64,000 nucleotides of DNA from Achromobacter aloeverae. Its GTDB lineage: Bacteria; Pseudomonadota; Gammaproteobacteria; Burkholderiales; Burkholderiaceae_B. Position 1 is the stretch's first letter. Each line of letters begins with the position of its first letter. The notes beneath the pieces are model-generated. The model was given only the letters and a program-made list of their open reading frames with translations. It did not search any database and was not told the DNA's origin. The translations under genes and the position numbers were made by a program. The DNA lies in the NCBI RefSeq assembly GCF_004121055.1, contig NZ_PYAL01000004.1, positions 62,001 through 126,000 of the forward strand, read 5' to 3'. This document shows, piece by piece, positions 1 to 64,000 of the stretch.

Positions 1-150
1 AACGTCGCAGTGGTCTGGCGCGAATACCTGGGTACAGTCGACCGCGGGGACGCCAAGGCGCCGAAATTGTCGAATAACAAGCCCCAGCAGGCCGTCCAGG
101 CCGTATCGCAGGCTTACGACGATCATGCCCGTGCCGGGTTGCGCGTCTGA
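1..150 (+). CDS. 3' end of an unidentified protein (partial)
   Basis: Frame 1 is open from the window edge to a TGA at 148-150, giving the last 49 residues (ending HARAGLRV). Third codon positions are strongly G/C, as in the neighbouring genes, which supports real coding. I do not recognise the family. It lies 53 bp upstream of the 944-aa gene on the same strand and may share its transcript. Confidence 0.5.
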   Translation, partial: NVAVVWREYLGTVDRGDAKAPKLSNNKPQQAVQAVSQAYDDHARAGLRV

Positions 151-203
151 TCCCGCCGCCGGGGTTGGACGCCGTTCGTACCATCGCTTAGGCGGGAGGG
201 CGA

Positions 204-3038
204 GTGACGGTTGCGGGACTGGCCTGCGGCGAATCCGTCGGGCGCTGTGACAACGACACGATGACAACAACGGATCGCGTGGCTGGCGCGTCGGCGAAGG
301 CAGGGTCAAGACGCGCCTCCGTGACGGCATCGACCAAGTCAGGGGCGACTGGTGCCACGTGGATACGTTGCTGGTGTCGAGGGGGCAGGCCGCGCGCCTT
401 CAGCATCGACGCCAGGCGCGCGCATCATCGGGAAAAGATAAACCGCGCGTTCGACACGATGGCGCATCTATTGTCCACGCCTGCAGGGCAATGGCGCGGA
501 GATGCCTTGCCGCGGACAGCGCTTGCCATCGAACGCCTCTTCCATAGCGTCAAGCCGCTGGCGGCGCTGGCATCGGCATTGCCGGCGAACAGTCATCCTG
601 CCGTGTTGAGTCTCCTCGAACAGGAGATCACGCGTTGCGTGGACGAAGAGCTATCGCCGGCGTTGTTTCCGGCGCTGCAAAAGCGCTTGCTGTCGTCCAA
701 GCCGACGCCCGCCGACATTGAATTCCGTGACGCCTTGCTTATGCGCTTGCATCGGTGCCGGGATTTGCCGGCGGAGACCCTGCTCCTGAGCCTGCGGCGA
801 GCTCTTCAAGGACCCGCATGGATCCTGCAGGCGGAGCGCGTGTTGAAGGAGCGGATCGAGAGCGCGCTGGGACGGTGGTCCGCCTGCCTGCGACCGGAAC
901 ACGACCGGGAAGACCTTGAGCACACCTTGTGCGGTGCGTTCATGACGTTGTCCGAGGAACGATCCGAGCGCCTTGGCGAACGCTTGGCGGTCTACCTGGC
1001 GCTAGCCAGGCTGCCTCAGGACGTATGGCTGCTGTACCAACGCAGCTTGCCCCTGGCGGTGGTGGACGAGGCCCGGCAAACGGTCCATCTTCACCGGATG
1101 CCGCGGCCCGTCGCCATTGCGGAGCCCGCGTGGCGGAGTTATTGCAAAGGGTGGGAAGACGAGTACCGTAGACGCCGTACCGCGATGGGTGTAGCCATGG
1201 CAAGGCTGCGGACGGCGACGGAGTTGCCGGACGCCCCGGAGAGGGTCCGCGTCCGAAAACTGTCGCTGGCACTGAGTCGCGTGGCGGCCTTGGTCCGGGT
1301 CGACCAGGGCGCGCCCGGCCCAACGCAGGCAGGCAGCAAGACGCAGGATGGAGGCCTTGCCGATCTCCAGGTGGACGTCGCCGCCACGGTGCGGGCCGCC
1401 GCCATCAAGTTGCGGCTGGCGGACTATCCTGCGGCGGCGCTGGCCGCCATGTCCGATGACGAACTTGCCTGCATCGTGTCCGCGTGCGACAAGCATGCGC
1501 TGCGCACGTACGGCCTGCACGTCGATGAACAAGCCCTGGCGTCAGAGCGCGACCGCAGAGTGACCGCGTTCGCGCAAGCCAGGCTCGCGCCTTGCCTGGC
1601 GCGTCTCGCCGAAACGCCGTCGCCGGCCGCGGCGCTTCCCCCATTGCCTGGCGACATCGCGCCAGACATGCATGACCTGTTCGATGTCAGTGCGCGATTG
1701 CGCGACGCCACCGACATCGTGCAGGCTTGCGTCTCCTTGTACGTCGCCTGCGGCGGCAGCCTGGACGGCGCGGACATGACCGCTGCCTTCATCGGAAAAA
1801 TGGCAACGCTGGCGATACCGGACCTGTGTGTCGCACCGGCACGGGCGCGGGTGCTGGGCCGTCTTTGCGTCGCGCTGGGCGACGTGCAGGCCAATTTGGC
1901 TTCGAGCTTGGCGGAGGGCAGGGCAGGCGCTTGCCTCTCGCGGGACGAGACGCTGCGCGCCATCGCCGCACGTCTCGTCGATCAATCAGATGTTCCCGAC
2001 GCCATGGGCGGCGCGTTTTTTACGCTTGTGCGCCGAGTGGCATTCGGGACCAAGCTCGCGGCTTTTGTGTCATCCGCGCCATCGTCGTCGCTCGCCGGTG
2101 ACGATGCGAGCGCGACCCGGCCAGGAGAGGATGAGGCCAGCGACGTCCTGTCGGATCCTGGAATCCGTTGGGCCCTCCAAGGCGATTTCGGGCTGGATAT
2201 GTCCGGGCCGACCCCAACGTCCGACGCGGCCCGGGACAAGGTCTTTGTGGCCGATGCCATGGGGCGCCATGTCGAGAACCCGGAAACAGGGCAATCGATA
2301 GCCGTGCGGGAAATCTATGGACAGGAGCTTTCGTTCCAGGGCGTGTCTGTCGATGAGCACGCCAACGATGTACTGGCGCGGGCGCCGGGACGCTATGCCG
2401 TGGATGGGTCCGTCGTGGACGAAGCCTACGCGGTGGACTATAAGCGTGGCTCATGTTCCTTATCCGTGCGCGGATGCACGCCTGCTGGCGTCGCGGTGTC
2501 TTTCGAAGCGCATATTCAGGGCATATTGGCGGCCGCGGACGAACCTGGTCCGGAGGAGAGTAAACATGCCCGCGTGAACGACGTGGAGCAGGCCTTGGCG
2601 TGCCTGGCGCGCGTGGTCGATGCGCGAGGGTTCAGGCAGATAACCCGGCTACTGTCGCAATTCGCCGATGCATCGATTTCCCTGGCGGAAACGCGGTCGG
2701 GCGCCGGTACGCCCTTGCGCCTGGCGTCGGGCGATCCGGTGCTCGTCGGTGGACGTGCGCATACCCATGCGGTGGTCGAGCAGAATCTCGATGACACGTT
2801 CGATATAGGCATGCACATTGAATGGACCCACGTGAATGCCGCGGTCCTGCTGGATTCGAAGACGGGCCTGCACGCCGGCATCGTCGAACTCGATCCGGTG
2901 CGCAGCGCCAAGTCTGTGCGCTATGCCTGGCGGGTGCGGCCTGGAGACGACCTTCTTATACAACCCGTGCGCCTCGCGGACTATCGATACCGCTTCGTGC
3001 CGGCATCGCCCCTTCCCGATAGCGCAATAAATAAGTAG
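204..3038 (+). CDS. large protein of unknown function, paralogue flanking the T3SS locus
   Basis: A 944-aa protein with a GTG start preceded by GGGAGGG at 194-200, a good ribosome binding site. It is mostly helical and Leu/Ala/Arg rich in the first two thirds, with no signal peptide or membrane segment seen. A segment near residues 410-450 (AALAAMSDDELACI) matches DAVLAMSDHELGCF in the 977-aa protein at 27817-30750. The C-terminal beta-rich ends also align loosely (HIEWTHVN with VCFEQLRG, and YRYRFVPA with FRYQLIAG). The two genes bracket the T3SS cluster, so a linked role (effector, regulator or accessory factor) is possible but is inference. No known domain was recognised. Confidence 0.8.
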   Translation: MTVAGLACGESVGRCDNDTMTTTDRVAGASAKAGSRRASVTASTKSGATGATWIRCWCRGGRPRAFSIDARRAHHREKINRAFDTMAHLLSTPAGQWRGDALPRTALAIERLFHSVKPLAALASALPANSHPAVLSLLEQEITRCVDEELSPALFPALQKRLLSSKPTPADIEFRDALLMRLHRCRDLPAETLLLSLRRALQGPAWILQAERVLKERIESALGRWSACLRPEHDREDLEHTLCGAFMTLSEERSERLGERLAVYLALARLPQDVWLLYQRSLPLAVVDEARQTVHLHRMPRPVAIAEPAWRSYCKGWEDEYRRRRTAMGVAMARLRTATELPDAPERVRVRKLSLALSRVAALVRVDQGAPGPTQAGSKTQDGGLADLQVDVAATVRAAAIKLRLADYPAAALAAMSDDELACIVSACDKHALRTYGLHVDEQALASERDRRVTAFAQARLAPCLARLAETPSPAAALPPLPGDIAPDMHDLFDVSARLRDATDIVQACVSLYVACGGSLDGADMTAAFIGKMATLAIPDLCVAPARARVLGRLCVALGDVQANLASSLAEGRAGACLSRDETLRAIAARLVDQSDVPDAMGGAFFTLVRRVAFGTKLAAFVSSAPSSSLAGDDASATRPGEDEASDVLSDPGIRWALQGDFGLDMSGPTPTSDAARDKVFVADAMGRHVENPETGQSIAVREIYGQELSFQGVSVDEHANDVLARAPGRYAVDGSVVDEAYAVDYKRGSCSLSVRGCTPAGVAVSFEAHIQGILAAADEPGPEESKHARVNDVEQALACLARVVDARGFRQITRLLSQFADASISLAETRSGAGTPLRLASGDPVLVGGRAHTHAVVEQNLDDTFDIGMHIEWTHVNAAVLLDSKTGLHAGIVELDPVRSAKSVRYAWRVRPGDDLLIQPVRLADYRYRFVPASPLPDSAINK

Positions 3039-3076
3039 CACGGAGACAACGGGCCTTGGCCAACGGCGCCATTGCG

Positions 3077-3715
3077 TCAAAGCAAGCCCAGATCTTTCGC
3101 GTACGTGATCAATTCGGCGTCATTGCGCGCGGCGAGCTTACGCATGGCGTCCTGCTTCTGGCGGCTGGTCGTCTTGGCGCTCAGGCCCAGGATCTGCGCG
3201 ATTTGATTATTGGTATGTCCGCTGGCGAAAAGACGCACGACTTCCATTTCCCGGGGCGACAAGGCCGCGCGCGCGGTCAATTGCGATTGGGCCACGCCCA
3301 ATGACGCAAACTCGTTGCGTATGCTTTCCGTGAAATAGGACAAGCCGGATGCCGCGCGCTGGATGGCGGTGCTGATTTCCTTGATCGCGGCGCTTTTTTC
3401 GACGAGGGCGAGCGCACCTGCCTGCAGGGCCGGGCTGATCATGGTCGGCGTTGCAATCTTCGTCAGCACCACGACATGGACATGCGGATATTGCGCCCGC
3501 AGTTGTTGCAGCATGGCCAGGCCATCGGGCTGCGTACCGCCCGGCATGGAGAAATCGGTGACAACTACGTCACAGGGGGTCTGCGCCAGGCAAGCGAACA
3601 GGCCATCCGGACTGTCGGCGGAACCGACGACGGTGATGCCCGGCGCCGTCGCGAGTGCATTTTTTATCCCTAGCAATACGATGGGGTGATCATCGGCCAG
3701 TACGACGCGGATCAT
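3077..3715 (-). CDS. NarL/FixJ-family response regulator
   Basis: A 212-aa two-domain regulator. The N-terminal receiver has acidic residues D8-D9, phosphoacceptor D54 (VTDFSMPGG) and a conserved Lys in LVEKSAA. The C-terminal LuxR-type helix-turn-helix begins at ALSPREMEVVRLFASG and continues through NNQIAQILGLSAKT. It belongs to the BvgA/RcsB/NarL type of transcription factor, usually phosphorylated by a sensor kinase. No cognate kinase lies in the window. It is the first of three regulators on this strand between the 944-aa gene and sctF, which suggests a role in T3SS control. Confidence 0.9.
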   Translation of the reverse strand: MIRVVLADDHPIVLLGIKNALATAPGITVVGSADSPDGLFACLAQTPCDVVVTDFSMPGGTQPDGLAMLQQLRAQYPHVHVVVLTKIATPTMISPALQAGALALVEKSAAIKEISTAIQRAASGLSYFTESIRNEFASLGVAQSQLTARAALSPREMEVVRLFASGHTNNQIAQILGLSAKTTSRQKQDAMRKLAARNDAELITYAKDLGLL

Positions 3716-3897
3716 GTTGGAAACTCCGTCCTTGAATCAAGCCAGTCCGCGGGCCCGGACCACACCGCCCGGCAGGAACTGTGGATATTCACCTACGCGC
3801 GGTGTCGGATCGATAATCGGGCGAGGGGCAGTTTGACCTTCTGTCCGCCCGAATCGTTCCCCGCAGGAAACAACCCGCTTTTTACGCGCGAGGTGAA

Positions 3898-4773
3898 TCA
3901 GGCCTCGGTATACGTCCCCGCCCGCATTTCCTCTTTCGCTTGATTGCGGTATGTCGTGGGCGTGATACCGGCGTGGCGTCGGAATGCTACCGTGAAATTG
4001 CATACGCTGGGGAATCCCACGTGCCGCGCAATGGCGTGTACCGGCATGCCCGTACGGGCGAGAAGGCGGCGGGCAGCGGCCATTTTCTTATCGAAAATGA
4101 ATTTGTGCGCGGATTTTCCAGTTCGGGACTTGAAGATCGATGAGAGTTTTCTCTCGTGCGTTCCCACGCTGTGCGCCAGTTGCCGAACCGTATGGATACT
4201 ACCGACATCGGCCTGGATGGCATCCAGCGCGTTGCGCAGCAGGATGTCTTCCTGCGAGGCATTGTCGGGTAGTGGCGACGCGCTGGCTGCCTCTGGCGCG
4301 TTGGCGGCGGGCCGCAGGTGCACGGAAATGCGCGCGAGCAGTTCTTCGGGATAGATCGGCTTGAGGACGCAGTCCACGGCGCCCACGGCAAAGGCCTCGG
4401 TGGTGGCGCCGCCGACACCCGGCTTGACCAGGAAAATGACGGGAATCGCATGAGTGTCCTGAGACTGGGACAGCAGTCGCGCCATCATGAAGGCGTCCAT
4501 CTGCTGCATGTCGCCATCGAGCAGGACCATATCCGGGTGCCATGCCTGCGCCTGGTAGAAGCCGTGCCAGCCCGAGGCAAAGGACACCTTGAACAACTGG
4601 TTGCGCAGCAGCGCTACCGCCCCGCCAAGCGGTGTTTCGTTGTCGGTGATGATCAGCACATGGGCGGGCTTTCTATGGCGGGGCAGCACTTTCTTGCCTA
4701 CGACGGTATTGCCGAACATGACTGCGGTTTGCCCGGGCGTCGGCTCGGTCAGAGGATATGCGGCGGCAGTCAT
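3898..4773 (-). CDS. receiver-AraC hybrid response regulator
   Basis: A 291-aa protein. The start at 4773 (MTAAAYPL) is chosen because an AGGAG lies 6 nt upstream; the open frame extends to 4941 but that part has a poor start and unlikely sequence. Residues 36-155 form a CheY-like receiver with D86 as the likely phosphoacceptor (MVLLDGDMQ) and the switch Lys in VLKPIY; the usual Thr/Ser before it is replaced in IFLVKPG. Residues about 190-285 are an AraC/XylS DNA-binding domain (two HTH motifs, ending HVGFPSVCNFTVAFRRHAGITPTTYR). Same architecture as its neighbour at 5049-5954, so probably an old duplication. Confidence 0.88.
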   Translation of the reverse strand: MTAAAYPLTEPTPGQTAVMFGNTVVGKKVLPRHRKPAHVLIITDNETPLGGAVALLRNQLFKVSFASGWHGFYQAQAWHPDMVLLDGDMQQMDAFMMARLLSQSQDTHAIPVIFLVKPGVGGATTEAFAVGAVDCVLKPIYPEELLARISVHLRPAANAPEAASASPLPDNASQEDILLRNALDAIQADVGSIHTVRQLAHSVGTHERKLSSIFKSRTGKSAHKFIFDKKMAAARRLLARTGMPVHAIARHVGFPSVCNFTVAFRRHAGITPTTYRNQAKEEMRAGTYTEA

Positions 4774-5048
4774 ATGGCTCTCCTGGAATGGGGGGGCGTC
4801 GAAATCCATGCCGTTGCGATGCAACGGGCGGTCCTTGGCTTTCTCGTCTGGCCATAAATCCGGAAGTGTCTGCCTCCGGTCCGCGTTGTCTCCGTTAATT
4901 CGGTCAGTCGCGCAGCAAAGTGACGGCACAAATGAGATCACGTCGCTATCCTAAGTAAGGAACGCGAAAGACACTTTTGAATTAGGCAAAAAACGTTTTG
5001 ATTTTTGTACGTTTATACAAATTTTTGACGTTTTTATTTATTCACGCC
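4774..5048 (-). promoter_or_regulatory. AT-rich promoter region with three ACGTTT repeats
   Basis: This 275-bp gap precedes the 291-aa regulator gene. Unlike the surroundings, positions 4940-5045 are very A/T rich. ACGTTT occurs three times in the same orientation at 4993-4998, 5009-5014 and 5028-5033 (spacings 16 and 19 bp), which may be regulator binding sites. The assignment is inference. Confidence 0.4.
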
Positions 5049-5954
5049 CTATTGGGACATGGGGGGGCATCTATTTTGTTCATCCAGGGGCCGTAGCTCG
5101 CCCTGGAGTTGTTGCCGAAAAATTACGGGACTGCATCCCGCGTGGCGCCGGAAGGCCGCGGCAAAGTTGGCCGGGCTGGAGAAACCCAGCGTTTCGGCAA
5201 TCTCGGAAATGCTCAATTGCTTGAGGTGCAGCAGCTTCTGCGCGGAATGCATGCGTTCATCACGCAGATAATCCTTGACCGATTTCCCCAACAAAATCCG
5301 GAATGCCTGAGTCAGCCTGCGCTCGTGGACGCCTATCTGGCGCGCCAGCGATTTCAGGGAAGGCGGATTGGCCAGGTTTTCCTGCAAATAGCGGCGCGTC
5401 GTGGCGACGATCGCTTGGTCGGTGGCATTCGACATGGGCGCCGGAAGCTGGATATCCATGTCCGGCATCAAGCCGGGATTTTCCCGGGCACACGCGGGCG
5501 CGTTGGCCGCCTCGGTGCGTCCTGCGTGCGCAAAAGCGGCGTCCGCTGCCGCGCTTGAAGGCTTGCTCAAGTGAACGCGAATGCGGGCCAGCACCTCGAC
5601 CGGGTTGTAGGGCTTGAGCACATAGTCCGCGGCGCCGGATTGGAATCCCCTGAGGCGTTCGTCCAGATGGCTGGACGCTGTAACGAAAATAATGGGGATA
5701 TGGGCTGTCTGCGGATTTTCCTTCAGCAGCGTGCAGGTCGCATAACCGTCCAGTTGCGGCATGCAGACATCGAGAAGAATCAGGTCTGGGCGCGGCAGGG
5801 CTTGGGCGCGCGCATAGGCCTGGCGGCCATTCATCGCGACAGTAAGTCGGTATGCCTTCTTATCAAGCTCCTGTACCAGGAGCTTGAGATCCGCCGGACT
5901 ATCGTCCACCAACAGGATATGGGCAGAATTTTCGCGGTCATCGACTGGGCGCAT
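5049..5954 (-). CDS. receiver-AraC hybrid response regulator
   Basis: A 301-aa protein; the ATG at 5954 has GGAGG 7 nt upstream. The receiver (residues 12-130) has D17-D18, phosphoacceptor D62 (LILLDVCMPQLDG), Thr in FVTASSH and Lys in VLKPYNP. An AraC-type domain follows after a linker (RYLQENLANPPSLKSLARQ to LGFSSPANFAAAFRRHAG). Receiver-AraC fusions without a kinase domain are uncommon relative to plain AraC regulators. Its place directly downstream of sctF suggests control of secretion genes. The promoter must lie in 5955-6116, which contains a perfect palindrome. Confidence 0.9.
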   Translation of the reverse strand: MRPVDDRENSAHILLVDDSPADLKLLVQELDKKAYRLTVAMNGRQAYARAQALPRPDLILLDVCMPQLDGYATCTLLKENPQTAHIPIIFVTASSHLDERLRGFQSGAADYVLKPYNPVEVLARIRVHLSKPSSAAADAAFAHAGRTEAANAPACARENPGLMPDMDIQLPAPMSNATDQAIVATTRRYLQENLANPPSLKSLARQIGVHERRLTQAFRILLGKSVKDYLRDERMHSAQKLLHLKQLSISEIAETLGFSSPANFAAAFRRHAGCSPVIFRQQLQGELRPLDEQNRCPPMSQ

Positions 5955-6046
5955 TAAGCACCTCCAGTAACATTGCGATAGGCAGGTCTAGAGACAGCTA
6001 TCAAATGTCACCGGAGTATAGCCGTGATTTCTTGCGGAGTATTCCG

Positions 6047-6060
6047 ACGTAACGTTACGT
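6047..6060. promoter_or_regulatory. 14-bp perfect palindrome, possible operator
   Basis: ACGTAACGTTACGT is a perfect 14-bp palindrome in the gap between sctF and the 301-aa regulator, about 93 bp upstream of the regulator start. It shares the ACGTT core with the ACGTTT repeats before the sister regulator. A dimeric regulator site is plausible but unproven. Confidence 0.35.
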
Positions 6061-6116
6061 GCTGCAAGGCTGCACGCGGCCCTTATACGAGTTATTGATG
6101 TGGCGGAAAGGAGATA

Positions 6117-6383
6117 TCAAGCGGTAAGGTTACGCGCGACCCCTTTCAGCACATCGAAGAAAGCCTTCATCAAGCTGCTCACGGTGGTAACGAACAACTG
6201 GAACCGATTGACGTTGCGCTGGATATTGATCAGGTCCACGGTGTTCAGGTCCTTCGCCAGCCCGCCCGGGGGAATGACCTTGCTCTGAGCGGCGTTCAAT
6301 ACACGGGAGAGGGGATCCACGCCGCCGCTGGTGCTGGCGAGCGCACTGAGGTCGTCCGTTGCGCCATTCACGTAAGAAGCCAT
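6117..6383 (-). CDS. sctF: T3SS needle protein SctF (YscF/BscF type)
   Basis: An 88-aa protein starting MASYVNGATDD. The C-terminal half (NTVDLINIQRNVNRFQLFV then VSSLMKAFFDVLKGV) has the YscF pattern: a helix with LxxLQxxxNxW/F, then a helix with S-x-x-K-x-h-x-D-x-h. Length (88 versus 87 aa in YscF) and position as the last gene after sctD fit the polymerising needle subunit. Only a weak ribosome binding site precedes the ATG, so translation may depend on coupling with the upstream genes. Confidence 0.85.
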   Translation of the reverse strand: MASYVNGATDDLSALASTSGGVDPLSRVLNAAQSKVIPPGGLAKDLNTVDLINIQRNVNRFQLFVTTVSSLMKAFFDVLKGVARNLTA

Positions 6384-6424
6384 AAACAGTCCATAAAAGA
6401 AGGTGGGCGATGCCCGCTGGCACA

Positions 6425-7708
6425 TCACCGCTGAATGGTGACAACGGCGTCGGGACCCTTGAAAACGATCTTGTCCTTCGCAATCGACTCCAGCCGGTAG
6501 TTGGCATACGTGCCGCCGACCATCAATTTGGTTCCGCATTCCAATAGCAGCCATGGGTGTGTGCCGCCGACCACGCTGGTTATGCGAAAGGGAATGGACG
6601 CCGCGGGCGGTGGCGCCGGTGGCGGTTCCGGAACGGGGTGCACGCTGTTCAAGTTGTTCTTGTTGAACTGGGCGACCAACGGCGACAGGGCCAGCAGCTG
6701 ATGGGTGTCCAGGCGTTCTGTATCGATTTCCAGGCCATCGTTCGCCCATCTTACGGACAGGTTGGGCAGCAAGATGGCGTTCATGCCGCGCTTCAGGCTG
6801 GCCGTAACGTCCGAGAGCAGGACGATGTCGTGCGTTTCGACGGTGACGCCCGCCAGTTTCGCTTCCAAGGTCTGGATGGCGGCCGTGCGGCGCTCCGCGC
6901 TCGCCGCGATGCCCTGTATGGTGAGCCGGCCGGAGCCGAGATACTGGACATGGGAACGGAGCAGGAAGTCCTTCAGCACGCCCTGCGCGGCGCGGATCTG
7001 GACGGTGGCGATCTCGACCTTGATGGCCGGCCGGGGCTGGATGCGCGCGAGGGCCTCGGCCAGCTGTTCGTACTCGACGTCGTTGCGTACCCAACCGGTG
7101 ACGGTGACGGGATCGTCATCGTCCTGGTGGACCTGGGCGTCCGACGCCAGGGCCAGCGCGTCGAGCGCCGCGGCGGCCTGGCGGGCCGCGCGGTCGAGCT
7201 CCATCTTGTAAGGGGATGCCGGCGTGGCGTTGGCGGTGCCGTTGGTCCAGAACATCCGGGTGCCGGCCGCCAGCACCACCGCGGCGCCCGCCATCATGGC
7301 CCATGCGGCGGCTCGCTTGTAGGGCTTCTGGCGCCGGGCGGCAGCGCCGGCCCCATTGCGCGCACCGGCAGGAGCGGGCAAGACGCCATCGGCGAGGGCG
7401 GCGGGGTCGGGCCACGGGGCGGCAAGAGGCGCGACGCTGATCCAGACCGGGCCTACGCGCAAGGCTGCGCCCAGCGCGACGCTGGACGTGGGCGGGGAGG
7501 CGGCCGAGCCGTACGCCGGTTCGGTATCAATACGCCAGGACCGAGCCGCGATACGGATGCGCCCGGCCCTGGTGGGCAGGCCGGGATCGGACAGGACGAT
7601 GTCGCAATCGGCGTCGCTGCCGATCCAGGCCGCATCCATAACGGGTGCCCGGGCGCCCCGGTGCAGGCCCGTCAGGATCCTCAATTCAAGTTGGTCGGCG
7701 CTGATCAT
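6425..7708 (-). CDS. sctD: T3SS inner-membrane ring protein SctD (YscD/BscD)
   Basis: About 427 aa. The ATG at 7708 (MISADQLE) is preferred over the TTG at 7723. The N-terminal cytoplasmic part looks FHA-like (WIGSDADCDIVLSDPGL). A single membrane segment lies near residues 132-154 (WAMMAGAAVVLAAGTRMFW), followed by periplasmic ring-building/BON-like repeats. This is the usual SctD plan; it forms the outer of the two inner-membrane rings around SctJ. It follows sctV by 25 bp and precedes sctF. Confidence 0.92.
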   Translation of the reverse strand: MISADQLELRILTGLHRGARAPVMDAAWIGSDADCDIVLSDPGLPTRAGRIRIAARSWRIDTEPAYGSAASPPTSSVALGAALRVGPVWISVAPLAAPWPDPAALADGVLPAPAGARNGAGAAARRQKPYKRAAAWAMMAGAAVVLAAGTRMFWTNGTANATPASPYKMELDRAARQAAAALDALALASDAQVHQDDDDPVTVTGWVRNDVEYEQLAEALARIQPRPAIKVEIATVQIRAAQGVLKDFLLRSHVQYLGSGRLTIQGIAASAERRTAAIQTLEAKLAGVTVETHDIVLLSDVTASLKRGMNAILLPNLSVRWANDGLEIDTERLDTHQLLALSPLVAQFNKNNLNSVHPVPEPPPAPPPAASIPFRITSVVGGTHPWLLLECGTKLMVGGTYANYRLESIAKDKIVFKGPDAVVTIQR

Positions 7709-7733
7709 GCGGGGAAATGGCAAATGCTGGGGT

Positions 7734-9836
7734 TCAAAGTTCGATGCGGGAAAGCGGTTGGATATTCAGTTCCGCGGACAATTCCTGGTACGACAAGACG
7801 GGGAGTTGATAAAGGTCGTTCTCGATCAGTTTTCGCACATAGCGCCTGATGTCCATGGTCGTGAGCAGGACGGGACGCTGTGCGGTGGTGGTCGGCGGAC
7901 CGACGGTCTGCTTTATGCGTTCCAGAAGCCGCGCGGATTGTTCCGGGTCCATGGCGAGATAACTGCCTCCCGACGTTTGACGGATGGCATCCCGTACGGC
8001 CTGTTCGGTGGCCGGCGCGAGCAGGTAGGCGGGCAGGAAGCCATGCTCGTTCGCGTACTTGTAGCTGATGTAGCGCTTCAGTCCGATGCGGGCGTACTCC
8101 GTCAGCAGTACCGTGTCCTTCTCTTTTTGCGCCCACTCGATCAGGGCCTCCAGGATGGCCCGCATGTCGCGTATGCAGATATGTTCGGAAACCAGGCGCT
8201 GCAGGATTTCCGCCACTCTTTGTATGGGCATGATGCGCTGGGTTTCCTTGACCAGCTCCGGATAGCGGGTTTCCTGCGCGGTCAGCAGCAGGCGAGCCTC
8301 CTGGATGCCCAGGAAGTCGGCCGCGTAGCGCCTGAGCGCCTGGGTGGCGCGGTCCGCGATGACCTGAGCGGGCCAGAGATAGGGCACGCCGGCGGCGCGC
8401 AATGTGGTCGCATGGCTGTCGGCGACCCAGTATTCGCGCGGATCATGCCATGTCTCGCCCCCTAGGCGGGCGATGCCCAGCGCCTGCATGTTGGCCGGGC
8501 TCTCGCGCGCGAGGATGGCGTCCGGCGGACAATAGCCCTGGTCGGCGGGCACGTCGTAGAGGTGGACGCGGTAGCATCGCCCGGCGTGTGCCAGTTCGGT
8601 ATCCTCCTCGCCGGCCTCGCGCGCGGCGTTGCCGACATGCACGTGGACCTCCGGCAGGGGGATGCCCAGTTCACGGTAGAGCTCGCCGCGCGCCGCGAGA
8701 TAGTCGCGCTTCAGGTCTTCCGGGTCCAGCTCCGCATCCAGTTCGGCGGAGATCTCTATCGTCAGCGGGCGGGCCGAGGCCAGCTTCGCCGCATCGTCAT
8801 CCGACTCCCTGTCCTTGGCGCCCGTGCGGTCGGCGCCGTCGGCAGCTTCACTGTCGGAGGCGTCCCTGGCCGTGCGCGCGAGTGTGTATCCCACCAGTCC
8901 CAGGATCGCGGCGAGTACCAGGAATACGACGACCGGCATGCCCGGGATCAGGGCCATGAACAGTGCGACCGAAGCGCTGATCAACAGGGCGCGAGGATGC
9001 GCCATCACCTGCTTGCCGATGTCCTTCCCTACGTTGGAACGTTGTTCATCGGGCACGCGGGTGACGATGATGCCTGCGGAGATGGCCGTCAGCAGGGCGG
9101 GAATCTGCGAGATCAGGCCGTCGCCGATGCTGAGGATGGAGTAGGTGGCGCCGGCATCGGCGGCGCTCATGCCGTGCTGGAGGACGCCGATCGCCAGGCC
9201 GCCCAGCAGGTTGACCGCGACGATGATGAGGCCTGCGATGGCGTCGCCCTTGACGAATTTCATGGCGCCGTCCATGGCGCCATAGAGCTGGCTTTCCTTT
9301 TCCACCTGGCGCCGGCGGCGCCGCGCTTCGTCCTTGTCGATGGTGCCGGCGCGCACGTCGGCGTCGATGGACATCTGCTTGCCCGGCATGGCGTCCAGGG
9401 AGAAGCGGGCCGCGACTTCGGCCACGCGCTCCGCGCCCTTGGTGACCACGATGAACTGCACGACGGTGAGGATCAGGAAGACGACCAGGCCCACCACCAG
9501 GTTGCCGCCTACGACGAAGTTGCCAAAGGTCTCGATGATGTGTCCGGCATCGCCGTCGAGCAGGATCAGGCGCGTCGTGGCGATGGAGATGCCGAGGCGG
9601 AACAGCGTGCCCACCAGCAGCACGGAGGGAAACGAGGAAAACGCCAGCGGCGATGGCAGGTAGATGGCCACCATCAGCAGTACGCAGGTCAGCGTGATGT
9701 TGGTGCCGATGAGCACGTCGACCAGTGTGGTCGGCAGCGGCAGGATCATCATGAAGATGATCGCGATCACGAAGACCGCCAGGACGACGTCATTGCGGCT
9801 GGTGGCGGCGGTGACCAGGCGGGAAAGCCGTTGCAT
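7734..9836 (-). CDS. sctV: T3SS export gate protein SctV (LcrD/BcrD)
   Basis: A 700-aa FHIPEP-family protein. The N-terminal half has about eight membrane helices (from VVLAVFVIAIIFMMILPLP) and the conserved FHIPEP region (AARFSLDAMPGKQMSIDAD with GAMDGAMKFVKGDAIAG). The C-terminal cytoplasmic domain forms the nonameric ring that docks substrates and chaperones. It has typical full length (about 700 aa) and follows sctX-sctY immediately, the same order as yscX-yscY-lcrD in Yersinia. Confidence 0.97.
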   Translation of the reverse strand: MQRLSRLVTAATSRNDVVLAVFVIAIIFMMILPLPTTLVDVLIGTNITLTCVLLMVAIYLPSPLAFSSFPSVLLVGTLFRLGISIATTRLILLDGDAGHIIETFGNFVVGGNLVVGLVVFLILTVVQFIVVTKGAERVAEVAARFSLDAMPGKQMSIDADVRAGTIDKDEARRRRRQVEKESQLYGAMDGAMKFVKGDAIAGLIIVAVNLLGGLAIGVLQHGMSAADAGATYSILSIGDGLISQIPALLTAISAGIIVTRVPDEQRSNVGKDIGKQVMAHPRALLISASVALFMALIPGMPVVVFLVLAAILGLVGYTLARTARDASDSEAADGADRTGAKDRESDDDAAKLASARPLTIEISAELDAELDPEDLKRDYLAARGELYRELGIPLPEVHVHVGNAAREAGEEDTELAHAGRCYRVHLYDVPADQGYCPPDAILARESPANMQALGIARLGGETWHDPREYWVADSHATTLRAAGVPYLWPAQVIADRATQALRRYAADFLGIQEARLLLTAQETRYPELVKETQRIMPIQRVAEILQRLVSEHICIRDMRAILEALIEWAQKEKDTVLLTEYARIGLKRYISYKYANEHGFLPAYLLAPATEQAVRDAIRQTSGGSYLAMDPEQSARLLERIKQTVGPPTTTAQRPVLLTTMDIRRYVRKLIENDLYQLPVLSYQELSAELNIQPLSRIEL

Positions 9837-9839
9837 GGT

Positions 9840-10199
9840 TCAGGTTCCTGTCGCGTTGGCGGCGCCTTGGCTCCGCAAGGAGATGTACCTTTGCATCGCC
9901 GCGCGCGCCAGCGTCGCCTGGCCCTGCTTCATATAGGCCTGGGCGCGGATGAGATGGAACAGGGATATTTCCTCGCCCTTGTCGGCGCCATCCCGCAACG
10001 TGGCCAGCGCGACTCCCGGTGCGCCATCGCGCAATTCGGCGAGCGCCTTCATGGCGCGGGACCGGACGTCCAGGTGGCCAAGCTGGTCAAGCGCCGCCAG
10101 CAGGATGCGGGCGTTATGTGGCTGGTTGTTCTGCAGCTGGGCATAGGCCAGCACGCGCAGCACATTGCAGGCGGTGGGCAGTCTGGGATCCTGGCGCAT
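9840..10199 (-). CDS. sctY: SctY-type TPR chaperone
   Basis: A 119-aa TPR-like protein. The C-terminal stretch HLIRAQAYMKQGQATLARAA followed by MQRYISL closely follows the end of Yersinia YscY (LSRAQQLNGDLDKARHAYQ then HYLEL). YscY binds YscX and both are needed for export. Its location between the sctX candidate and sctV supports the call. The gene ends 3 bp before the sctV start, so translational coupling is likely. Confidence 0.8.
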   Translation of the reverse strand: MRQDPRLPTACNVLRVLAYAQLQNNQPHNARILLAALDQLGHLDVRSRAMKALAELRDGAPGVALATLRDGADKGEEISLFHLIRAQAYMKQGQATLARAAMQRYISLRSQGAANATGT

Positions 10200-10205
10200 C
10201 GAATA

Positions 10206-10673
10206 TCAGCCCAGCTTGGGCGCGCAATGGATGTAGATGTCGAGCGTGTCGCCGTGCTTGCAGATTTCGCTGACCAGGCGCGCGGCGGTCTCCATGGGCG
10301 GCACGCCATCCGGCGGGTCGGCCTGTGCGCCGGGGGCGACGCCTTCCTGGGAAGCCCGCGGCCCCGCGGCCTTGTTGTCTTCGAGGAAGGCCTGCAGCAT
10401 CCGCATGGCGGCCAGGAAAGAGACGCCGTCCCGCGTCACGTTCCGGTATGCGGCCGGCGAGATAAGTCGCTGCAGCATGTCCAGGTCGAGACTGGGCTGC
10501 AAGGCGGCCGCGTCGCGGTCGCCCTTGCGCGGTGCGTGGGTGCGCACGAGTGCGGGGTGGAGCCCGGCGATACGTTGACCTTCCGAGACGGCGGGCGCGT
10601 CAGGCGGCGTAGGCGCGGCGACCGGTTCCAGGTAGGAAGGATCGGGTGCTGATGTAGGAATTCTGTTGTCCAT
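10206..10673 (-). CDS. sctX: SctX-type early secreted protein
   Basis: About 155 aa. The ATG at 10673 (MDNRIPTSAPD) has AAGG 8 nt upstream; a TTG two codons earlier is also possible. The first 60 residues are Pro/Ala rich and disordered, as in a secretion signal. The C-terminal half is helical and ends ICKHGDTLDIYIHCAPKLG, resembling the YscX end that contacts YscY and SctV. Sequence identity to known SctX looks low, so the call rests largely on synteny with sctY and sctV. SctX/SctY mark Ysc-type systems. Confidence 0.65.
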   Translation of the reverse strand: MDNRIPTSAPDPSYLEPVAAPTPPDAPAVSEGQRIAGLHPALVRTHAPRKGDRDAAALQPSLDLDMLQRLISPAAYRNVTRDGVSFLAAMRMLQAFLEDNKAAGPRASQEGVAPGAQADPPDGVPPMETAARLVSEICKHGDTLDIYIHCAPKLG

Positions 10674-11123
10674 GTTCAAGCCTTAAGTCGTCGCTCCGTG
10701 CTCCAGCCGCATGTCCGGCGCCTCGAGGTTTTCCATGGAGCACCAGTGTCTATGGGATGGATGGCGCTGTGCGGACCTTATCGAAGGGCCTGGGCCCGGC
10801 GTTCGCCGCGCCCAGGCCAAGTTCGGAAAAATCCCGTCCATGGCGGCGCGCGTGGATGCCTGGTACGGACATCGCCGGCAGCGTCCACACGGGTGCGCGA
10901 GATGACTGTCGCGGCGGTGCGGCCGAAAGCGGGCGTCGTCCGTAGTAACGCAGCGGCTTGGGTTGGTTCCCTGGTCTCCGAGGTGTCGTTTTGGGAACTC
11001 AGTTTTTTCTCATTCGGAACCCGAGAAGGGGGCTGGCAACATACCGCTCAAGTTCCGCTGCCCGACGGGCGTTCTCGAACGGAACATTCGACTTCACTCT
11101 CAATATGGACGATAGGTGGCGAG
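10674..11123. promoter_or_regulatory. divergent control region between sctX and the tip/chaperone operon
   Basis: This 450-bp region separates the two diverging T3SS operons. CCGGACAT (minus strand, 10718-10711) lies 37 nt before the sctX ATG, and CGGAACAT (plus strand, 11080-11087) lies 36 nt before the ATG at 11124. A related CCGGACATT sits before sctI (15090-15098). GGAAC also occurs near 10998 and 11030. These may be promoter or activator elements of the ECF sigma factor or the AraC-type regulators; which one cannot be told from the sequence. Confidence 0.45.
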
Positions 11124-12188
11124 ATGGCAGGCATCAATAATTCCATTTACAACCTTGGGGACTCACAGGCGCTGGCGCCTGTGAGTCCCCAGGCTGGCGA
11201 CCACGGCGTGTCGGACGATACCGACGGGCTGGGGAGATTGGCGGCTTCGGCGGCGAGCGAGGTGTTCGCACAACGCCTGCATGCGCCGGTTGGCATGCAT
11301 ACGCATTACGCGGATGGCGAGACGGCGATCGAACGACTGGCGCGAATCGCCTTCGAAGCGATTAGTATCGCCAGGGATCCAGGCTTCGGAACGGCCGACA
11401 GCTTCGCGCGGCTGAAGGCGGTGGCGGAGAAACTGTACGGCGAGGTATCGCATGGCGCCGATAAGGATCCCAGGCTGGCGAACCTTTTGCCAGGAATGCG
11501 ATTCCTGGTGGATATGCTGGATGTCATGTCCAAGCGGGTCTCGAAGCGGGATGTGCCGACGGCGGCATGGTCGCTATCCGCCGCCACACCGGACAGCCAA
11601 ACTGCATTCTTCGACAGCCAAGCTGCTCCCACGGCGCCCTTGGGCAACGCCTACTCGCCAACTTCCGATACCGAAATACAGAATGCGCTGGCGACGGGCG
11701 ATCTTTTCGAGGTCATCTACGCCATCATGAAGATGATGTACGGAACGGCTGCGGAAAACACGCTCCGGCGGGGGCTGGTGGTCAAGCAAAAGAACCTGGA
11801 GCAGGAGAAAGTCCGCAGCACTCAGCAAGAGTTGCGGGAGCTTGTGAGCGGCTTCAAGCCCGCCGCGAAAGCCGACGACACGCTCAAGGGCACGACAGGT
11901 TATTCAGACGAGAAGGCGCGCAAAGTTACCCAGGATCTTCGGGACCTTGGATGGGACCTCAGCCCCTACGGCGGCGCAATCACGGAAAAGACGCAGAAGC
12001 AGCAGCTGGACGATCTGATCACCAGCATGGATTCGAAGCTGACGACATATAACAACATGAACAGCATCGAGACGAATGATCTCACGCGCGAAGGGCAGGC
12101 CGGACAGGCTTATCTCATGGGCATGAACAGCATTACTACCAAGGAGGGGCAGACCAAGAACGCCATCGCGACGAGCATAGGCCGATGA
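11124..12188 (+). CDS. EspA/SseB/Bsp22-like T3SS filament or needle-tip protein
   Basis: A 354-aa protein; the ATG at 11124 (MAGINNSIYN) has AGGTGG 5 nt upstream, whereas the longer open frame lacks a good start. Residues around 200-235 (GDLFEVIYAIMKMMYG then TLRRGLVVKQKNLEQEK) resemble the hydrophobic helix and charged coiled coil of EspA. The C-terminus (MDSKLTTYNNMNSIETNDL ending NAIATSIGR) resembles the EspA C-terminal coiled coil. EspA-type proteins form an extension on the needle. At 354 aa it is longer than EspA (about 190) or Bsp22 (about 205), with an extra N-terminal domain. The next gene encodes a translocator chaperone. Moderate certainty; an IpaD/LcrV-type tip role is the alternative. 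Confidence 0.6.
   Translation: MAGINNSIYNLGDSQALAPVSPQAGDHGVSDDTDGLGRLAASAASEVFAQRLHAPVGMHTHYADGETAIERLARIAFEAISIARDPGFGTADSFARLKAVAEKLYGEVSHGADKDPRLANLLPGMRFLVDMLDVMSKRVSKRDVPTAAWSLSAATPDSQTAFFDSQAAPTAPLGNAYSPTSDTEIQNALATGDLFEVIYAIMKMMYGTAAENTLRRGLVVKQKNLEQEKVRSTQQELRELVSGFKPAAKADDTLKGTTGYSDEKARKVTQDLRDLGWDLSPYGGAITEKTQKQQLDDLITSMDSKLTTYNNMNSIETNDLTREGQAGQAYLMGMNSITTKEGQTKNAIATSIGR
11157..11190. repeat. 16-bp perfect inverted repeat inside the start of the tip gene
   Basis: GGGGACTCACAGGCGC (11157-11172) and its exact complement (11175-11190) are separated by only TG. Flanking bases (11154-11156 with 11191-11193) extend the stem by two pairs and a wobble. It starts 33 nt after the start codon and encodes residues 12-23. 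The RNA stem would be very stable and could act on translation or transcription of the operon. Confidence 0.7.
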
Positions 12189-12655
12189 ACACCACGCCCA
12201 ACGAACGGGCCATGGTCGCCGCGATGGAGCGCCTGCGGCGCGCCGTCGGAGAGCTTGCGCAGGGGGGGGGCCGCAGGCTGGCGCCCGCCGCGCGCAAGTC
12301 TCTCTATGAACGCGGCCATGCCCTGTACGAGTCGAAGCGCTATGAGCAAGCCTATGCGTTGTTCGTGCAACTGGTCGCGGACAACCCGGCCGACACACTG
12401 GCCTTGCAGGCCGCGGCGTCGGCAGCGCAAGCACAAGGCAAGTACGAACTGGCCCTGGATCTTTACGCGCCGCTGATGATGTCGACCGAGGACCCGCTGT
12501 ATGCCGCGCGCTTCGCGGAGTGCCTGCTCAAGCTTGGCAAGGTGGACCATGCCAAGGAAGCGATAGATATCGCGCGGTCGCTATGCGTGGGCGATGAACA
12601 TGGCGCCGTGCGCGAGTACTGCGCCACCCTTCAGTGCCAGGCGGACCGGCACTGA
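12185..12655 (+). CDS. class II T3SS chaperone (SycD/LcrH/BcrH type)
   Basis: A 156-aa TPR protein overlapping the tip gene by 4 bp. Tandem TPR motifs are visible from residue about 40 (YERGHALYESKRYEQAYALF, then ALQAAASAAQAQGKYELALD, then YAARFAECLLKLGKVDHAKE). This is the SycD fold that keeps the two hydrophobic translocators soluble before export; both translocator genes follow directly. An 8-G run at 12265-12272 could be a slippage point, but the frame is intact here. Confidence 0.88.
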   Translation: MNTTPNERAMVAAMERLRRAVGELAQGGGRRLAPAARKSLYERGHALYESKRYEQAYALFVQLVADNPADTLALQAAASAAQAQGKYELALDLYAPLMMSTEDPLYAARFAECLLKLGKVDHAKEAIDIARSLCVGDEHGAVREYCATLQCQADRH

Positions 12656-12687
12656 AGTTCGAGTTTCAACCACAGCTGGAGGAATAT

Positions 12688-13689
12688 ATGGGAAGCCAAC
12701 AACTTGGTATTACGTCGGGTATGCCGGACTTGTCCTGGCAGTACGTGGGCGCCACGGCCCTGGGGACGGACAGCCTTGGACTGGATGACACGGCCTATAA
12801 GGGGCTGTGCCAGTCGGCGCAGGGCGAGTCGGGGCTGGGGCCGTCGAAGTATGTCAACTACACGGACGCCGACTCGGCGTTGAGTGACGCCGCGAAAATC
12901 TGCAGCCAGGCGGCGGCGAGCAGCAATGACGACCAGCGACGCCGCATCCTGGACGGCGCCGAGGCGGGGAGGCGGGGAGGGACGGAGGCTGAAAGTGCCG
13001 CGTTGAAGCGGGTGGTGTTCAGTGTGGTCGCCAGCAGTGTCGCGGTTCTCGGCGGCCTTTACGCCATACGCTCCACGGGCAAGGCAGCGATGGACGGAAA
13101 GAAGGAGATCGACGCCAATACCCTCCGGAAGACACAAATGAAAGCGGAAAGGGAGTTGGGGCTTGAAGCGGAGGAGATGACGCGGAAGGCGAACCAGGCG
13201 CAAGCGAAATCGCAGGAACTGACCCAGGCCGTCGGCGGGCCGGCGTCGGGTAACGACGCAGCCAGGCAAGCCAGGCTTGATGCTGACAACCAGCGGGCAG
13301 CGGCCCTGCACAAGGCCAAGGCCGACGGCTATATGAAGAAGGCGGACGCCGCGAAGCAGGATAGGGCCGAGGCTGCGTATCAGCGGGAGCAGGCGAGCAT
13401 GGACAGCCAGATCGCCAACAGCGGCCGCACGCGTCACCTGGAAAAGGCGCGCAATCATTCGACCTTGGCGTCCAGTCTCAGCGGTCTTGCCAGTGCCGGC
13501 ACGGCGTTGGCGGGCTGGAACGATGCGGCTCGGATCCGCGCGGACGCCGACAAGAGCCAGGCAGACGCGTACGGCGGCCTGTCCAGCGCGAACAAGCAAG
13601 CGTCGTTGTCCCAGCAAAGCGAGATGGTCAATGCCAAGAAGGCGTTGAACAACGCCGAGTACCAGCGGCTGCTCGCCGTGATGCGCTGA
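12688..13689 (+). CDS. sctB: T3SS translocator, one membrane segment (SctB, YopD/BopD type)
   Basis: A 333-aa protein; the ATG at 12688 has GGAGG 5 nt upstream. One hydrophobic segment lies near residues 108-128 (VVFSVVASSVAVLGGLYAI), followed by a long Ala/Lys/Glu/Gln-rich coiled coil (residues 140-330). A single transmembrane segment plus coiled coil fits the minor translocator that forms the host membrane pore with SctE. The sequence is divergent, so the assignment relies on architecture and position between the chaperone and SctE genes. Confidence 0.65.
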   Translation: MGSQQLGITSGMPDLSWQYVGATALGTDSLGLDDTAYKGLCQSAQGESGLGPSKYVNYTDADSALSDAAKICSQAAASSNDDQRRRILDGAEAGRRGGTEAESAALKRVVFSVVASSVAVLGGLYAIRSTGKAAMDGKKEIDANTLRKTQMKAERELGLEAEEMTRKANQAQAKSQELTQAVGGPASGNDAARQARLDADNQRAAALHKAKADGYMKKADAAKQDRAEAAYQREQASMDSQIANSGRTRHLEKARNHSTLASSLSGLASAGTALAGWNDAARIRADADKSQADAYGGLSSANKQASLSQQSEMVNAKKALNNAEYQRLLAVMR

Positions 13690-13745
13690 CTCGCCTGCGT
13701 GGCTGAAGCCTATTGTCAATCATGAACGAGGTAGGGGCAGCAAAC

Positions 13746-14978
13746 ATGTCGACTCACATAGCAGGAATGGCGCTGTCGCCGTTGTTCTTCTCCGCTCCCG
13801 GGGTGCCCCTCTTCCGTGACGCTCCGGAAGGCGGGCTGGGCGCGCTGGCCGACCAGGCGCGCATGGATTATCCGGCTCTCCAGGACCACGATGCGCTGTC
13901 CAATGCCAATGGGGCGCCCGCGCTTCCCCGGCATTACTCCAGCCCGGAGGACAGCCCGTGGGCAAACGTCGATTTCCAGGTCCTGCTCGCGCTCATCGAC
14001 AATCTGAAGACAATGACGTCGCTTGCGCAGATGGACAGCGCCAAGACGAGCATGAAAAACCGGATCGAGGCCAAGGAAACCTTGCAGAACACCGTGGATG
14101 CGAAGCGCAAGGAGGCGCGGGAGCATCAGGGGACTGCCAGGAAAAAAGGGCTGTTCGCGCGGATATTCGGGCTCGTGGCACAGGTGATCACGACGATAGG
14201 CCTGGGGATCGCCCTTGCCGCCTCGGTGGCTTCAGGTGCCGGCCTGCTGGCATCTCCCGCCTTGTTGGCCATGTTCGCCGCGTCGGCCCTGGGCGTGGTG
14301 GAGAAAAGCGTGCAGTTGGCCGGCAAGGAGGATTTCTCGATCACGGGCGCGCTTTGTTCCGCGGTGACGGCAGGCCTGAAGGCCATGGGCATGCGGGACG
14401 ACCTGGCCGAAAAGGTCGGCAATGTCATCGGTTCCGCCATCATGGTGGCGACGGTGGTGGGCCTGATCAACGATCCCTCGACGGCCGGGCGCTTGTGGGG
14501 GAATGCCGCACAGTTGGTCGGCGTGTCCAAAGCCGCCGCGGAGAAAATCGAGATGGCCATGACCGTCGTCGCCACGGTGGGGGTCATGGCGTTCTCGTTC
14601 GGCAATGCGGCAAGTTCCATGCGCGCTGCCGGTGGCGCGAGCGAAATGGTAGCCCGGCTCGGTGGCGGCCTGACGCTCCAGAGCGTTTCCGTCGGCGCGG
14701 ACGTAGGGGGCAATCTCGCCAATGGGCTGGCGAGCGGCGTGGGCGGCATCCTCAATGGCTTGGCGGCCTGGGATACCTACCAGGGGGAGAAGCTCGGCGC
14801 CGAGTGCTATCAACTACAGAGCGAAATCAAGATCGCGGACGGCTGGAATTCGATGGAAGCCGACAACCTGAAGCGTGTCAGCGACAACTATAGCGAGTGG
14901 CGGGAATTTCAGACCTTGTTCACCCAATTGCAGGGCGATGCGCTTGCGCGCGTGGCCTCCTTCGGCGCGACTGCGTAA
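13746..14978 (+). CDS. sctE: T3SS translocator, multiple membrane segments (SctE, YopB/BopB/SseC type)
   Basis: About 410 aa. The ATG at 13746 (MSTHIAG) is preferred, with AGGGG 9 nt upstream; ATG 13722 and TTG 13713 are alternatives. A coiled-coil region (residues about 90-130) precedes a long hydrophobic segment (VITTIGLGIALAASVASGAG then LLASPALLAMFAASALGVV) and a second near IEMAMTVVATVGVMAFSFG. This is the SseC/YopB plan of the pore-forming major translocator, inserted in the host membrane. Confidence 0.85.
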   Translation: MSTHIAGMALSPLFFSAPGVPLFRDAPEGGLGALADQARMDYPALQDHDALSNANGAPALPRHYSSPEDSPWANVDFQVLLALIDNLKTMTSLAQMDSAKTSMKNRIEAKETLQNTVDAKRKEAREHQGTARKKGLFARIFGLVAQVITTIGLGIALAASVASGAGLLASPALLAMFAASALGVVEKSVQLAGKEDFSITGALCSAVTAGLKAMGMRDDLAEKVGNVIGSAIMVATVVGLINDPSTAGRLWGNAAQLVGVSKAAAEKIEMAMTVVATVGVMAFSFGNAASSMRAAGGASEMVARLGGGLTLQSVSVGADVGGNLANGLASGVGGILNGLAAWDTYQGEKLGAECYQLQSEIKIADGWNSMEADNLKRVSDNYSEWREFQTLFTQLQGDALARVASFGATA

Positions 14979-15117
14979 TCGCACACGCTTGTTTACATCT
15001 AAGTATGGAACCAGATGAGGGGTGTTCTTTCCTGATGGAAGTCGCGCGTGCGTCAACAAAATGCGCATCCCTTTTCTAACCCGTTCGAACCGGACATTTC
15101 TCAACCGGATATCTATC

Positions 15118-15777
15118 ATGAGCGCCCAAGCATTTTCCAGCGCCGCCATACCGGGAATCGCGCTTCTGGATTCCCGGCCGGCGGCCAGCGCGGCCATGAC
15201 GGCGACGACACCGCCCCTGTCGGGGACGGGGCGCGCCGGTGGCGCGGACGGCGCGCTTATCGAGCGTTTCTCCGGTTTGATGAATGCCGCGGACGCCGCG
15301 CCGCCGACGCGGCTCAAGGCAGCGGCGATGGACACGCCCGCCGTCCAGGCGGTCCGCATGCCGGCGGCGGGCGTGTCGTCGCTGTTCCATGGCGCCGCCG
15401 CGAGCCATGTCGCATTGGCCTCCCGGTCCGCCGGTAATGCCGGGGCCGTCACGCAACGCTTCATCGACACGATGAGCGCGGCCGAGGCGGCCGAAGCGGC
15501 GGAGCGCAACGATGACAAGAACGCCTCCAACAGCGTTGCGGGTGCCACCGGGCCCGCCGGCGCCAAGGCCGGCATCTCTTCCCTGTTCGGCAAGATATCG
15601 GCCATGCACGCGGACCTGGAAAAGCGCTTCATGGACCCCGCGTCGTATGCGAGCACCGCGGGCATGCTCGGCCTGCAACGCATGACCGGCATGTATTCCA
15701 TTTACTTCGAAACGCTATCCAAGTCTGTACTCAAGGTGGTGCGCGACGCGGACACCTTCATGAAGAGTAGTGCGTGA
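15118..15777 (+). CDS. sctI: T3SS inner rod protein SctI
   Basis: About 219 aa using the ATG at 15118 (MSAQAFSSAAIPG); in-frame ATG codons at 15034 and 15061 exist but lack ribosome binding sites. The C-terminal 40 residues (GMLGLQRMTGMYSIYFETL then SKSVLKVVRDADTFMKSSA) match the YscI/MxiI C-terminal helices that assemble the rod anchoring the needle. The N-terminal 150 residues are low-complexity Ala-rich, making it longer than YscI (115 aa). The CCGGACATT motif 20 nt upstream suggests this gene may start its own transcript. Confidence 0.78.
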   Translation: MSAQAFSSAAIPGIALLDSRPAASAAMTATTPPLSGTGRAGGADGALIERFSGLMNAADAAPPTRLKAAAMDTPAVQAVRMPAAGVSSLFHGAAASHVALASRSAGNAGAVTQRFIDTMSAAEAAEAAERNDDKNASNSVAGATGPAGAKAGISSLFGKISAMHADLEKRFMDPASYASTAGMLGLQRMTGMYSIYFETLSKSVLKVVRDADTFMKSSA

Positions 15778-16643
15778 TGTTTCGTTGGTTGCTCTTTCTT
15801 CCACGCACGGGCAGGCATCGGTGGTCGGCGCGGTGGTTGCCCATGGTTTTCGCCTGCCTGACATCGCTGGCGGCTTGCGGATCGGACGTGAATATCCTGA
15901 CCGTCCCCAGCGAAGGTGAGGCCAATGAAGTGATGTCGGCATTGCTGAACAACGGCATCGCGCCATCGAGGACAGCAACCAAGGCCGGGATCGTGATTGC
16001 CGTTCCCGGCGCGTCGGTGGGCGGCGCGCTGGAGGTGTTGCGCCAAGCCGGCCTGCCGCGGGAGAGCTTCCAGGGCCTGGGCCGCACTTTCCAGAAGGAA
16101 GGGATGATCTCCTCGCCGGTGGAGGAGCGCGCCCTCTACGTCCATGCCTTGTCGCAGGAACTGGCGAATACATTATCCAAGATCGACGGTGTGGTGGTGG
16201 CGCGCGTGCACGTGGTCCTGCCCGAACCCGCGGGCGTGGACCGGGTGGCGACGCCGGCCAAGGCTGGCGTGTTCATCAAATACCATGCCGAGCAGCCCCT
16301 GGATGCGGTGCTGCCCCAGTTGCGTACCCTGGTCACCCATGCGATCCCTGGGTTGAATGCGGAAAATGTGTCCATCGCCCTTGTGCCGGCGGCATCCGCC
16401 AAGGAACCGGTGAAGCGGCCCCAGACGAAGGATGTATGGGGTGTGATGGTGGCGCCGGACTCCGTCGCCAAGATGGAGTTCGTCGTCACCGGACTGATGG
16501 CCGCGGCCCTGCTGTCCATGGGCGCGGGCGGCCTGTTCTGGTGGCGTCATGTGCGTCGCGCGCGTAAGCGCCGCGGCGGGGGGACTGCCAGCGGGGGGGC
16601 GGCGTTCGCCGGCGGCGACCAGGACAGGGCGGTGCGCGCATGA
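15777..16643 (+). CDS. sctJ: T3SS inner-ring lipoprotein SctJ (YscJ/BscJ)
   Basis: A 288-aa lipoprotein of the YscJ/PrgK/FliF family. The ATG at 15777 overlaps the sctI stop by one base (GTG at 15774 is an alternative). A signal sequence ends in the lipobox L31-A-A-C34. Ring-building motifs follow (NEVMSALLNNGIAPSR, VVARVHVVLPEP), then a C-terminal membrane segment near residue 240 (FVVTGLMAAALLSMGAGGLF) and a basic tail. It forms the 24-mer inner ring with SctD. Confidence 0.96.
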   Translation: MFRWLLFLPRTGRHRWSARWLPMVFACLTSLAACGSDVNILTVPSEGEANEVMSALLNNGIAPSRTATKAGIVIAVPGASVGGALEVLRQAGLPRESFQGLGRTFQKEGMISSPVEERALYVHALSQELANTLSKIDGVVVARVHVVLPEPAGVDRVATPAKAGVFIKYHAEQPLDAVLPQLRTLVTHAIPGLNAENVSIALVPAASAKEPVKRPQTKDVWGVMVAPDSVAKMEFVVTGLMAAALLSMGAGGLFWWRHVRRARKRRGGGTASGGAAFAGGDQDRAVRA

Positions 16644-17281
16644 GCAAGGCGCTGTCGGCACGGGGCCCGGTCTTCGATCCAGTTTGGTGGCAATTCAATA
16701 TGCTGCCGAGCAAGACCTTGCATCCCAGCCATAGACCGGACTATCCCCCAGGTCCCGCCTGGGCGGCCATCCACGCCAGCACGGCTTATGCGGATATCTG
16801 GCACTGGCACTGGTCGCGGCATATCCTGCGCAGCTTGGGAATATGGGACAGGCCCGCGGCGCTGGAAACCGCGGCTACGGGCTGGCTGGTCTCCTACGAT
16901 GCCGCGGGATTGCTGCTGCTGGCGAAGCGCATGGGCGCGGTGTTGTGCGCGCCGCGCGTGCGCCGCTGCGTGTCGGGGGCATGGGTACGGCGGCTGGCCG
17001 CGACCCTGGGCCAGGACCTTTATGCCTTGACCCTGCTGGGGGAGGCCGCGCCGCATCCCGGCCTGGATGGCGTCGCCTTCGACACGCCCGAGACCGCGGT
17101 CGCGCGGATGGAGGCGCTGGGATGGGGAGCCTTGCGGCTGGCGACCGACTGTGATGACGACGCCCTGCGCCTGCGCATGGCCTTGCGGCTGCCCGCGGAC
17201 GCGGCCGCGCCGGAAGGGCTGCCGGCCCCGGACGCGCTGGCGTTGGCCAAGGCCCTGGATACGCCGGAGAACCGAAGATGA
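16640..17281 (+). CDS. sctK: T3SS sorting-platform adaptor SctK (YscK)
   Basis: A 213-aa soluble protein overlapping sctJ by 4 bp and sctL by 4 bp. SctK proteins are poorly conserved; the position between sctJ and sctL, length (about 210) and N-terminal sequence (FDPVWWQFNMLPSKTLHPSH, typical of YscK's short Trp/Pro-rich start) identify it. SctK links SctD to SctQ pods on the cytoplasmic side. Confidence 0.85.
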   Translation: MSKALSARGPVFDPVWWQFNMLPSKTLHPSHRPDYPPGPAWAAIHASTAYADIWHWHWSRHILRSLGIWDRPAALETAATGWLVSYDAAGLLLLAKRMGAVLCAPRVRRCVSGAWVRRLAATLGQDLYALTLLGEAAPHPGLDGVAFDTPETAVARMEALGWGALRLATDCDDDALRLRMALRLPADAAAPEGLPAPDALALAKALDTPENRR

Positions 17282-17964
17282 GATTCCGCGTCATCGGCGC
17301 ATCGCGTCCCCGGACGCTGGACGCCGCGCGGGTCGCGGTCGAAGGCAAGGTCTTGCGCGCGTCGGACTACTCGCGTTGGGTGCGGGCGAGTGACCTGCTG
17401 AGCGCGGCCGGCGCCCAGGCCCGGGCGATGCAGGAGCAGGCCCGGCGCGATCATGCGTCCGAGCGGGAACTAGGCTATCTCGAAGGCCTGCGGGAGGCAC
17501 GCGCCACGCAGCAGGCCGCCATCGCGGACACCTTGCAGCGCGCGAGGGATTACCTGGATGGTATCGAGATGGAGATGGCCGACCTGGTGATGGACTGCGT
17601 GCGCGAAATCATCGGAGAGATGGACGAGCGTGAGCGCGTCGTGCGTATCGTGCGCGGTGCGCTGGCGCGGGCGCGCCGGCAGAAGCAGGCGGTGCTGCGC
17701 GTGCATGCGGACGATGTCGCCGCCGTGCTGGCCTGGCGCGACGACCTGCTGGCAGAGTTCCCTGGCATCGAGGACCTGGACATCGTGGCGACCGCGCAGG
17801 TGCCGCGTGGCGCGTGCCGGGTCGAAACCGCCATCGGCGTCATCGAGGCCGGGGTGGAGGAGCAGTTGGCCTCCTTGGAGCAGGCCTTGCGCCGGGGCGT
17901 GGCGGCCGCGACGGAGGCGAGCGACGCAGAGGGTTGCGATGGGGGCGGCGATGGCCAGCCTTGA
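17278..17964 (+). CDS. sctL: T3SS ATPase stator SctL (YscL)
   Basis: A 228-aa YscL/HrpE/FliH-family protein. The N-terminal half is a long Ala/Arg/Glu coiled coil ([33 protein letters not shown]). The C-terminal half has the conserved globular region ([20 protein letters not shown], then [12 protein letters not shown] and [20 protein letters not shown]). It connects the ATPase SctN to SctQ and restrains its activity. It overlaps the sctN start by 26 bp. Confidence 0.93.
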
Positions 17965-19342
17965 GACCATCCTGCCCCGGCTGCGCGCGGCGCTGGGCGC
18001 CACGAGGACCGTGCGCATCACCGGCCGCGTCACCGAATCGGTGGGCACCATCATACGGGCCGCGGTGGCCCAGGCCCGCGTCGGTGAAATATGCGAATTG
18101 CGCAATCCGGAGGACGGCACGGCCATCCTGGCGGAAGTCGTGGGCTTCGCTGCCGGCGCGGCGGTGCTGACCCCCTTGGGCGATATGTGCGGCATCGCGC
18201 CGACCACCGAGGTCATCCCCTCCGGCAAGGCCATGACGGTGCCGGTGGGGCTGGCGTTGATGGGCCGCGTGCTGGATGGCCTGGGCCGTCCGCTGGACGA
18301 GGCCGAGCGCGGTCCATTGGTCACGACGGATCGATATCCGGTGCTGGCCGATGCGCCGCATCCCTTGTCGCGCGGCGTGATCCGGCATCCGCTGCCGCTG
18401 GGCGTGCGGGCCATGGACGGTCTGTTGACCTGTGGCGAAGGGCAGCGGCTGGGTGTGTTCGCGGCGGCCGGCGGCGGAAAATCCACGTTGATGGGAATGC
18501 TCGTCAAGGGCGCCGCGGTCGACGTCAACGTCATTGCGTTGATCGGCGAGCGGGGACGCGAGGTGGGCGAGTTCCTGCACGACGAACTGGGTCCGGCCAT
18601 GCTCGCGCGCAGCGTCGTCGTGTGCGCGACGGGGGACAAGTCGCCGATGGAGCGCAGCAAGGCCGCTTTCGTGGCGACCGCTGTCGCCGAGTATTTTCGC
18701 GACCAGGGCAAGCGCGTCCTCTTCCTGATGGACTCGGTGACGCGATTCGCGCGCGCGCAGCGCGAAATTGGCCTCGCGGCGGGCGAACCGCCCACCCGGC
18801 GTGGTTTCCCGCCGTCGGTATTCACCAGCCTGCCCCGCCTGCTGGAGCGGACGGGGAATAACGCGCGCGGGTCCATCACGGCGTTTTATACCGTGCTGGT
18901 CGAGGGCGATGACATGAGCGAACCGATTGCCGATGAGGTGCGGTCGATCCTGGATGGACACGTCGTGCTGTCGCGCAAGCTGGGCGCTGCCAATCACTAT
19001 CCGGCCATCGATGTGCTCGCGTCCGCGAGCCGCGTGATGAGCCGCGTGGCCGGAGATCGGCACATGGCCGCGGCTGGCAGGATCCGTGAATTGATGGCCC
19101 GCTACCAGGACACGGAACTGCTGCTGCGCATGGGCGAGTACACGCCGGGCGCCGATCCCGATACCGACGAGGCGATCGGGAAGATGCCGGCGATCAATGC
19201 GTTCCTGAGGCAGCGGACGACGGAATCGCAGCCCTATGCCGATACGGTCGCGCAACTGGAGCAACTGGCTTTCGGGCACGCTTCCATGGGCGTACGGCCC
19301 GCGGCCGGCCATCCTTATGCCAACGAGGAGGGGACGCGATGA
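17939..19342 (+). CDS. sctN: T3SS ATPase SctN (YscN/BscN)
   Basis: About 467 aa. The ATG at 17939 (MGAAMASLE) has AGAGGG close upstream; the ATG at 17951 is an alternative. F1-type ATPase: Walker A AAGGGKST near residue 178, Walker [11 protein letters not shown] near 262, and family signatures [10 protein letters not shown] and [16 protein letters not shown]. The hexamer strips chaperones and unfolds substrates at the export gate. The frame is open far upstream of the true start, inside sctL. Overlaps with sctL and sctO show tight translational coupling. Confidence 0.97.
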
Positions 19343-19812
19343 TCCTGTTGACGCGAGTCCTGGCGTTGCGCGCGTCGCGTGAGGCGCGCGATGCACAGTC
19401 CTTGCGGCGGGCCCGGGATGCGCGCGCGCAGGCGGACGACGCCGTGGCGCAAGCGGAGCGGATGCTGGAGCAGGGCGAGCAGAACGCCAGGCGCGAAGGG
19501 GATGCGTTGTTCGATAGCCTGCGTGGAGGCTTGTGGACGTTGTCGGCGGTGCGGGACATGCATGGCCGGCTTGATGTCCTGCGACAACGGACGGAGGCGC
19601 TACGCGATGGCGTCGCCGGGGCGGAGGATGGGCGCAGGCAGCGACAGGCGGAGCTGGAGTCCGCGCGCGGCGTTCATGCGCGCAGCAGAAGGCAGCTGGA
19701 CAAGACGCGGGAAATGAACAGGCTGCGCGAACAGGACGTGCGCCTGCGCGGAGAACGCGAGGAAGAGCTGGAAATGGAAGAAATCGGCGCATCGCGAAGG
19801 ACCGCGACATGA
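19339..19812 (+). CDS. sctO: T3SS central stalk protein SctO (YscO)
   Basis: A 157-aa, highly charged, almost wholly coiled-coil protein ([20 protein letters not shown], ending [17 protein letters not shown]). Position directly after sctN and length match YscO/FliJ, the stalk that connects the ATPase ring to SctV. It overlaps sctN and sctP by 4 bp. Confidence 0.88.
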
Positions 19813-20618
19813 CGGCAACGGGAAATACGGATATCGCGGGCGCATCGCCCGGCATAGGCATGGACATGGCGCGGACATCGCGGACGGCTGGCGATGGGCC
19901 AACGGCCGCCGGGAGTGCTCGTGCCCAAGGTTCCACCGCGCGGCCGTCACGGGCGCAAGGCGCCGAGGGCCGGGACAGCCGGAGTATCGAAAATGGCGCC
20001 CGCGCGCATCGGAGGGCCGACGCGTTGATGCAGGACATCCTGATGCGGGCCGATTTGCGATCGAGGGGACGGGAAGGTATGGACGATGACGCCCATGTGT
20101 TCTCCGCGCGTTATCTGGACCCGGATGGCGCGGGGTGCGTCGCGGATGAGAGCCTGCCAGGTACGTCCGATGAGTATGGCGCCGGCGCCGCCCAGGCCGC
20201 GTCGGCGCATATGCGCGGCGCCGCGCAGGCCGCGTCTGCCACGGGCGCCGCGGCGCCGCTCGCTGCCGTGCTGGGCACTGAAATCGTCCATGCGCTGGCC
20301 GTGATCGAGAGGGATGGCAGGCCCGCTATCCGCATGGACCTTCGGCACGCCAAGTTGCCGCGCACGTCGGTTTCCCTGGAAAACCTGCCTGGACGCCTGC
20401 AGGTGACTTTCGAAAGCGCCGATCCCGAGGCGATGGCGCTGTTGGCCAGGGAGATCCCTCATCTGGCGGCGAGCCTGGCGGAGCGCCGGCAATGCGATTG
20501 CAGTGTCCTGGTCAATACGGCGCCGCCTGGATCACGGACACGGTACCGATCGGATGCCGAGAGGCCCAAGGTCGAGGCGGAAACGGAGGGGCTGGCGATT
20601 GGGCCGCGCATGGCATGA
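19809..20618 (+). CDS. sctP: T3SS needle-length/substrate-switch protein SctP
   Basis: A 269-aa protein. The first 150 residues are low-complexity and polar, as in molecular-ruler regions. The last 100 residues (VIERDGRPAIRMDLRHAKLP, then VSLENLPGRLQVTFESADP and LLAREIPHLAASLAER) have the pattern of the C-terminal T3S4-type domain that signals SctU to switch from needle to translocator export. The ruler part is short compared with Yersinia YscP (about 515 aa). Confidence 0.8.
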   Translation: MTATGNTDIAGASPGIGMDMARTSRTAGDGPTAAGSARAQGSTARPSRAQGAEGRDSRSIENGARAHRRADALMQDILMRADLRSRGREGMDDDAHVFSARYLDPDGAGCVADESLPGTSDEYGAGAAQAASAHMRGAAQAASATGAAAPLAAVLGTEIVHALAVIERDGRPAIRMDLRHAKLPRTSVSLENLPGRLQVTFESADPEAMALLAREIPHLAASLAERRQCDCSVLVNTAPPGSRTRYRSDAERPKVEAETEGLAIGPRMA

Positions 20619-21940
20619 ACCAGGTGGCGCCGGTGATCAGGCCTTATGTCCCGCCGCGCATCGCGTCGGCCAGCATCGACGCGCTCAATGCCCTGGCCCG
20701 CCATGGCGGTGAGCTGGACTGGCCGGACGCGGATGGGGCGGGAACAAGCTGGCGCTTGTCCATCGACCTTGGGCAAGCGCGGGGTGCGACGGTGGCGGCC
20801 TTCCAGGCGCAGGGAGTCTCGGACAGTGCAAGCGTGGCCCTCCGGCTGTGGACGCAAGACGCCAGCTTGCGCCTGGTCGTCCCGCGAGCGGCACTTTCGG
20901 CTTGGCTGGCGGCGGCCTTTCCCGGGGTGGGTCGGGTCGACCTGGAGGGCTGGGCGATGGATGCAGCGATCGATTGCCTGCTGGCTTTTCTGCGGCCGCG
21001 GCTACGCGCGCTGGGCCTGGCGCCGGGCTGGCAGCTGGATCGGGAGGGCATCCAGGCGACGGCTATCGCGCTTGCCGGATGTGGCCTGGTGCATGTCGCC
21101 GCGCCGCACACCGGCGAGGCGTGGCCGCTGGTATTGCAAGCCGACACCGGTGGCCTGGCGCTGCTGGGGCGTTGCCTGTCCCGGCGGAATGTCGCCGGAC
21201 AGGACGTGTGGCTGGAAGACGTGCCTATCCCCCTGCGCGCCATGGTGGGCTACACCGACCTGACGTCCGGCGACCTGCGCCGGCTGGCGCCGGGCGACGT
21301 GGTGCTGCTGGACCGTGCCCTGGGCGACGGCCATGGCCACGCGTGCCTGATTGCGCCGGACGGACGGGCGCTACGGCTGGCGGCGGTCGTCCGGCATCGA
21401 GCGGACAGTGGCGCCGAACTGCCCGCGGCCTATTTGATACTTGCGGATTGGATTTCGATCATGTCTCCCGAAGAGAAGGAAAACACCCCCGAAGACGATG
21501 TCCCGGATCTTGATATGCCCGACATCGACGCGGATGACGACGTCTTGCCGCCGGCCGATGCCGCCGTCGGCATCGACCACGACGCCTTGCCGTCGACCGG
21601 TCCGGTCGGTCCGGCTGGAGAGAGCGCTTTGGCGGATGTGGCGGATGCGAACGATGCGGCCAATACGGGCAATACGGCCGATGATATGGACGCCGGCCTC
21701 GCCGCCGGGGCCCTGGACGCCATTCCTGTCCGGCTGGGCTTCGACCTGGGTGCGCGCGGCATGCCCTTGGGCGAAGTGCGGCGCCTGCGCCCAGGCCAGA
21801 CCCTGGTCCTGGACCGCGAGGTCGCCGCGGCGCCCGTCGCCATCCGCGCCAATGGCCGTTGCATCGGCCACGGAGAGCTGGTGGATATCGACGGCCGGCT
21901 GGGCGTGCGCATCATCGATCTGCGGCGCAAGCGGACATGA
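20615..21940 (+). CDS. sctQ: T3SS sorting-platform C-ring protein SctQ (YscQ)
   Basis: A 441-aa protein; the ATG at 20615 overlaps the sctP stop as ATGA, although the frame is open from 20492. The C-terminus carries a SPOA/FliN domain (IPVRLGFDLGARGMPLGEVR, LRPGQTLVLDREVA, VAIRANGRCIGHGELVDIDG). An acidic linker (DVPDLDMPDIDADDDVLPP) separates it from the N-terminal domain. An in-frame ATG at 21461 (residue 283, MSPEEKENT) could give a separate 159-aa C-terminal product, as known for YscQ and SpaO. Confidence 0.92.
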   Translation: MNQVAPVIRPYVPPRIASASIDALNALARHGGELDWPDADGAGTSWRLSIDLGQARGATVAAFQAQGVSDSASVALRLWTQDASLRLVVPRAALSAWLAAAFPGVGRVDLEGWAMDAAIDCLLAFLRPRLRALGLAPGWQLDREGIQATAIALAGCGLVHVAAPHTGEAWPLVLQADTGGLALLGRCLSRRNVAGQDVWLEDVPIPLRAMVGYTDLTSGDLRRLAPGDVVLLDRALGDGHGHACLIAPDGRALRLAAVVRHRADSGAELPAAYLILADWISIMSPEEKENTPEDDVPDLDMPDIDADDDVLPPADAAVGIDHDALPSTGPVGPAGESALADVADANDAANTGNTADDMDAGLAAGALDAIPVRLGFDLGARGMPLGEVRRLRPGQTLVLDREVAAAPVAIRANGRCIGHGELVDIDGRLGVRIIDLRRKRT

Positions 21941-22605
21941 CCGGCATCGATCCCATCGCGCTGCTGATCGTCGCGGTCGGGCTGTCCCTCATGCCGATGA
22001 TCGTGGTCCTGACGACGTCCTTCGTGAAGCTGTCCGTGGTGATGGTACTGCTGCGCAACGCGCTGGGCCTGCAGCAGGCACCGCCCAATACGGCGATGTA
22101 CGGTCTCGCGATGATCCTGTCCGTCTACATCATGGCGCCGGTGTTCACCCAGTCGTTCAAGAACCTGACGCCGGTGGTAGTAGCCCTGGAGCAGCCGGGG
22201 CCCGTGGCGGACCGCCTGCCGGCGATCGGCGAGGCATTGCATGAGGGCGTGCAGCCGCTGCGCGCGTTCATGCTGCGCATCGGCAAGCCCGAGAATCGCG
22301 AGTTCTTTCTCAAGACCGCCCATCGTTTGTGGGGGGAAGAGGCTGCCAAGGATGCCCGGCAGGAAGACCTGATCATCGTGGTGCCCGCCTTTCTGGTGTC
22401 GGAGCTGACGTCGGCGTTCCAGATCGGATTCCTGCTGTTCCTCCCCTTCGTCATCATCGACCTGATCGTGTCCAACGTCCTGCTGGCCATGGGCATGATG
22501 ATGGTGTCGCCGATGACCATTTCCTTGCCGCTGAAGCTGTTCCTGTTCGTCATGGTCGACGGGTGGACACGCCTGTTGCAGAGCCTGGTTCTGACCTATA
22601 CCTGA
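21937..22605 (+). CDS. sctR: T3SS export apparatus protein SctR
   Basis: A 222-aa FliP/YscR-family membrane protein beginning at the ATG overlapping the sctQ stop. It has the conserved start (SFVKLSVVMVLLRNALGLQQ), the central cytoplasmic/periplasmic loop and the terminal pair (VPAFLVSELTSAFQIGFLLF then LPFVIIDLIVSNVLLAMGMM). Five SctR subunits with SctS and SctT build the export pore. Confidence 0.97.
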   Translation: MTGIDPIALLIVAVGLSLMPMIVVLTTSFVKLSVVMVLLRNALGLQQAPPNTAMYGLAMILSVYIMAPVFTQSFKNLTPVVVALEQPGPVADRLPAIGEALHEGVQPLRAFMLRIGKPENREFFLKTAHRLWGEEAAKDARQEDLIIVVPAFLVSELTSAFQIGFLLFLPFVIIDLIVSNVLLAMGMMMVSPMTISLPLKLFLFVMVDGWTRLLQSLVLTYT

Positions 22606-22631
22606 CCCGGCGCAAACCCGCCCATCCCCCT

Positions 22632-22898
22632 ATGTCCAGTGCCGAGTTCGTCCATTTCATGAAGCAGGCCTTGTACCTGATCTTCTGGCTATCCCTTCCG
22701 CCCATCGCCGTGGCGTCGGTGGTGGGTACGCTGTTCTCGCTGTTCCAGGCCTTGACCCAGATCCAGGAGCAGACGCTGTCCTTCGGCGTCAAGCTGATCG
22801 CCGTGTTCCTCACCCTGCTGCTGACCGGCGGCTGGATGGGAGTGGAAATCCATGAATTCACCGTCATGTTGATGACGCGTTTCGCGGCGATACGCTGA
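22632..22898 (+). CDS. sctS: T3SS export apparatus protein SctS
   Basis: An 88-aa FliQ/YscS-family protein with two membrane helices (ALYLIFWLSLPPIAVASVVG and LSFGVKLIAVFLTLLLTGGW) and the conserved ALTQIQEQTLSF hinge. It follows sctR by 26 bp and precedes sctT by 4 bp. Confidence 0.96.
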   Translation: MSSAEFVHFMKQALYLIFWLSLPPIAVASVVGTLFSLFQALTQIQEQTLSFGVKLIAVFLTLLLTGGWMGVEIHEFTVMLMTRFAAIR

Positions 22899-22902
22899 AC
22901 GG

Positions 22903-23721
22903 ATGGATTGCATGGGGCTTTCCATGGCGGCTTCCGGTGGACACGAATACGTGTTGCGCGCCCTCGTCTGCCTGGTGCTGACCCAGGCCCGGATCGTCGC
23001 GATGTGCGCGTTGATCCCGCCCTTGGGCCGCAACGTATTGCCGGGACGCCTGCGGGTGACGTTGACGGCTGTCCTGGGGGCCTTCGTGGTGCCACTGATG
23101 ATGGTGCAGGCGCCCGAAAAATTCAATATGGCGCTGTTGATGGTGATCCTGCTCAAGGAGGTGTTCATCGGCCTGTGCCTGGGCTATGCGCTGGCCGTGC
23201 CGTTCTGGATTTTCGAATCCATCGGCACCTTCATCGACAACCAGCGCGGCGCCGGCATCGCTTCCATCTTCAACCCGGAACTGGGCAGTGAAACCACGCC
23301 CCTGGGGACTTTCCTGGGGCGTGCCTACGCGGTGCTGTTCTTCACCACCGGTGGCTGGACGCTATTTCTCGCCGTGCTGTACGACAGCTATCTGCTGTGG
23401 AATCCCTGGCACTGGTATCCGGCGTTGCGCCTGGATGCCTTGCCGTTATGGCTGGGGCAGGTCGACACCCTGCTGCGCCTGATGGTGCTGTATTCGGGAC
23501 CGGCCATCATCGTGATGTTGCTGGCCGAGGCCGGCCTGGGGCTGGCCAGCCGGTTCACGCCGCAGTTGCAGGTGTTCTTCCTGGCGATGCCGATCAAGAG
23601 CGCATTGGGCATCCTGATGCTGGCGTTGTACCTGCACGTGCTGGCCGACCATGCCATCGGGCTGTCCAGCCGCGTGGGGGAAGTCCTGCCTCTGCTGCGG
23701 CCTTATTGGGGGGCGCCGTGA
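22903..23721 (+). CDS. sctT: T3SS export apparatus protein SctT
   Basis: A 272-aa FliR/YscT-family membrane protein with about six to eight hydrophobic segments and family motifs (LLKEVFIGLCLGYALAVPFW, IGTFIDNQRGAGIASIFNPE, FLAMPIKSALGILML). One copy caps the SctR5-SctS4 pore. The stop overlaps the sctU GTG start. Confidence 0.96.
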   Translation: MDCMGLSMAASGGHEYVLRALVCLVLTQARIVAMCALIPPLGRNVLPGRLRVTLTAVLGAFVVPLMMVQAPEKFNMALLMVILLKEVFIGLCLGYALAVPFWIFESIGTFIDNQRGAGIASIFNPELGSETTPLGTFLGRAYAVLFFTTGGWTLFLAVLYDSYLLWNPWHWYPALRLDALPLWLGQVDTLLRLMVLYSGPAIIVMLLAEAGLGLASRFTPQLQVFFLAMPIKSALGILMLALYLHVLADHAIGLSSRVGEVLPLLRPYWGAP

Positions 23722-24824
23722 CCCAGGCGAAGACCGAGCCGCCGTCGCAAAAGAAGTTGCGCGATTCGCGCAACAAGGGCGATGTCTCGTATAGCAAGGA
23801 CTCCAGCCAGGCCCTGTTGCTGGTCGCGCTGCTGAGTTATGCCTTGTTTTCCGGCTCCACCTTCATGCCCCTGCTGATACAGCTGATCCAGGTGCCGGCG
23901 GGTGTTCATGGACTACCGTTTCCCGAGGCGCTGAGCCTGGCGGGGGGGCGCTGCCTCACGTTGATGGTGTACATCCTGCTTCCGTTCATCGGCATCCTGC
24001 TGGGAGTGGGCTTCATGGCCGACGTATTGCAGGTCGGGTTCCTGATGGCCTTCGAAAAAATAAAGCCATCGGGGAAGCGCTTGAACGTGGCGGAGAACGC
24101 GAAGAATATCGTTTCGAAACGCAATCTCGTGGAAACCTTGAAGGCCATCGTCAAGATAGCGGGATTCTCGTATTTCATCTACATCCTGGTGCGCGATGCC
24201 GTGCGGCCCTTGGCCTATGCGGGTTATGCGGGCATCGAGCCCTTCTTCGCGCTGGTGACGCGATTGGCGAGGCAACTGCTGTTGTGCGTGGCGATGCTGT
24301 GCGTCGTCATCGCGGCTTTCGACATGTACTGGCAACGCCGGGAAAGAACGCGGCGCCTACGCATGACCAAGCAGGAGGTCAAGCGCGAGCACAAGGAGCA
24401 GGAAGGCTCGCCGGAAATCAAGCAACAACGCAAGCAGCTACGCAACGAGAGCGCCAACGAGTCCTCGCAGTTGGCGAAGAAGGCCACCGCGATCGTGGTG
24501 AATCCGACCCATATCGCTATCGCCCTGTACTACGAGGCGGCTCGCACGCCCTTGCCGGTGCTGCTGGCCAAGGGTTGCGACGACGAGGCGCTGGAGATGA
24601 TCGCGGCGGCCAGGGAGGAAGGCGTGCCCATCCTGCGTGACGTGCCGCTTGCGCGGCTGTTGTTCGCCGACGCGCCGGTGGAGGCCTACATACCGACCGA
24701 GTTCATCGAGCCCGTCGCGGCGGTATTGCGCTGGGCGCGCGGCCTGGAAGACAAGCAGGAAGACGACTCCGGGGCGGGCGGCAAGCATACGACCTATGAC
24801 ACCTATATGGATAGGGAAGGATAA
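23718..24824 (+). CDS. sctU: T3SS autocleaving switch protein SctU
   Basis: A 368-aa FlhB/YscU-family protein with a GTG start at 23718 overlapping the sctT stop (GTGA). Four membrane helices occupy residues about 30-210. The cytoplasmic domain contains the self-cleavage site N262-P-T-H265 (VVNPTHIAIALYY), intact. Cleavage allows the switch from early to middle/late substrates in concert with SctP. Confidence 0.97.
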   Translation: MTQAKTEPPSQKKLRDSRNKGDVSYSKDSSQALLLVALLSYALFSGSTFMPLLIQLIQVPAGVHGLPFPEALSLAGGRCLTLMVYILLPFIGILLGVGFMADVLQVGFLMAFEKIKPSGKRLNVAENAKNIVSKRNLVETLKAIVKIAGFSYFIYILVRDAVRPLAYAGYAGIEPFFALVTRLARQLLLCVAMLCVVIAAFDMYWQRRERTRRLRMTKQEVKREHKEQEGSPEIKQQRKQLRNESANESSQLAKKATAIVVNPTHIAIALYYEAARTPLPVLLAKGCDDEALEMIAAAREEGVPILRDVPLARLLFADAPVEAYIPTEFIEPVAAVLRWARGLEDKQEDDSGAGGKHTTYDTYMDREG

Positions 24825-24834
24825 AGAAGCGATC

Positions 24835-26727
24835 ATGAGCAGATTCATACCGGGAGCCCCCCAAGGCCTGGTCAAACGCCACGCCGCGGCTGGCGGTTGC
24901 TCCGCCGCGGGTTCGCCGTCGTGGCGCCGGGCCGCGGGGCTGGGCGCAAGGCTGATACTGGCCGCCTTGTTGGCCGGCGTGTCATGGCAGGCTGCCGCCG
25001 GCCCGCGCTGGCCGCAAGTGCCTTACACCTATTTCGCCGACCAACAGACCTTGCAGGAGGTACTGCAGCATTTCGCGTCCGGCTTCAGTCTTTCGCTGCG
25101 CCTGGGTACAGGGGTGGGCGGCATCGTAAGCGGCAAATTCAATACGAACACGCCCACCGACTTTCTCGACCGCCTGGGCGGCGTCTATGGATTCAACTGG
25201 TTCGTCTACGCGGGCACGCTATACGTCAGCGACGCGTCGGAGGTGCAGACACGCACCATCAACGCGGGGCCGAACGGTATCGGCGGAATGCGCCAGGCCC
25301 TGCTGCAGCTGGGCGTGCTGGATCCCCGCTTCGGCTGGGGCGAGCTGCCTGGCCAGGATATGGCGCTGGTGTCCGGACCCAAGGCGTACGTGGACCTGGT
25401 CGCGCGCACGTCGCAGTCCTTGCCGACCGCCTCCGCGCGGCAGGAGATCGAGGTATTTCGCCTGAAATACGCGTCGGTGAGCGACCGTACGGTCATGTAT
25501 CGAGACCAGGCAAGCACGACGCCGGGGGTGGCGACCGTGTTGCGCAACCTGATCGAGGGGACTTCCGATGCCGGTACGGATGCCGCCTTGCGCGTCATCG
25601 CGCAGCCCCTGCGTCCAGCGCCCACGCTAGCCAATGACGCCACGGCCGGCGTGGCCGATGAGGGCAGCGGTCCCGCGGCCTATATGGGTGGCCGGCCGGG
25701 GCCGGGCCAGGGCGCGGCTGCCGGCGCAGCGCCGGGCGCGCCCTGGAGCGGGGCAGGGGCGAGACGCCGGCCCGCGCGTTCCATCCAGGCCGATCCGCGC
25801 CTGAACGCGGTGATCATCCAGGATACGCCCGAGCGCATGCCCATCTACCGCGCGCTGATCGCGCAGCTGGACGTTCCCAGCACGCTCATCGAAATCGAGG
25901 CGATCATCGTCGACGTCAACGCCAGCGCGGTCAATGAGCTGGGTGTCGACTGGCAGGGCAAGGCAGGCCGGTTCAACTACAAGTTCGACAATGGCACCTC
26001 GCCGGGAGGAAACACATTGAAGGGCGCGCTGGCCGGGGTACTGAAGCCGGGAGCGCTTGGGCTCGGATACTCGTCGGAGGTGCTGAATGCGCAGTTGAAT
26101 GTGCTGGAGACCAACAGCCAGGCGGACGTCCTGGCCCGCCCGTCGGTAGTCACCACAGACAATACCAGCGCGGTCCTCGACTTGAAGCAGACCTTCTATA
26201 TCGAGCAGACCGGGGAAAGGGTGACCAACGTCACGCCCGTATCGGTGGGAACGTCGCTGCGGGTGGTGCCGCGCTTCATCGAAGCGCCCCAGGGACGCCA
26301 GGTCGAACTCACCATCGACATCGAGGATGGCAATGTGATCGAGGGCAGGGTGGCCGGCAAGTATCCGACTACCAAGGCGAACTCGATCAGCACGCTGGCC
26401 TTGGTGGGCGACGGACAGACGCTGGTGATCGGCGGCTACAACAGCAACCAATTGCGCGACGAGGTTTCCAAGATTCCGCTGTTGGGCGACATCCCCATAT
26501 TGGGCGCGCTGTTTTCCAATCGGTCGAAGAGCCGGTCGCGTACCGAGCGGCTGTTCATGATCCGGCCCCGCATCGTCGCCATCAATGGGCGCGCGGTCGT
26601 GGAGGATGAGGATCTGATCCCGCGAGGCCGTGCGCTGGATGCTACCTGGACGACGGGGTCGACGCTGGGCGATGCGCTGGGGTTGATATTGATGGATCGT
26701 GGCGCGTCGACGCGGCTGCGCCAATAA
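24835..26727 (+). CDS. sctC: T3SS outer-membrane secretin SctC (YscC/BscC)
   Basis: A 630-aa secretin; the ATG at 24835 follows sctU by 10 bp. A signal peptide hydrophobic core (LILAALLAGVSWQAAAG) precedes N-domains (YTYFADQQTLQEVLQHFAS) and the secretin core (VLARPSVVTTDNTSAVLDLK, then PLLGDIPILGALFSNRSKS). A Gly/Ala/Pro-rich insert (residues about 275-325) lies between the N3-like domain and the core. It ends the long sct operon and is followed by a strong inverted repeat. No pilotin gene (bscW-like) is adjacent. Confidence 0.96.
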   Translation: MSRFIPGAPQGLVKRHAAAGGCSAAGSPSWRRAAGLGARLILAALLAGVSWQAAAGPRWPQVPYTYFADQQTLQEVLQHFASGFSLSLRLGTGVGGIVSGKFNTNTPTDFLDRLGGVYGFNWFVYAGTLYVSDASEVQTRTINAGPNGIGGMRQALLQLGVLDPRFGWGELPGQDMALVSGPKAYVDLVARTSQSLPTASARQEIEVFRLKYASVSDRTVMYRDQASTTPGVATVLRNLIEGTSDAGTDAALRVIAQPLRPAPTLANDATAGVADEGSGPAAYMGGRPGPGQGAAAGAAPGAPWSGAGARRRPARSIQADPRLNAVIIQDTPERMPIYRALIAQLDVPSTLIEIEAIIVDVNASAVNELGVDWQGKAGRFNYKFDNGTSPGGNTLKGALAGVLKPGALGLGYSSEVLNAQLNVLETNSQADVLARPSVVTTDNTSAVLDLKQTFYIEQTGERVTNVTPVSVGTSLRVVPRFIEAPQGRQVELTIDIEDGNVIEGRVAGKYPTTKANSISTLALVGDGQTLVIGGYNSNQLRDEVSKIPLLGDIPILGALFSNRSKSRSRTERLFMIRPRIVAINGRAVVEDEDLIPRGRALDATWTTGSTLGDALGLILMDRGASTRLRQ

Positions 26728-26794
26728 TCGATACGCAATGCTCACTTGCCAATATTCAAAGGCCTGCGGCGTCCAGGAGACTGCATGCCGGAAC

Positions 26795-26829
26795 GGCGTA
26801 AGCGCGGAGTGGGGCACCGCGCTTACGCC
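26795..26829. terminator. 13-bp inverted repeat between convergent sctC and sigma genes
   Basis: GGCGTAAGCGCGG (26795-26807) and its exact complement (26817-26829) enclose a 9-nt loop, just after sctC and abutting the sigma-factor stop. There is no U-tract on either strand, so efficient intrinsic termination is uncertain, but the position suits a bidirectional transcript end. Confidence 0.6.
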
Positions 26830-26830
26830 T

Positions 26831-27430
26831 TCAGTCGTCGAAATGGAATCCTTTGTCGGTGAGGCGTCGCCGCAGTTCCGCGCGGGCGCGGGACAGCCGA
26901 CTGCGTATGGTGCCAACGGGTACGCCGACCCGGTCCGCCGCTTCTTCATACGTGTAGCCGTTGAGCCCCATCATCAACAGGATTTCGCGCATGTGGGACG
27001 GTAGTTCCTCCAGCGTCTTCTGCAGCAGCGTCATGGTCTGGTTCTGCTCGGCGACGAAGTCGGGCGCCGGGTCGTGCGATGCGCGGTCGACCAGCACCTC
27101 TTCGTTGACGAAGTAGTACCGGCACTCCGGCGCGCGGGAAAGATAATTTCGAACGAGATTCAGCGCGATGCCATAGAGCCAGGTCGATAACTGCGACTCC
27201 CCGCGAAAGGTGTCGTAGGAGCGCGCGGCCTCCAGAAACGCCTGCTGCGCGAGATCCTCCGCGTCCGGGCAGTTGCCGATCTGTCTGATGATGAAGCGAT
27301 GAAGACGGGTGGAGTGATTCTTGACGAGGTCGATGAAGATGTCGTCATGACAATTCTTCAACGCCGTGATCGATCTGGTGTGAGGAAGACGTTTCTTGGC
27401 GCGCTCAACGAGGGGGGCTAGATGTGTCAT
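26831..27430 (-). CDS. ECF-type RNA polymerase sigma factor (BtrS-like position)
   Basis: About 199 aa using MTHLAPLV at 27430; an upstream in-frame start at 27508 is possible but adds atypical sequence. Sigma region 2 is clear (LHRFIIRQIGNCPDAEDLAQ, QAFLEAARSYDTFRG, LSTWLYGIALNLVRNYL) and region 4 is at the end (EELPSHMREILLMMGLNGYT, YEEAADRVGVPVGTIRSRLS). In Bordetella an ECF sigma factor, BtrS, next to the bsc cluster drives T3SS expression; the same role is inferred here. No anti-sigma gene is adjacent. Confidence 0.9.
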   Translation of the reverse strand: MTHLAPLVERAKKRLPHTRSITALKNCHDDIFIDLVKNHSTRLHRFIIRQIGNCPDAEDLAQQAFLEAARSYDTFRGESQLSTWLYGIALNLVRNYLSRAPECRYYFVNEEVLVDRASHDPAPDFVAEQNQTMTLLQKTLEELPSHMREILLMMGLNGYTYEEAADRVGVPVGTIRSRLSRARAELRRRLTDKGFHFDD

Positions 27431-27816
27431 GATGTCTCGACCGAGGTTTTGATGCGATCGAGTATGGCCCCATCGAATCTGGCATGGCGCGTTCACCGCC
27501 TGTTCCACGAGATTCTCATTTGACGCTGGTTTTACGAAGCCGAACGAAAGACATAAAAACGGTTAAAGAACTCAGAAACCTCATATGTTTTGAGACTTTT
27601 CCCATGGCATTTATTGATGCCCGTTGATGGGGCTTGAAGTAGTTGATGATTACTGGTCGACGTAGCGTTTTTCACGTTCATTTTTCCGAAACTTAGGAAC
27701 GAAAATTCATCGGCGTTACAAAGCTGGCTGGAACACGGCACGACTCGGGCGGTCGCTGCGCATATCGGTGAATACGAATGCACGTGCTCCGCTGGATCGA
27801 TGACTAGGAGAGAACG
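27431..27816. promoter_or_regulatory. AT-rich divergent intergenic region
   Basis: This 386-bp gap between the sigma gene (minus) and the 977-aa gene (plus) is notably A/T rich at 27520-27720 and should hold both promoters. GGAAC, a common ECF -35 core, occurs at 27697 and 27751 on the plus strand and as GTTCC at 27496 for the minus strand. No clean -10 partner could be set. The ribosome binding site AGGAGA (27806-27811) serves the GTG at 27817. Confidence 0.35.
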
Positions 27817-30750
27817 GTGGATGCTGGCCAGGATACGGTTCCGCGGTCCCTGCCATACGACTTCGGTGCGGGCGAGTCTGGCCTTCTGGGAGGGGCGGTG
27901 TTTCGAGCGGGGTTGCGTGCCGGAACGGGCATGTCGCGCCGCGCGTCCGGATCGCGCAGGAAGTCCGGCATGGGCGATGGCGCGGTGGACGCATTGGGCT
28001 TGGTGGCAGCCCAGGCGGGGCCGCCGACGCGGGTCCCCTTGCGCGCCTATGTTCATGAAGTCCGTTTGCTGGAAGTGGTCGCGAGCCTGCTGCCGTCGAT
28101 CGCGCGGGCGCATGATGCGGCTGGCGTCGTCGTCGATGTGCGACCCTTGATGACCGCCTTGCTGCGCGTCACGCTCAATCCGCGGGAGGCAGGCGATATC
28201 GCGGCGCGCATCCAGCGCTGCGTGACGGCATGCCTGGCCGCGCAGGAAGTGGATGGGCTGGCGCTGCTGCGGCTGGGGTACACCAGGCATCGCAAGCTGC
28301 TGGAGGATGCGGGTCGCGGGCTGTCCGCGCGCTGGGGGGCGGACGGCGCCGCTCACGGTGGGATGTTGCTGTCGCTTTTCCTGCGCGCGCTCGATGCCGG
28401 TCTGGAGCAGTGCGCGGCGCGCGCCATGTCGCGCGCCGTTTGCGAGATGGCGGAATTGTTCGCGGCCGAGGCGGGCTACCCGGGCATGGATCCCTTGCCG
28501 ATGTCGCATGCGCGCCTGCAGGCCGTGCTTCGCGTCCAGGCCGAGCATGTGCAGGTGCTCAAGGCGCCGCGCGAATCGATCGCGCAATTCATCGGCCGCG
28601 CGGTGCAGTGCCTGCCGGACACGGCATTGGGGGCGCTGGCGGGCGCGGCGGCGCAGGCGTGCGATATGCAGGCGGTGACGACGCTACAACCGTTCCTGTA
28701 CGCGGCACGGGATGATGGCGGCTTGGCGCGGCATCTGCCCAAGCTGCTGTTTCTGGCGGCCGCCGATACGGTGCGGGACCGCTTGAAGGCGCGCGTCATC
28801 ACCGTTGCCGGCGCGATGCGCGCGGAGATCGATGCGGGCGGCGACGCGGCGGCCGCCTTGCGCCTGGCATGGGGGCGCTGCCGCCATGCGCTGGACCAGA
28901 TGCAGGCGCGCGTGATCGGCGCGGCGGGCGTGGTCTTGCCCGATATCGGCATGTTGATGGCGGACCTTCTGCGGCTGGGAGGGAACAGCCTGGAACCCGG
29001 CCTGCTGTACCGCATTTACGAAGGGCTGCCGCAGGCCTTGGCCGCGCGCGATGACGTCGCGCCTCGGCGCCTGTTGCTGCTGGCCTTGCAGCGGGCCCGG
29101 GAGGTCGCCTGCGGGGCACCCTTGCCTAATCCGCGCAATGGCGATCGGGCGCGGGCGTGGTCGCAGCTGCGGGAGTTGGCATTCTTGCGCGATATGTCGG
29201 ACGAGGCGGACGGGATGCATGCGTCGCCGCGGATGCGCGCCGCCTTGCGGCGGGCGCGCAGTGCGGTACCACTGGATAGCCTCGATGCGGTGCTGGCGAT
29301 GAGCGACCACGAACTGGGCTGCTTTCATTCCGCCGCGATAGGCCTGGAGCTGTTCGGCTACAGGACGCGGGCGCGAGCCTGGAACGAAGGCTATGCGCGC
29401 CGCATCGCCATGTCAGACGAGGCCTTGCGCGCTGGCGCACGGCGCCTGTTGCAACTGCTGCGCTTGCCCCAGGTTGGCGTGGACGCGCTGCTGCGCGCCT
29501 TGCGGGACCTGGCCGAAATCGTACACGCGCGCAATACGCGCAGCGAGTCTCTGGGCCTGCTGGCCACGGAGGTATGGCGTGACGAAACCACGCGCTCCCA
29601 AGCCGATGCGATCCTGGCGCAGATCGCCGCACGGACGACCTGGGATCATGCCGTCGCCGCGATGACGGGGCCCGCGGCACGGCTGGCCCTGCGCGCGCTG
29701 GCCGCGGCGCACGCGGGCCTGGTGCGCGGCCGGGAGACGGCATTCGAGTGGCCGTCCGCGGGGCGAGGGCGGGTTTGGCGATTGCGCACCGCCATCGTCT
29801 GGCTGGAGGCCGTGCATGCCGCGCTTTGGCAGCGATGGATGCGGTTGGCGGGTATTTCCGAATGGGCGGCGCCGCGGTTGGCCGCGCCGCCGGGTTGGAG
29901 CGGCAGCTCACCGGATCACTGGCCGGCGCTTGCGCGGTCTGCCCTGGCGGGCGAGTTCGGCGTGCTGTTGCCGGTGCGTCCGGCGCTGCCGCCGGTCGTA
30001 CTGGGCCAAGGCGTCGAGCGTGCCTTCCTGTATGCGTGTTCGGTGCTGTCCGCGCGTCTCTTCCAGACGGGACCACGGGCGCCGCGATTTGTCCGCCATG
30101 CCGTCAAGGATGACGATGGCGCGCAGACGACATTGCGGGTATGCCGTGATTTCATGGCGGACGCGCTGGAGCGGATCTGCCTGTCTTTCAGTATCAGCGG
30201 CGTCAATGCGCAGGGTGCTGCCCTGCGCTTCGGGTTGTCGCCGTGGGACGGGGTGGAGGGCGGCCGCGATAGCGCGGTGACGCAGGCCTTGCAGGCCCTG
30301 GTGCTGCTGGCGGGGCCGCGCGATGCACGGCGATTGACGGTCCTGCTCAACCGCGTGCTGGCGCAGCCGGTCTGGCGGGTGCTTGCCATGGTGGGACGGG
30401 ACGCACCCCTCTGCCTGGGCGATGACCGTGCCTATCTGCCCCAGGACAGCAGCAGCCAGATCCACGTCGATGCCGCGCGCCTGCCGGACGGCGCCTACCG
30501 CCTTGACGTCGCCGTGTGCTTCGAACAGCTGCGCGGCATTGACGTGGACGATCCGCACCGCGGCCGGCGCCGCGTGGCGCTCGACCCCCATGTCAGCCGT
30601 GTCTGCGCGACGTATGCCGTGCAGGCGGATCCGGGTTTCACCAACTTTTCATACCTGATCGGGTCGGCGGGCTTCCGTTATCAATTGATTGCCGGCGGGG
30701 CGGAGACGGACGCGGATACCGACACGGACACATGCGCGGCGTCATTGTGA
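27817..30750 (+). CDS. large protein of unknown function, paralogue flanking the T3SS locus
   Basis: A 977-aa protein starting with GTG, with AGGAGA 5 nt upstream. Rich in Leu/Ala/Arg, mostly helical, with no signal peptide or clear membrane span. It shares the segment DAVLAMSDHELGCF (near residue 490) and a beta-rich C-terminus with the 944-aa protein at 204-3038. The stretch AVTQALQALVLLAGPRDARR then LTVLLNRVLAQ also parallels DVEQALACLARVVDARGFRQ then ITRLLSQFA in that protein. It lies just outside the ECF sigma gene. Function unknown; T3SS effector or accessory factor is only an inference from location. Confidence 0.82.
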   Translation: MDAGQDTVPRSLPYDFGAGESGLLGGAVFRAGLRAGTGMSRRASGSRRKSGMGDGAVDALGLVAAQAGPPTRVPLRAYVHEVRLLEVVASLLPSIARAHDAAGVVVDVRPLMTALLRVTLNPREAGDIAARIQRCVTACLAAQEVDGLALLRLGYTRHRKLLEDAGRGLSARWGADGAAHGGMLLSLFLRALDAGLEQCAARAMSRAVCEMAELFAAEAGYPGMDPLPMSHARLQAVLRVQAEHVQVLKAPRESIAQFIGRAVQCLPDTALGALAGAAAQACDMQAVTTLQPFLYAARDDGGLARHLPKLLFLAAADTVRDRLKARVITVAGAMRAEIDAGGDAAAALRLAWGRCRHALDQMQARVIGAAGVVLPDIGMLMADLLRLGGNSLEPGLLYRIYEGLPQALAARDDVAPRRLLLLALQRAREVACGAPLPNPRNGDRARAWSQLRELAFLRDMSDEADGMHASPRMRAALRRARSAVPLDSLDAVLAMSDHELGCFHSAAIGLELFGYRTRARAWNEGYARRIAMSDEALRAGARRLLQLLRLPQVGVDALLRALRDLAEIVHARNTRSESLGLLATEVWRDETTRSQADAILAQIAARTTWDHAVAAMTGPAARLALRALAAAHAGLVRGRETAFEWPSAGRGRVWRLRTAIVWLEAVHAALWQRWMRLAGISEWAAPRLAAPPGWSGSSPDHWPALARSALAGEFGVLLPVRPALPPVVLGQGVERAFLYACSVLSARLFQTGPRAPRFVRHAVKDDDGAQTTLRVCRDFMADALERICLSFSISGVNAQGAALRFGLSPWDGVEGGRDSAVTQALQALVLLAGPRDARRLTVLLNRVLAQPVWRVLAMVGRDAPLCLGDDRAYLPQDSSSQIHVDAARLPDGAYRLDVAVCFEQLRGIDVDDPHRGRRRVALDPHVSRVCATYAVQADPGFTNFSYLIGSAGFRYQLIAGGAETDADTDTDTCAASL

Positions 30751-30909
30751 GGGTCTATTTCAGATTCTTCTTATTCTTTGCCTTCGCCCTGGTCCCTAGA
30801 ATGCCGCTGCTTGCCGCCGGAGCGAGGCAAGTCCCGCTCGCGAGCCCTTGGGGCGGCGACGCGGTTGCTGCTCTCCCTGAAGCTCGCCGTGGCGGGCGTG
30901 GAATGAAAA

Positions 30910-31284
30910 ATGAGAACGTTCTATTGGGTGTCGGGCATAGGCGGGACATGGACCTATATCGACGCTGCCTACAAGCAGCATGGCCGTATCGACTGGTTCG
31001 ACGATATTGCCGACATAGGCTACTGGTGGCAGACGGCGTACGACAATGGGATGTCCTATAGCCTGGACGTCGCGAAGCGCAGCGTCGAGCAATCGATATT
31101 GCGCCGGGCCACCGAGGCGGCCGCGCGCATCATGGAGCAGACCTTGCTTGATGACGGCGTCGCATCGGCCACGGATGCAATGCCGGAAGCGGGGCTCGAC
31201 GAGGTGCGCGAGGCGGCGGCACCGGTTGATTCCGTCCTTCATGCCGCCAGGCCGGATGCCTATCTGTCCGCGCCGGCGGCTTGA
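30910..31284 (+). CDS. small hypothetical protein
   Basis: A 124-aa protein (MRTFYWVSGIGGTWTYIDAA) rich in aromatic residues in its first 50 positions, then Ala/Glu/Asp rich and helical. No signal peptide and no recognised domain. It lies 159 bp after the 977-aa gene on the same strand and 11 bp from the convergent GGDEF/EAL gene. Codon use is like its neighbours. It may belong with the 977-aa gene. Confidence 0.6.
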   Translation: MRTFYWVSGIGGTWTYIDAAYKQHGRIDWFDDIADIGYWWQTAYDNGMSYSLDVAKRSVEQSILRRATEAAARIMEQTLLDDGVASATDAMPEAGLDEVREAAAPVDSVLHAARPDAYLSAPAA

Positions 31285-31295
31285 GGGGCCTCCCG

Positions 31296-33413
31296 TCAAC
31301 CGTAGAATTCGGCGGGCATGGGCTTGCCGTAGAAATGACCTTGGCCATAACGGCAACCGCTCTGCAGCAGCTGCTCCTGGTGGGCCCGGGTTTCGACCCC
31401 TTCGGCGACGATGTCGAGGTTCATGCTGGTGCCTAGGGCAATGATGGCGTCGACGATGGACTGGGCGTCCGGTTCCTGGACGAACGATTTGTCGATTTTC
31501 AGCGAGTCGATTGGAAAGCGTTGCAGCTGCGATAGCGAGGCGTAGCCGGTGCCGAAATCGTCCAGCGCGATGTGTATGCCGGCGTCGTGCAACGTGCGCA
31601 AGGTGCTCTCGACCGCGTTGCTGCCCTGGCCGAGGTAGACGCTTTCGGTGATTTCCAGCGTCAGTTGCCGCGGATTCAGCCCGTACTTCTTGAGCAGGGA
31701 CAGGATTTGCTCGGCCAGGTCGCCGGTATAGAACTGCGCCGCGGCCACGTTCACGGACACGCGGCCGAAGTCGAAGCCGGTTTCGTTCCAGCGCTGCATT
31801 TGCGAGAAGGCCGCGTGCAGCGCCACGTTACCCAGCGCGGGCGCCAGCGTCTGGTCGTCGAAGGCGGCAGAGAAGACCGCCGGCGACAGTATGCCCCGTT
31901 CCGGGCGCGACCAGCGCATCAATGCCTCGAAACCCGACAGGGTCTGGCTGCGCATATCGTAGATAGGCTGGTAGTACAGGATGAATTCGCCGCGCGCTAT
32001 TCCAATGCGCACGTCGCGCAGCAGTTGCACCCGCTCTTCCAGGTGGTCGCGCATCTTGGGTTCGAACATTACGGAGCAATCGCCACCGGCCTTCTTCGCC
32101 TGGTATAACGCGATGTCCGCACTGCGTATCAGCTGGTCCGCGTCGGCGGCCTGGCGCGGCGCCTCGGAAACGCCGATGCTGACCGAAACCATCAGCGTGT
32201 ATTCCGGATACGTCATGGGCGCTTTCAGCGCCAGGCGCAGCTGATCGACCTCGGAGAGGATGTCGCTATCGGCGCTGTCGCCCTGCGCATTGGCGATGAC
32301 CGCGAATTCATTGCTGCCGATACGCGCGGCAAACGTGCCGACGGGGAAGAATCCGGCGATACGCTGGCTGACGTCGGTCAGCAATTGGTCGCCGGCATGG
32401 TGGCCCAGGGTGTCATTGACTTCCTTGAAGCCGTCGATATCGATGGCCACCAGGCTGATCGGTTCCGCGCGGACGAAGCGACGGCCCAATTCCAGCAGGA
32501 AGGCGCCCCGATTGGGCAGGCCGGTCAGCTTGTCGATGTAGGCCAATTCGTGGAAGCGGCGCTGGGCTTCGACCTCTTCCGTAATGTCCTCGATCAAGCC
32601 GTGCACGCGCACCACCCGACCGTCGCGCAATTCCGGCTCGGCCAGGGCATGGATCCAGCGCGAGGTGCCGTCGAGGCGCTGGATGCGCCGGCGCGAGTCG
32701 TAGCCCTTGCCATCGCGCAGGATGCGGGCTAGATCCTCGCGGGTATCGATCAGGGCATCGCCGGGATAGAAGCGGCGCAACATCATGTCCAGCGTCGGCT
32801 TGGTGGACGGCTCCAGTCCATAGATATCCATGGCCTGTTCGCTGAGCGTCAGGCCGCCAGTCTCGACGTTGTATTCCCAACCGCCCACGCGGGCCAGGCG
32901 GGATGCGCGCGCCAGCAGTTGTTCGCGCACATGGGCATCGTCGAGCGCGCGGCGGGCCTGCACGACGGCGGCAGCCACGGCTGAGTAGCCGCGCAGGTGG
33001 CGCAGGTCGTCGGGCGTGAAGGGACGGGTCTGGCTGTCGGCGATGCATAGGGCGCCAGCGCGCTCGCCCGCGTGCAGCAGCAGGGGCACCGCGACGAAGA
33101 AGCGCATATCCGCGGGGGCGCCCGCTGTCGCCAGCGCTTCGGCGTCCAGATGGACGACGTCCTGCGCTTCCTGCGTCGGCTGGCTCAGTTGCTGGCACAG
33201 CATAGCGTGCTCCGCGGCGCCGCCATGGACGCACAGCGGCATGACGGGATCGCCGTGGTCGGTGATGACCACGGTGGGAACGCCGAAGAAAACCGCGATC
33301 AACGCGCACAAGGGATCGAGGCCTGGCGGCATCGTGTCGGCCGGACCCTCCGCCACGCGCGGGCGTGCGGTTCTCGGTTCGCTTTTCGAGGGAGGAAAGC
33401 GCAAAACGCTCAT
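31296..33413 (-). CDS. GAF-PAS-GGDEF-EAL cyclic-di-GMP protein
   Basis: A 705-aa cytoplasmic protein. A GAF-like domain (residues 30-155) is followed by a PAS/PAC domain (VGGWEYNVETGGLTLSEQAM, 165-290), GGDEF (295-455) and EAL (465-705). The GGDEF signature is degenerate, reading IGSNEFAVI (GSNEF). The EAL domain keeps its signatures: GFEALMRW, LEITESVYL, IALDDFGTGYASL, LKIDKSFV and VAEGVET. It is therefore expected to act mainly as a c-di-GMP phosphodiesterase, with the GGDEF domain possibly sensing GTP. Confidence 0.93.
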   Translation of the reverse strand: MSVLRFPPSKSEPRTARPRVAEGPADTMPPGLDPLCALIAVFFGVPTVVITDHGDPVMPLCVHGGAAEHAMLCQQLSQPTQEAQDVVHLDAEALATAGAPADMRFFVAVPLLLHAGERAGALCIADSQTRPFTPDDLRHLRGYSAVAAAVVQARRALDDAHVREQLLARASRLARVGGWEYNVETGGLTLSEQAMDIYGLEPSTKPTLDMMLRRFYPGDALIDTREDLARILRDGKGYDSRRRIQRLDGTSRWIHALAEPELRDGRVVRVHGLIEDITEEVEAQRRFHELAYIDKLTGLPNRGAFLLELGRRFVRAEPISLVAIDIDGFKEVNDTLGHHAGDQLLTDVSQRIAGFFPVGTFAARIGSNEFAVIANAQGDSADSDILSEVDQLRLALKAPMTYPEYTLMVSVSIGVSEAPRQAADADQLIRSADIALYQAKKAGGDCSVMFEPKMRDHLEERVQLLRDVRIGIARGEFILYYQPIYDMRSQTLSGFEALMRWSRPERGILSPAVFSAAFDDQTLAPALGNVALHAAFSQMQRWNETGFDFGRVSVNVAAAQFYTGDLAEQILSLLKKYGLNPRQLTLEITESVYLGQGSNAVESTLRTLHDAGIHIALDDFGTGYASLSQLQRFPIDSLKIDKSFVQEPDAQSIVDAIIALGTSMNLDIVAEGVETRAHQEQLLQSGCRYGQGHFYGKPMPAEFYG

Positions 33414-33508
33414 GCTGGACCGCTATCGATAGGATCGCCGCGGCCGATGGGCCGCGTCCGCCAATTTAACCATCAGCCGCGCCAGCTTGCCGTCGACGCG
33501 CACCGTTC

Positions 33509-34195
33509 TTACGAATGATTTCCTGATGGCGCCGGACTGGGCAAGTCCTCCGCCGGCAGGCTGATGGTCCAGCCTTCATTGTTGCGCCTTACCTGCCAGC
33601 CGTAGCACTGCGCCACCAAGTCGACTTCCTCCATGTGCAGGGGCGGGGAGGTGTCAGGGCGCGGTTCGCGTCCGCTGGCGTCCGCGGGGGCCGACAGGAT
33701 GGCGGCTTCGATCCGGCCAGGCTCCGCCAGCCTGATGTCCAGGATACCGCGTTGAGGCAGGGTCTGTATGGCGTGCAGCATCCAGGCCATCAGGACATAA
33801 CGGGCGGGGCGCTGGGCGACCGACGCGGCATGGCCAAACTTTTCAAGCTGCACTTTCTTTCCGGACAACAGCAAGTGCGAGAACGCCAGCTTGCGGCATT
33901 CGAGCATGACGTCGTGCACATCGCTGCGCAGGCCCTCGTCCTGGAACCAGGTGTTGAGCAGCCTGATCGTTTCCACGCTTTCGTCCAGCATGCCGTCGAG
34001 GTCGCTGACGAAGGGCGGCGCGGCCGGGTCCAGGATGGTGCCCTTGGCGATGGATTTTTCGAGCAGGACGATGGTCAGCTTGGCATTGGACAGGGGCTTT
34101 AGCGCATCGTGCCGCAACACGGGAAAGACCTGCGCGAGGACCTTGAACTGAATGCCGGCCAAGGCCTGGGCGCGTTGCGGTTCCAGCGCAGTCAT
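33509..34195 (-). CDS. histidine-kinase-like DHp protein lacking a clear ATPase domain
   Basis: A 228-aa protein with an H-box-like motif LRHDALKPLSNAKL centred on H29, as in dimerisation/phosphotransfer domains. No convincing N/G1/G2 ATP-binding boxes follow, though its C-terminal half could be a degenerate HATPase fold (MEEVDLVAQCYGWQVRRNNE, then GWTISLP). It overlaps the upstream receiver gene by 4 bp, so the two are co-translated and probably exchange phosphate. Confidence 0.7.
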   Translation of the reverse strand: MTALEPQRAQALAGIQFKVLAQVFPVLRHDALKPLSNAKLTIVLLEKSIAKGTILDPAAPPFVSDLDGMLDESVETIRLLNTWFQDEGLRSDVHDVMLECRKLAFSHLLLSGKKVQLEKFGHAASVAQRPARYVLMAWMLHAIQTLPQRGILDIRLAEPGRIEAAILSAPADASGREPRPDTSPPLHMEEVDLVAQCYGWQVRRNNEGWTISLPAEDLPSPAPSGNHS

Positions 34196-34566
34196 GCCGA
34201 CTTCCTTTCGACCCGGGCCAGCAGCTCTTCCAGCGTGGACAGGTCGACGGGTTTTTCCAGCCAGTGGTCGAAGGCCACGGCTTCCGGCCGCTGGCTGTTC
34301 TTCGGCAGGCCGCTCAGGGCGATGATGTGGACGCCGTTGCCGAGCTGCTTGCGCATGCGGGCGGCCAGTTCATAGCCGTCGCAATCGGGCAGCATGATGT
34401 CGGTAAGGATGACGTCCAGCCGGCCGTTCTCGCATAGCGTCAGCGCCTCGGCGCCCGTCGCCGCCGTCTTCGCATCGTGGCCGAGCAGGCCGACGAACTC
34501 CGAGAGCAATTCCGACGCCATGTCGTTGTCATCGACGATCAAAATCTGGAGGCCTTCGGCACTCAT
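34192..34566 (-). CDS. single-domain response regulator (CheY-like)
   Basis: A 124-aa receiver with D12-D13, phosphoacceptor D56 (VILTDIMLPDCDGYELAAR), Ser in IALSGLP and Lys in WLEKPVDL. No output domain. It is the first gene of a two-gene operon with the DHp-like protein, the layout of a phosphorelay. Confidence 0.93.
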   Translation of the reverse strand: MSAEGLQILIVDDNDMASELLSEFVGLLGHDAKTAATGAEALTLCENGRLDVILTDIMLPDCDGYELAARMRKQLGNGVHIIALSGLPKNSQRPEAVAFDHWLEKPVDLSTLEELLARVERKSA

Positions 34567-34774
34567 ACGGAAATCCGCTCCTCGCGCCTCCAGGCAGGAC
34601 GCTGTCTATATATCTGCGTTCGCGATGGTCGGTGGCGCCTGATCCTGGCAGATGCTGAATTACCGCCTTGCTGCGCCGTAGTGTGACACGATTACCGAAA
34701 GGCGCAGAGAGCGCCGCGATTTTCTGTTACAAAACAAATAAATAATTGCTATCTACGGAGACAGGGCCGGAACT

Positions 34775-36754
34775 TCAGGCCGGTTTCCCGCTTGCCGCGC
34801 CCTCGGAGGCCGAGGCCGCGCCGGGTCGGGCGGCGGCCGCGCGCTGGGCCGATCCGTGCCGCGCCGGCAGCGCATACCGACCTTCGCGGTACGCCCAGCT
34901 GGGCCACAGCGCATGGGCCAGTGCTTCGTGCGCCAGCGCTTCGTCGACGGGCACGGGTTCGTATTTTTCCGGCGCCGTGTAGTGGAACTGGGCAGGCGCT
35001 TTTTGCGGTCCCAGCACCAGCAACTGGTCGCCCTTCAGGTAGCCGTAGTTGTCGCCGTACTGCATGATGGCGCGGCCGTCGTCGCCGGCGCTCGCCTGCG
35101 CGCGGGTCAGGTCGCGGCCCAGCATGGGGTGCTGGGTCTGCACGCCCATCAGGGAAAGCAGGGTGGGGCCGAAATCGATCTGGCTGATCAGGCGGTCGTC
35201 GCGGCGCGGCGCGATGTCGGCGCCCAGCATCAGGGCCGGGATCTGGAAGTGGCGCACCGGCACCAGGCTTGCGCCGGACACGCGCGAATCGTGGTCGGCG
35301 GCGATGAGGAAAACGGTGTTTTCCCAATAGGGCGACTGGCGCGCCTGATCGAAGAAACGGCCCAGCGCCCAATCCGCGTAACGCACCGTGTTTTCCACGG
35401 TGGCCGGGTTGCCGTCCGGTTCGATGCGGCCGCTGGGGTATTCCCAGGGCGTATGGTTGGAGACGGTGAAGGCCAGGGTGAAGGTGGGCTGGTCGCCATC
35501 GGCGCTGAGCAGCCGGTGCAACTGGTTGAACATGTCTTCGTCGGAGGCGCCCCAGGTGCCGACGAATTGCGGGTCGACGAACTCGCCGCGATCGACGATG
35601 TGGTCGAAGCCGTTGCCGAGGAAAAATCCCTTCATGTTGTCGAAGTGGGCTTCGCCGCCATAAATGAAGCGGGAGCGGTAGCCGTGGCGTCCCAGCAGGT
35701 CGGCCAGCGTGAAGAAGCCGCGTTGGGCATCGGGCAGCTTCACCACCGCCTGCGCCGGCGTCGGCATGAAGCCGGTGACCACCGCCTCCAGGCCGCGCAC
35801 CGAACGGGTGCCCGTGGCATAGGCGCGGGTGAAGTTCCAGCCCAGTTCGGCCAGCTTGTCGAGGTTGGGCGTCAGTGCGGCGCCGCCCAGGTTGGCGACG
35901 TACTGCGCGCCCAGGCTTTCCTCCAGGATGATGACCAGGTTCAGCGGCCGCTGCCGGGGGCGCGCGGGCTCCTGGGTGTGCATGCTTGGGAACTCGGGGT
36001 CCGCCGGCGGGTAGGGCAGGCCGGCGCTGGCCAGGACCTGGGCATGCATGGCCTGTTCAGGCATGTTGCCGTAGACGGCCGATGCCGATTTTTCGTTCTT
36101 CATGCTGTAGATCGCGTACAGCACGCTATAGAGGGAGTTCAGGGGCAGCATGTTGAGCATGCCGTCCGCGCAATAGGCCACCGTGGAAGGATTGATGGGG
36201 CGGTGCTGCAGCGTGCCGCGGATGGCCAGGATGCCGATGGCCAGCGCCAGCAGGCTGACGATGGGAGCCAGCCACCAGGCGAGCGGGGCGTCCGGCACGG
36301 GCTGCGCGAACAGCGCGTGGCCCAGCCAGGCCGCCAGGATGACGATGACCGTGCCACCCAATACCGGCACCTTGAAGCCGCGCCACAGCATGCCCGTAAC
36401 TTCGCGCGGGTGCTTGAGGTATTCCACGAACAGCCGGTTGGGGCGCGAATCGTATTCCAGGATGAAAGGCGGCGTCGCCACTTCCATGAAGACCAGCAAC
36501 AGCCATGCGAACTGGAACCAGACCGAGGCGATGCTAGTGGCCAGCGGATAATGGCCCAGCCAGGGCGACAGGACGGCCGGCGCTACCGCCAGTACGGCGA
36601 CCTCATGCGCGTCGATGCGCAGGCCACCCAGCATGATGGGCCGCAGGCCGCCCGCGTTGCGCACGCGTTGGCGCTGCCATGTCGCCAGCGCCAGCCGGCT
36701 GAGGCTGAGCATTGCGAAGGCCGCGATGATGAAAATCAGAGTCAGGTGCCGCAT
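34775..36754 (-). CDS. inner-membrane LtaS/OpgB-type phosphatase/sulfatase family protein
   Basis: A 659-aa protein with about five N-terminal membrane helices (residues 1-200) and a large periplasmic alkaline-phosphatase-superfamily domain. Seen motifs are VIILEESLGAQYV (metal ligand E), TPNLDKLAELGWNF, the nucleophile region YATGTRSVRGLEAVVTG, and the late metal-ligand region FLIAADHDSRVSG. Family members transfer or remove phosphoglycerol or phosphoethanolamine groups on envelope glycans and lipids. The exact substrate cannot be told. The tail is Ala-rich. Confidence 0.88.
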   Translation of the reverse strand: MRHLTLIFIIAAFAMLSLSRLALATWQRQRVRNAGGLRPIMLGGLRIDAHEVAVLAVAPAVLSPWLGHYPLATSIASVWFQFAWLLLVFMEVATPPFILEYDSRPNRLFVEYLKHPREVTGMLWRGFKVPVLGGTVIVILAAWLGHALFAQPVPDAPLAWWLAPIVSLLALAIGILAIRGTLQHRPINPSTVAYCADGMLNMLPLNSLYSVLYAIYSMKNEKSASAVYGNMPEQAMHAQVLASAGLPYPPADPEFPSMHTQEPARPRQRPLNLVIILEESLGAQYVANLGGAALTPNLDKLAELGWNFTRAYATGTRSVRGLEAVVTGFMPTPAQAVVKLPDAQRGFFTLADLLGRHGYRSRFIYGGEAHFDNMKGFFLGNGFDHIVDRGEFVDPQFVGTWGASDEDMFNQLHRLLSADGDQPTFTLAFTVSNHTPWEYPSGRIEPDGNPATVENTVRYADWALGRFFDQARQSPYWENTVFLIAADHDSRVSGASLVPVRHFQIPALMLGADIAPRRDDRLISQIDFGPTLLSLMGVQTQHPMLGRDLTRAQASAGDDGRAIMQYGDNYGYLKGDQLLVLGPQKAPAQFHYTAPEKYEPVPVDEALAHEALAHALWPSWAYREGRYALPARHGSAQRAAAARPGAASASEGAASGKPA

Positions 36755-37067
36755 GGGCTCTCCCGGACGACCGGCGCACAGCCGGAACGTCCCCTTGCTT
36801 GTCTATCCACGAGTCGGCCCGGCGCGGGACGCCGGGCCGGCGATTCCATTTCGCGCCTGCCCTTGCGGGGCGGGGCGCGGGGGGTAAAGCTTACACGGTC
36901 GGACGCCGGTTTGACGGCGCAGCCGCCGTCCACGGGACGGCTGAGGAGGCATCAGGCACGAAAAATGCGCGGCGCGGTCACCAAAGTCACTGAAAAGACG
37001 CGACAAAAAGACACGGTCCCGGCGCCGCCCGGCACCCGGCGGCGCGACAAGAACAGGGAACGGACGC
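36755..37067. promoter_or_regulatory. divergent intergenic region
   Basis: This 313-bp gap separates the diverging phosphatase/sulfatase and AsmA-like genes and must contain both promoters. Apart from a G/C-rich run (36860-36895), no recognisable promoter, RNA gene or repeat is seen. Confidence 0.4.
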
Positions 37068-39335
37068 ATGGCACGCAAGTACAAAATCCTGACCGGCATC
37101 GTTGCGGTGTTCATTTTATTCCTGGTCGCGGTGGTCGTCGTAATCGCCACGTTCGACTGGAATCGCCTCAAACCCTATATCGATAGCAAGGCGTCCGACG
37201 CGCTGGGACGGCCGTTCGCCATCAACGGCGACCTGGCGGTGGCCTGGCAGCGCGAGGCTGGCGAAGGGGGATGGCGGGCGTGGGTTCCATGGCCGCACGT
37301 CACCGCCAACGACATCGTCATCGGCAATACGGACTGGGGCAAGGCGCCGCAATTCGCGTCGCTCAAGCAGGCGCAGTTCAGTATTTCGCCGCTGGGCCTG
37401 CTGACGCATCGCGTGGTGATCCGTCGCATTCAATTGACGCAGCCGTCGGCCGACCTGGAGCGCCTGGCCGATGGGCGGGCCAATTGGGTGTTCACGCCGG
37501 CGAAGAAGGACGACACCCAGGACGAGCCCTCGTCGCCGTGGTCGCTGGATGTCAACGAGATCGGGTTCGACCAGGGCCGGTTCGGCTATCACGACGTGAC
37601 CTTGCAGGCCGATATCGAGGCTACAGTGGATCCCCTCGGCAAGCCCGTACCCTTCGCCCAGCTGGCGGGGCCCGCGCTGGCCGGGGCAGATGGGACGGCG
37701 CCGGGCGACTATGTCTTCGGCTGGAGCGTGAAGGGGCGCTACAAGGGCCTCGATCTCGCCGGCCAAGGCAAGGCGGGCGGGATGCTGGCCTTGCAGGACG
37801 CCGCCCATCCTTTCCCCTTGCAGGCCGACGTCGCCCTGGGGCATACGAAGGCTTCGGTGGTCGGTACGCTGACCAATCCCATGCACCTGGGGGCGCTGGA
37901 CCTGCGGCTGAAGCTGGCGGGGAACAGCATGTCCGATCTCTATCCCTTGATCGGCGTGACCTTGCCGGACACGCCGCCCTATGGCACCGATGGCCACCTG
38001 AAGGCGCGCTTGAACGATGCGCAAGGCTCCGTTTTCGAATACCAGGGGTTCAACGGCAAGGTGGGCAATAGCGATATCCATGGCGACGTGACCTACGTCG
38101 CCGGCAAGCCGCGGCCGAAGTTGACGGGCAAGTTCACGTCGCAATTGCTGCGCTTCGCCGACCTGGGCCCCTTGGTTGGCGCGGACACCGGCAAGAAGGG
38201 CGCGACCGACGCCGCCAAGGTGGCTGCGGCCGAACGGGCCAGCGCGGCGGCCGCGGCCAAGGCGGCCAAGGAAGCGGCCGCCGCGGGCGACGCGACGCGG
38301 GCGGCGGCCAAGACGGACGAGGCCGCGTCGCACAACAAGGCGGCGGAGCAGACGACAGGGCGGGCGCAGGGATCCAGCCCGGCGCAACAGCCTGCCGACA
38401 AGGCCTTGCCGGTACAGGAATTCCGCACCGAGCGGTGGCGCGACATGGATGCCGACGTGACGCTGGAGGCCAAGCGCATCATCCAGACCGAGGACCTGCC
38501 GATCACGAACCTGCAGACGCATGTGGTGCTGGATGACGGCGTGTTGACCCTGCAGCCGCTGCGCTTCGGATTCGCCGGCGGTTCCCTGAGCGCGGACATC
38601 CAGCTGGACGGCGGCAAGCGGCCCATGCCCGGGAAGGTCAAGCTGACCGCTCGCAAGCTTCAGCTCAAGCAGTTGTTCCCGGCGGTGAAGTCGATGCAGA
38701 AGAGCCTGGGCGAGCTCAATGGAGACGCGGCCCTGAGCGGCAACGGCAACTCGGTGGCCGCCTTGTTGGGGACGGCCAACGGCGAGACCAAGCTTCTGAT
38801 GAACGACGGCGTGATCAGCCGCAACCTGATGGAGCTGGCGGGCCTGAATGTCGGTAACTACGTGGTCGGCAAGCTGTTTGGCGACGAGGAGGTCAGGATC
38901 AATTGCGGGGCGGCCGATGTCGGCATCAAGGACGGCGTCGCCACACCCAACGTCTTCCTGTTCGACACCGAGAATACGCTGGTCGAGATCGAGGGCAACG
39001 TGAACTTCAAGACCGAGGCGATCGACCTGGACATCACGCCGCATAGCAAGGGCCTGCGAATCATTTCCCTGCGCTCCCCCCTGTACGTGGCCGGGACGTT
39101 GAAGAATCCCAAGCCGGGGGTGAAGACGCTGCCGTTGGCGGCGCGCGGCGCGGGGGCCGTGGCGCTGGGGGCGTTGCTGACGCCGGCGGCAGGCCTGTTG
39201 GCCCTGATCGTGCCCAGCGCGGGCAGCGACAAGGAAAACGAATGCGGCACGATGCTGCGGGAGATCCGGCAGCCGCCGAAGGCGCCGGCGCCGCAAGCGG
39301 CGCCCAAGGCCAAGCCGTCGAACGCGGGACGTTGA
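37068..39335 (+). CDS. AsmA-family envelope protein
   Basis: A 755-aa protein with an N-terminal membrane anchor (LTGIVAVFILFLVAVVVVIA). The AsmA signature follows (FDWNRLKPYIDSKASDALGR, PFAINGDLAVAW), and the C-terminal AsmA region ends in FKTEAIDLDITPHSKGLRII and SPLYVAGTLKNPKPGV. An Ala/Lys-rich low-complexity insert lies near residues 380-445. AsmA-like proteins span the periplasm and are linked to phospholipid transport and outer-membrane assembly. Confidence 0.93.
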   Translation: MARKYKILTGIVAVFILFLVAVVVVIATFDWNRLKPYIDSKASDALGRPFAINGDLAVAWQREAGEGGWRAWVPWPHVTANDIVIGNTDWGKAPQFASLKQAQFSISPLGLLTHRVVIRRIQLTQPSADLERLADGRANWVFTPAKKDDTQDEPSSPWSLDVNEIGFDQGRFGYHDVTLQADIEATVDPLGKPVPFAQLAGPALAGADGTAPGDYVFGWSVKGRYKGLDLAGQGKAGGMLALQDAAHPFPLQADVALGHTKASVVGTLTNPMHLGALDLRLKLAGNSMSDLYPLIGVTLPDTPPYGTDGHLKARLNDAQGSVFEYQGFNGKVGNSDIHGDVTYVAGKPRPKLTGKFTSQLLRFADLGPLVGADTGKKGATDAAKVAAAERASAAAAAKAAKEAAAAGDATRAAAKTDEAASHNKAAEQTTGRAQGSSPAQQPADKALPVQEFRTERWRDMDADVTLEAKRIIQTEDLPITNLQTHVVLDDGVLTLQPLRFGFAGGSLSADIQLDGGKRPMPGKVKLTARKLQLKQLFPAVKSMQKSLGELNGDAALSGNGNSVAALLGTANGETKLLMNDGVISRNLMELAGLNVGNYVVGKLFGDEEVRINCGAADVGIKDGVATPNVFLFDTENTLVEIEGNVNFKTEAIDLDITPHSKGLRIISLRSPLYVAGTLKNPKPGVKTLPLAARGAGAVALGALLTPAAGLLALIVPSAGSDKENECGTMLREIRQPPKAPAPQAAPKAKPSNAGR

Positions 39336-39401
39336 GCTGGCTGCGGTGTGATGGCGTCGCCGTCGGGGTCCGGCTCTACACCGGTTAGGGTGCGGTCCGG
39401 G

Positions 39402-39425
39402 CCACCGCGCCACCGCGCCACCGCG
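39402..39425. repeat. short tandem repeat, three copies of CCACCGCG
   Basis: Three perfect 8-bp units (39402-39409, 39410-39417, 39418-39425) lie in the 98-bp gap between the convergent AsmA-like and diguanylate cyclase genes. They probably vary in number between strains by slippage; no function is apparent. Confidence 0.8.
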
Positions 39426-39433
39426 CCGCGGCG

Positions 39434-41032
39434 TCAGGCCGCTTGGCGGCGGGTGATCGCCAGGTAGCCGTCGGGGCCGTCGGGCTGCGCCACGCAGGTC
39501 AGGTTGCGGCCGGCGTTCTTCGCATGATAGAGCGCCTTGTCGGCTTCCTTGAGCGCCCCTTCCAGGTTCTTGCCATGTTCCGGGTAGCGGGCGACGCCGA
39601 TGGAAACGGTCACGGCGCCGCCGGTGGCATTGGGTGTTTTGTGCATGGCGCCCCGCAGGCGCTCGGCCGCGGTGATGGCGTCTTCCAGTGAGGTCCCCGG
39701 CAGCAGCACCGTGAATTCCTCGCCGCCTGGCCGCGCCAGGATGTCGTTGCTGCGCGAGCCATTGCGCATCAGCGTCGCCAGGGAACGGATGACGTCGTCG
39801 CCCACGTCATGGCCGAAGCGGTCGTTGACGGACTTGAAGTTGTCGATGTCGACAGCAAGCACGGCGACTGGCATGCCGGTGGAGGCGAATTCGTCGATGG
39901 CCTTGATCAGGCCGCGCCGGTTCAGCAGGGCGGTCAATGCGTCCGTGGTCGATTCCCGGCGCAGATTTCGCATCTTGTGGTTGATGCTGCCCAGGCCGGT
40001 AAGCAGGGCGCGCTTCAACTCGGTCGACTCGAAATACCATGACCGCACTTTGCGGATGCGGTCGGAGGCCTCGTTCTCGTCGATCTGCTTGGCGACGCTG
40101 GCCAGTTCCCACAGCGGGCGCGCGATCAGCTTGGACAGCCAGCCGATGCAGAACAGGAGAATGATCAGCAGGGGCAGGGAATTGCGGACGGTCATCCACA
40201 GCAACTCATCCATGCGCTGGAGCGTTCCGGCCAGTGGTCGCTGGGCCACCAGGCCCCAGCCGGTGGATGCGACCACGGCAAAACCGGCCAGCATGGGCAC
40301 GCCGTGGGTGTTGACGACCTGTTCCTGCCCGCTCGCGCCCTGCATGATCGCGGCAACCACCTTGTTGCTGGTGACTGTTTCACCGATGCGCGCGGCATCC
40401 GGGTGATAGATCAGCGTGCCGTGGCGGTCGACGACGAAGAGGTAGGAGCCGTCGCGATAGTAGTGGTCGCCCAGCAGCCGGTGCAGGCCGTTGGAAGCGT
40501 GCAGGTACAAGGTGCCCCCCACGAATCCGAGGTAGTTGCCGGCCTTGTCGAAGATAGGTTGGGAATAAATGATCACCCAGCGGCCGGTGGCGGCGATGAA
40601 AGGCTCGCTGACCAAGGGCTTGCGCTGGGTGAGGGCTTCCCGGACCGCATTGCTGCTCAATTGCGATCCGACCATGCTGGCAAGCTGGGGCGACATGGCG
40701 GCGACCGTGCCGTCGGCATGCACGATCACCACGGAGTTGTAGTGGTCGCTCTGGTGCGCCAGGCGTTCGACCTCCTGTTCCATCAGGGCCGGCCGCAAGA
40801 CCATGTCGGACAGGATGCCCGCGCTATAGGCCAGCTCCCGATGTATCGAGCCGATATAGCCGTCGGCGGAGCCCGCCAGCTTGGCGGCGTAGGCGCGGTT
40901 GCCTTCCAGGGTGTTGGTCAGCAGGATGTCGCGCTGGACCTGATAGCTGGCATAGAAGCTGTTGCCGAGCGCGACAAGCACGGAGAGCAGACAGAGCCAG
41001 AGGATCAGGCGGCGCAGGTCTATGCGGAACAT
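39434..41032 (-). CDS. membrane diguanylate cyclase with periplasmic Cache sensor
   Basis: A 532-aa protein with an N-terminal membrane helix (LILWLCLLSVLVALGNSFYA). A periplasmic double-Cache-like sensor (residues 40-270, including WVIIYSQPIFDKAGNYLGFV) is followed by a second membrane helix (SLPLLIILLFCIGWLS) and a HAMP-like segment. The C-terminal GGDEF domain has the active signature RPGGEEF and DIDNFKSVNDRFGHDVGDDV. It is predicted to synthesise c-di-GMP. No RxxD inhibitory site is evident just before the signature. Confidence 0.94.
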   Translation of the reverse strand: MFRIDLRRLILWLCLLSVLVALGNSFYASYQVQRDILLTNTLEGNRAYAAKLAGSADGYIGSIHRELAYSAGILSDMVLRPALMEQEVERLAHQSDHYNSVVIVHADGTVAAMSPQLASMVGSQLSSNAVREALTQRKPLVSEPFIAATGRWVIIYSQPIFDKAGNYLGFVGGTLYLHASNGLHRLLGDHYYRDGSYLFVVDRHGTLIYHPDAARIGETVTSNKVVAAIMQGASGQEQVVNTHGVPMLAGFAVVASTGWGLVAQRPLAGTLQRMDELLWMTVRNSLPLLIILLFCIGWLSKLIARPLWELASVAKQIDENEASDRIRKVRSWYFESTELKRALLTGLGSINHKMRNLRRESTTDALTALLNRRGLIKAIDEFASTGMPVAVLAVDIDNFKSVNDRFGHDVGDDVIRSLATLMRNGSRSNDILARPGGEEFTVLLPGTSLEDAITAAERLRGAMHKTPNATGGAVTVSIGVARYPEHGKNLEGALKEADKALYHAKNAGRNLTCVAQPDGPDGYLAITRRQAA

Positions 41033-41316
41033 GGCTGAGGCGAGGGGACCGGCGTCCGTTCGAGGCAGGGCGCCGAGGGGTTGTCATCTAATAGCATTGT
41101 TCTTCTGCCCGAGGTGTCCGCCTGGGCGCGGCTTTCATCCGAAGGTCGTAGTGTCTGCCAACGACCAGGCGCCGTGAGCCAGACTTGAACGCTAGATACG
41201 TTGTAATCCTCGGCCTGTATCAGCAATGTTACGGCACGTGGCGCGATTCTACCCGGGGTGACCCGGGGGGCGGTCGGAGCTCTTCTGTCGTTGTACTTCG
41301 CCGAGTGGCCGGTGTT

Positions 41317-41344
41317 TGGACAAACACCAAAAAGTATGTATAAT
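41317..41344 (+). promoter_or_regulatory. sigma-70 promoter of tRNA-Lys
   Basis: TGGACA (41317-41322), a 16-bp spacer and a perfect TATAAT (41339-41344) lie about 55 bp upstream of the tRNA. An 8-bp inverted repeat (GGTGTTTG at 41311-41318 and CAAACACC at 41321-41328) overlaps the -35 element. The rest of the 41033-41398 gap shows nothing recognisable. Confidence 0.75.
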
Positions 41345-41398
41345 CTTTTTTCTCAGCAGTTGCAGCGCGGTACGAAGTACCCAGCGGTGTAGCGTGCC

Positions 41399-41474
41399 GG
41401 GCTGTTAGCTCAGTTGGTAGAGCAGCGGACTCTTAATCCGTAGGTCGAGTGTTCGAGCCACTCACAGCCCACCA
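41399..41474 (+). tRNA. tRNA-Lys (anticodon CTT)
   Basis: A 76-nt cloverleaf. The acceptor stem GGGCTGT pairs with ACAGCCC, the D-loop region is AGCTCAGTTGGTAGAGC, the anticodon stem GCGGA/TCCGT holds the loop CTCTTAA (anticodon CTT), the T-loop is GTTCGAG, and the 3' CCA is encoded. The 3' 45 nt are part of the attachment site used by the adjoining island and are regenerated intact at the left junction. Confidence 0.98.
41430..41474 (+). other. attL, left attachment repeat of the genomic island
   Basis: These 45 bp of the tRNA-Lys gene (CTCTTAATCC through CAGCCCACCA) recur exactly at 62530-62574. The identity ends at the CCA end of the tRNA on one side and within the anticodon arm on the other, the standard outcome of integrase-mediated insertion into a tRNA gene. 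Confidence 0.93.
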
Positions 41475-41505
41475 AGAATTCTTTGCAGTAAAGGTTGGGA
41501 AAATC

Positions 41506-41538
41506 AAGCACTTGCGAGTCATCGCGGTGCTTTTTTTT
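41506..41538 (+). terminator. intrinsic terminator replacing the native tRNA terminator
   Basis: AGCAC at 41507 begins a stem closing on GTGCT (41527-41531), with an inner GCGA/TCGC stem and a GTCA loop, followed by eight T residues. It lies inside the island, 33 bp after tRNA-Lys. The original chromosomal terminator is now at the right end of the island. Confidence 0.85.
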
Positions 41539-41645
41539 CGTCTGTGCAATCGGGTGGCGCTGCAAAAACTGGCCTTTGCCGGAAATCTGCCGGATTTCGA
41601 AAATCCAGGTCAAGCGTGTTGTCACGTTTCGTTCTGGAGTCTTAA

Positions 41646-42653
41646 ATGGCATACATCAGTCAGCGGGGCGCCTTCTGGCGCGCCGAAGTCCGCCGGCGCG
41701 GATACAAGCCGGTTTACCGCACCTTCGACAGCAAGCTAACCGCCCAGCAGTGGGCCCGGCGGATCGAATCCGAGATGGACGCAAGTGTCTATGTCGATCG
41801 CACCGAAGGGGAGCGGACGACGTTGAGCGAGGGCCTGGACCGATACCTTCGAGAGGTCGTTCCCACGAAGACCTCACCTGATCAAGAAAAAAGCCGTGTG
41901 CTGCGCTGGAAACAGCACCCGTTGGCGTATCGGATGATGGCCAGCCTGCGCGGGGCGGACTTCGCCCGTTATCGGGACGAGCGCCGCGCCGCCGGCAAAG
42001 CGGAGAACACGATCCGGCTCGAATTGCAGTTGATTAACCATCTGTACGAGATGGCTCGCAAAGAGTGGGGGATGGAGGGGCTGATGAACCCCTTGAAGAA
42101 TATTCGCAAGCCCAGCGGCAGCAAGGCCCGAGAGCGGCGCCTGCAATCCGGGGAGTACGAGGCCATCAGAGCCTACTTGATCGGTTCCGGCAATCCCTAC
42201 GGTGCAGCGGCTTTTGACCTGGCAATCGAAACGTCGTTGCGTCAAGGAAAGCTCTTTGCGCTGAGATGGGAATGGATCGACCTGGATGCACGTTTGGTTC
42301 GTATTCCCTCGATATTCCGTCAAGCGGGGAACAAGGGAGTCCCGGCCATCCTGCCGCTCTCGCGGCGAGCTTGCAATGTGCTGGCCCAATTGCAGGCCCG
42401 TGACGGCCGTATCGAGGGCCGGGTGCTCGATACGACCGCTAACGCCGTGGTCTGCCTGTGGAAGAGGGCTACAAGGGCGCTGAAGATCCATAACCTGCGG
42501 TGGCACGACCTGCGCCATGAGGCCACATCACGTTTATTCGAGAAGGGTTTGAATCCGATGGAAGTGGCCAGTATCACCGGCCACAAGAGCATGCAAATGC
42601 TCGCAAGGTATACCCACTTGAAGCCCGAAGCCATCTTGGCCAAGCTGGATTAG
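41646..42653 (+). CDS. int: tyrosine integrase of the island
   Basis: A 335-aa phage-type tyrosine recombinase. Catalytic residues are visible: R199 (ETSLRQGKLFALRW), H287 and R290 (RWHDLRHEA), H313 (TGHKSMQML) and nucleophile Y322 (ARYTHLKPE). A core-binding region precedes the catalytic domain. Position next to attL in tRNA-Lys makes it the likely enzyme for integration and excision. The start MAYISQRG at 41646 is typical of this family. Confidence 0.96.
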   Translation: MAYISQRGAFWRAEVRRRGYKPVYRTFDSKLTAQQWARRIESEMDASVYVDRTEGERTTLSEGLDRYLREVVPTKTSPDQEKSRVLRWKQHPLAYRMMASLRGADFARYRDERRAAGKAENTIRLELQLINHLYEMARKEWGMEGLMNPLKNIRKPSGSKARERRLQSGEYEAIRAYLIGSGNPYGAAAFDLAIETSLRQGKLFALRWEWIDLDARLVRIPSIFRQAGNKGVPAILPLSRRACNVLAQLQARDGRIEGRVLDTTANAVVCLWKRATRALKIHNLRWHDLRHEATSRLFEKGLNPMEVASITGHKSMQMLARYTHLKPEAILAKLD

Positions 42654-42772
42654 CAGCGCTGCATGTCGCAAAGGTGAACATTTATGGGGCGCTCGCCCCG
42701 CTTGCAAGCGGCGAATAACCAGGCGGCCACCTGGCTACCCGCCTAACCACTCCCACCATCTGGGGGTGAATA

Positions 42773-42994
42773 ATGGCTGAAAATATTGTATCGGTCGCAC
42801 TGGTCGAAGACCTGCTGATTGAATCAACGCCAGAACTCGAAAGCGGAGCGGATAGCGATGTCATGGCACTATCTGCGCTCCTACAGCCCGCTCTGGATCT
42901 TGTCGTCGAGGCCTATCAGCAGGTAAGCAGGCACGCTGGTGCAGAAGTCGCGTTTCGACGGTTTGTGGAGCGCTTGGCTCAGGCTGGCGACTGA
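42773..42994 (+). CDS. small hypothetical acidic protein
   Basis: A 73-aa acidic helical protein (MAENIVSVALVEDLLIESTP, ending FRRFVERLAQAGD). A weak GGGGGTG ribosome site precedes the ATG. No recognised domain. Some solo PIN toxins have short antitoxins nearby, but a 257-bp gap separates this gene from the PIN gene, so pairing is doubtful. The gap 42995-43251 shows nothing recognisable. Confidence 0.45.
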   Translation: MAENIVSVALVEDLLIESTPELESGADSDVMALSALLQPALDLVVEAYQQVSRHAGAEVAFRRFVERLAQAGD

Positions 42995-43251
42995 ATGCCT
43001 TGCTGGTGGACGTAGGGCGGGGCGCTGCCCCATACCCCGCGTTCGCCACGTGGCAGGGGTGCAGGCCGAGCCTGCACCCGCGCCGCTAGGCTTGTTTGAG
43101 GTATCTTGCGGCAAGGGTCCGCTTCGCCGGCTCCTCACCCGTTCGGTGCTCGCCTTCGGCTGCGCTCCGCGTGCGGCTTCCGGGGCCGCCCTTGACGCGG
43201 TGTGGGCCGTCTGGGCGCTGCGCCCCATAAACCTTCACCTTTCAAGCAATC

Positions 43252-43677
43252 ATGAAATACGTCCTGGATACCAACGTGTTCAATCGCGTACTCGATAAAC
43301 AATTCGATCTTTCGTCCGTACAGGATGCGACAGGTCTTGTCGCTTCCCCTGTGCAGTTGTACGAGCTGAGAAGTACGCCCGACGAGACGCGTAGGACCGA
43401 GCTATTGCAAATCTTCAACTCCGTGACTCCTGATCTAGAGGCGACGGCGCTTGCTTTCGATATCCCTGGAGCAGGGTTTGATGAAGCGAATTGGGGGGAC
43501 GATGACCGGATTCAAGCGGTGCGGAATGATCTCGAAAAGGTGAAATCAAAGCTCAATAACTGGCAGGATGCGCTTATCGCCGGTGTCGCGTTGAAGTACG
43601 GCTACGGGCTTGTCACAAGCGATCGGCTGTTGGCCGACGTGGCGGAGCGTCACGGTATAACGGTGCGGAATATCTAA
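43252..43677 (+). CDS. PIN-domain ribonuclease-like protein
   Basis: A 141-aa protein with PIN-fold acidic positions D6 (MKYVLDTNVFNRV), E39 (VQLYELRST), D106 (NNWQDALIAGVAL) and D124 (LVTSDRLLADVAERHGI). PIN proteins are Mg-dependent single-strand RNases, often VapC-like toxins. No convincing antitoxin sits immediately beside it. The next gene follows after 11 bp, suggesting an operon with the metallophosphoesterase. Confidence 0.85.
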   Translation: MKYVLDTNVFNRVLDKQFDLSSVQDATGLVASPVQLYELRSTPDETRRTELLQIFNSVTPDLEATALAFDIPGAGFDEANWGDDDRIQAVRNDLEKVKSKLNNWQDALIAGVALKYGYGLVTSDRLLADVAERHGITVRNI

Positions 43678-43688
43678 TCGCCAGCCCT

Positions 43689-44468
43689 ATGCGACTCGGA
43701 CTCTATTCGGATCTTCATCTTGAGCTCATGCCACATGGGTCTTGGCAGCCGCCGGCGCTCGACGTCGATGTGATGATTTTGGCGGGTGATATTGCCTCGC
43801 ACACCCACGGCCTAGCATGGGGACGAGACACCTTCCGGCAGCGGGCCAACCCTCCGGAGGTCGTCTACGTCGCGGGCAACCATGAGTACTATGATGCCCA
43901 CCTGGGGCTCTTGTCTGAACTAAAGACTCCCGGTTGGAAGGAAGAAGGCATTCACTTCCTGGAACGTGAAACCCTCATCCTGCCTGGCGTGCGAATCCTG
44001 GGTTGTACGCTATGGAGTGCATTCGACCTTTACGGCAAGGACGGGATGAATCGCGCAATGGCTGATGCGCGACAACACCTGAGTGACTACTGGATGATTA
44101 AGGCGCGTAATGGCCAGCGGCTGAGTCCTGTCGATACCTGGGAGTTGCACGAAAAATCTGTGCGATGGCTGGACTACGAGTTGACCACACCTTTCGAAGG
44201 CACGACTGTGGTAGTGACCCATTTCGCGCCGCACCGACGCTGTATTGCCCCGAGATATGAGGGCGATTCTCTCACGCCATACTTCGTGACCGATATGACG
44301 GGAATAATGACTAAGCACCAGATCGATGTCTGGTGCTTCGGCCATACCCATTACAACGTCGATTTCATTGCCGAAGGTGGGTGCCGCGTTGTCAGTAATC
44401 AACGGGGCTATCGCGGTGAGGTGCAGGCAGGAAATGGGTTTCGGCCTGATTTGATCATCGAGCTTTGA
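43689..44468 (+). CDS. calcineurin-like metallophosphoesterase
   Basis: A 259-aa protein with all five signature blocks in order: D8-x-H10 (LYSDLHLEL), ILAGDIASH, VAGNHEYYDAHL, VVTHFAPH and CFGHTHYN. These bind two metal ions for phosphodiester or phosphomonoester hydrolysis. No signal peptide. It lies between a PIN protein and a nuclease remnant, so a nucleic-acid or nucleotide substrate is likely but unproven. Confidence 0.9.
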   Translation: MRLGLYSDLHLELMPHGSWQPPALDVDVMILAGDIASHTHGLAWGRDTFRQRANPPEVVYVAGNHEYYDAHLGLLSELKTPGWKEEGIHFLERETLILPGVRILGCTLWSAFDLYGKDGMNRAMADARQHLSDYWMIKARNGQRLSPVDTWELHEKSVRWLDYELTTPFEGTTVVVTHFAPHRRCIAPRYEGDSLTPYFVTDMTGIMTKHQIDVWCFGHTHYNVDFIAEGGCRVVSNQRGYRGEVQAGNGFRPDLIIEL

Positions 44469-44518
44469 ACGAGATTGGATGGGACCGCCGTTACATTCTT
44501 TAGGTGCCGATTCGGAAA

Positions 44519-45065
44519 ATGATGATTTTGGTGTTGGACTTGGAGGCGACGTGCGCCGACGATGGCAGTATCCCGCCCGAAGCGATGGAAAATCATTGAG
44601 GTCGGGGCGTGCTGGGCGACTCCAGATGGTCGGGCGCTGGACCGATTTCAGTCCTTTGTACGGCCGACCGAGCGACCGACCCTCACCCCGTTCTGCAAGG
44701 GGCTGACCAATATCGAGCAATCCGATATTGACGGAGCGCCAACCTGGCGCCATGTGTCCGCCATGCTGGCCGAGTTTGCCACGCGTCCCGAACAGGCGGG
44801 CGGAGTATGGGGAAGCTGGGGCAGCTACGATGCGCTGCAGATCCAGCGTGACTGTGCGCGGCACGGTGTGCCTAACCCCCTGGCGGGCTTGGTCCATCAG
44901 AACCTGAAGGCCAATTTTGCCAAGAGTCGAAAAATCAAGCAGGTGGGTGTGGTCACCGCACTGCGGATTATCGGTCTGCCGCTGGAGGGCGTGCACCATC
45001 GAGGGTTGGACGATGCGCTCAGTATCGCTCGTTTGCTACCGTGGTCATGGAGGGGCCGACCCTAA
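44519..45065 (+). pseudogene. DEDDh 3'-5' exonuclease, frameshifted
   Basis: The reading frame starts at ATG 44519 with the exonuclease motif I (MMILVLDLEATCADDGSIPP) but hits a stop at 44597-44599. The continuation (KIIEVGACWATPDGRALDRF, SYDALQIQRDC, HHRGLDDALSIARLL) is in another frame reached at the AAAA run 44589-44592. Removing one A gives a continuous RNase T/KapD-like protein of about 180 aa with D, E, D, H and D catalytic positions intact. An alternative short product could start at ATG 44562 but would lack motif I. The cause may be mutation, slippage or sequence error. Confidence 0.75.
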
Positions 45066-45221
45066 CATCTCGGCAAGTGTGATCCGGGCGGATTGGAATC
45101 TATCGAAGATCGCGATGCCTCCCCTACCAAAGTGTCGCGCGATCCGGGTTTGAGCGGGTAAGCTCAGATGCGCGGAATGCAGTAAATTTGCCCAGTGCGT
45201 GGTTTTCTAATCGGAGCGATC

Positions 45222-46271
45222 GTGTCCAAAAATGCCGGTAGCGACATCACTTCATTAGCGGATTTGCTTTATGGTACGCAGCCGAAAGCGCAGGCGGTCG
45301 CATCTACGCTGCTCGGCACTACACGGCCGACGCTCGAAACGGCATTGGGAGGACTTGTTGACTCTCAGGCGGCGGCGAGCCCAACTTGGCCATTCGTCGT
45401 TAGACGCTTCAAGAAATTCCTCGAAAACATCATGTTGACCGATGCACAGGTCACGGATGGAATGACGAAGTTCAAAGGCGTGGTCGCTTGCTTAAACGCG
45501 GCGTACTACGGCACGAATTCGGAAACGGATAACGCGTTCTATATCGGCTCTTGGGCCAAGAAGACTCGCATTCGTCCGCCGCGAGATGTGGATTTGTATT
45601 TTGTACTGCCGGTAGAGGTATATCATCGCTTTGAAACGTACAGTGGCAATAAGCAGTCGGCGTTGTTGCAAGAGGTCAAGGCCAAGTTGTTGGCCTCTTA
45701 CCCGACTAGCAACATCAAGGGCGACGGGCCAGTAGTGCTCGCGGGTTTTTGGACCTTTAATGTTGAAGTCGTACCGGCGTTTCCTTTGACCGAAGACCGT
45801 GCGTACTGGGTGCCAAGTACGAAGAACGGCGGCAGCTACTTAAAAACAAAACCACTGCACGAGGTCGATGCAATCGAGGCCGCTGATCAGCGTAACAACA
45901 GTAATGTTCGTCGTCTCGTTCGGATGCTGAAGTGCTGGCAGGCGAACTGCTCAGTGCCGCTCCGGTCGTTTTATTTGGAACTACTCGCGACCGAATTTAT
46001 AGATCAGTGGGCCTATAAAAGCATGAGCTATTTTTATTACGACTGGATGTGCCGCGACTTTTTCGCATGGTTGATATCTAAGGCAAACTCCTATGTGCTC
46101 GCGCCAGGAACGTTTGAAATCATGTGGATCGGTGATTCGTGGAAGTCTCAGGCCGAAACGGCATCTATGCGGGCTCATAAAGCGTGCGAATATGAGAAGA
46201 CTAACAAAGAAGGCGAAGCTGGCGACGAATGGCAGAAGATTTTTGGCGCCGATGTGCCGAAGTGGGTGTGA
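45222..46271 (+). CDS. CD-NTase (cGAS/DncV-like nucleotidyltransferase)
   Basis: About 349 aa. The GTG at 45222 (MSKNAGSDIT) has GGAG 5 nt upstream; the GTG at 45195 is an alternative. The nucleotidyltransferase signature is G109-S110 with D122 and D124 (IGSWAKKTRIRPPRDVDLYF), and the third acidic residue is probably E182 (FNVEVVPAF). The C-terminal helical half fits an OAS1-like/SMODS domain. In CBASS defence these enzymes make cyclic nucleotides on phage infection. The stop overlaps the next ATG, so the two genes are translationally coupled. Confidence 0.88.
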   Translation: MSKNAGSDITSLADLLYGTQPKAQAVASTLLGTTRPTLETALGGLVDSQAAASPTWPFVVRRFKKFLENIMLTDAQVTDGMTKFKGVVACLNAAYYGTNSETDNAFYIGSWAKKTRIRPPRDVDLYFVLPVEVYHRFETYSGNKQSALLQEVKAKLLASYPTSNIKGDGPVVLAGFWTFNVEVVPAFPLTEDRAYWVPSTKNGGSYLKTKPLHEVDAIEAADQRNNSNVRRLVRMLKCWQANCSVPLRSFYLELLATEFIDQWAYKSMSYFYYDWMCRDFFAWLISKANSYVLAPGTFEIMWIGDSWKSQAETASMRAHKACEYEKTNKEGEAGDEWQKIFGADVPKWV

Positions 46272-46774
46272 TGGATCCGCGCATTGACCAGATCGTTGAA
46301 GAGGCTAAGCGTCAGGAGGAGTCCTGCCTCTACACGTCCACGGCGTTGTTCAGCTGGCAAAAGGAGGTTCGCGTATTCCGCGTGGCCTTTATCGTCATCC
46401 CAATCATATGCGGGTCGTTCGCTAGCGCCCGAATCTTCGTGCGCGATCCTTGCTACGACTGGCCCATCGCCATCGCGGCGATGGTCGCGGGTTTGTTTCC
46501 TGCCGTGTTTAAGGCGCTTGACCTCGACGTGAGTTTGAAAACCATCGCGGACAGTGCGAACCGTTTCAAAACCCTGCAGGATCGTTTCCGTCAAGCCTCT
46601 CTGATCGGAGCCACGCGGAACGCGGCAGAGCTGGAGGAGGAATTTCTAGCACTGATGCAGCGCATGGATGACACTCGTTCTTCGAGTCCAACGATTCCCG
46701 ATCGGCATTTCGTAAAAGCTCAAGCGAAGATCAAGAAAGGGGACTACAGGTTCGACCGCACGAAGATCAGCTAG
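46271..46774 (+). CDS. SLATT-domain membrane protein, probable CBASS effector
   Basis: About 167 aa; the ATG at 46271 overlaps the CD-NTase stop. Two membrane helices (VAFIVIPIICGSFASARIFV near 38-57 and DWPIAIAAMVAGLFPAVFKA near 63-82) are followed by a long cytoplasmic helical region. SMODS-linked SLATT proteins are thought to be membrane-disrupting effectors gated by the cyclic nucleotide. With the CD-NTase it makes a minimal two-gene CBASS without Cap2/Cap3-type genes. Confidence 0.82.
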   Translation: MDPRIDQIVEEAKRQEESCLYTSTALFSWQKEVRVFRVAFIVIPIICGSFASARIFVRDPCYDWPIAIAAMVAGLFPAVFKALDLDVSLKTIADSANRFKTLQDRFRQASLIGATRNAAELEEEFLALMQRMDDTRSSSPTIPDRHFVKAQAKIKKGDYRFDRTKIS

Positions 46775-46899
46775 GCGGCGGCTTACCCATGGCTTCCTTC
46801 GGTGCCGCCATATGCGGGCTTCGGTCGTTCCCGCAGGCCCCGACAGTGCAGTGGGCCCCTGCGCAGCCCGACCTTCCGTTTGCCGCACAGGCAAAAAAA

Positions 46900-46928
46900 T
46901 TGACAAAGAAATATGGCTGTGATTAAAT
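46900..46928 (+). promoter_or_regulatory. strong sigma-70-like promoter of the retron-like unit
   Basis: A perfect TTGACA (46900-46905), a 17-bp spacer and TTAAAT (46923-46928) follow an A7 tract. The predicted RNA starts near 46931-46935, about 350 nt before the first coding sequence, leaving room for a long structured RNA. Confidence 0.75.
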
Positions 46929-46931
46929 TCA

Positions 46932-47150
46932 ACCAGGGCGAGCGTTTCGCTCGTGTGTTCTTTAATCTTTTCTCCAATTCGTCTGAGATAGGACCGTTTC
47001 ACGCTGGCGCAAGCCGGCGCTAGATGGACCAGCATCTGGCTAACACGTGATGAGCGGGCAGCCGCAGTCACGGGACGAAGCGTCGTACTTCCCGCGTTAT
47101 AGCGGGCAGCTGGTCGCGATCGACCGCTCTCCCCGAGCAGTTGATTGCAA
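46932..47150 (+). ncRNA. probable retron msr-msd RNA (ends approximate)
   Basis: The leader folds into successive hairpins: CGAGCG-TTT-CGCTCG (46939-46953), GCTGGC-GCAA-GCCGGC (47003-47018) and GCTAGATG-GACCAG-CATCTGGC (47019-47040), as in an msr. A larger msd-like fold follows, closed by GAGCGG (47052-47057) with CCGCTC (47124-47129), containing CGGGA/TCCCG (47071-47094) and GGTCG-CGAT-CGACC (47112-47125). A 10-bp direct repeat, AGCGGGCAGC, occurs at 47053 and 47101. I could not identify the a1/a2 pairing or the branching G with confidence, so both ends are approximate. Confidence 0.55.
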
Positions 47151-47252
47151 CCTGAAGCCTGTCCTCGCGCAGTAAGGGCGGCTTAGCTTCTTTCGTCGGT
47201 GGTGGGTCTTGAGGTGTTGAGCGACTCCTTTTCGGTCATTGCTCTTGGGCGG

Positions 47253-47266
47253 CAGGCATATGCCTG
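47253..47266. promoter_or_regulatory. 14-bp perfect palindrome, possible Xre operator
   Basis: CAGGCATATGCCTG lies just before the ribosome binding site GGAGA (47271-47275) of the 75-aa gene. A dimeric Xre protein is encoded in the same unit, so autoregulation at this site is plausible. Confidence 0.5.
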
Positions 47267-47281
47267 GAACGGAGAAAGTAC

Positions 47282-47509
47282 ATGCAGAACTTAAAGAACC
47301 AGATCCAGGAGCTCGATGAGCTCCTGGATCTGACCCACGGTCAGCTCAACACCGAAGTGCGAGTAGCTATGAAACTCAAGATCGCCGAGCTCAAGAGGCA
47401 GGCCGATCAAGCAGACGCCCTAACCCAAGGGAAAATCGCGTCAGAGGCCTTGCGTCTGCTGGCGTCCCTGCTGAGCGTGATTACAAATGTCATCACGCTT
47501 TTGAAGTGA
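47282..47509 (+). CDS. 75-aa coiled-coil/amphipathic protein of the retron unit
   Basis: The ATG at 47282 has GGAGA 6 nt upstream. The N-terminal 55 residues are charged and coiled-coil-like (LKNQIQELDELLDLTHGQ, MKLKIAELKRQADQADALT). The C-terminus is a hydrophobic helix (ALRLLASLLSVITNVITLLK), which could insert in membranes. The stop overlaps the GTG codon of the Xre frame. It may be the effector (toxin) of the retron, by analogy with other retron accessory proteins, but this is inference. Confidence 0.65.
   Translation: MQNLKNQIQELDELLDLTHGQLNTEVRVAMKLKIAELKRQADQADALTQGKIASEALRLLASLLSVITNVITLLK
47300..47332. repeat. 15-bp perfect hairpin inside the 75-aa gene
   Basis: CAGATCCAGGAGCTC (47300-47314) and its exact complement (47318-47332) are separated by GAT. 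It lies 16 nt after the start codon and encodes QIQELDELLDL. Such a stable early stem could limit translation or serve as a template structure for the neighbouring reverse transcriptase. Confidence 0.8.
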
Positions 47510-47835
47510 GTGGATGCGGAGCACACAAGGCCCACACTTTTGTATCGATCCCAATGAACATTGGAAGAACTCTCAAGCTTTGCCGCTCAGCGAAAGACCT
47601 CTCTTTAGAGGTCGTGGCTGCGCGTGCTGGCATTTCCACATCCTATCTTTCCCGCTTGGAGAACGACAAGCGGGAACCTACGTTGGCACTTGTGGGTAAG
47701 GTTGCTGAAGCGCTAGAAGTACCGGTTCCCGTAGTGATTTTTCTTGCATCAGACGACAAGGAATTGAAGTACATGGACAAGGAGACAGCACAGCGTTTTT
47801 CCGATCTCGCTCTCGGCTTGATGCGTCAGAAATGA
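47506..47835 (+). CDS. Xre-family HTH regulator of the retron unit
   Basis: The GTG at 47506 overlaps the preceding stop (GTGA), giving 109 aa; the ATG at 47554 (MNIGRTLKLC, 93 aa) is equally possible and neither has a good ribosome site. The helix-turn-helix is clear (LSLEVVAARAGISTSYLSRL, ENDKREPTLALVGKVAEAL). The ATGA overlap with the reverse transcriptase gene shows tight coupling. Retron type VI is described as pairing an HTH protein with the RT, which this resembles. Confidence 0.85.
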   Translation: MSGCGAHKAHTFVSIPMNIGRTLKLCRSAKDLSLEVVAARAGISTSYLSRLENDKREPTLALVGKVAEALEVPVPVVIFLASDDKELKYMDKETAQRFSDLALGLMRQK

Positions 47836-48890
47836 CCGCGCCGAGGTATCCACACGACAGGATTCAATCGATTGGCTCACTGCGACATCCCTTAGGTATG
47901 GACGCCAGGGAGTTGACTGCATTGGCGAAACGAGCGTCGCGACTGTATTTTGTCGCGAAGACCATTCCAAAAAATGATGGGACACAACGCGTTCTATATG
48001 ACACTGCTAAGCCACTTAAGCCGGTTTTGCAGCGTATCAATGACAATTTCCTTCGGCGGGTAATCTACCCTCATTATCTGACGGGCGGTGTGCCGGGGAA
48101 GGACTACACCGATAGCGTCAAGATTCACATTGGAGCGAAGTCAGTCATCAAGGAAGATATCTCAAAATTTTATCCAAGTGTGACTTTCGACGTTGTCTGC
48201 GATATCTGGTCTGGATTCTTTGGGTTTTCTCACGAGGTCGCGGACCTTTTGGCACTCCTTACGACCCGAGATGGCCATCTGGAACAGGGTGCGCCCACGA
48301 GTGGATACCTGGCCAATCTGGCGTTGTGGGACGTTGAGTCATCGCTTATTGCGAAGCTCGCTTCAATCGGGGTCACGAGATACTCGAGGCACGTAGACGA
48401 TATCACCTTGTCCAGTCAGGAACATCTTAGCGCGGCACGCGTTGACTGGGTCGTCAGAACAGTCGCCGCAGCTTTGGCACGGAAGGGTCTGCTTGTACAT
48501 GCTGGTAAGCATGAGGTCATGCACGCCGGCGGCCAGATCGAAGTTCTGAAGCTGATAGGAAATACCAAACCATCTCTGCCTCCTAAGGAGAGATCGAGAG
48601 TCCGCGCCCTCGTAAATAACTTCTGCCGCCGAGTGGAATCCGGAGACTCAGTCGAAGAGCTGCAATCCTTGTTGCCCCGCATCCGAGGGCAAGCATACAA
48701 GGTCAAGCGATTCCATCGCCGTAAGGGTGAACAGCTTATCGAGCAAATCGATCGAGTGGCCAAAATACTTCGCGCTCGTGCAGGCGAGGCCCAGCCGAAC
48801 ATCGACAAGCTTCAGCGTGATATGGTCGATTCTTATAGCGCGAATGAATCGTTCGGCCGGCAGTCAGCGGTCGTTGACCCACCCTGGTGA
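47832..48890 (+). CDS. retron-type reverse transcriptase
   Basis: A 352-aa protein consisting of the RT fingers/palm/thumb only. Seen blocks are the catalytic Asp in IKEDISKFYPSV, QGAPTSGYLANLALWDVESS, the active site RYSRHVDDITLSS, and a thumb-proximal HEVMHAGGQIEVLKLIGNT. The usual YxDD tyrosine is His here (HVDD) while both Asp residues are kept. Small size, lack of a maturase domain, upstream structured RNA and HTH partner favour a retron over a group II intron or DGR enzyme. Confidence 0.88.
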   Translation: MTAPRYPHDRIQSIGSLRHPLGMDARELTALAKRASRLYFVAKTIPKNDGTQRVLYDTAKPLKPVLQRINDNFLRRVIYPHYLTGGVPGKDYTDSVKIHIGAKSVIKEDISKFYPSVTFDVVCDIWSGFFGFSHEVADLLALLTTRDGHLEQGAPTSGYLANLALWDVESSLIAKLASIGVTRYSRHVDDITLSSQEHLSAARVDWVVRTVAAALARKGLLVHAGKHEVMHAGGQIEVLKLIGNTKPSLPPKERSRVRALVNNFCRRVESGDSVEELQSLLPRIRGQAYKVKRFHRRKGEQLIEQIDRVAKILRARAGEAQPNIDKLQRDMVDSYSANESFGRQSAVVDPPW

Positions 48891-48943
48891 TCTTGGTCAC
48901 TGGCTGAAAGCCCACCGGATGGGCGATGGGTTGGCCCAACGGG

Positions 48944-48984
48944 CCAGGCAGGGGGGGCAGGCCCCCCGGCCCTGGGGTGCTTTT
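48944..48984 (+). terminator. GC-rich hairpin after the reverse transcriptase gene
   Basis: GGGGGG (48952-48957) pairs with CCCCCC (48962-48967) around a CAGG loop, inside an outer CCAGG/CCTGG stem (48944-48948 with 48971-48975). A short T4 follows at 48981. It would end the retron transcript and faces the convergent secreted-protein gene. Confidence 0.6.
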
Positions 48985-48988
48985 GCCG

Positions 48989-49306
48989 CTACTGCGAAAT
49001 TGACGGAGTTAGTCGTGATTCCGCGGTGAGCCCCTTCTTGGACTCAGGTTGAAGGTAATAGACGGGAGGGGCCAGGCGCTGCAGCTCGCATTCTTCCGCA
49101 GCCGTTAGCTTATCCACCACCTCTTTGGTGTGTGCCGCACATCCAGCGTCGTTGGGGCAGGGGTTAGGCAATTGGCGAGCTTCTTGCACGGTTTTTTCAT
49201 AGCCACACGGATCCGCCCGAGAGGCGGGTGTATCAGCCTGGCCGTGGGCAAGACCGGGAATTGCCAAGGCCAACGCCAGCATGGCGGGCGTGAGTCGGAA
49301 CTTCAT
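48989..49306 (-). CDS. small secreted or periplasmic protein
   Basis: About 105 aa; the ATG at 49306 (MKFRLTPAML) has GGGAGG 4 nt upstream. A signal peptide is evident (TPAMLALALAIPGLAHGQA). The mature part has four Cys (DPCGYEK, NPCPNDAGCAAH, AEECELQ), possibly two disulfides. No family recognised. It directly follows the recombinase gene (1 bp apart). Confidence 0.7.
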   Translation of the reverse strand: MKFRLTPAMLALALAIPGLAHGQADTPASRADPCGYEKTVQEARQLPNPCPNDAGCAAHTKEVVDKLTAAEECELQRLAPPVYYLQPESKKGLTAESRLTPSISQ

Positions 49307-49307
49307 A

Positions 49308-50333
49308 CTACCTCCCATTGATCGGACTAGGCTTGGAATCGAGGTGTCGAATCGGTTTTGCGGCTGTGGCCCGCTTCGGAAGTAGGGGATTTTTCCCGCC
49401 GGCAGCCCAGGAGCCGTACCTGGATTTCGTTCTGGCGCTGCGATGGCCCAGCGCCGCGGAAATTTCGTCCGGGTCTCCGCCGGCACGCTTCATGTCGCTG
49501 ATCAGAGCGTGCCGTAGCAGATAGGGGACGACATCCTTCTTCACGTTCGGCCAGAGTGTCCGTCCCGCCCGCCGCAATGCCGAAGTCCAAGCCACCTTGC
49601 TGGGCACGCTTACCAATGCGACGGCGCCTTCACCCAATTCCACAAGTTGCAGTAGCCGAGCGACGAAGGGGTGATTTACGTCATAAACAATGTTGCGTAC
49701 CGGCTGACCTTGAATTTCACCCTTTACCTTTGCCCCCCAAATGCTCAAAGTGAATTCGTCTGAGGTCCACTGCACTTCTATTCCTCTTTGCAGCTCATGT
49801 GGACGAAGGCCTGACAGGGCCGATATGAGATATGCCTTCTCGTACTGCATCCCGATGAATTTCCTGGCCAATTGGTTGCGCCAGTCGTCGGGAAACCTGC
49901 GCAGGTTCTGGCGTTGAGATCGGCGGCCCATGACCTGGGACCCAGGGCGTACGCGTGACTTCGGATTTGCTGGATATGGTTTGGCGGCCGAGGAGACGAG
50001 TCGGTCGAGCTCGAGGACTTCCTGGATGGCATCCATGTCGTCACGCTGAGGTTTCTGGTGGTTCGCCCGCGCCAAGTAGTCTTCGAGCATTTTCACAATG
50101 CCGTATTTGAGCGCGGCGACACGGCGGCCATAGGTGCCTGCCGAGGTGGTCTTGCGAGCAAGATTCCAAATGTCGTGAGCGCTTCTTCCATGTTCGCCAT
50201 CGAGCCGATTGAATTCGCGCACGTATCCTTGTCTGGTGTCCGTCGAAGAATCACTCGGCGCCTTCAAGGTAAGACGTTGGCGGACGATGGAAAGCAGGTC
50301 GTCGTGTTGTTCTTGTTGGGTTGCGGTTTCCAT
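49308..50333 (-). CDS. second tyrosine recombinase
   Basis: A 341-aa protein. The catalytic domain has R177 (SALSGLRPHELQRG), R274 in PYLLRHALISD, H297 (ALGHRSARTKSRYG) and probable nucleophile Y306. The first His of the HxxR motif is Tyr (Y271). The N-terminal half is helical and could bind core sites. It is unlike the integrase at the left end. An imperfect inverted repeat and a repeat array lie just upstream of its start and may be its targets. Confidence 0.85.
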   Translation of the reverse strand: METATQQEQHDDLLSIVRQRLTLKAPSDSSTDTRQGYVREFNRLDGEHGRSAHDIWNLARKTTSAGTYGRRVAALKYGIVKMLEDYLARANHQKPQRDDMDAIQEVLELDRLVSSAAKPYPANPKSRVRPGSQVMGRRSQRQNLRRFPDDWRNQLARKFIGMQYEKAYLISALSGLRPHELQRGIEVQWTSDEFTLSIWGAKVKGEIQGQPVRNIVYDVNHPFVARLLQLVELGEGAVALVSVPSKVAWTSALRRAGRTLWPNVKKDVVPYLLRHALISDMKRAGGDPDEISAALGHRSARTKSRYGSWAAGGKNPLLPKRATAAKPIRHLDSKPSPINGR

Positions 50334-50391
50334 AGCGTTTGCTCAAAAGGGGGATGGGTGCTCAAGTTCTTATGGGCATTTGGGCGCCTTA

Positions 50392-50442
50392 CTCATTCTC
50401 TGTCTATGGGTTTCTCTCCGAGTAACCCAGACAGAGAATGAG
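50392..50442. repeat. 19-bp-arm inverted repeat upstream of the second recombinase
   Basis: CTCATTCTCTGTCT (50392-50405) pairs exactly with 50429-50442, and GGGTT (50408-50412) with AACCC (50424-50428), leaving only a 2-nt AT bulge and an 11-nt loop. It sits 59 bp before the recombinase start. It may be a recombination core site, an operator or a terminator. Confidence 0.75.
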
Positions 50443-50477
50443 GAAGCGGCAATTTGACTTCGCATAACAGCGTCTAT

Positions 50478-50642
50478 GTGACGCAGCCAAGTGCGGAAGT
50501 TGCGTCACGGTGACTCTGTTCCGGGTCACTGTGACGCCGCTTCGCGTCACAGTGACCACGGTGTTGGCACCTTATTCGCAGCTTGGCGTCACTGTGCCCC
50601 TGATCGCTGCGTAAATGATGTGGTGCGAAGTCAAAGTGACGC
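50478..50642. repeat. array of GTCACnGTGAC-type palindromes
   Basis: Three 11-bp palindromes GTCACnGTGAC occur at 50504-50514, 50525-50535 and 50546-50556, each with GCG or CGC extensions. Partial copies are at 50478 (GTGACGC), 50586 (GCGTCACTGTG) and 50631 (GTCAAAGTGACGC). Spacing is close to 21 bp for the central three, that is two helical turns, as in iterons or cooperative operator arrays. The weak minus-strand frame across it (50474-51010) is taken as non-coding. Confidence 0.8.
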
Positions 50643-50725
50643 AGGTGGTTTTGAGCACGGATGTCTTCTATTTCGAGCACCCCTTGCGTATCATGCGGTG
50701 ACGTCGCCGTGATGGGGGAGCTTTG

Positions 50726-51103
50726 ATGACAACGCTGGACTACCAGGCTGGGCTTGGCGCTGGTTTCGCCGCCGCGAAACGAGTTAAGACCACCTTGAAC
50801 TCGTGGATTCGGCACGCCGACCGATTGCAGGCTCGCATCAATGAGCTTGAAGCCGAGAATCGGGCGTTGCGTGAAAAGGTGACGCTTAGCTATGCCTCGA
50901 CCCAGGCCGCGGGCTTCATGTGCAATGAGCTCGCGACGATCGTTGAGCGGGTAGCGCCCACCGCGGCTCTCGCTGATCCAGCTGCACGGCAGGCTATCAG
51001 ACGGCAGCATCTCGGAGCCTTATTGCTGGAAAAGGGCTATACCTACGATCCCGAAACGGGGACTCTTGTGTCGAGCCCTAGTGGGCCACGGGTGAGTGGG
51101 TAG
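50726..51103 (+). CDS. small coiled-coil protein
   Basis: About 125 aa; the ATG at 50726 follows GGGGGAG by 5 nt. A Leu/Glu coiled coil (HADRLQARINELEAENRALR) suggests dimerisation, and the remainder is Ala-rich helical. No family recognised. It is transcribed away from the palindrome array, and a DNA-binding or partition-like role is possible but unproven. Confidence 0.65.
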   Translation: MTTLDYQAGLGAGFAAAKRVKTTLNSWIRHADRLQARINELEAENRALREKVTLSYASTQAAGFMCNELATIVERVAPTAALADPAARQAIRRQHLGALLLEKGYTYDPETGTLVSSPSGPRVSG

Positions 51104-51108
51104 CACCA

Positions 51109-53376
51109 TTACTGCCCCAATAGGTCTTTGTTGTCTGGTAATGGGTCTTTCGCAGCGGTGGAAGCAGCACTGCCTTCCCCACTGATTCCTGCACTACTCG
51201 TGGGAGACGGCCCATCACCACCAAAGCCGGCATGCTGCCGAACATTCTGGACATTGCCCTCCATCCGGCCCTGCGTGGATTCGCCCACTTGCTGGGCCGA
51301 ATGTAGGCCACTGGAAATGCCGCCGAGCCAGCGCAGGATGTTGTCGGGGATCCAGTGAATGAGCGAGAACACAAGGTGGACCACCGTCGTCATGACGCCC
51401 ACGTAGATCGCGATGTAGCAGATGGCGCTGACCAATCCCGTCATGGAATCGGCTTGCACGCCGGCGACAACGGTCATGTAGGCTGCGTTGATGAACCCAA
51501 CGACTGGCTCGGTGAGCAGCATCGCTGTGATCAGGCCGAAGATCATCAGGGTGGGACGGATCAGCAGCGAGAGAACGAGCATCCACCCGGGGCCGGCCTT
51601 GCCAGATACGTCGTCGCCGTCGGGATGAACGTGTGCGACCGCGAATAGCGGACCGGCGATCATGGCCTCGACAACCAGTACGAACCAGTTCACCACGGAA
51701 GTGGTCCACGTGATGAAGGGCACCATTGGCATGTATGTCGAAAGCATCACGCCGCAGGCTAAGAGCATGAGCACGATTACCATGATGAAGGGCCCAAAAA
51801 GCTGCAAGACGGCCCCGATATTGAAGGATCCCATCGTAGCGACCGAGGACGCCACCTGCCCCACTAAGGAGTTGGAAAACCCGGCGGCAACGGCCGACGC
51901 GGCCATGATGGCTTCGCCGGTACCGACAATGACGTCGCCGTAGCCTTTCATCTGGCTCATGTGGTTCAGGTTCGAGCCTGCGATCCATTGCGTGGTCTGG
52001 TTGATCAGTCCCATGAAAGGCGCCGAGATGAGTTTTTTCCACCAGGAAGCCGCCGTCCAGTCGCCATTGGAGAAATTCACGTCCGTGGCCGCGTAATACG
52101 CCTGGCGCACGCTGTTGACGTGATTTTTTGCGTACTCCCGCGCAGTGGTCGTGGCGTCGGCATACGTTTGCAGGACCTGGGTCGTCTCCTTGTCCATGAT
52201 GGTGACCGGCGACACCGTGGGCAAGGCATTCAACGTCGTTTGCATCGCGTCGTTGAGCTTGGCGATCTGGTTGTACCAGGTCCCTGCGAAGATCCAGCCC
52301 GCATCTTTGGCGGTCGCGATGAAGTCTGCTTTGGATTTGTCGCCCGTCTGCCCGATGATGCCTTGAGCCGCTGCACGAAGTGATGACTCGTAGGCATTCG
52401 CCGCGTTGTCCAACGCGCCCACATCGGGCTTAGACCCTGCGACGATGGCCCGGGCGATGGGACGCAGCGTGGTGATCATCGTTTGCACGGCCGCTACATG
52501 CGCCTGCAATAGCGTGTTCTTGATGCTTTGCGTGCCGCCGACTGGCGACGCGAACGAGTCTTTCCATTCCAGGCCGCCGCACACGTTCGGGTTTAGATAA
52601 CTGTCGTCGTTCGCGTGCCAGTAGGTGGCCTTGGTCGTGTAAGTCCCCATGGGGCTCGACGAATCGGGCGTGGCACCTAAGGCCGGGGACGGAGGCGTCA
52701 CGGTGTTGACCGAGACGGGAGGGCTGTCGCTCACGATCCGGGTAGACCGGCCGGAAAGCGCATACTGCTGATTCATCGCGGCCATGCAGACTTCGGACTG
52801 TAAGATCGAGGCCGCTAGCGGGCGGGAGTCCGGGATGATTGGTTGCGCGATCATGCCCGAGCTGGCCAGCTGGTTCAGTCCCGCGGCCCAGACGGCATCG
52901 GCGATGCCAGCGCCTTGCAGCGTGGCCCACATGAGCGCGATCTGCACGAAGGAATATCCCGCGCCAAGGGGCAGCAGCACGGCCACGCCGATGATGGAGC
53001 GCAGCGGTACCCAAGTGGAGTGCATAGTGCGCCCCAGCCATTCTCCGTCATGGGCCGAATTCACCGTGGCCTTGATCGAGGTATAGGCCACGAAAACCAT
53101 CCCCAGAAAGATGATGGCCGAGCAGTACACCGACATCATGCTGCCCAGCGCAGTGTCAGTGGTTCCTCCCTGCGTTCCACTCACGCCGGTGGCGTTCGAC
53201 ACCAGGTTCACCACCGGTCCGAAGATTTCCGAGAGGAACTGCACCGAAGTGTCGCCGGGTGGCGGGCTGAATTGCTTCCATGTCGAGCTGGCGTCCTGGG
53301 CCGCGGCCGTGTCCGCCAACAGCAGGAGTCCGGTCGTGACCAGACCGGTACACGTATTTTTGCGTATTGTTCTCAT
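51109..53376 (-). CDS. DotA/TraY-family membrane protein (type IVB secretion/conjugation)
   Basis: A 755-aa protein with a signal peptide (CTGLVTTGLLLLADTAAAQD), membrane helices at residues about 85-150 (SVYCSAIIFLGMVFVAYTSI, IIGVAVLLPLGAGYSFVQIA), a large periplasmic loop (about 165-440) and a C-terminal membrane cluster (FGPFIMVIVLMLLACGVMLS through ICYIAIYVGVMTTVVHLVFS). The tail is Gly/Ser/Gln-rich. This matches the DotA/TraY plan. No other type IVB transfer genes are visible, so it is an orphan. It overlaps the next minus-strand gene by 4 bp. Confidence 0.78.
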   Translation of the reverse strand: MRTIRKNTCTGLVTTGLLLLADTAAAQDASSTWKQFSPPPGDTSVQFLSEIFGPVVNLVSNATGVSGTQGGTTDTALGSMMSVYCSAIIFLGMVFVAYTSIKATVNSAHDGEWLGRTMHSTWVPLRSIIGVAVLLPLGAGYSFVQIALMWATLQGAGIADAVWAAGLNQLASSGMIAQPIIPDSRPLAASILQSEVCMAAMNQQYALSGRSTRIVSDSPPVSVNTVTPPSPALGATPDSSSPMGTYTTKATYWHANDDSYLNPNVCGGLEWKDSFASPVGGTQSIKNTLLQAHVAAVQTMITTLRPIARAIVAGSKPDVGALDNAANAYESSLRAAAQGIIGQTGDKSKADFIATAKDAGWIFAGTWYNQIAKLNDAMQTTLNALPTVSPVTIMDKETTQVLQTYADATTTAREYAKNHVNSVRQAYYAATDVNFSNGDWTAASWWKKLISAPFMGLINQTTQWIAGSNLNHMSQMKGYGDVIVGTGEAIMAASAVAAGFSNSLVGQVASSVATMGSFNIGAVLQLFGPFIMVIVLMLLACGVMLSTYMPMVPFITWTTSVVNWFVLVVEAMIAGPLFAVAHVHPDGDDVSGKAGPGWMLVLSLLIRPTLMIFGLITAMLLTEPVVGFINAAYMTVVAGVQADSMTGLVSAICYIAIYVGVMTTVVHLVFSLIHWIPDNILRWLGGISSGLHSAQQVGESTQGRMEGNVQNVRQHAGFGGDGPSPTSSAGISGEGSAASTAAKDPLPDNKDLLGQ

Positions 53377-54197
53377 GGGTGGATTCGCTTTCCTAGCTGG
53401 GCGCGAATGGCGGCCAGTTGTTGTTTGCCGTGCTCCCGGGCGTCGGGCGTTAGGGCCTGTTGGTCGCGCAGCCGATTGGCCTCGGCTTGCGTCGCCTGCT
53501 TGGTAGCGACGTCGCGCCGGCGGCGGTACTCCGACAGGGCCGCCAAGTCGTCAGGATTTGGTCCATGACGCAGAATGCGTAGGCGAATTGCCCGTTTGAA
53601 AGCTACCGGTTTGTTGATCTGGCCTGCCGCAGCGACTCCAGCCTCGACCAGCTCCGCGAGGTAGTCAGGGGCGATCTGAATACCACCACCTGCGCCGCCA
53701 GGCGCATCCCCTGCGTTATCGCAGGTGGTGGTCTTTTTCTGCTCTCTACCTCTATAGGGAGTCCCCGTTTCGGGTCCTCTTTCGGTCCCGGAATCGGGAA
53801 ACCCGATTTCCCGATTCCGGGATTTCGGATCTCCCGGTTCCGGGGAGTTCTTCCTTTTGCAGAGCGACTCGGCGATGGCATCGGCATCCAAAGCGAACTC
53901 CGCTCGCCGAACCAGATTGGTGGGGCCTTGTTCGACGTGGTTCTTTCTCCGGAGCCAACCCCTAGCGACAAGATCTTCTAGTGCTTCATCGACTGCATTC
54001 CGGCCGACGAAACCTTCCAGATCTGCGACAACACGAGCTCGCGAAGCGACCCAGACACCGGCCATCTCTTCGCGGCGATCGAGGAAATCGATCACAGCCA
54101 GGACGGCTGCGCCGGCGCGGCCAAGCTCACGAACAGCCCAGTCATGGACAAGAAGAAATCGACCCCCAGGTGGATGAGGAATCCGGCTATCACGCAT
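53373..54197 (-). CDS. winged-helix protein, possible replication or transfer accessory factor
   Basis: A 274-aa protein. The N-terminal 90 residues look like a winged helix (LVHDWAVRELGRAGAAVLAV, ARVVADLEGFVGRNAVDEAL, EDLVARGWLRRKNHV). A linker rich in Arg/Gly/Pro/Glu (residues 115-160) is encoded by a strongly palindromic DNA stretch. The C-terminal half is helical. Coupled by a 4-bp overlap to the DotA/TraY-like gene. I do not recognise a specific family. Confidence 0.7.
   Translation of the reverse strand: MRDSRIPHPPGGRFLLVHDWAVRELGRAGAAVLAVIDFLDRREEMAGVWVASRARVVADLEGFVGRNAVDEALEDLVARGWLRRKNHVEQGPTNLVRRAEFALDADAIAESLCKRKNSPEPGDPKSRNREIGFPDSGTERGPETGTPYRGREQKKTTTCDNAGDAPGGAGGGIQIAPDYLAELVEAGVAAAGQINKPVAFKRAIRLRILRHGPNPDDLAALSEYRRRRDVATKQATQAEANRLRDQQALTPDAREHGKQQLAAIRAQLGKRIHP
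53787..53821. repeat. 15-bp perfect inverted repeat within the winged-helix gene
   Basis: CCCGGAATCGGGAAA (53787-53801) and its exact complement (53807-53821) flank CCCGA, with one more T-A pair outside. Further CCGGG and CCCGATT repeats follow to 53845. It falls in the region encoding the protein linker, where sequence constraint is low, which suggests the DNA or RNA structure itself is kept. Confidence 0.75.
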
Positions 54198-54234
54198 ATC
54201 CGTAGCTATCAGTTTGGTACTAGATAGCTACCAA

Positions 54235-54534
54235 TTAGGCAGCTACAGCCACGTCGTGCGAGTGACGTGGACGACCGGCTGTTTTTGTAGGCTTGGCGGA
54301 TGGGCTCGGCTGTTTCGAGTAGTGATCCCTCAGCCATTGTCGAACGTCACGAACAAAGAAAACCGTTCGTCGCTCGTACGGAAATGCCTGTGGCGGCATC
54401 TGGCCAAGGTAGATCCTTTGGCGCACCGCCGAGTCGGAGAGAGCGAGTAGCTCAGCCAGTTCGGCACGAGTTATCAACGCGTCATCATCCATGCCATTGA
54501 ATAAGACACGGAAGTCTCTATTTGCCTTCGCCAT
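54235..54534 (-). CDS. AlpA/MerR-like helix-turn-helix protein, possible excisionase
   Basis: About 99 aa; the ATG at 54534 (MAKANRDFRV) has GAGG 8 nt upstream. The motif LITRAELAELLALSDSAVRQ, RIYLGQMPPQAFPYERRTVF, FVRDVRQWLRDHY is that of AlpA/excisionase-type winged helix proteins (helix_turn_helix_17 type). The basic tail favours DNA binding. Such proteins steer excision or expression of integrative elements. Confidence 0.8.
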   Translation of the reverse strand: MAKANRDFRVLFNGMDDDALITRAELAELLALSDSAVRQRIYLGQMPPQAFPYERRTVFFVRDVRQWLRDHYSKQPSPSAKPTKTAGRPRHSHDVAVAA

Positions 54535-54640
54535 GTTATTACCTCGTATCATCAGGGACGATCACACAGACGCTTATTGCGTGGTGATGATGCGCAAGGT
54601 AGCATCGGCTTTATCCTGGATAAAACTACCAAAAATTTCT

Positions 54641-55291
54641 ATGACTAAACATCGAAGCCACCGTGGTGATCGACTGCATCTTGCCAGGCAGCGCTTCTCA
54701 GCCATGCTTATCGATGAAGTGAAAGACATTGCTGGCATGACCCTTCCGCAAATAGACGAAGCGTTGCAGAAGGCTGGTCTACGAAGCAAAGTGGACACGA
54801 GAACCAATATGGCAGCACGGTATTCGCACTGGTTGCCTGGCCCGGATGGTAGGGCCCCAACAGCTGGGGACATCCAAGAGTTTGAAGACAAGGTTGCCGC
54901 TGTTCTAGAGCGACCCGCTCACAAGGTGCTGGTCTACCGATACATAAAACCGGAATACGACCAGGTTGAAGTGTTGGGCGCTCCGGGGGATCGCCTGGAC
55001 TTGGGAGATGCAAGCCCTGTCGATCTATACCTTGACTACGAAGATGACTGGCCTACATATCGAAGGCTTAAGGCTGATCGATTGAGACGTAGGATTCGCG
55101 GGACGGCAAGACCAGACTTGATCGACTTGTATGCGTGGCAGTGGGGAGTGCTTTGGAAAAAGACTGCGGAGAGAGAACCGGTTTTCTCATGGGAGGAGAT
55201 TGGTCTTCCCTCAGAGCAGTCAATAGCGGCCAATCTGGAAGAGCTAGTGCGGCAAGGGAAACGGGAAGTCCGCCGCTGGCTTGGTGCTTAA
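54641..55291 (+). CDS. hypothetical protein of the island
   Basis: A 216-aa protein from ATG 54641 (MTKHRSHRGD); the tandem ATG at 54587 would add 18 residues and neither has a clear ribosome site. The first 60 residues (LIDEVKDIAGMTLPQIDEAL) resemble a short DNA-binding or Xre-like helical region, and the rest is charged and helical with DLIDLYAWQWGVLWKK. No family recognised. It overlaps the convergent gene by 48 bp. Codon use is more A/T rich than the chromosome. Confidence 0.6.
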   Translation: MTKHRSHRGDRLHLARQRFSAMLIDEVKDIAGMTLPQIDEALQKAGLRSKVDTRTNMAARYSHWLPGPDGRAPTAGDIQEFEDKVAAVLERPAHKVLVYRYIKPEYDQVEVLGAPGDRLDLGDASPVDLYLDYEDDWPTYRRLKADRLRRRIRGTARPDLIDLYAWQWGVLWKKTAEREPVFSWEEIGLPSEQSIAANLEELVRQGKREVRRWLGA

Positions 55292-56107
55292 GGACATTAG
55301 CCGATTGAAAAGTTTCTCTTCTGCTCTCACGGCGCTATGAATTTTCTGCTTTTCGAAAAAAGCAGCGAGATAGCCGCAACCAGCGTGCAGAAGTGCGATG
55401 AGGATTTCCTCCAGCTGCCGAACCGTTCCTGCGACAAACGCCTCCGTGGTGTGTTCTCCTTGGAGGTGCGCTGAGTAGAAGAAACTCGCTCCAAAGGGTG
55501 AGCCGTGGATAACCTCCGAGGAGAGCGAGTAGATCAATCCATACGCTCCTAGCAGCCTCGATCCAGCCTTACGTCCAGTAAGCTCACCAACGCGCCTGAT
55601 CCGACTTGGAACATCCAGGTTGGTCCAGCTTCCATTCCCTTTACCCGCGAACTCGGGAAACTTGCTATAGAGCGTTGCAGCCGGGTCGGGGTCTGATTGA
55701 ATCTCGATTGAGAACTCGCCGCTTCCAAACTTACGATTGTGATGCCGCCATGCTGCAAATTCGGCGTACTTTATAGCCCGTTCCGCGACTGCGTCCGATT
55801 CCGCAAGGAGGTAGCTCGCATTTACGAAAGACTCGACCGCCGATCTTGCGATGGGGTAGGCATCACGAACAGGAATCCCACGTTGTTTGGCAAGGCGCAG
55901 GAGGAACTCGAAAGATTGCCCAGCGCACATTGCCAGCAATGTACTTATGCGCCGCTGCGAATCAGGTAGAGTGCAGGTTAGAGTTTCACCTTCATATGTG
56001 CCATGGCCTTGAGATGCAATAAAGAGCGCAAGACGCAGAAGCTCTTGCTGAAGCATCCCCAATCCTCGCAGCGCATCCAGCAGCGGCAATTCCTCGTTTG
56101 CAGTCAT
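55244..56107 (-). CDS. hypothetical helical protein (DUF5677-like)
   Basis: A 287-aa soluble helical protein. ARSAVESFVNASYLLAESDA and YSLSSEVIHGSPFGASFFYS resemble the conserved core of DUF5677-type proteins (E...Y..L and S..H motifs), which occur in defence islands with unknown function. The match is by eye. No membrane segment apart from a moderately hydrophobic EEILIALLHAGCGYLAAFFE. Confidence 0.6.
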   Translation of the reverse strand: MTANEELPLLDALRGLGMLQQELLRLALFIASQGHGTYEGETLTCTLPDSQRRISTLLAMCAGQSFEFLLRLAKQRGIPVRDAYPIARSAVESFVNASYLLAESDAVAERAIKYAEFAAWRHHNRKFGSGEFSIEIQSDPDPAATLYSKFPEFAGKGNGSWTNLDVPSRIRRVGELTGRKAGSRLLGAYGLIYSLSSEVIHGSPFGASFFYSAHLQGEHTTEAFVAGTVRQLEEILIALLHAGCGYLAAFFEKQKIHSAVRAEEKLFNRLMSLSTKPAADFPFPLPH

Positions 56108-56491
56108 ATTTCAAGCGCCCAAACACAAAAACTTCAGTGAAGTTCGGCAGACTTGTGCCTGCCCACCAAACTATAGCTGGTGAAGAGGTGGAGTGAGAGC
56201 GCTGAAGTAAATCGCTGACTTGCTATGCGGGGAAATGCGTTCCGTCTCGCTTGGGTCGGCAACCGCCAGTGCCTATAAGCCAATAGTAAATGATCAGTCT
56301 TGTATCTGGAGCGATCGCTTCAGGCTGAACTGAGTCCCTAGGATGCTCCAAATTCTGCGCCCATGAGCAATAGCTCATACGCCGGACGTCGGAAGTGACC
56401 TTTGGAAAATTGTCGCAGGTGGTTGGCTGCCAGTGGGCGTTCACGACCAACAACGCGATTCGTCCGACTGCGCTGTTGTGCGGCGCGAAAG
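56108..56491. other. intergenic region without recognised features
   Basis: This 384-bp stretch lies between the 287-aa gene (whose promoter it must contain, on the minus strand) and the 3' end of the helicase gene. Short frames here overlap the helicase 3' end and lack ribosome sites. No repeat, RNA gene or clear terminator is seen. Confidence 0.4.
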
Positions 56492-59400
56492 CTACATTGG
56501 GGCAGCCGGGCAGATTGTGGAGAAGTCGCAATGTGCGCAATGGCGACCAACGACCGGACTGTTGTCTCCGGTGGCGAATCGTACCGCTGCCTTGTACGAC
56601 TTTGTCATCTCTAGTGCCCTAGTGCCTGGAACTGAGTCCGTCTTGTCCGATAGAACATGGTGAAGTGAAATAGATGTGGCGCCCGGAAGGTTCAGCCCCT
56701 GGAGCAACGGCTTCATGATGGTTGTGTATTCAGCGATGCCGCGACGAGAGAACCTCAGGACTGCATACTCGGTGCCGTAGCTTCCCTGGATGCGAAAGCC
56801 CCACGGCATCTGCAGTGTTAGTCCGCCGATTACGGCAGTGGCCTGTTCGAATTTGCCTCCTCGCTTTTGCATCGAGTTCACCTGGGCCTCACCCCTTCTC
56901 AGCGCATATATCGCATCACTCCACAGGGATGGATCTTCTAACCGTGAGGGCAGTTTTCGGGCTACCCATTCATCTGCCAATGCACTTTCTGGCGCGCTCG
57001 CGGCCCCCGACGAGAACGCCTTGAGCGCATCCATCACTGCCCATCTAGCGCGCAGCGATGTTTCAATGTCCGATTCACTCTTTAACTCCAGAACTCGGTT
57101 GTACCAGTATCGCAGCGAACAAGTCGCGTAGCTGTATAAGTCCTCGAACGTTATTGTCGTCGGTGGTACAAACGCTGCTCCAGAGACGCTCTTCGTTTTG
57201 GTGAGTGTAGGGCCCGTGTATGTTTTGAGCCGGAACTTCCTGGGGTAGTGGTTCAGCTGGGGTGCGGTAGAGTTCTTGAATTTGGTGTCCTGGTAGAGAT
57301 GAAGGTGTCGTTTCGCTCTCGATACCGCGACATAAAGCAAGTTGTTCCGTTCGACAGACGCCTCGAATTTGTACTCGTCCGAACTGCTACCGAGTGCTTC
57401 CGGCGGGACGATGTCCAGAATTCCCTCACGGCTCCAGTTCGGTGCTTGACTTCCATAGCTGTCGGAGTCCACGAAGCCTACATGCACCGCCTCAAATTCC
57501 AGTCCCTTGCTGCCATGGACCGTCATGACCCGGACACCGTCAAGCACGGCAGCTTCAGGGGGAAGGTCACGCTGACCATGTGCATCACCGATTCTCTGAC
57601 GCAGTCGTTGACGCAATAGGTATCGGGAAAGTCGCGCCTCCTTCATTTCACCATCACCGTTTCTCACGCTGTAGGCGAACTGCCAGAGAGCGATGCGCGC
57701 GACCCACGCTTGAACGCTTGTGTCAGCAAAGGGAGGGAGTCCGAAGCGCTGCTCCAGTAGAAGGTCGCAGACGAAGGCCCATGGATTGGAGCTATGCCGG
57801 AATTTCCCTATGAGCTTGTGGAGATTTGACGCGACCTCACAGCCGCGAGAGCTCAGGCCGGGCGGTGCGAAATGAATCCAGCCGCCCCGCTGGAAGGCCA
57901 CGTCGTTCTCGGCCGCGTTTAGGAGGACATCGAGGTCAGCCCGCGGCATGTTCAGGTCCGGAATATCCGATAGGCCAATTAGGGCCTTCGGGCGGCGTTC
58001 AACGAGAAGCTGGATCAAGCAGAGCAAGTGTTTCACTTCGATCCGCGCGCTCAGGTTGCCGATGTAGATGATTGGGATCCCCGCATGCTCAAGCAGTTCT
58101 GCAGCCCGCTCCACATCGCTGGTCTTGCGGCAAAGGACGGCCTGGCGGCCAAACGCGACCCCATCGGCATGCAGTTCGCGAATGTGTTCGGAAATCGCGC
58201 CGACGATTCCATCGCGGTCGCTGCAACTGACAACGACGGGAACTACACCTGATGGACCATTGATCGCGACGACGTCGTCTAGGCGCAACGAACTTTCCAG
58301 AACGTGCTCGCGGCCAATCTGCTGAGTTAGATCGACGATTTCTTGAGAACTTCTTCTGTTGTACGTCAGAGGGTAGCGCTGAATCGCCTTCCCGCCAGCA
58401 TGGGCCTTGAATTCGGTATCGAACTTCAGCAAACTTTTCAGTGAAGCGCCGCGCCAGTGATGGATGGCTTGCCGAATATCTCCAACTACCCAGATGTGTT
58501 TCTTGTAGGCCAACTGCCGAAGCAATTCGACCATGGCCTGCGTGACGTCTTGATATTCGTCCACCAGAACGTGCTCGAAGCGGTCGACTAGTTCTGCGAA
58601 AGGCGTCCGGTCTTCTCGGAGGGCAACTGCAGGCATCGATATGAGGTCTACGAAGTCAACAGTCTGACGCTCCTCGAGTAGAGTCTCGTGTAGCTCAAAA
58701 AGTGCAGCTACATCGAGCCGCTTCTGCTGCAGCTCCTCGTCCTCAACTTTGTTCAGCTCCACAAAGGCTCTGTACTCGGCTGGGGTGACCAACTCCTCCT
58801 TGAGTCTCGTGATACCTTCAATGACAGGGCCGAGCCAGTCATATGGGTCTTCCACGCGCAAGAAGTGGTCGAGGTTCATTCGAGGCAAAGCCTTGACCAT
58901 GGTGGTCATCGAGCTCATCAAGTCTGAGACGTGAAGGTCCGACTCCAGATTGAAGTGCTGGTGGTACTTCCTCAGAAATTCCAGCCCAAACGAGTGGAAG
59001 GTGCCTGCCCAAAGCTCGGAGGCATCATCAATCCCCGCGTTGTGCAGCCGCTCGACCAGTTCAAACGCTGCCTTGTTGGTGAATGTGAGAACCAGAATTT
59101 GACTCGGATGCACGCGCTTCTCTTCCACCAAGTACTTCACTCGGTTGATGAGGGTCGTGGTTTTGCCAGTGCCTGGCCCGGCCACCACGTTGGCGGCTCG
59201 CTCTTGGGCTCTCGCTGCGGCGAGCTGGTCGGGACTCGGCCTTGCTAGGGGGCTAGTGGTAACCGCTGATTCGGGAAGCAGCAGTCCGTCGAGCATCTGC
59301 TGCCGGACGAACTCCAAAGGGATACCAAGCTCCGAGGCAATCTCCGCAGGTCCTTTCCCGGCAAAAAAAAATTGACGAGCGACATCCCGTGGCAGCAATA

Positions 59401-59821
59401 GCTCGCGAGCGAACACATTCGCTTGGAGTTCCTGCCTCTCTCGTGCTCCGTAGGCTTCAACTTTGAGAACAGCCGGACTGCCTGCACTACCTAGCAGGGT
59501 GCTCAGGTGGGCAACCGTGGTTGCCGGCTTCGCTGCATCAAGGAAGTAGTGCCCCAGTTCGTGCGCAACAAGGCCACAGAATTCAGCGCCCCACGCATCA
59601 ACTTCTGAGCTCACGTAGATGAACATTTGCTCCCGTTGGAGTACGGCACTTCCTCCGCCTAAGTCGGCATAAGAGGGCGGTACTTGTTCAATCGCAATAT
59701 TTAGGGCCGATTCGACTTGGAGTAAAAGGTCCTTCGCCGTAATGACGTTGTGAGTAAAGGTGGCCTCTAGCTTGGCTCTGGCTGTATGGGCTTCATCTCG
59801 AGCGCGCTGGAATGGGTTCAT
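56492..59821 (-). CDS. ImmA/IrrE protease-UvrD helicase-Cys-cluster fusion protein
   Basis: About 1109 aa using MNPFQRARDE at 59821, 5 bp after the upstream stop. Residues 70-145 are a DUF955/IrrE metalloprotease: H87-E-L-G-H91 and ELQANVFARELLLP. A UvrD/Rep SF1A helicase follows: Walker A VAGPGTGKTTT (K220), VLTFTNKAAFELVERL, DEYQDVTQAMVELLRQL, DIRQAIHHWRGAS, MTVHGSKGLEFEAVHVG and VAVSRAKRHLHLY. The C-terminus has Cys in YATCSLRYWYN and three more in RHCAHCDFSTICP, the AddB/Cas4-like iron-sulfur layout. The expected nuclease D...DxK residues are not evident, so the nuclease may be degenerate. Confidence 0.9.
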   Translation of the reverse strand: MNPFQRARDEAHTARAKLEATFTHNVITAKDLLLQVESALNIAIEQVPPSYADLGGGSAVLQREQMFIYVSSEVDAWGAEFCGLVAHELGHYFLDAAKPATTVAHLSTLLGSAGSPAVLKVEAYGARERQELQANVFARELLLPRDVARQFFFAGKGPAEIASELGIPLEFVRQQMLDGLLLPESAVTTSPLARPSPDQLAAARAQERAANVVAGPGTGKTTTLINRVKYLVEEKRVHPSQILVLTFTNKAAFELVERLHNAGIDDASELWAGTFHSFGLEFLRKYHQHFNLESDLHVSDLMSSMTTMVKALPRMNLDHFLRVEDPYDWLGPVIEGITRLKEELVTPAEYRAFVELNKVEDEELQQKRLDVAALFELHETLLEERQTVDFVDLISMPAVALREDRTPFAELVDRFEHVLVDEYQDVTQAMVELLRQLAYKKHIWVVGDIRQAIHHWRGASLKSLLKFDTEFKAHAGGKAIQRYPLTYNRRSSQEIVDLTQQIGREHVLESSLRLDDVVAINGPSGVVPVVVSCSDRDGIVGAISEHIRELHADGVAFGRQAVLCRKTSDVERAAELLEHAGIPIIYIGNLSARIEVKHLLCLIQLLVERRPKALIGLSDIPDLNMPRADLDVLLNAAENDVAFQRGGWIHFAPPGLSSRGCEVASNLHKLIGKFRHSSNPWAFVCDLLLEQRFGLPPFADTSVQAWVARIALWQFAYSVRNGDGEMKEARLSRYLLRQRLRQRIGDAHGQRDLPPEAAVLDGVRVMTVHGSKGLEFEAVHVGFVDSDSYGSQAPNWSREGILDIVPPEALGSSSDEYKFEASVERNNLLYVAVSRAKRHLHLYQDTKFKNSTAPQLNHYPRKFRLKTYTGPTLTKTKSVSGAAFVPPTTITFEDLYSYATCSLRYWYNRVLELKSESDIETSLRARWAVMDALKAFSSGAASAPESALADEWVARKLPSRLEDPSLWSDAIYALRRGEAQVNSMQKRGGKFEQATAVIGGLTLQMPWGFRIQGSYGTEYAVLRFSRRGIAEYTTIMKPLLQGLNLPGATSISLHHVLSDKTDSVPGTRALEMTKSYKAAVRFATGDNSPVVGRHCAHCDFSTICPAAPM

Positions 59822-59826
59822 GCGTC

Positions 59827-60852
59827 TCAGACTCCAAGATCGAGAAGTGCCTTGGCGTCCTCTGGCGGCAGATTGAGCGATTTCACTGCGGAAGTCCAAG
59901 TCGTAGGAGCTGTCGAAAGCACCGGCTTTCCGGCCTCCGCCTTAAACGCGGGTACCAATCTGCGGTCAAAACTGCCTCGGAACAGTGTCGATAGCAGCGA
60001 CTCAGGCGCTTCAAAGGCCACGGCGAGTCTAGACAGCAGTTTCCTCGGAGCACGTACATTTCCGACGAGGATGCCTGACACTAGAGGAGCGGTAGCAGGT
60101 TGAAGCCCAAGCGTGGAAACCAGCTTACGTATCGCTGCCCCCTTGCAATTCGAGACCCTTGACTCGAGAGAGGTGAGCAGCTTCTGCATCGCAATTCCGT
60201 GGACCGCGCATAGCACAGTCAGTTCGGAGACTGACTTTTCATACTCTTTCGCGGTCGACCGAAGGCGAACAGCGTGGCCCGGCTCCAATCGAACCATTAC
60301 CTGCTCTGTACTCGAGTCGTGCCACTGATGTAGTTCCTGATCAAGCATCTGGAACAGCGAAGTCGGGCTCGCATAGAGTGACCTGGCAACGAAGTCTTCA
60401 AATCCGAAAACAATAAATCTACGGCACACCTCAGCAAAGCTTGTCGCTTCTGAGGAAGCTATCGAGTTGAAATGCTCCTTAAGGCTCAACGGTAATGTGG
60501 TTCCGAGAGTCTGTTGTCTCACCTTTGATAGAGAGCGTTCAGACGAGGTAGAGGTTTCTCCACCCAGTTCAGATCTAGTTCCGCCAGCGTTCATTCGAAC
60601 GATCTCTCGTGACTCAGCGACGGACGTGAGAAAGGAGGCGAGGTCCACGAGGGCCAGCCGAATAGCTTCGTTTGGAGATGTAGCCGCCACTTGACGTTTC
60701 CCAATGCCGGCAATTTCGTAGGAGACAGATACACGTCCTTCGGGCTGCTGCTCTAGTAGGGCTGTCCGAAAAATGTTAGATAATGTGTCTGGGAGCAGGG
60801 ACAAGAGCATTCGCCCTTGATCAAGGTCCACCGGGTTGAGCGTGGTTCGCAT
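59827..60852 (-). CDS. putative DNA-binding protein upstream of the helicase
   Basis: A 341-aa protein. Two segments look like ribbon-helix-helix units: LPLSLKEHFNSIASSEATSF with AEVCRRFIVFG, and VMVRLEPGHAVRLRSTAKEY with EKSVSELTVL. The C-terminal SGILVGNVRAPRKLLSRLAV, AFEAPESLLSTLF is Xre-like. It is 5 bp upstream of the helicase gene in the same operon. ImmA/IrrE proteases often act on a neighbouring HTH repressor, so this may be the partner cleaved or sensed by the helicase's N-terminal domain. That is inference; the family was not recognised. Confidence 0.6.
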   Translation of the reverse strand: MRTTLNPVDLDQGRMLLSLLPDTLSNIFRTALLEQQPEGRVSVSYEIAGIGKRQVAATSPNEAIRLALVDLASFLTSVAESREIVRMNAGGTRSELGGETSTSSERSLSKVRQQTLGTTLPLSLKEHFNSIASSEATSFAEVCRRFIVFGFEDFVARSLYASPTSLFQMLDQELHQWHDSSTEQVMVRLEPGHAVRLRSTAKEYEKSVSELTVLCAVHGIAMQKLLTSLESRVSNCKGAAIRKLVSTLGLQPATAPLVSGILVGNVRAPRKLLSRLAVAFEAPESLLSTLFRGSFDRRLVPAFKAEAGKPVLSTAPTTWTSAVKSLNLPPEDAKALLDLGV

Positions 60853-60941
60853 TGGCGCCCTCCATGGCTGAGGGGCGTATACGAGCCCCTTAATGTCATT
60901 GTAGACTTATATCAAGAATGTATCAATCTCAAGGAGGATTT
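60853..60941. promoter_or_regulatory. divergent promoter region with a small hairpin
   Basis: An 89-bp region between the diverging 341-aa and oxygenase genes. AGGGGC (60871-60876) and GCCCCT (60885-60890) form an inverted repeat, and TATCAA occurs twice (60910 and 60921). AAGGAGG (60931-60937) is the oxygenase ribosome site. Shared control of both genes is likely. Confidence 0.45.
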
Positions 60942-61976
60942 ATGACTTTGCCGATGCTGGCTGAGGCCGTCAGGGCAGTCGTTGCAGCGTGGGAGCAGGG
61001 GACCACCTTTGGCCAACGAACGAACGCGCTGGCTAGCCCTGGCGAGCTCGGTGCCGCCCTCGGTAAGTCCATCGAAGAAGAGCTAATGAGCGCGGGCGAG
61101 GACCCGAGCGCAGTTCGTCAGGAAGTTATCTCGGCACCCTTCGTTCTGCTCGCTGGAGTGTTCACACCTGCGGAATTGCCCGATACGCCGGAATGGTTCA
61201 CGCCGGTTCCGGACACCGGCGGCACCCAATCGGGACGCGTTGCGGCACTTGCTGTCCATGGTTTCCTTGGCATGGAGACGGTGTCATATGGGTCGGAAAA
61301 CAGCGGTGAACTGTTCGTCAACCTGACGGCTATTCCTGGCGAGGGTAAATTCTCCCGTAAGTCGCAGGGTAGACTGCGTGGGCATACAGACGCGGTGAGC
61401 TTCCCGTTTAACGGGGAAACTGACGCTTCCAATTCGCGAATCGCACCTTCGCCGGACCTAGTGACGTTGGTAGGGCTGCGAAATCCGAAGGCCGTGCCGA
61501 CGACGGTGATGGTGCTTGAGGAGGCCTTGGCCAAGCTGTCTCCAGAGGACGTCCATGAATTGAAACAGGATCAGTTCTCCATCGGATCGCAGGCCACTTT
61601 TCTTGAAGGCATGCGCGACATCCTGGGGGACGTGCACATCGCGATTGACGAGCCGGTTCTCAAGGATGCGCCCATCGGGACGATCGTTCGATTCAGCCAT
61701 TCCAACGTGTCCCCGACTGAGCCCGGCGGGACAGCAGAGACGGCCGCTGAGAATTTCGCGAAGGCTTGCGGTGAAGTCGCCAAGCCCGTGGCCGTCGGCC
61801 CCGGCGACGTCGTGCTCGTCAGTAACCGCCTGTGCCTGCACGGCCGTGGCGAGGTGGGTGACGATACGGGCGGGCATTCAAGATGGCTGCTGCGGACCTA
61901 CGCTTTGGATACATCGCAGCTGGATGACAGCCAGCGACACCTTGGCGACCGGCCTTCGCATGTGCTTTTCCCGTAG
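60942..61976 (+). CDS. Fe(II)/2-oxoglutarate-dependent oxygenase (TauD/clavaminate synthase-like)
   Basis: A 344-aa protein; the ATG at 60942 has AAGGAGG 4 nt upstream. Iron ligands are H148-x-D150 (RLRGHTDAVSFPF) and H300 (NRLCLHGRGEV), and R314 or R318 (GGHSRWLLRTYAL) would bind 2-oxoglutarate. The fold matches clavaminate-synthase/AsnO-type hydroxylases acting on amino acids or peptides. It is divergent from the helicase operon at the right end of the island. Its substrate is unknown; an epigenetic or nucleotide target is possible given the context, but unproven. Confidence 0.85.
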   Translation: MTLPMLAEAVRAVVAAWEQGTTFGQRTNALASPGELGAALGKSIEEELMSAGEDPSAVRQEVISAPFVLLAGVFTPAELPDTPEWFTPVPDTGGTQSGRVAALAVHGFLGMETVSYGSENSGELFVNLTAIPGEGKFSRKSQGRLRGHTDAVSFPFNGETDASNSRIAPSPDLVTLVGLRNPKAVPTTVMVLEEALAKLSPEDVHELKQDQFSIGSQATFLEGMRDILGDVHIAIDEPVLKDAPIGTIVRFSHSNVSPTEPGGTAETAAENFAKACGEVAKPVAVGPGDVVLVSNRLCLHGRGEVGDDTGGHSRWLLRTYALDTSQLDDSQRHLGDRPSHVLFP

Positions 61977-62529
61977 GCCAATGTCGTCCTGATGAATCCG
62001 CTGGGGTGCGGCCTTGCTGTTTGAAGGGTGACCGAAACGTACTATCAGAGAACGGATCCTGTAACTTCGGCCAGCACTACGCCGCCAATACAGATCCGAA
62101 CTGTCAGGCGCCCGATGCGCGCGGATCGTCGACGTTATTTCTCCGAATCGGCCCACAGCATCGAGCGCAATGACCGCTTGGTGTCACACAGCGTGAGCCC
62201 GTCCACCGAAGATCACCGACAGCAATCACTGCGAAGCAACCACTTGCAAAATAGCGGCGAAACCTGGCTTGGGTCGATAACGGCTGTTGAGATCGTTTCC
62301 GTCGAACAGATCGAGTAAGCTCCCTGCGAGGCGTGGAGGCGTGGGCTGTCATTTCTATGCATTCCCTCTTGGCCCCTAAAAATTCCCGGACTCAATGACA
62401 TTCCAATACTAGCGCCGGAATTCTGCCGGAGCTGGATATGTGCTTTGTGCGATCATGTGAGCGCTGATGTGATGTATCTCTCTCTTGATCGTCCGTGATT
62501 CTGTGATATCCTTCCCATGCTTGATTTGG
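61977..62529. other. right-end island DNA without recognised genes
   Basis: About 550 bp between the oxygenase stop and attR. Several overlapping short frames exist on both strands but none has a ribosome site, consistent codon use or family resemblance. It may contain arm-type integrase binding sites, which I cannot identify by eye. Confidence 0.45.
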
Positions 62530-62574
62530 CTCTTAATCCGTAGGTCGAGTGTTCGAGCCACTCACAGCCCACCA
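62530..62574 (+). other. attR, right attachment repeat of the genomic island
   Basis: An exact 45-bp copy of the 3' portion of tRNA-Lys (CTCTTAATCC through CAGCCCACCA). It is not a functional tRNA, as the acceptor and D arms are missing. The next base differs from the left copy (T instead of A), fixing the repeat end. Confidence 0.93.
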
Positions 62575-62590
62575 TGGAATTCAAGCACGA

Positions 62591-62617
62591 GGCCAACCCT
62601 TCCGGGTTGGCCTTTTT
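62591..62617 (+). terminator. displaced native tRNA-Lys terminator
   Basis: GGCCAACCC (62591-62599), TTCC loop, GGGTTGGCC (62604-62612) and five T residues form an ideal intrinsic terminator 17 bp after attR. Before insertion it would have followed tRNA-Lys directly. Confidence 0.9.
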
Positions 62618-62670
62618 GCTTTCTGCCGCTCATCATCTATGTGGCTTTTCTGAAACAAATTGTTTGATCA

Positions 62671-62687
62671 TGAGAATGAGTTGCATT
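62671..62687. promoter_or_regulatory. Fur-box-like site upstream of the TonB receptor
   Basis: TGAGAATGAGTTGCATT resembles the Fur 7-1-7 motif and lies 49 bp before the receptor start, in an A/T-rich promoter stretch. Iron-dependent repression is therefore likely. Confidence 0.6.
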
Positions 62688-62736
62688 AAGATGCGTCGCA
62701 ACGACTTCCGTCTCAAACTATTGTCCGAAAGGTCTC

Positions 62737-64000
62737 ATGCGCACATACCTAACCGCTGTCAACGCGGCCATCCTGGGGGCCTTTGGCCTGAATTGCTCCG
62801 CCTATGCCCAGCAAGCGCCTGACGCTGCGCCTGTGCAGGAGATGAGCGCGGTGACCGTAGTCGGGACGGTGGATGCGCTGCAAAGCCTGGACTTCCTGTC
62901 TCCCGGTTCGAATTTCACGATCAGCCAGGATGCCATCCAGGAAAAGGGCGCGCGCAGGCTGGACCAGGCTTTGCAGTACCAGGCCGGTATCGTCAGCGAA
63001 CCGTTCGGCGGCGACAACAAGGTGGACTGGTTCAAGATCCGCGGCTTCGACGCTTCGACATCGCTGGACGGCACCCCCACGACGCCCAACGGCTTTTTCG
63101 TCTGGAAACCCGAGATCTTTGGCGTCGAGTCGGTGGAAGTGGTGAAAGGCGCCGACTCGAGCATTTTTGGCGCATCGGCGGTCGGTGGCGTGGTCAACCT
63201 GGTTACCAAGCGGCCGCACAAGGAAGAAGCCTTGAGCCTGGGCGCCGAGGTCGGCACCAACAACCGGCGTGGCCTCAGCGTCGACTACAACGGTATCGCC
63301 AATGAAAGCGGATCCGTGTATTACCGCATCGTCGGGGTGGCCCGCGAGGAAGACGGACAGCAGCGTCACACCGACATGCAGACCTTCTATCTTGCGCCCA
63401 GCGTCACGATGGATTTCAGCGACCGTACTTCCCTGACGCTGCTGACCAGCATCCAGCGTGAGAACGGCACGCCGACCAACGGTTTCATGCCCGCCTATGG
63501 CTCCCTCATCGATACGCCCTACGGCCACATCGGTCGCACCACCAACCTGGGCGAGCCGTATTCCGATTATCTGCGGCGCACGCAGGTCAGCGCGGGCTGG
63601 CTGTTCCGCCACGAATTCGCCGATGGTTGGGAGTTCACGCAGAACTACAAGTTCACGCGCCTGGACATAGACCAGCAGAACACGTTTGCCTACGGTTCGG
63701 ATGGCAACCGCCAGGCCTTGCGTGGATACAGCTATACCAATGGCGACACCAACAACAACTACATCGACAACCGCATCAAGGGCAAGATCAACTGGGGCAA
63801 GGTCGAGTGGATACCCACGGTCGGCTTCGACTACCTGCATTCCAAGACGGACGGGGACAACAATGGTTTCGGCTTCGTTCCCAATATCGACATGTTCAAC
63901 CCCGTCTATGGTCAGCCTTTTGACGTCAGCGGGACGCCCTATAACCAGAAGACGCGGCAGCTTGGCGCATATTTCAATTCGCAAGTGAAAGTGGGGAGCA
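62737..64000 (+). CDS. TonB-dependent siderophore receptor, 5' part
   Basis: The ATG at 62737 has GAAAGG upstream, and the frame is open to the window edge (421 codons). A signal peptide ends at AYAQQ, a TonB-box-like MSAVTVVG follows, then the plug domain (GARRLDQALQYQAGIVSEPF, IRGFDASTSLDGTPT, FGVESVEVVKGADSSIFGAS, GGVVNLVTKRP) and the first beta-barrel strands. The family imports ferric siderophores (FhuA/FauA-like) across the outer membrane. The ligand cannot be told. Confidence 0.95.
   Translation, partial: MRTYLTAVNAAILGAFGLNCSAYAQQAPDAAPVQEMSAVTVVGTVDALQSLDFLSPGSNFTISQDAIQEKGARRLDQALQYQAGIVSEPFGGDNKVDWFKIRGFDASTSLDGTPTTPNGFFVWKPEIFGVESVEVVKGADSSIFGASAVGGVVNLVTKRPHKEEALSLGAEVGTNNRRGLSVDYNGIANESGSVYYRIVGVAREEDGQQRHTDMQTFYLAPSVTMDFSDRTSLTLLTSIQRENGTPTNGFMPAYGSLIDTPYGHIGRTTNLGEPYSDYLRRTQVSAGWLFRHEFADGWEFTQNYKFTRLDIDQQNTFAYGSDGNRQALRGYSYTNGDTNNNYIDNRIKGKINWGKVEWIPTVGFDYLHSKTDGDNNGFGFVPNIDMFNPVYGQPFDVSGTPYNQKTRQLGAYFNSQVKVGS

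Follow-up and report, generated by a model that had tools for sequence, protein, structure and literature searches.

A type VI retron: predicted RNA control of the small-protein gene and a repressor-operator code

Introduction

Which product of a small retron operon is the effector, and what holds it in check? The question is raised by a unit of Achromobacter aloeverae within the 64,000-nucleotide stretch of DNA analyzed here (the window), in which a promoter is followed by an ∼345-nt structured leader and then by genes for a 75-aa protein, an Xre regulator, and a reverse transcriptase (RT). The original prediction for this DNA took the unit for a type VI retron, with the 75-aa protein as toxic effector and Xre and msDNA as its control. 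Type VI, a little-studied class among these anti-phage elements, reportedly goes back to Mestre et al. 2020. In the part of PMC8541194 that cites them, type VI retrons likewise have a small protein, an HTH regulator, and an RT in one operon. A literature search that had most subscription papers outside its reach found no mechanism for type VI retrons.

Results

The Locus Has the Genes of a Type VI Retron

The promoter and genes of the unit are as follows.

46900..46929, + strand: promoter (TTGACA at 46900-46905; −10 TTAAAT at 46923-46928 or TAAATT at 46924-46929)
47282..47509, + strand: 75-aa small protein, candidate effector (PADLOC SP_VI, 2.3e-9; hydrophobic/amphipathic C terminus)
47554..47835, + strand: Xre regulator (PADLOC HTH_VI, 3.8e-24; recognition residue R34)
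47832..48890, + strand: retron RT (PADLOC RT_VI, 4.2e-62; 352 aa; catalytic DD residues 189-190)

The ORF coordinates agree with the three tightly coupled genes described originally. The RT gene overlaps the Xre gene, directly upstream, by 4 nt, and Xre is 93 aa long from its ATG or 109 aa with the GTG at 47506 as start. RT_VI is the top-scoring of 59 PADLOC RT families for the RT (208 bits), with RT_V second (188 bits). Because the PADLOC profiles call the genes SP_VI, HTH_VI, and RT_VI, in the correct order, the locus is, by profile comparison, a real type VI retron. The objection attached to the original prediction, that the RT might fall outside the retrons, fails because the RT tree places it among retron RTs. 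Retron RTs carry NAxxH and VTG motifs; the window RT has degenerate SVKIH and VLK instead of the canonical forms. NAxxH is seen in rows of the second clade described below and of the type V-like RTs, and VTG in the type V-like rows. Twenty-four solved sequences match the RT profile, the best being retrons Ec86 and Ec67, and none is labeled type VI.

The −35 and −10 elements are separated by 17-18 nt. The promoter proposed originally draws its support from the −35, which is conserved as TTGACA or TTGCCA across four aligned relatives, and not from the motif scan, which by itself is not significant (1 found versus 1.1 expected in shuffles). The bounds first given to the unit, 46900..48890, hold at the RT end; the start moves, as a predicted operator at 46880-46894 lies further 5′. 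A CBASS pair (cyclase, 45195-46271; 2TM/SLATT effector, 46271-46774) is found upstream in the window, and the retron begins 105 nt 3′ of it.

Relatives Fall into Two RT Lineages

The main comparison set comprises 24 systems in which the three genes occur in this order and the related small protein has 68-85 aa. They were drawn from Ralstonia, Hydrogenophaga, Burkholderia paludis, Xenorhabdus, Halomonas, and others, as well as from Alteromonas and Pseudomonas plasmids and viral contigs. Environmental relatives include Hydrogenophaga (L030), Extensimonas (L034), and the Alteromonas plasmid (L146). Three systems found later (L133, L159, and L172; 27 in total) were held out for the analysis of start-codon pairing, L133 having stood outside the 24 because its small protein was initially missed. 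Copies were dropped, namely L007 (near L006), L033 (identical to L008), L135 (identical to L039), and L109, L112, L113, L170, L171, and L173 (copies of L036 or L111), as were L032 (fragmented RT, small protein not seen) and L043 and L047 (fragmented or without partners); L115, a near copy of L114, and L012 were left out of the tree. The family was represented by 268 genomes. RT_VI is matched at 1e-40 in 26 of them, a threshold at which other retron RT types are admitted as well, and SP_VI is matched at 0.01 in six, each time beside an RT_VI match.

In the RT tree (52 rows, midpoint-rooted, with long branches for L134 and L118), the window groups with L015, L029, L030, and L031 (100/100). This group is nested in a 26-row clade (99/98) that includes, at three separate positions, five rows without detected Xre (L110, L114, L118, L136, and L167). 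The 26-row clade joins 11 type V-like RTs (100/98); Se72-like type V retrons form the sister RT clade. In type V retrons, the partner is instead a downstream cold-shock-domain protein, and neither SP_VI nor HTH_VI matches in the tested L010 and L013. Another SP-Xre-RT lineage (11 rows, 100/100) stands apart from the window's lineage and has the higher RT_VI scores, where scored. Because of this separation, the profiled "type VI" may comprise two lineages, of which that of the window joins the type V-like RTs in the tree and not its SP-Xre-RT counterpart.

We had considered whether "Xre-less type VI" loci prove the small protein to be the constant partner of the RT. That argument was narrowed: L010 and L013 match RT_V best, L136 does so by a narrow margin, and L010, L011, L013, and L028 cluster with the type V-like RTs in the tree.

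The Leader Is a Conserved RNA Closed by a Long-Range Helix

The leader folds at −181.3 kcal/mol, compared with −145.9 ± 6.0 kcal/mol in 100 shuffles, none of which is as low (z −5.9), in line with the long hairpin-rich leader first proposed. The five leaders of the window's clade, that of the window included, align with both ends strongly conserved and a variable middle, and contain the following features.

46938..46953, + strand: 5′ transcript hairpin (7 bp, 3-nt loop), conserved in relatives with two-sided changes
46979..46996, + strand: a1-like strand of the long-range helix (consensus folding, cross-system pairing)
47002..47039, + strand: two conserved hairpins (47002-47019 and 47020-47039), presumed msr (leader alignment, consensus folding)
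47040..47173, + strand: variable region, presumed msd from its position and divergence
47174..47235, + strand: near-invariant 3′ block of the presumed msd (leader alignment)
47233..47252, + strand: a2-like strand of the long-range helix (consensus folding, cross-system pairing)
47253..47266, + strand: hairpin separating a2 from the Shine-Dalgarno (consensus folding)

Consensus folding yields a long helix between 46979-46996 and 47233-47252. For the second clade, RNAalifold gave other pairs, and a direct search found a1/a2 strands at matching places, differing in sequence with the pairing retained; the block at 47174-47235 also has a recognizable related block there. Across the 24 systems, cognate a1/a2 strands pair with a mean of −31.5 kcal/mol versus −27.4 ± 0.7 kcal/mol when permuted (0/20,000 as low), energies that include neighboring pairing because the segments were broad. 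The exceptions are L146 and L134, whose cognate pairing is weaker than both non-cognate means. The leader thus has the organization expected of a retron, a structured ncRNA with a1/a2 repeats around msr/msd, the exact msr/msd ends being our estimates. Comparison across systems indicates a conserved RNA with a long-range helix of the a1/a2 type, which diverges in sequence yet persists in relatives. An Rfam search of the leader stretch gave no family match up to E 1. As a possible branch guanosine, from which retrons prime 2′-5′ linked msDNA, many second-clade members have TTAG[CT]G after a1; the five-leader alignment of the window's clade has no clear candidate.

A Strand Outside the Helix Is Predicted to Clamp the Small-Protein Start

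The strand between the 5′ hairpin and a1, here termed X, is complementary to the start region of the small-protein gene, Y, in two parts.

46957..46965, + strand: X1 (GTTCTTTAA), pairs with codons 4-6 of the small protein; also boxA-like
46967..46975, + strand: X2 (CTTTTCTCC), pairs with the Shine-Dalgarno of the small protein
47270..47278, + strand: Shine-Dalgarno region CGGAGAAAG, X2-paired in the prediction
47291..47299, + strand: codons 4-6 (TTAAAGAAC), complementary to X1

This arrangement leaves the start codon between the X1 and X2 duplexes, and L-K-N residues near the start of the small protein fall on the X1-paired codons. In L014 and L134, the predicted X duplex differs in detail. 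The minimum-energy fold of the window RNA includes both clamp helices. Opening the start region of the window is predicted to cost 11.5 kcal/mol in the full RNA; removal of X lowers this to 2.1 kcal/mol, and a cut 30 nt ahead of the start codon to 1.3 kcal/mol. The full RNA costs more to open than the cut RNA in 24/24 systems and more than the RNA without X in 18/24 (six do not follow).

The limits of X (32 nt) and of Y (−18 to +30) were chosen ahead of the permutation tests, and those of the X1 and X2 sub-windows afterward. Cognate X/Y pairing has a mean of −19.45 kcal/mol in the 24 systems, versus −14.80 ± 0.65 kcal/mol when permuted (0/20,000), and −18.42 versus −12.98 ± 0.97 kcal/mol in 12 divergent systems (0/100,000), for which X2 with the Shine-Dalgarno and X1 with the codons each give 0/20,000 alone. 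Pooling all 27 systems, cognate pairing again beats permuted pairing (0/20,000). The held-out systems L133, L159, and L172 pair better than with shuffled X at p = 0.004, 0.024, and 0.024, respectively, the X start of L159 having been placed by inspection where the 5′ hairpin ends. None of 24 other X strands pairs equally well with the start regions of L133 and L159, and nine of 24 do so with that of L172. When X was swapped within ten sister or near pairs, the cognate strand was better in eight (Wilcoxon p = 0.007). In the two exceptions, window/L031 and L029/L030, the swapped X is no worse; because both fall in the window's clade, the clamp there rests on conservation and energy, not on compensation.

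Other measures set limits to the clamp. At p < 0.05, 16/24 X strands pair better than shuffled versions of themselves, with p = 0.11 for that of the window, and 18/24 systems have at least one other leader segment that pairs with the start region as strongly. A fixed 9-bp core is paired in 88.9% of cells, compared with 37-64% when slid by 1-3 columns; this core is mostly conserved rather than covarying, with column shuffles reaching its two-sided changes in 61/500 cases. The post-hairpin segment is unremarkable in the type V-like L010, L011, L013, and L028 (ranks 214, 131, 132, and 103 of 340) and pairs better in L110, an Xre-less member of the 26-row RT clade (rank 45 of 340). For six E-class loci (Xre residue E; see below) and for L012, L158, L160, and L167, the analysis consists of a scan for the best pairing segments. 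Considered together, the predicted X/start pairing is one that covaries between clades, and the 5′ segment of the leader is a probable, rather than proven, clamp on translation initiation of the small-protein gene.

The Xre Recognition Helix Covaries with a Palindrome at the Promoter

Xre-bearing systems have a 15-bp palindrome, TTnnCTNNNAGnnAA, just upstream of, or overlapping, the −35. Its counterpart in the window is

46880..46894, unstranded: predicted Xre operator TTGCCGCACAGGCAA (9/10 match to the palindrome TTnnCTNNNAGnnAA; ends 5 nt upstream of the −35)

With a fixed consensus built from the same data it scores, 26/31 Xre-bearing systems reach at least 9/10, compared with 0/10 Xre-less loci, five of which (L010-L013 and L028) are type V-like or close kin. 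A scan of 17 Xre-less loci by half-site class finds one that reaches 9 (L162, type V-like by the tree). L085, L150, and L152 were kept out of the 31-row tally and examined separately; no operator site was found for L085 and L150, in which the Xre is not covered by the code described here.

Two variable letters of the half-site track the recognition-helix residue of Xre directly after SYLS, giving the code R-TTGCC, M-TTCAC, L-TT[G/T]AC, and E-TTCGC. R occurs with GC in 11/12 half-sites, M with CA in 20/22, L with GA or TA in 11/12, and E with CG in 14/14, while the sole K system, L134, has no clear operator site. Mutual information between residue and half-site is 1.97 and 1.75 bits for the two letters, versus permuted means of 0.47 and 0.50 and maxima of 1.04 and 1.05 (5000 permutations each). 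R/TTGCC also turns up in L111, which is not in the window's clade, and L038 and L116, though sisters, are unlike each other in residue as well as in site. On the tree, residue and site therefore look as if they change together. Among ten held-out systems, the predicted class is the sole best, at 9-10/10, in seven (L129, L133, L152, L154, L155, L156, and L172) and tied at 9 in L157; L131 and L159 have no convincing operator site. Of the seven held-out loci with residue E, six belong to the E-class lineage of the training rows or lie close to it. The proposal that Xre exerts control is thereby strengthened, and this covariation lends strong comparative support to Xre as an autorepressor of the operon, acting through the predicted palindrome by the −35.

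The notion of msDNA as control was not supported in one version, in which msDNA serves as a decoy operator for Xre: only one of 23 scanned ncRNAs (that of L137) has a site at p < 0.05, and we rejected this version.

The Small Protein Is a Plausible Effector

The hydrophobic C-terminal tail noted originally is evident in the 75-aa protein, whose top 19-residue stretch spans residues 56-74 (mean Kyte-Doolittle 1.93). In all but L117 and L039 (22/24 systems), the most hydrophobic such stretch lies in the C-terminal half; across the systems its values span 0.67 to 2.15. All 13 members of A7 match SP_VI, and searches with the window protein found no match in NCBIfam at 0.001 or in PHROG at 0.01. 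Its coding sequence contains a further predicted hairpin.

47301..47331, + strand: hairpin within the small-protein coding sequence (−29.4 kcal/mol, a raw prediction without shuffle reference)

Weaker coding-sequence hairpins are predicted, likewise as raw values, in ten folded relatives.

Small ORFs, assigned by position only, also precede RTs of the 26-row clade that lack a detected Xre. At 0.1, PADLOC matches none of the small ORFs of L110, L114, L118, L167, L010, L013, L154, L151, and L005, and gives one weak unrelated match for that of L136; these too are assigned by position. An effector role for the 75-aa protein is plausible on indirect grounds: SP_VI was seen only beside RT_VI, the ncRNA is predicted to clamp the start of its gene, and Xre-less RTs are preceded by small ORFs. 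The protein may be membrane-active.

Discussion

These data are consistent with a model, to which we give a probability of about 60%, in which a type VI retron holds a small effector under two locks, Xre on the promoter and the ncRNA on the start codon, and phage releases it. Xre would bind the palindrome adjoining the −35 and repress the whole operon. Any transcript would open with the retron ncRNA, and we propose that the mRNA is translation-silent because the strand just outside a1/a2 pairs with the Shine-Dalgarno and early codons. As in the retron family generally, the RT would bind the ncRNA and copy a portion into msDNA. The clamp could then be opened by phage acting against the RT-RNA-DNA complex or by RNA processing, and the 75-aa protein would act on the membrane as an amphipathic effector, leading to cell arrest or death.

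We put forward one elaboration tentatively and think it unlikely to hold as stated: msDNA synthesis would convert the lock from cis to trans, combining a retron and a type I toxin-antitoxin system in one RNA. Once msd is copied and the RNA template removed, the clamp strand, joined to msr and msDNA, would be separated from the effector mRNA, which base pairs and RT only would then hold. If so, loss of the RT-msDNA complex in infection would directly turn on effector translation.

The small protein might instead be a structural or regulatory partner, for instance one that binds the RT-RNA complex or Xre, with the clamp tuning its dose. Its N-terminal half is mixed-charge, helical-looking, and conserved in the lineage, its net charge in the window is near zero, and the hydrophobicity of many members is merely moderate, all of which would suit such a role. 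Silencing at both promoter and start codon, however, resembles toxin control, and a hydrophobic/amphipathic C-terminal stretch recurs in ORFs (matched by position only) with a different N-terminal half. We regard a partner role as unlikely.

Another reading concerns the RNA, where the 5′ hairpin and X1 could be an rrn-like boxB-boxA antiterminator letting polymerase traverse the long leader, which is untranslated, and the codon complementarity incidental. The hairpin is indeed followed by [TC]G[TC]TCTTTAA, the rRNA leader of the host genome has CGCTCTTTAACAAC, and 22/24 systems have a TTCTTT or CTCTTT (or TTCTTC) core with an A-rich tail, near boxA. Yet in L117 and the held-out L159, which have lost the UUCUUU core, X still matches its own equally changed codons, and X2 and the Shine-Dalgarno covary, as the boxA reading would not predict. 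Incidental complementarity is thus improbable, and antitermination and clamp roles of X1 could coexist. That Xre and the small protein are a conventional protein toxin-antitoxin pair to which RT and RNA were added later, as their small adjacent genes, the frequency of Xre-type regulators among antitoxins, and weak HipB-like NCBIfam matches below cut-off might suggest, is very improbable given that SP_VI never occurs without RT_VI nearby (6/6 genomes) and that related RTs retain a small ORF where Xre is undetected.

In type I toxin-antitoxin systems, the mRNA encodes a small hydrophobic protein, and its 5′ end pairs over a long range with the start region and closes it; a trans antisense RNA neutralizes the toxin mRNA. 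The predicted start closure at the two-lock retron, where the analysis covered the cis leader, is similar, but there the RNA that closes the start belongs to a retron ncRNA. Retrons generally sequester a finished effector protein in the RT-RNA-DNA complex, as described in the relevant part of PMC12548924; in contrast, the RNA here appears to decide whether the effector gets made at all. The repressor-operator code offers a direct handle on the promoter, and the predictions indicate which ORF may be the effector and where the ncRNA is bounded. Neither the clamp nor the Xre operator code is described in the passages and listings found, and no paper joining retrons with boxA, or with the Shine-Dalgarno, was among the matches listed. 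The predicted RNA lock on the small-protein gene and the repressor-operator code appear to be new, a control layer apparently unreported, a claim that is provisional because the search missed most subscription papers and the 2024 retron census.

Type VI-like retrons are reported in Peduovirus P2_2H1, Burkholderia phage KS5, and Shewanella phage MuM16-1 in the part of PMC8541194 that deals with them. All three likewise have a regulator and then an RT, with a small ORF preceding the regulator. Their small proteins are unlike that of the window, the MuM16-1 ORF having no PADLOC match at 0.1. The KS5 and MuM16-1 RTs, unlike the window RT, fall in the other, E-class lineage of the tree, and both loci carry the E-class operator palindrome.

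Genomic setting of the retron

Upstream of the retron lies a CBASS pair at 45195–46774, made up of an SMODS cyclase and a 2TM/SLATT effector. It ends ~105 nt before the operator of the retron, the predicted Xre-binding palindrome, so that two defense systems lie in a tandem arrangement. The wider setting of the retron, from 41646 to 53376, is island-like and includes the following features.

41646–42653, + strand: tyrosine integrase gene
Between the two tyrosine integrase genes: PIN, metallophosphoesterase, and DEDDh exonuclease genes
49308–50333, − strand: tyrosine integrase gene
51109–53376: DotA/TraY

Within the retron, the small-protein and Xre genes are separated by a gap at 47510–47553. 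Judged by translation alone, two frames of this gap are similar between the window and the related RT locus L029 (RxTQGPHF and AxKAHTF), and this similarity in two frames suggests that the gap holds a further conserved non-coding element.

Related reverse transcriptase loci

The RT of locus L032 is closely related to that of the window (78% in the best segment) and is in pieces; the small protein was not seen at this locus, which looks like a decayed copy. Five further RTs (L110, L114, L118, L136, and L167) are nested within the clade of the window RT in the RT tree, each with a small ORF immediately 5′ of the RT. No Xre was detected at these five loci, and scanning them returned an operator-type palindrome with a score of at least 9 (out of 10) in none.

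The RT tree places the RTs of four other loci (L010, L011, L013, and L028) in the sister, type V-like group, with RT_V as the best profile for L010 and L013. In all four, a small ORF that is rich in lysine and has a hydrophobic tail lies ahead of the RT; it may be an unlisted partner.
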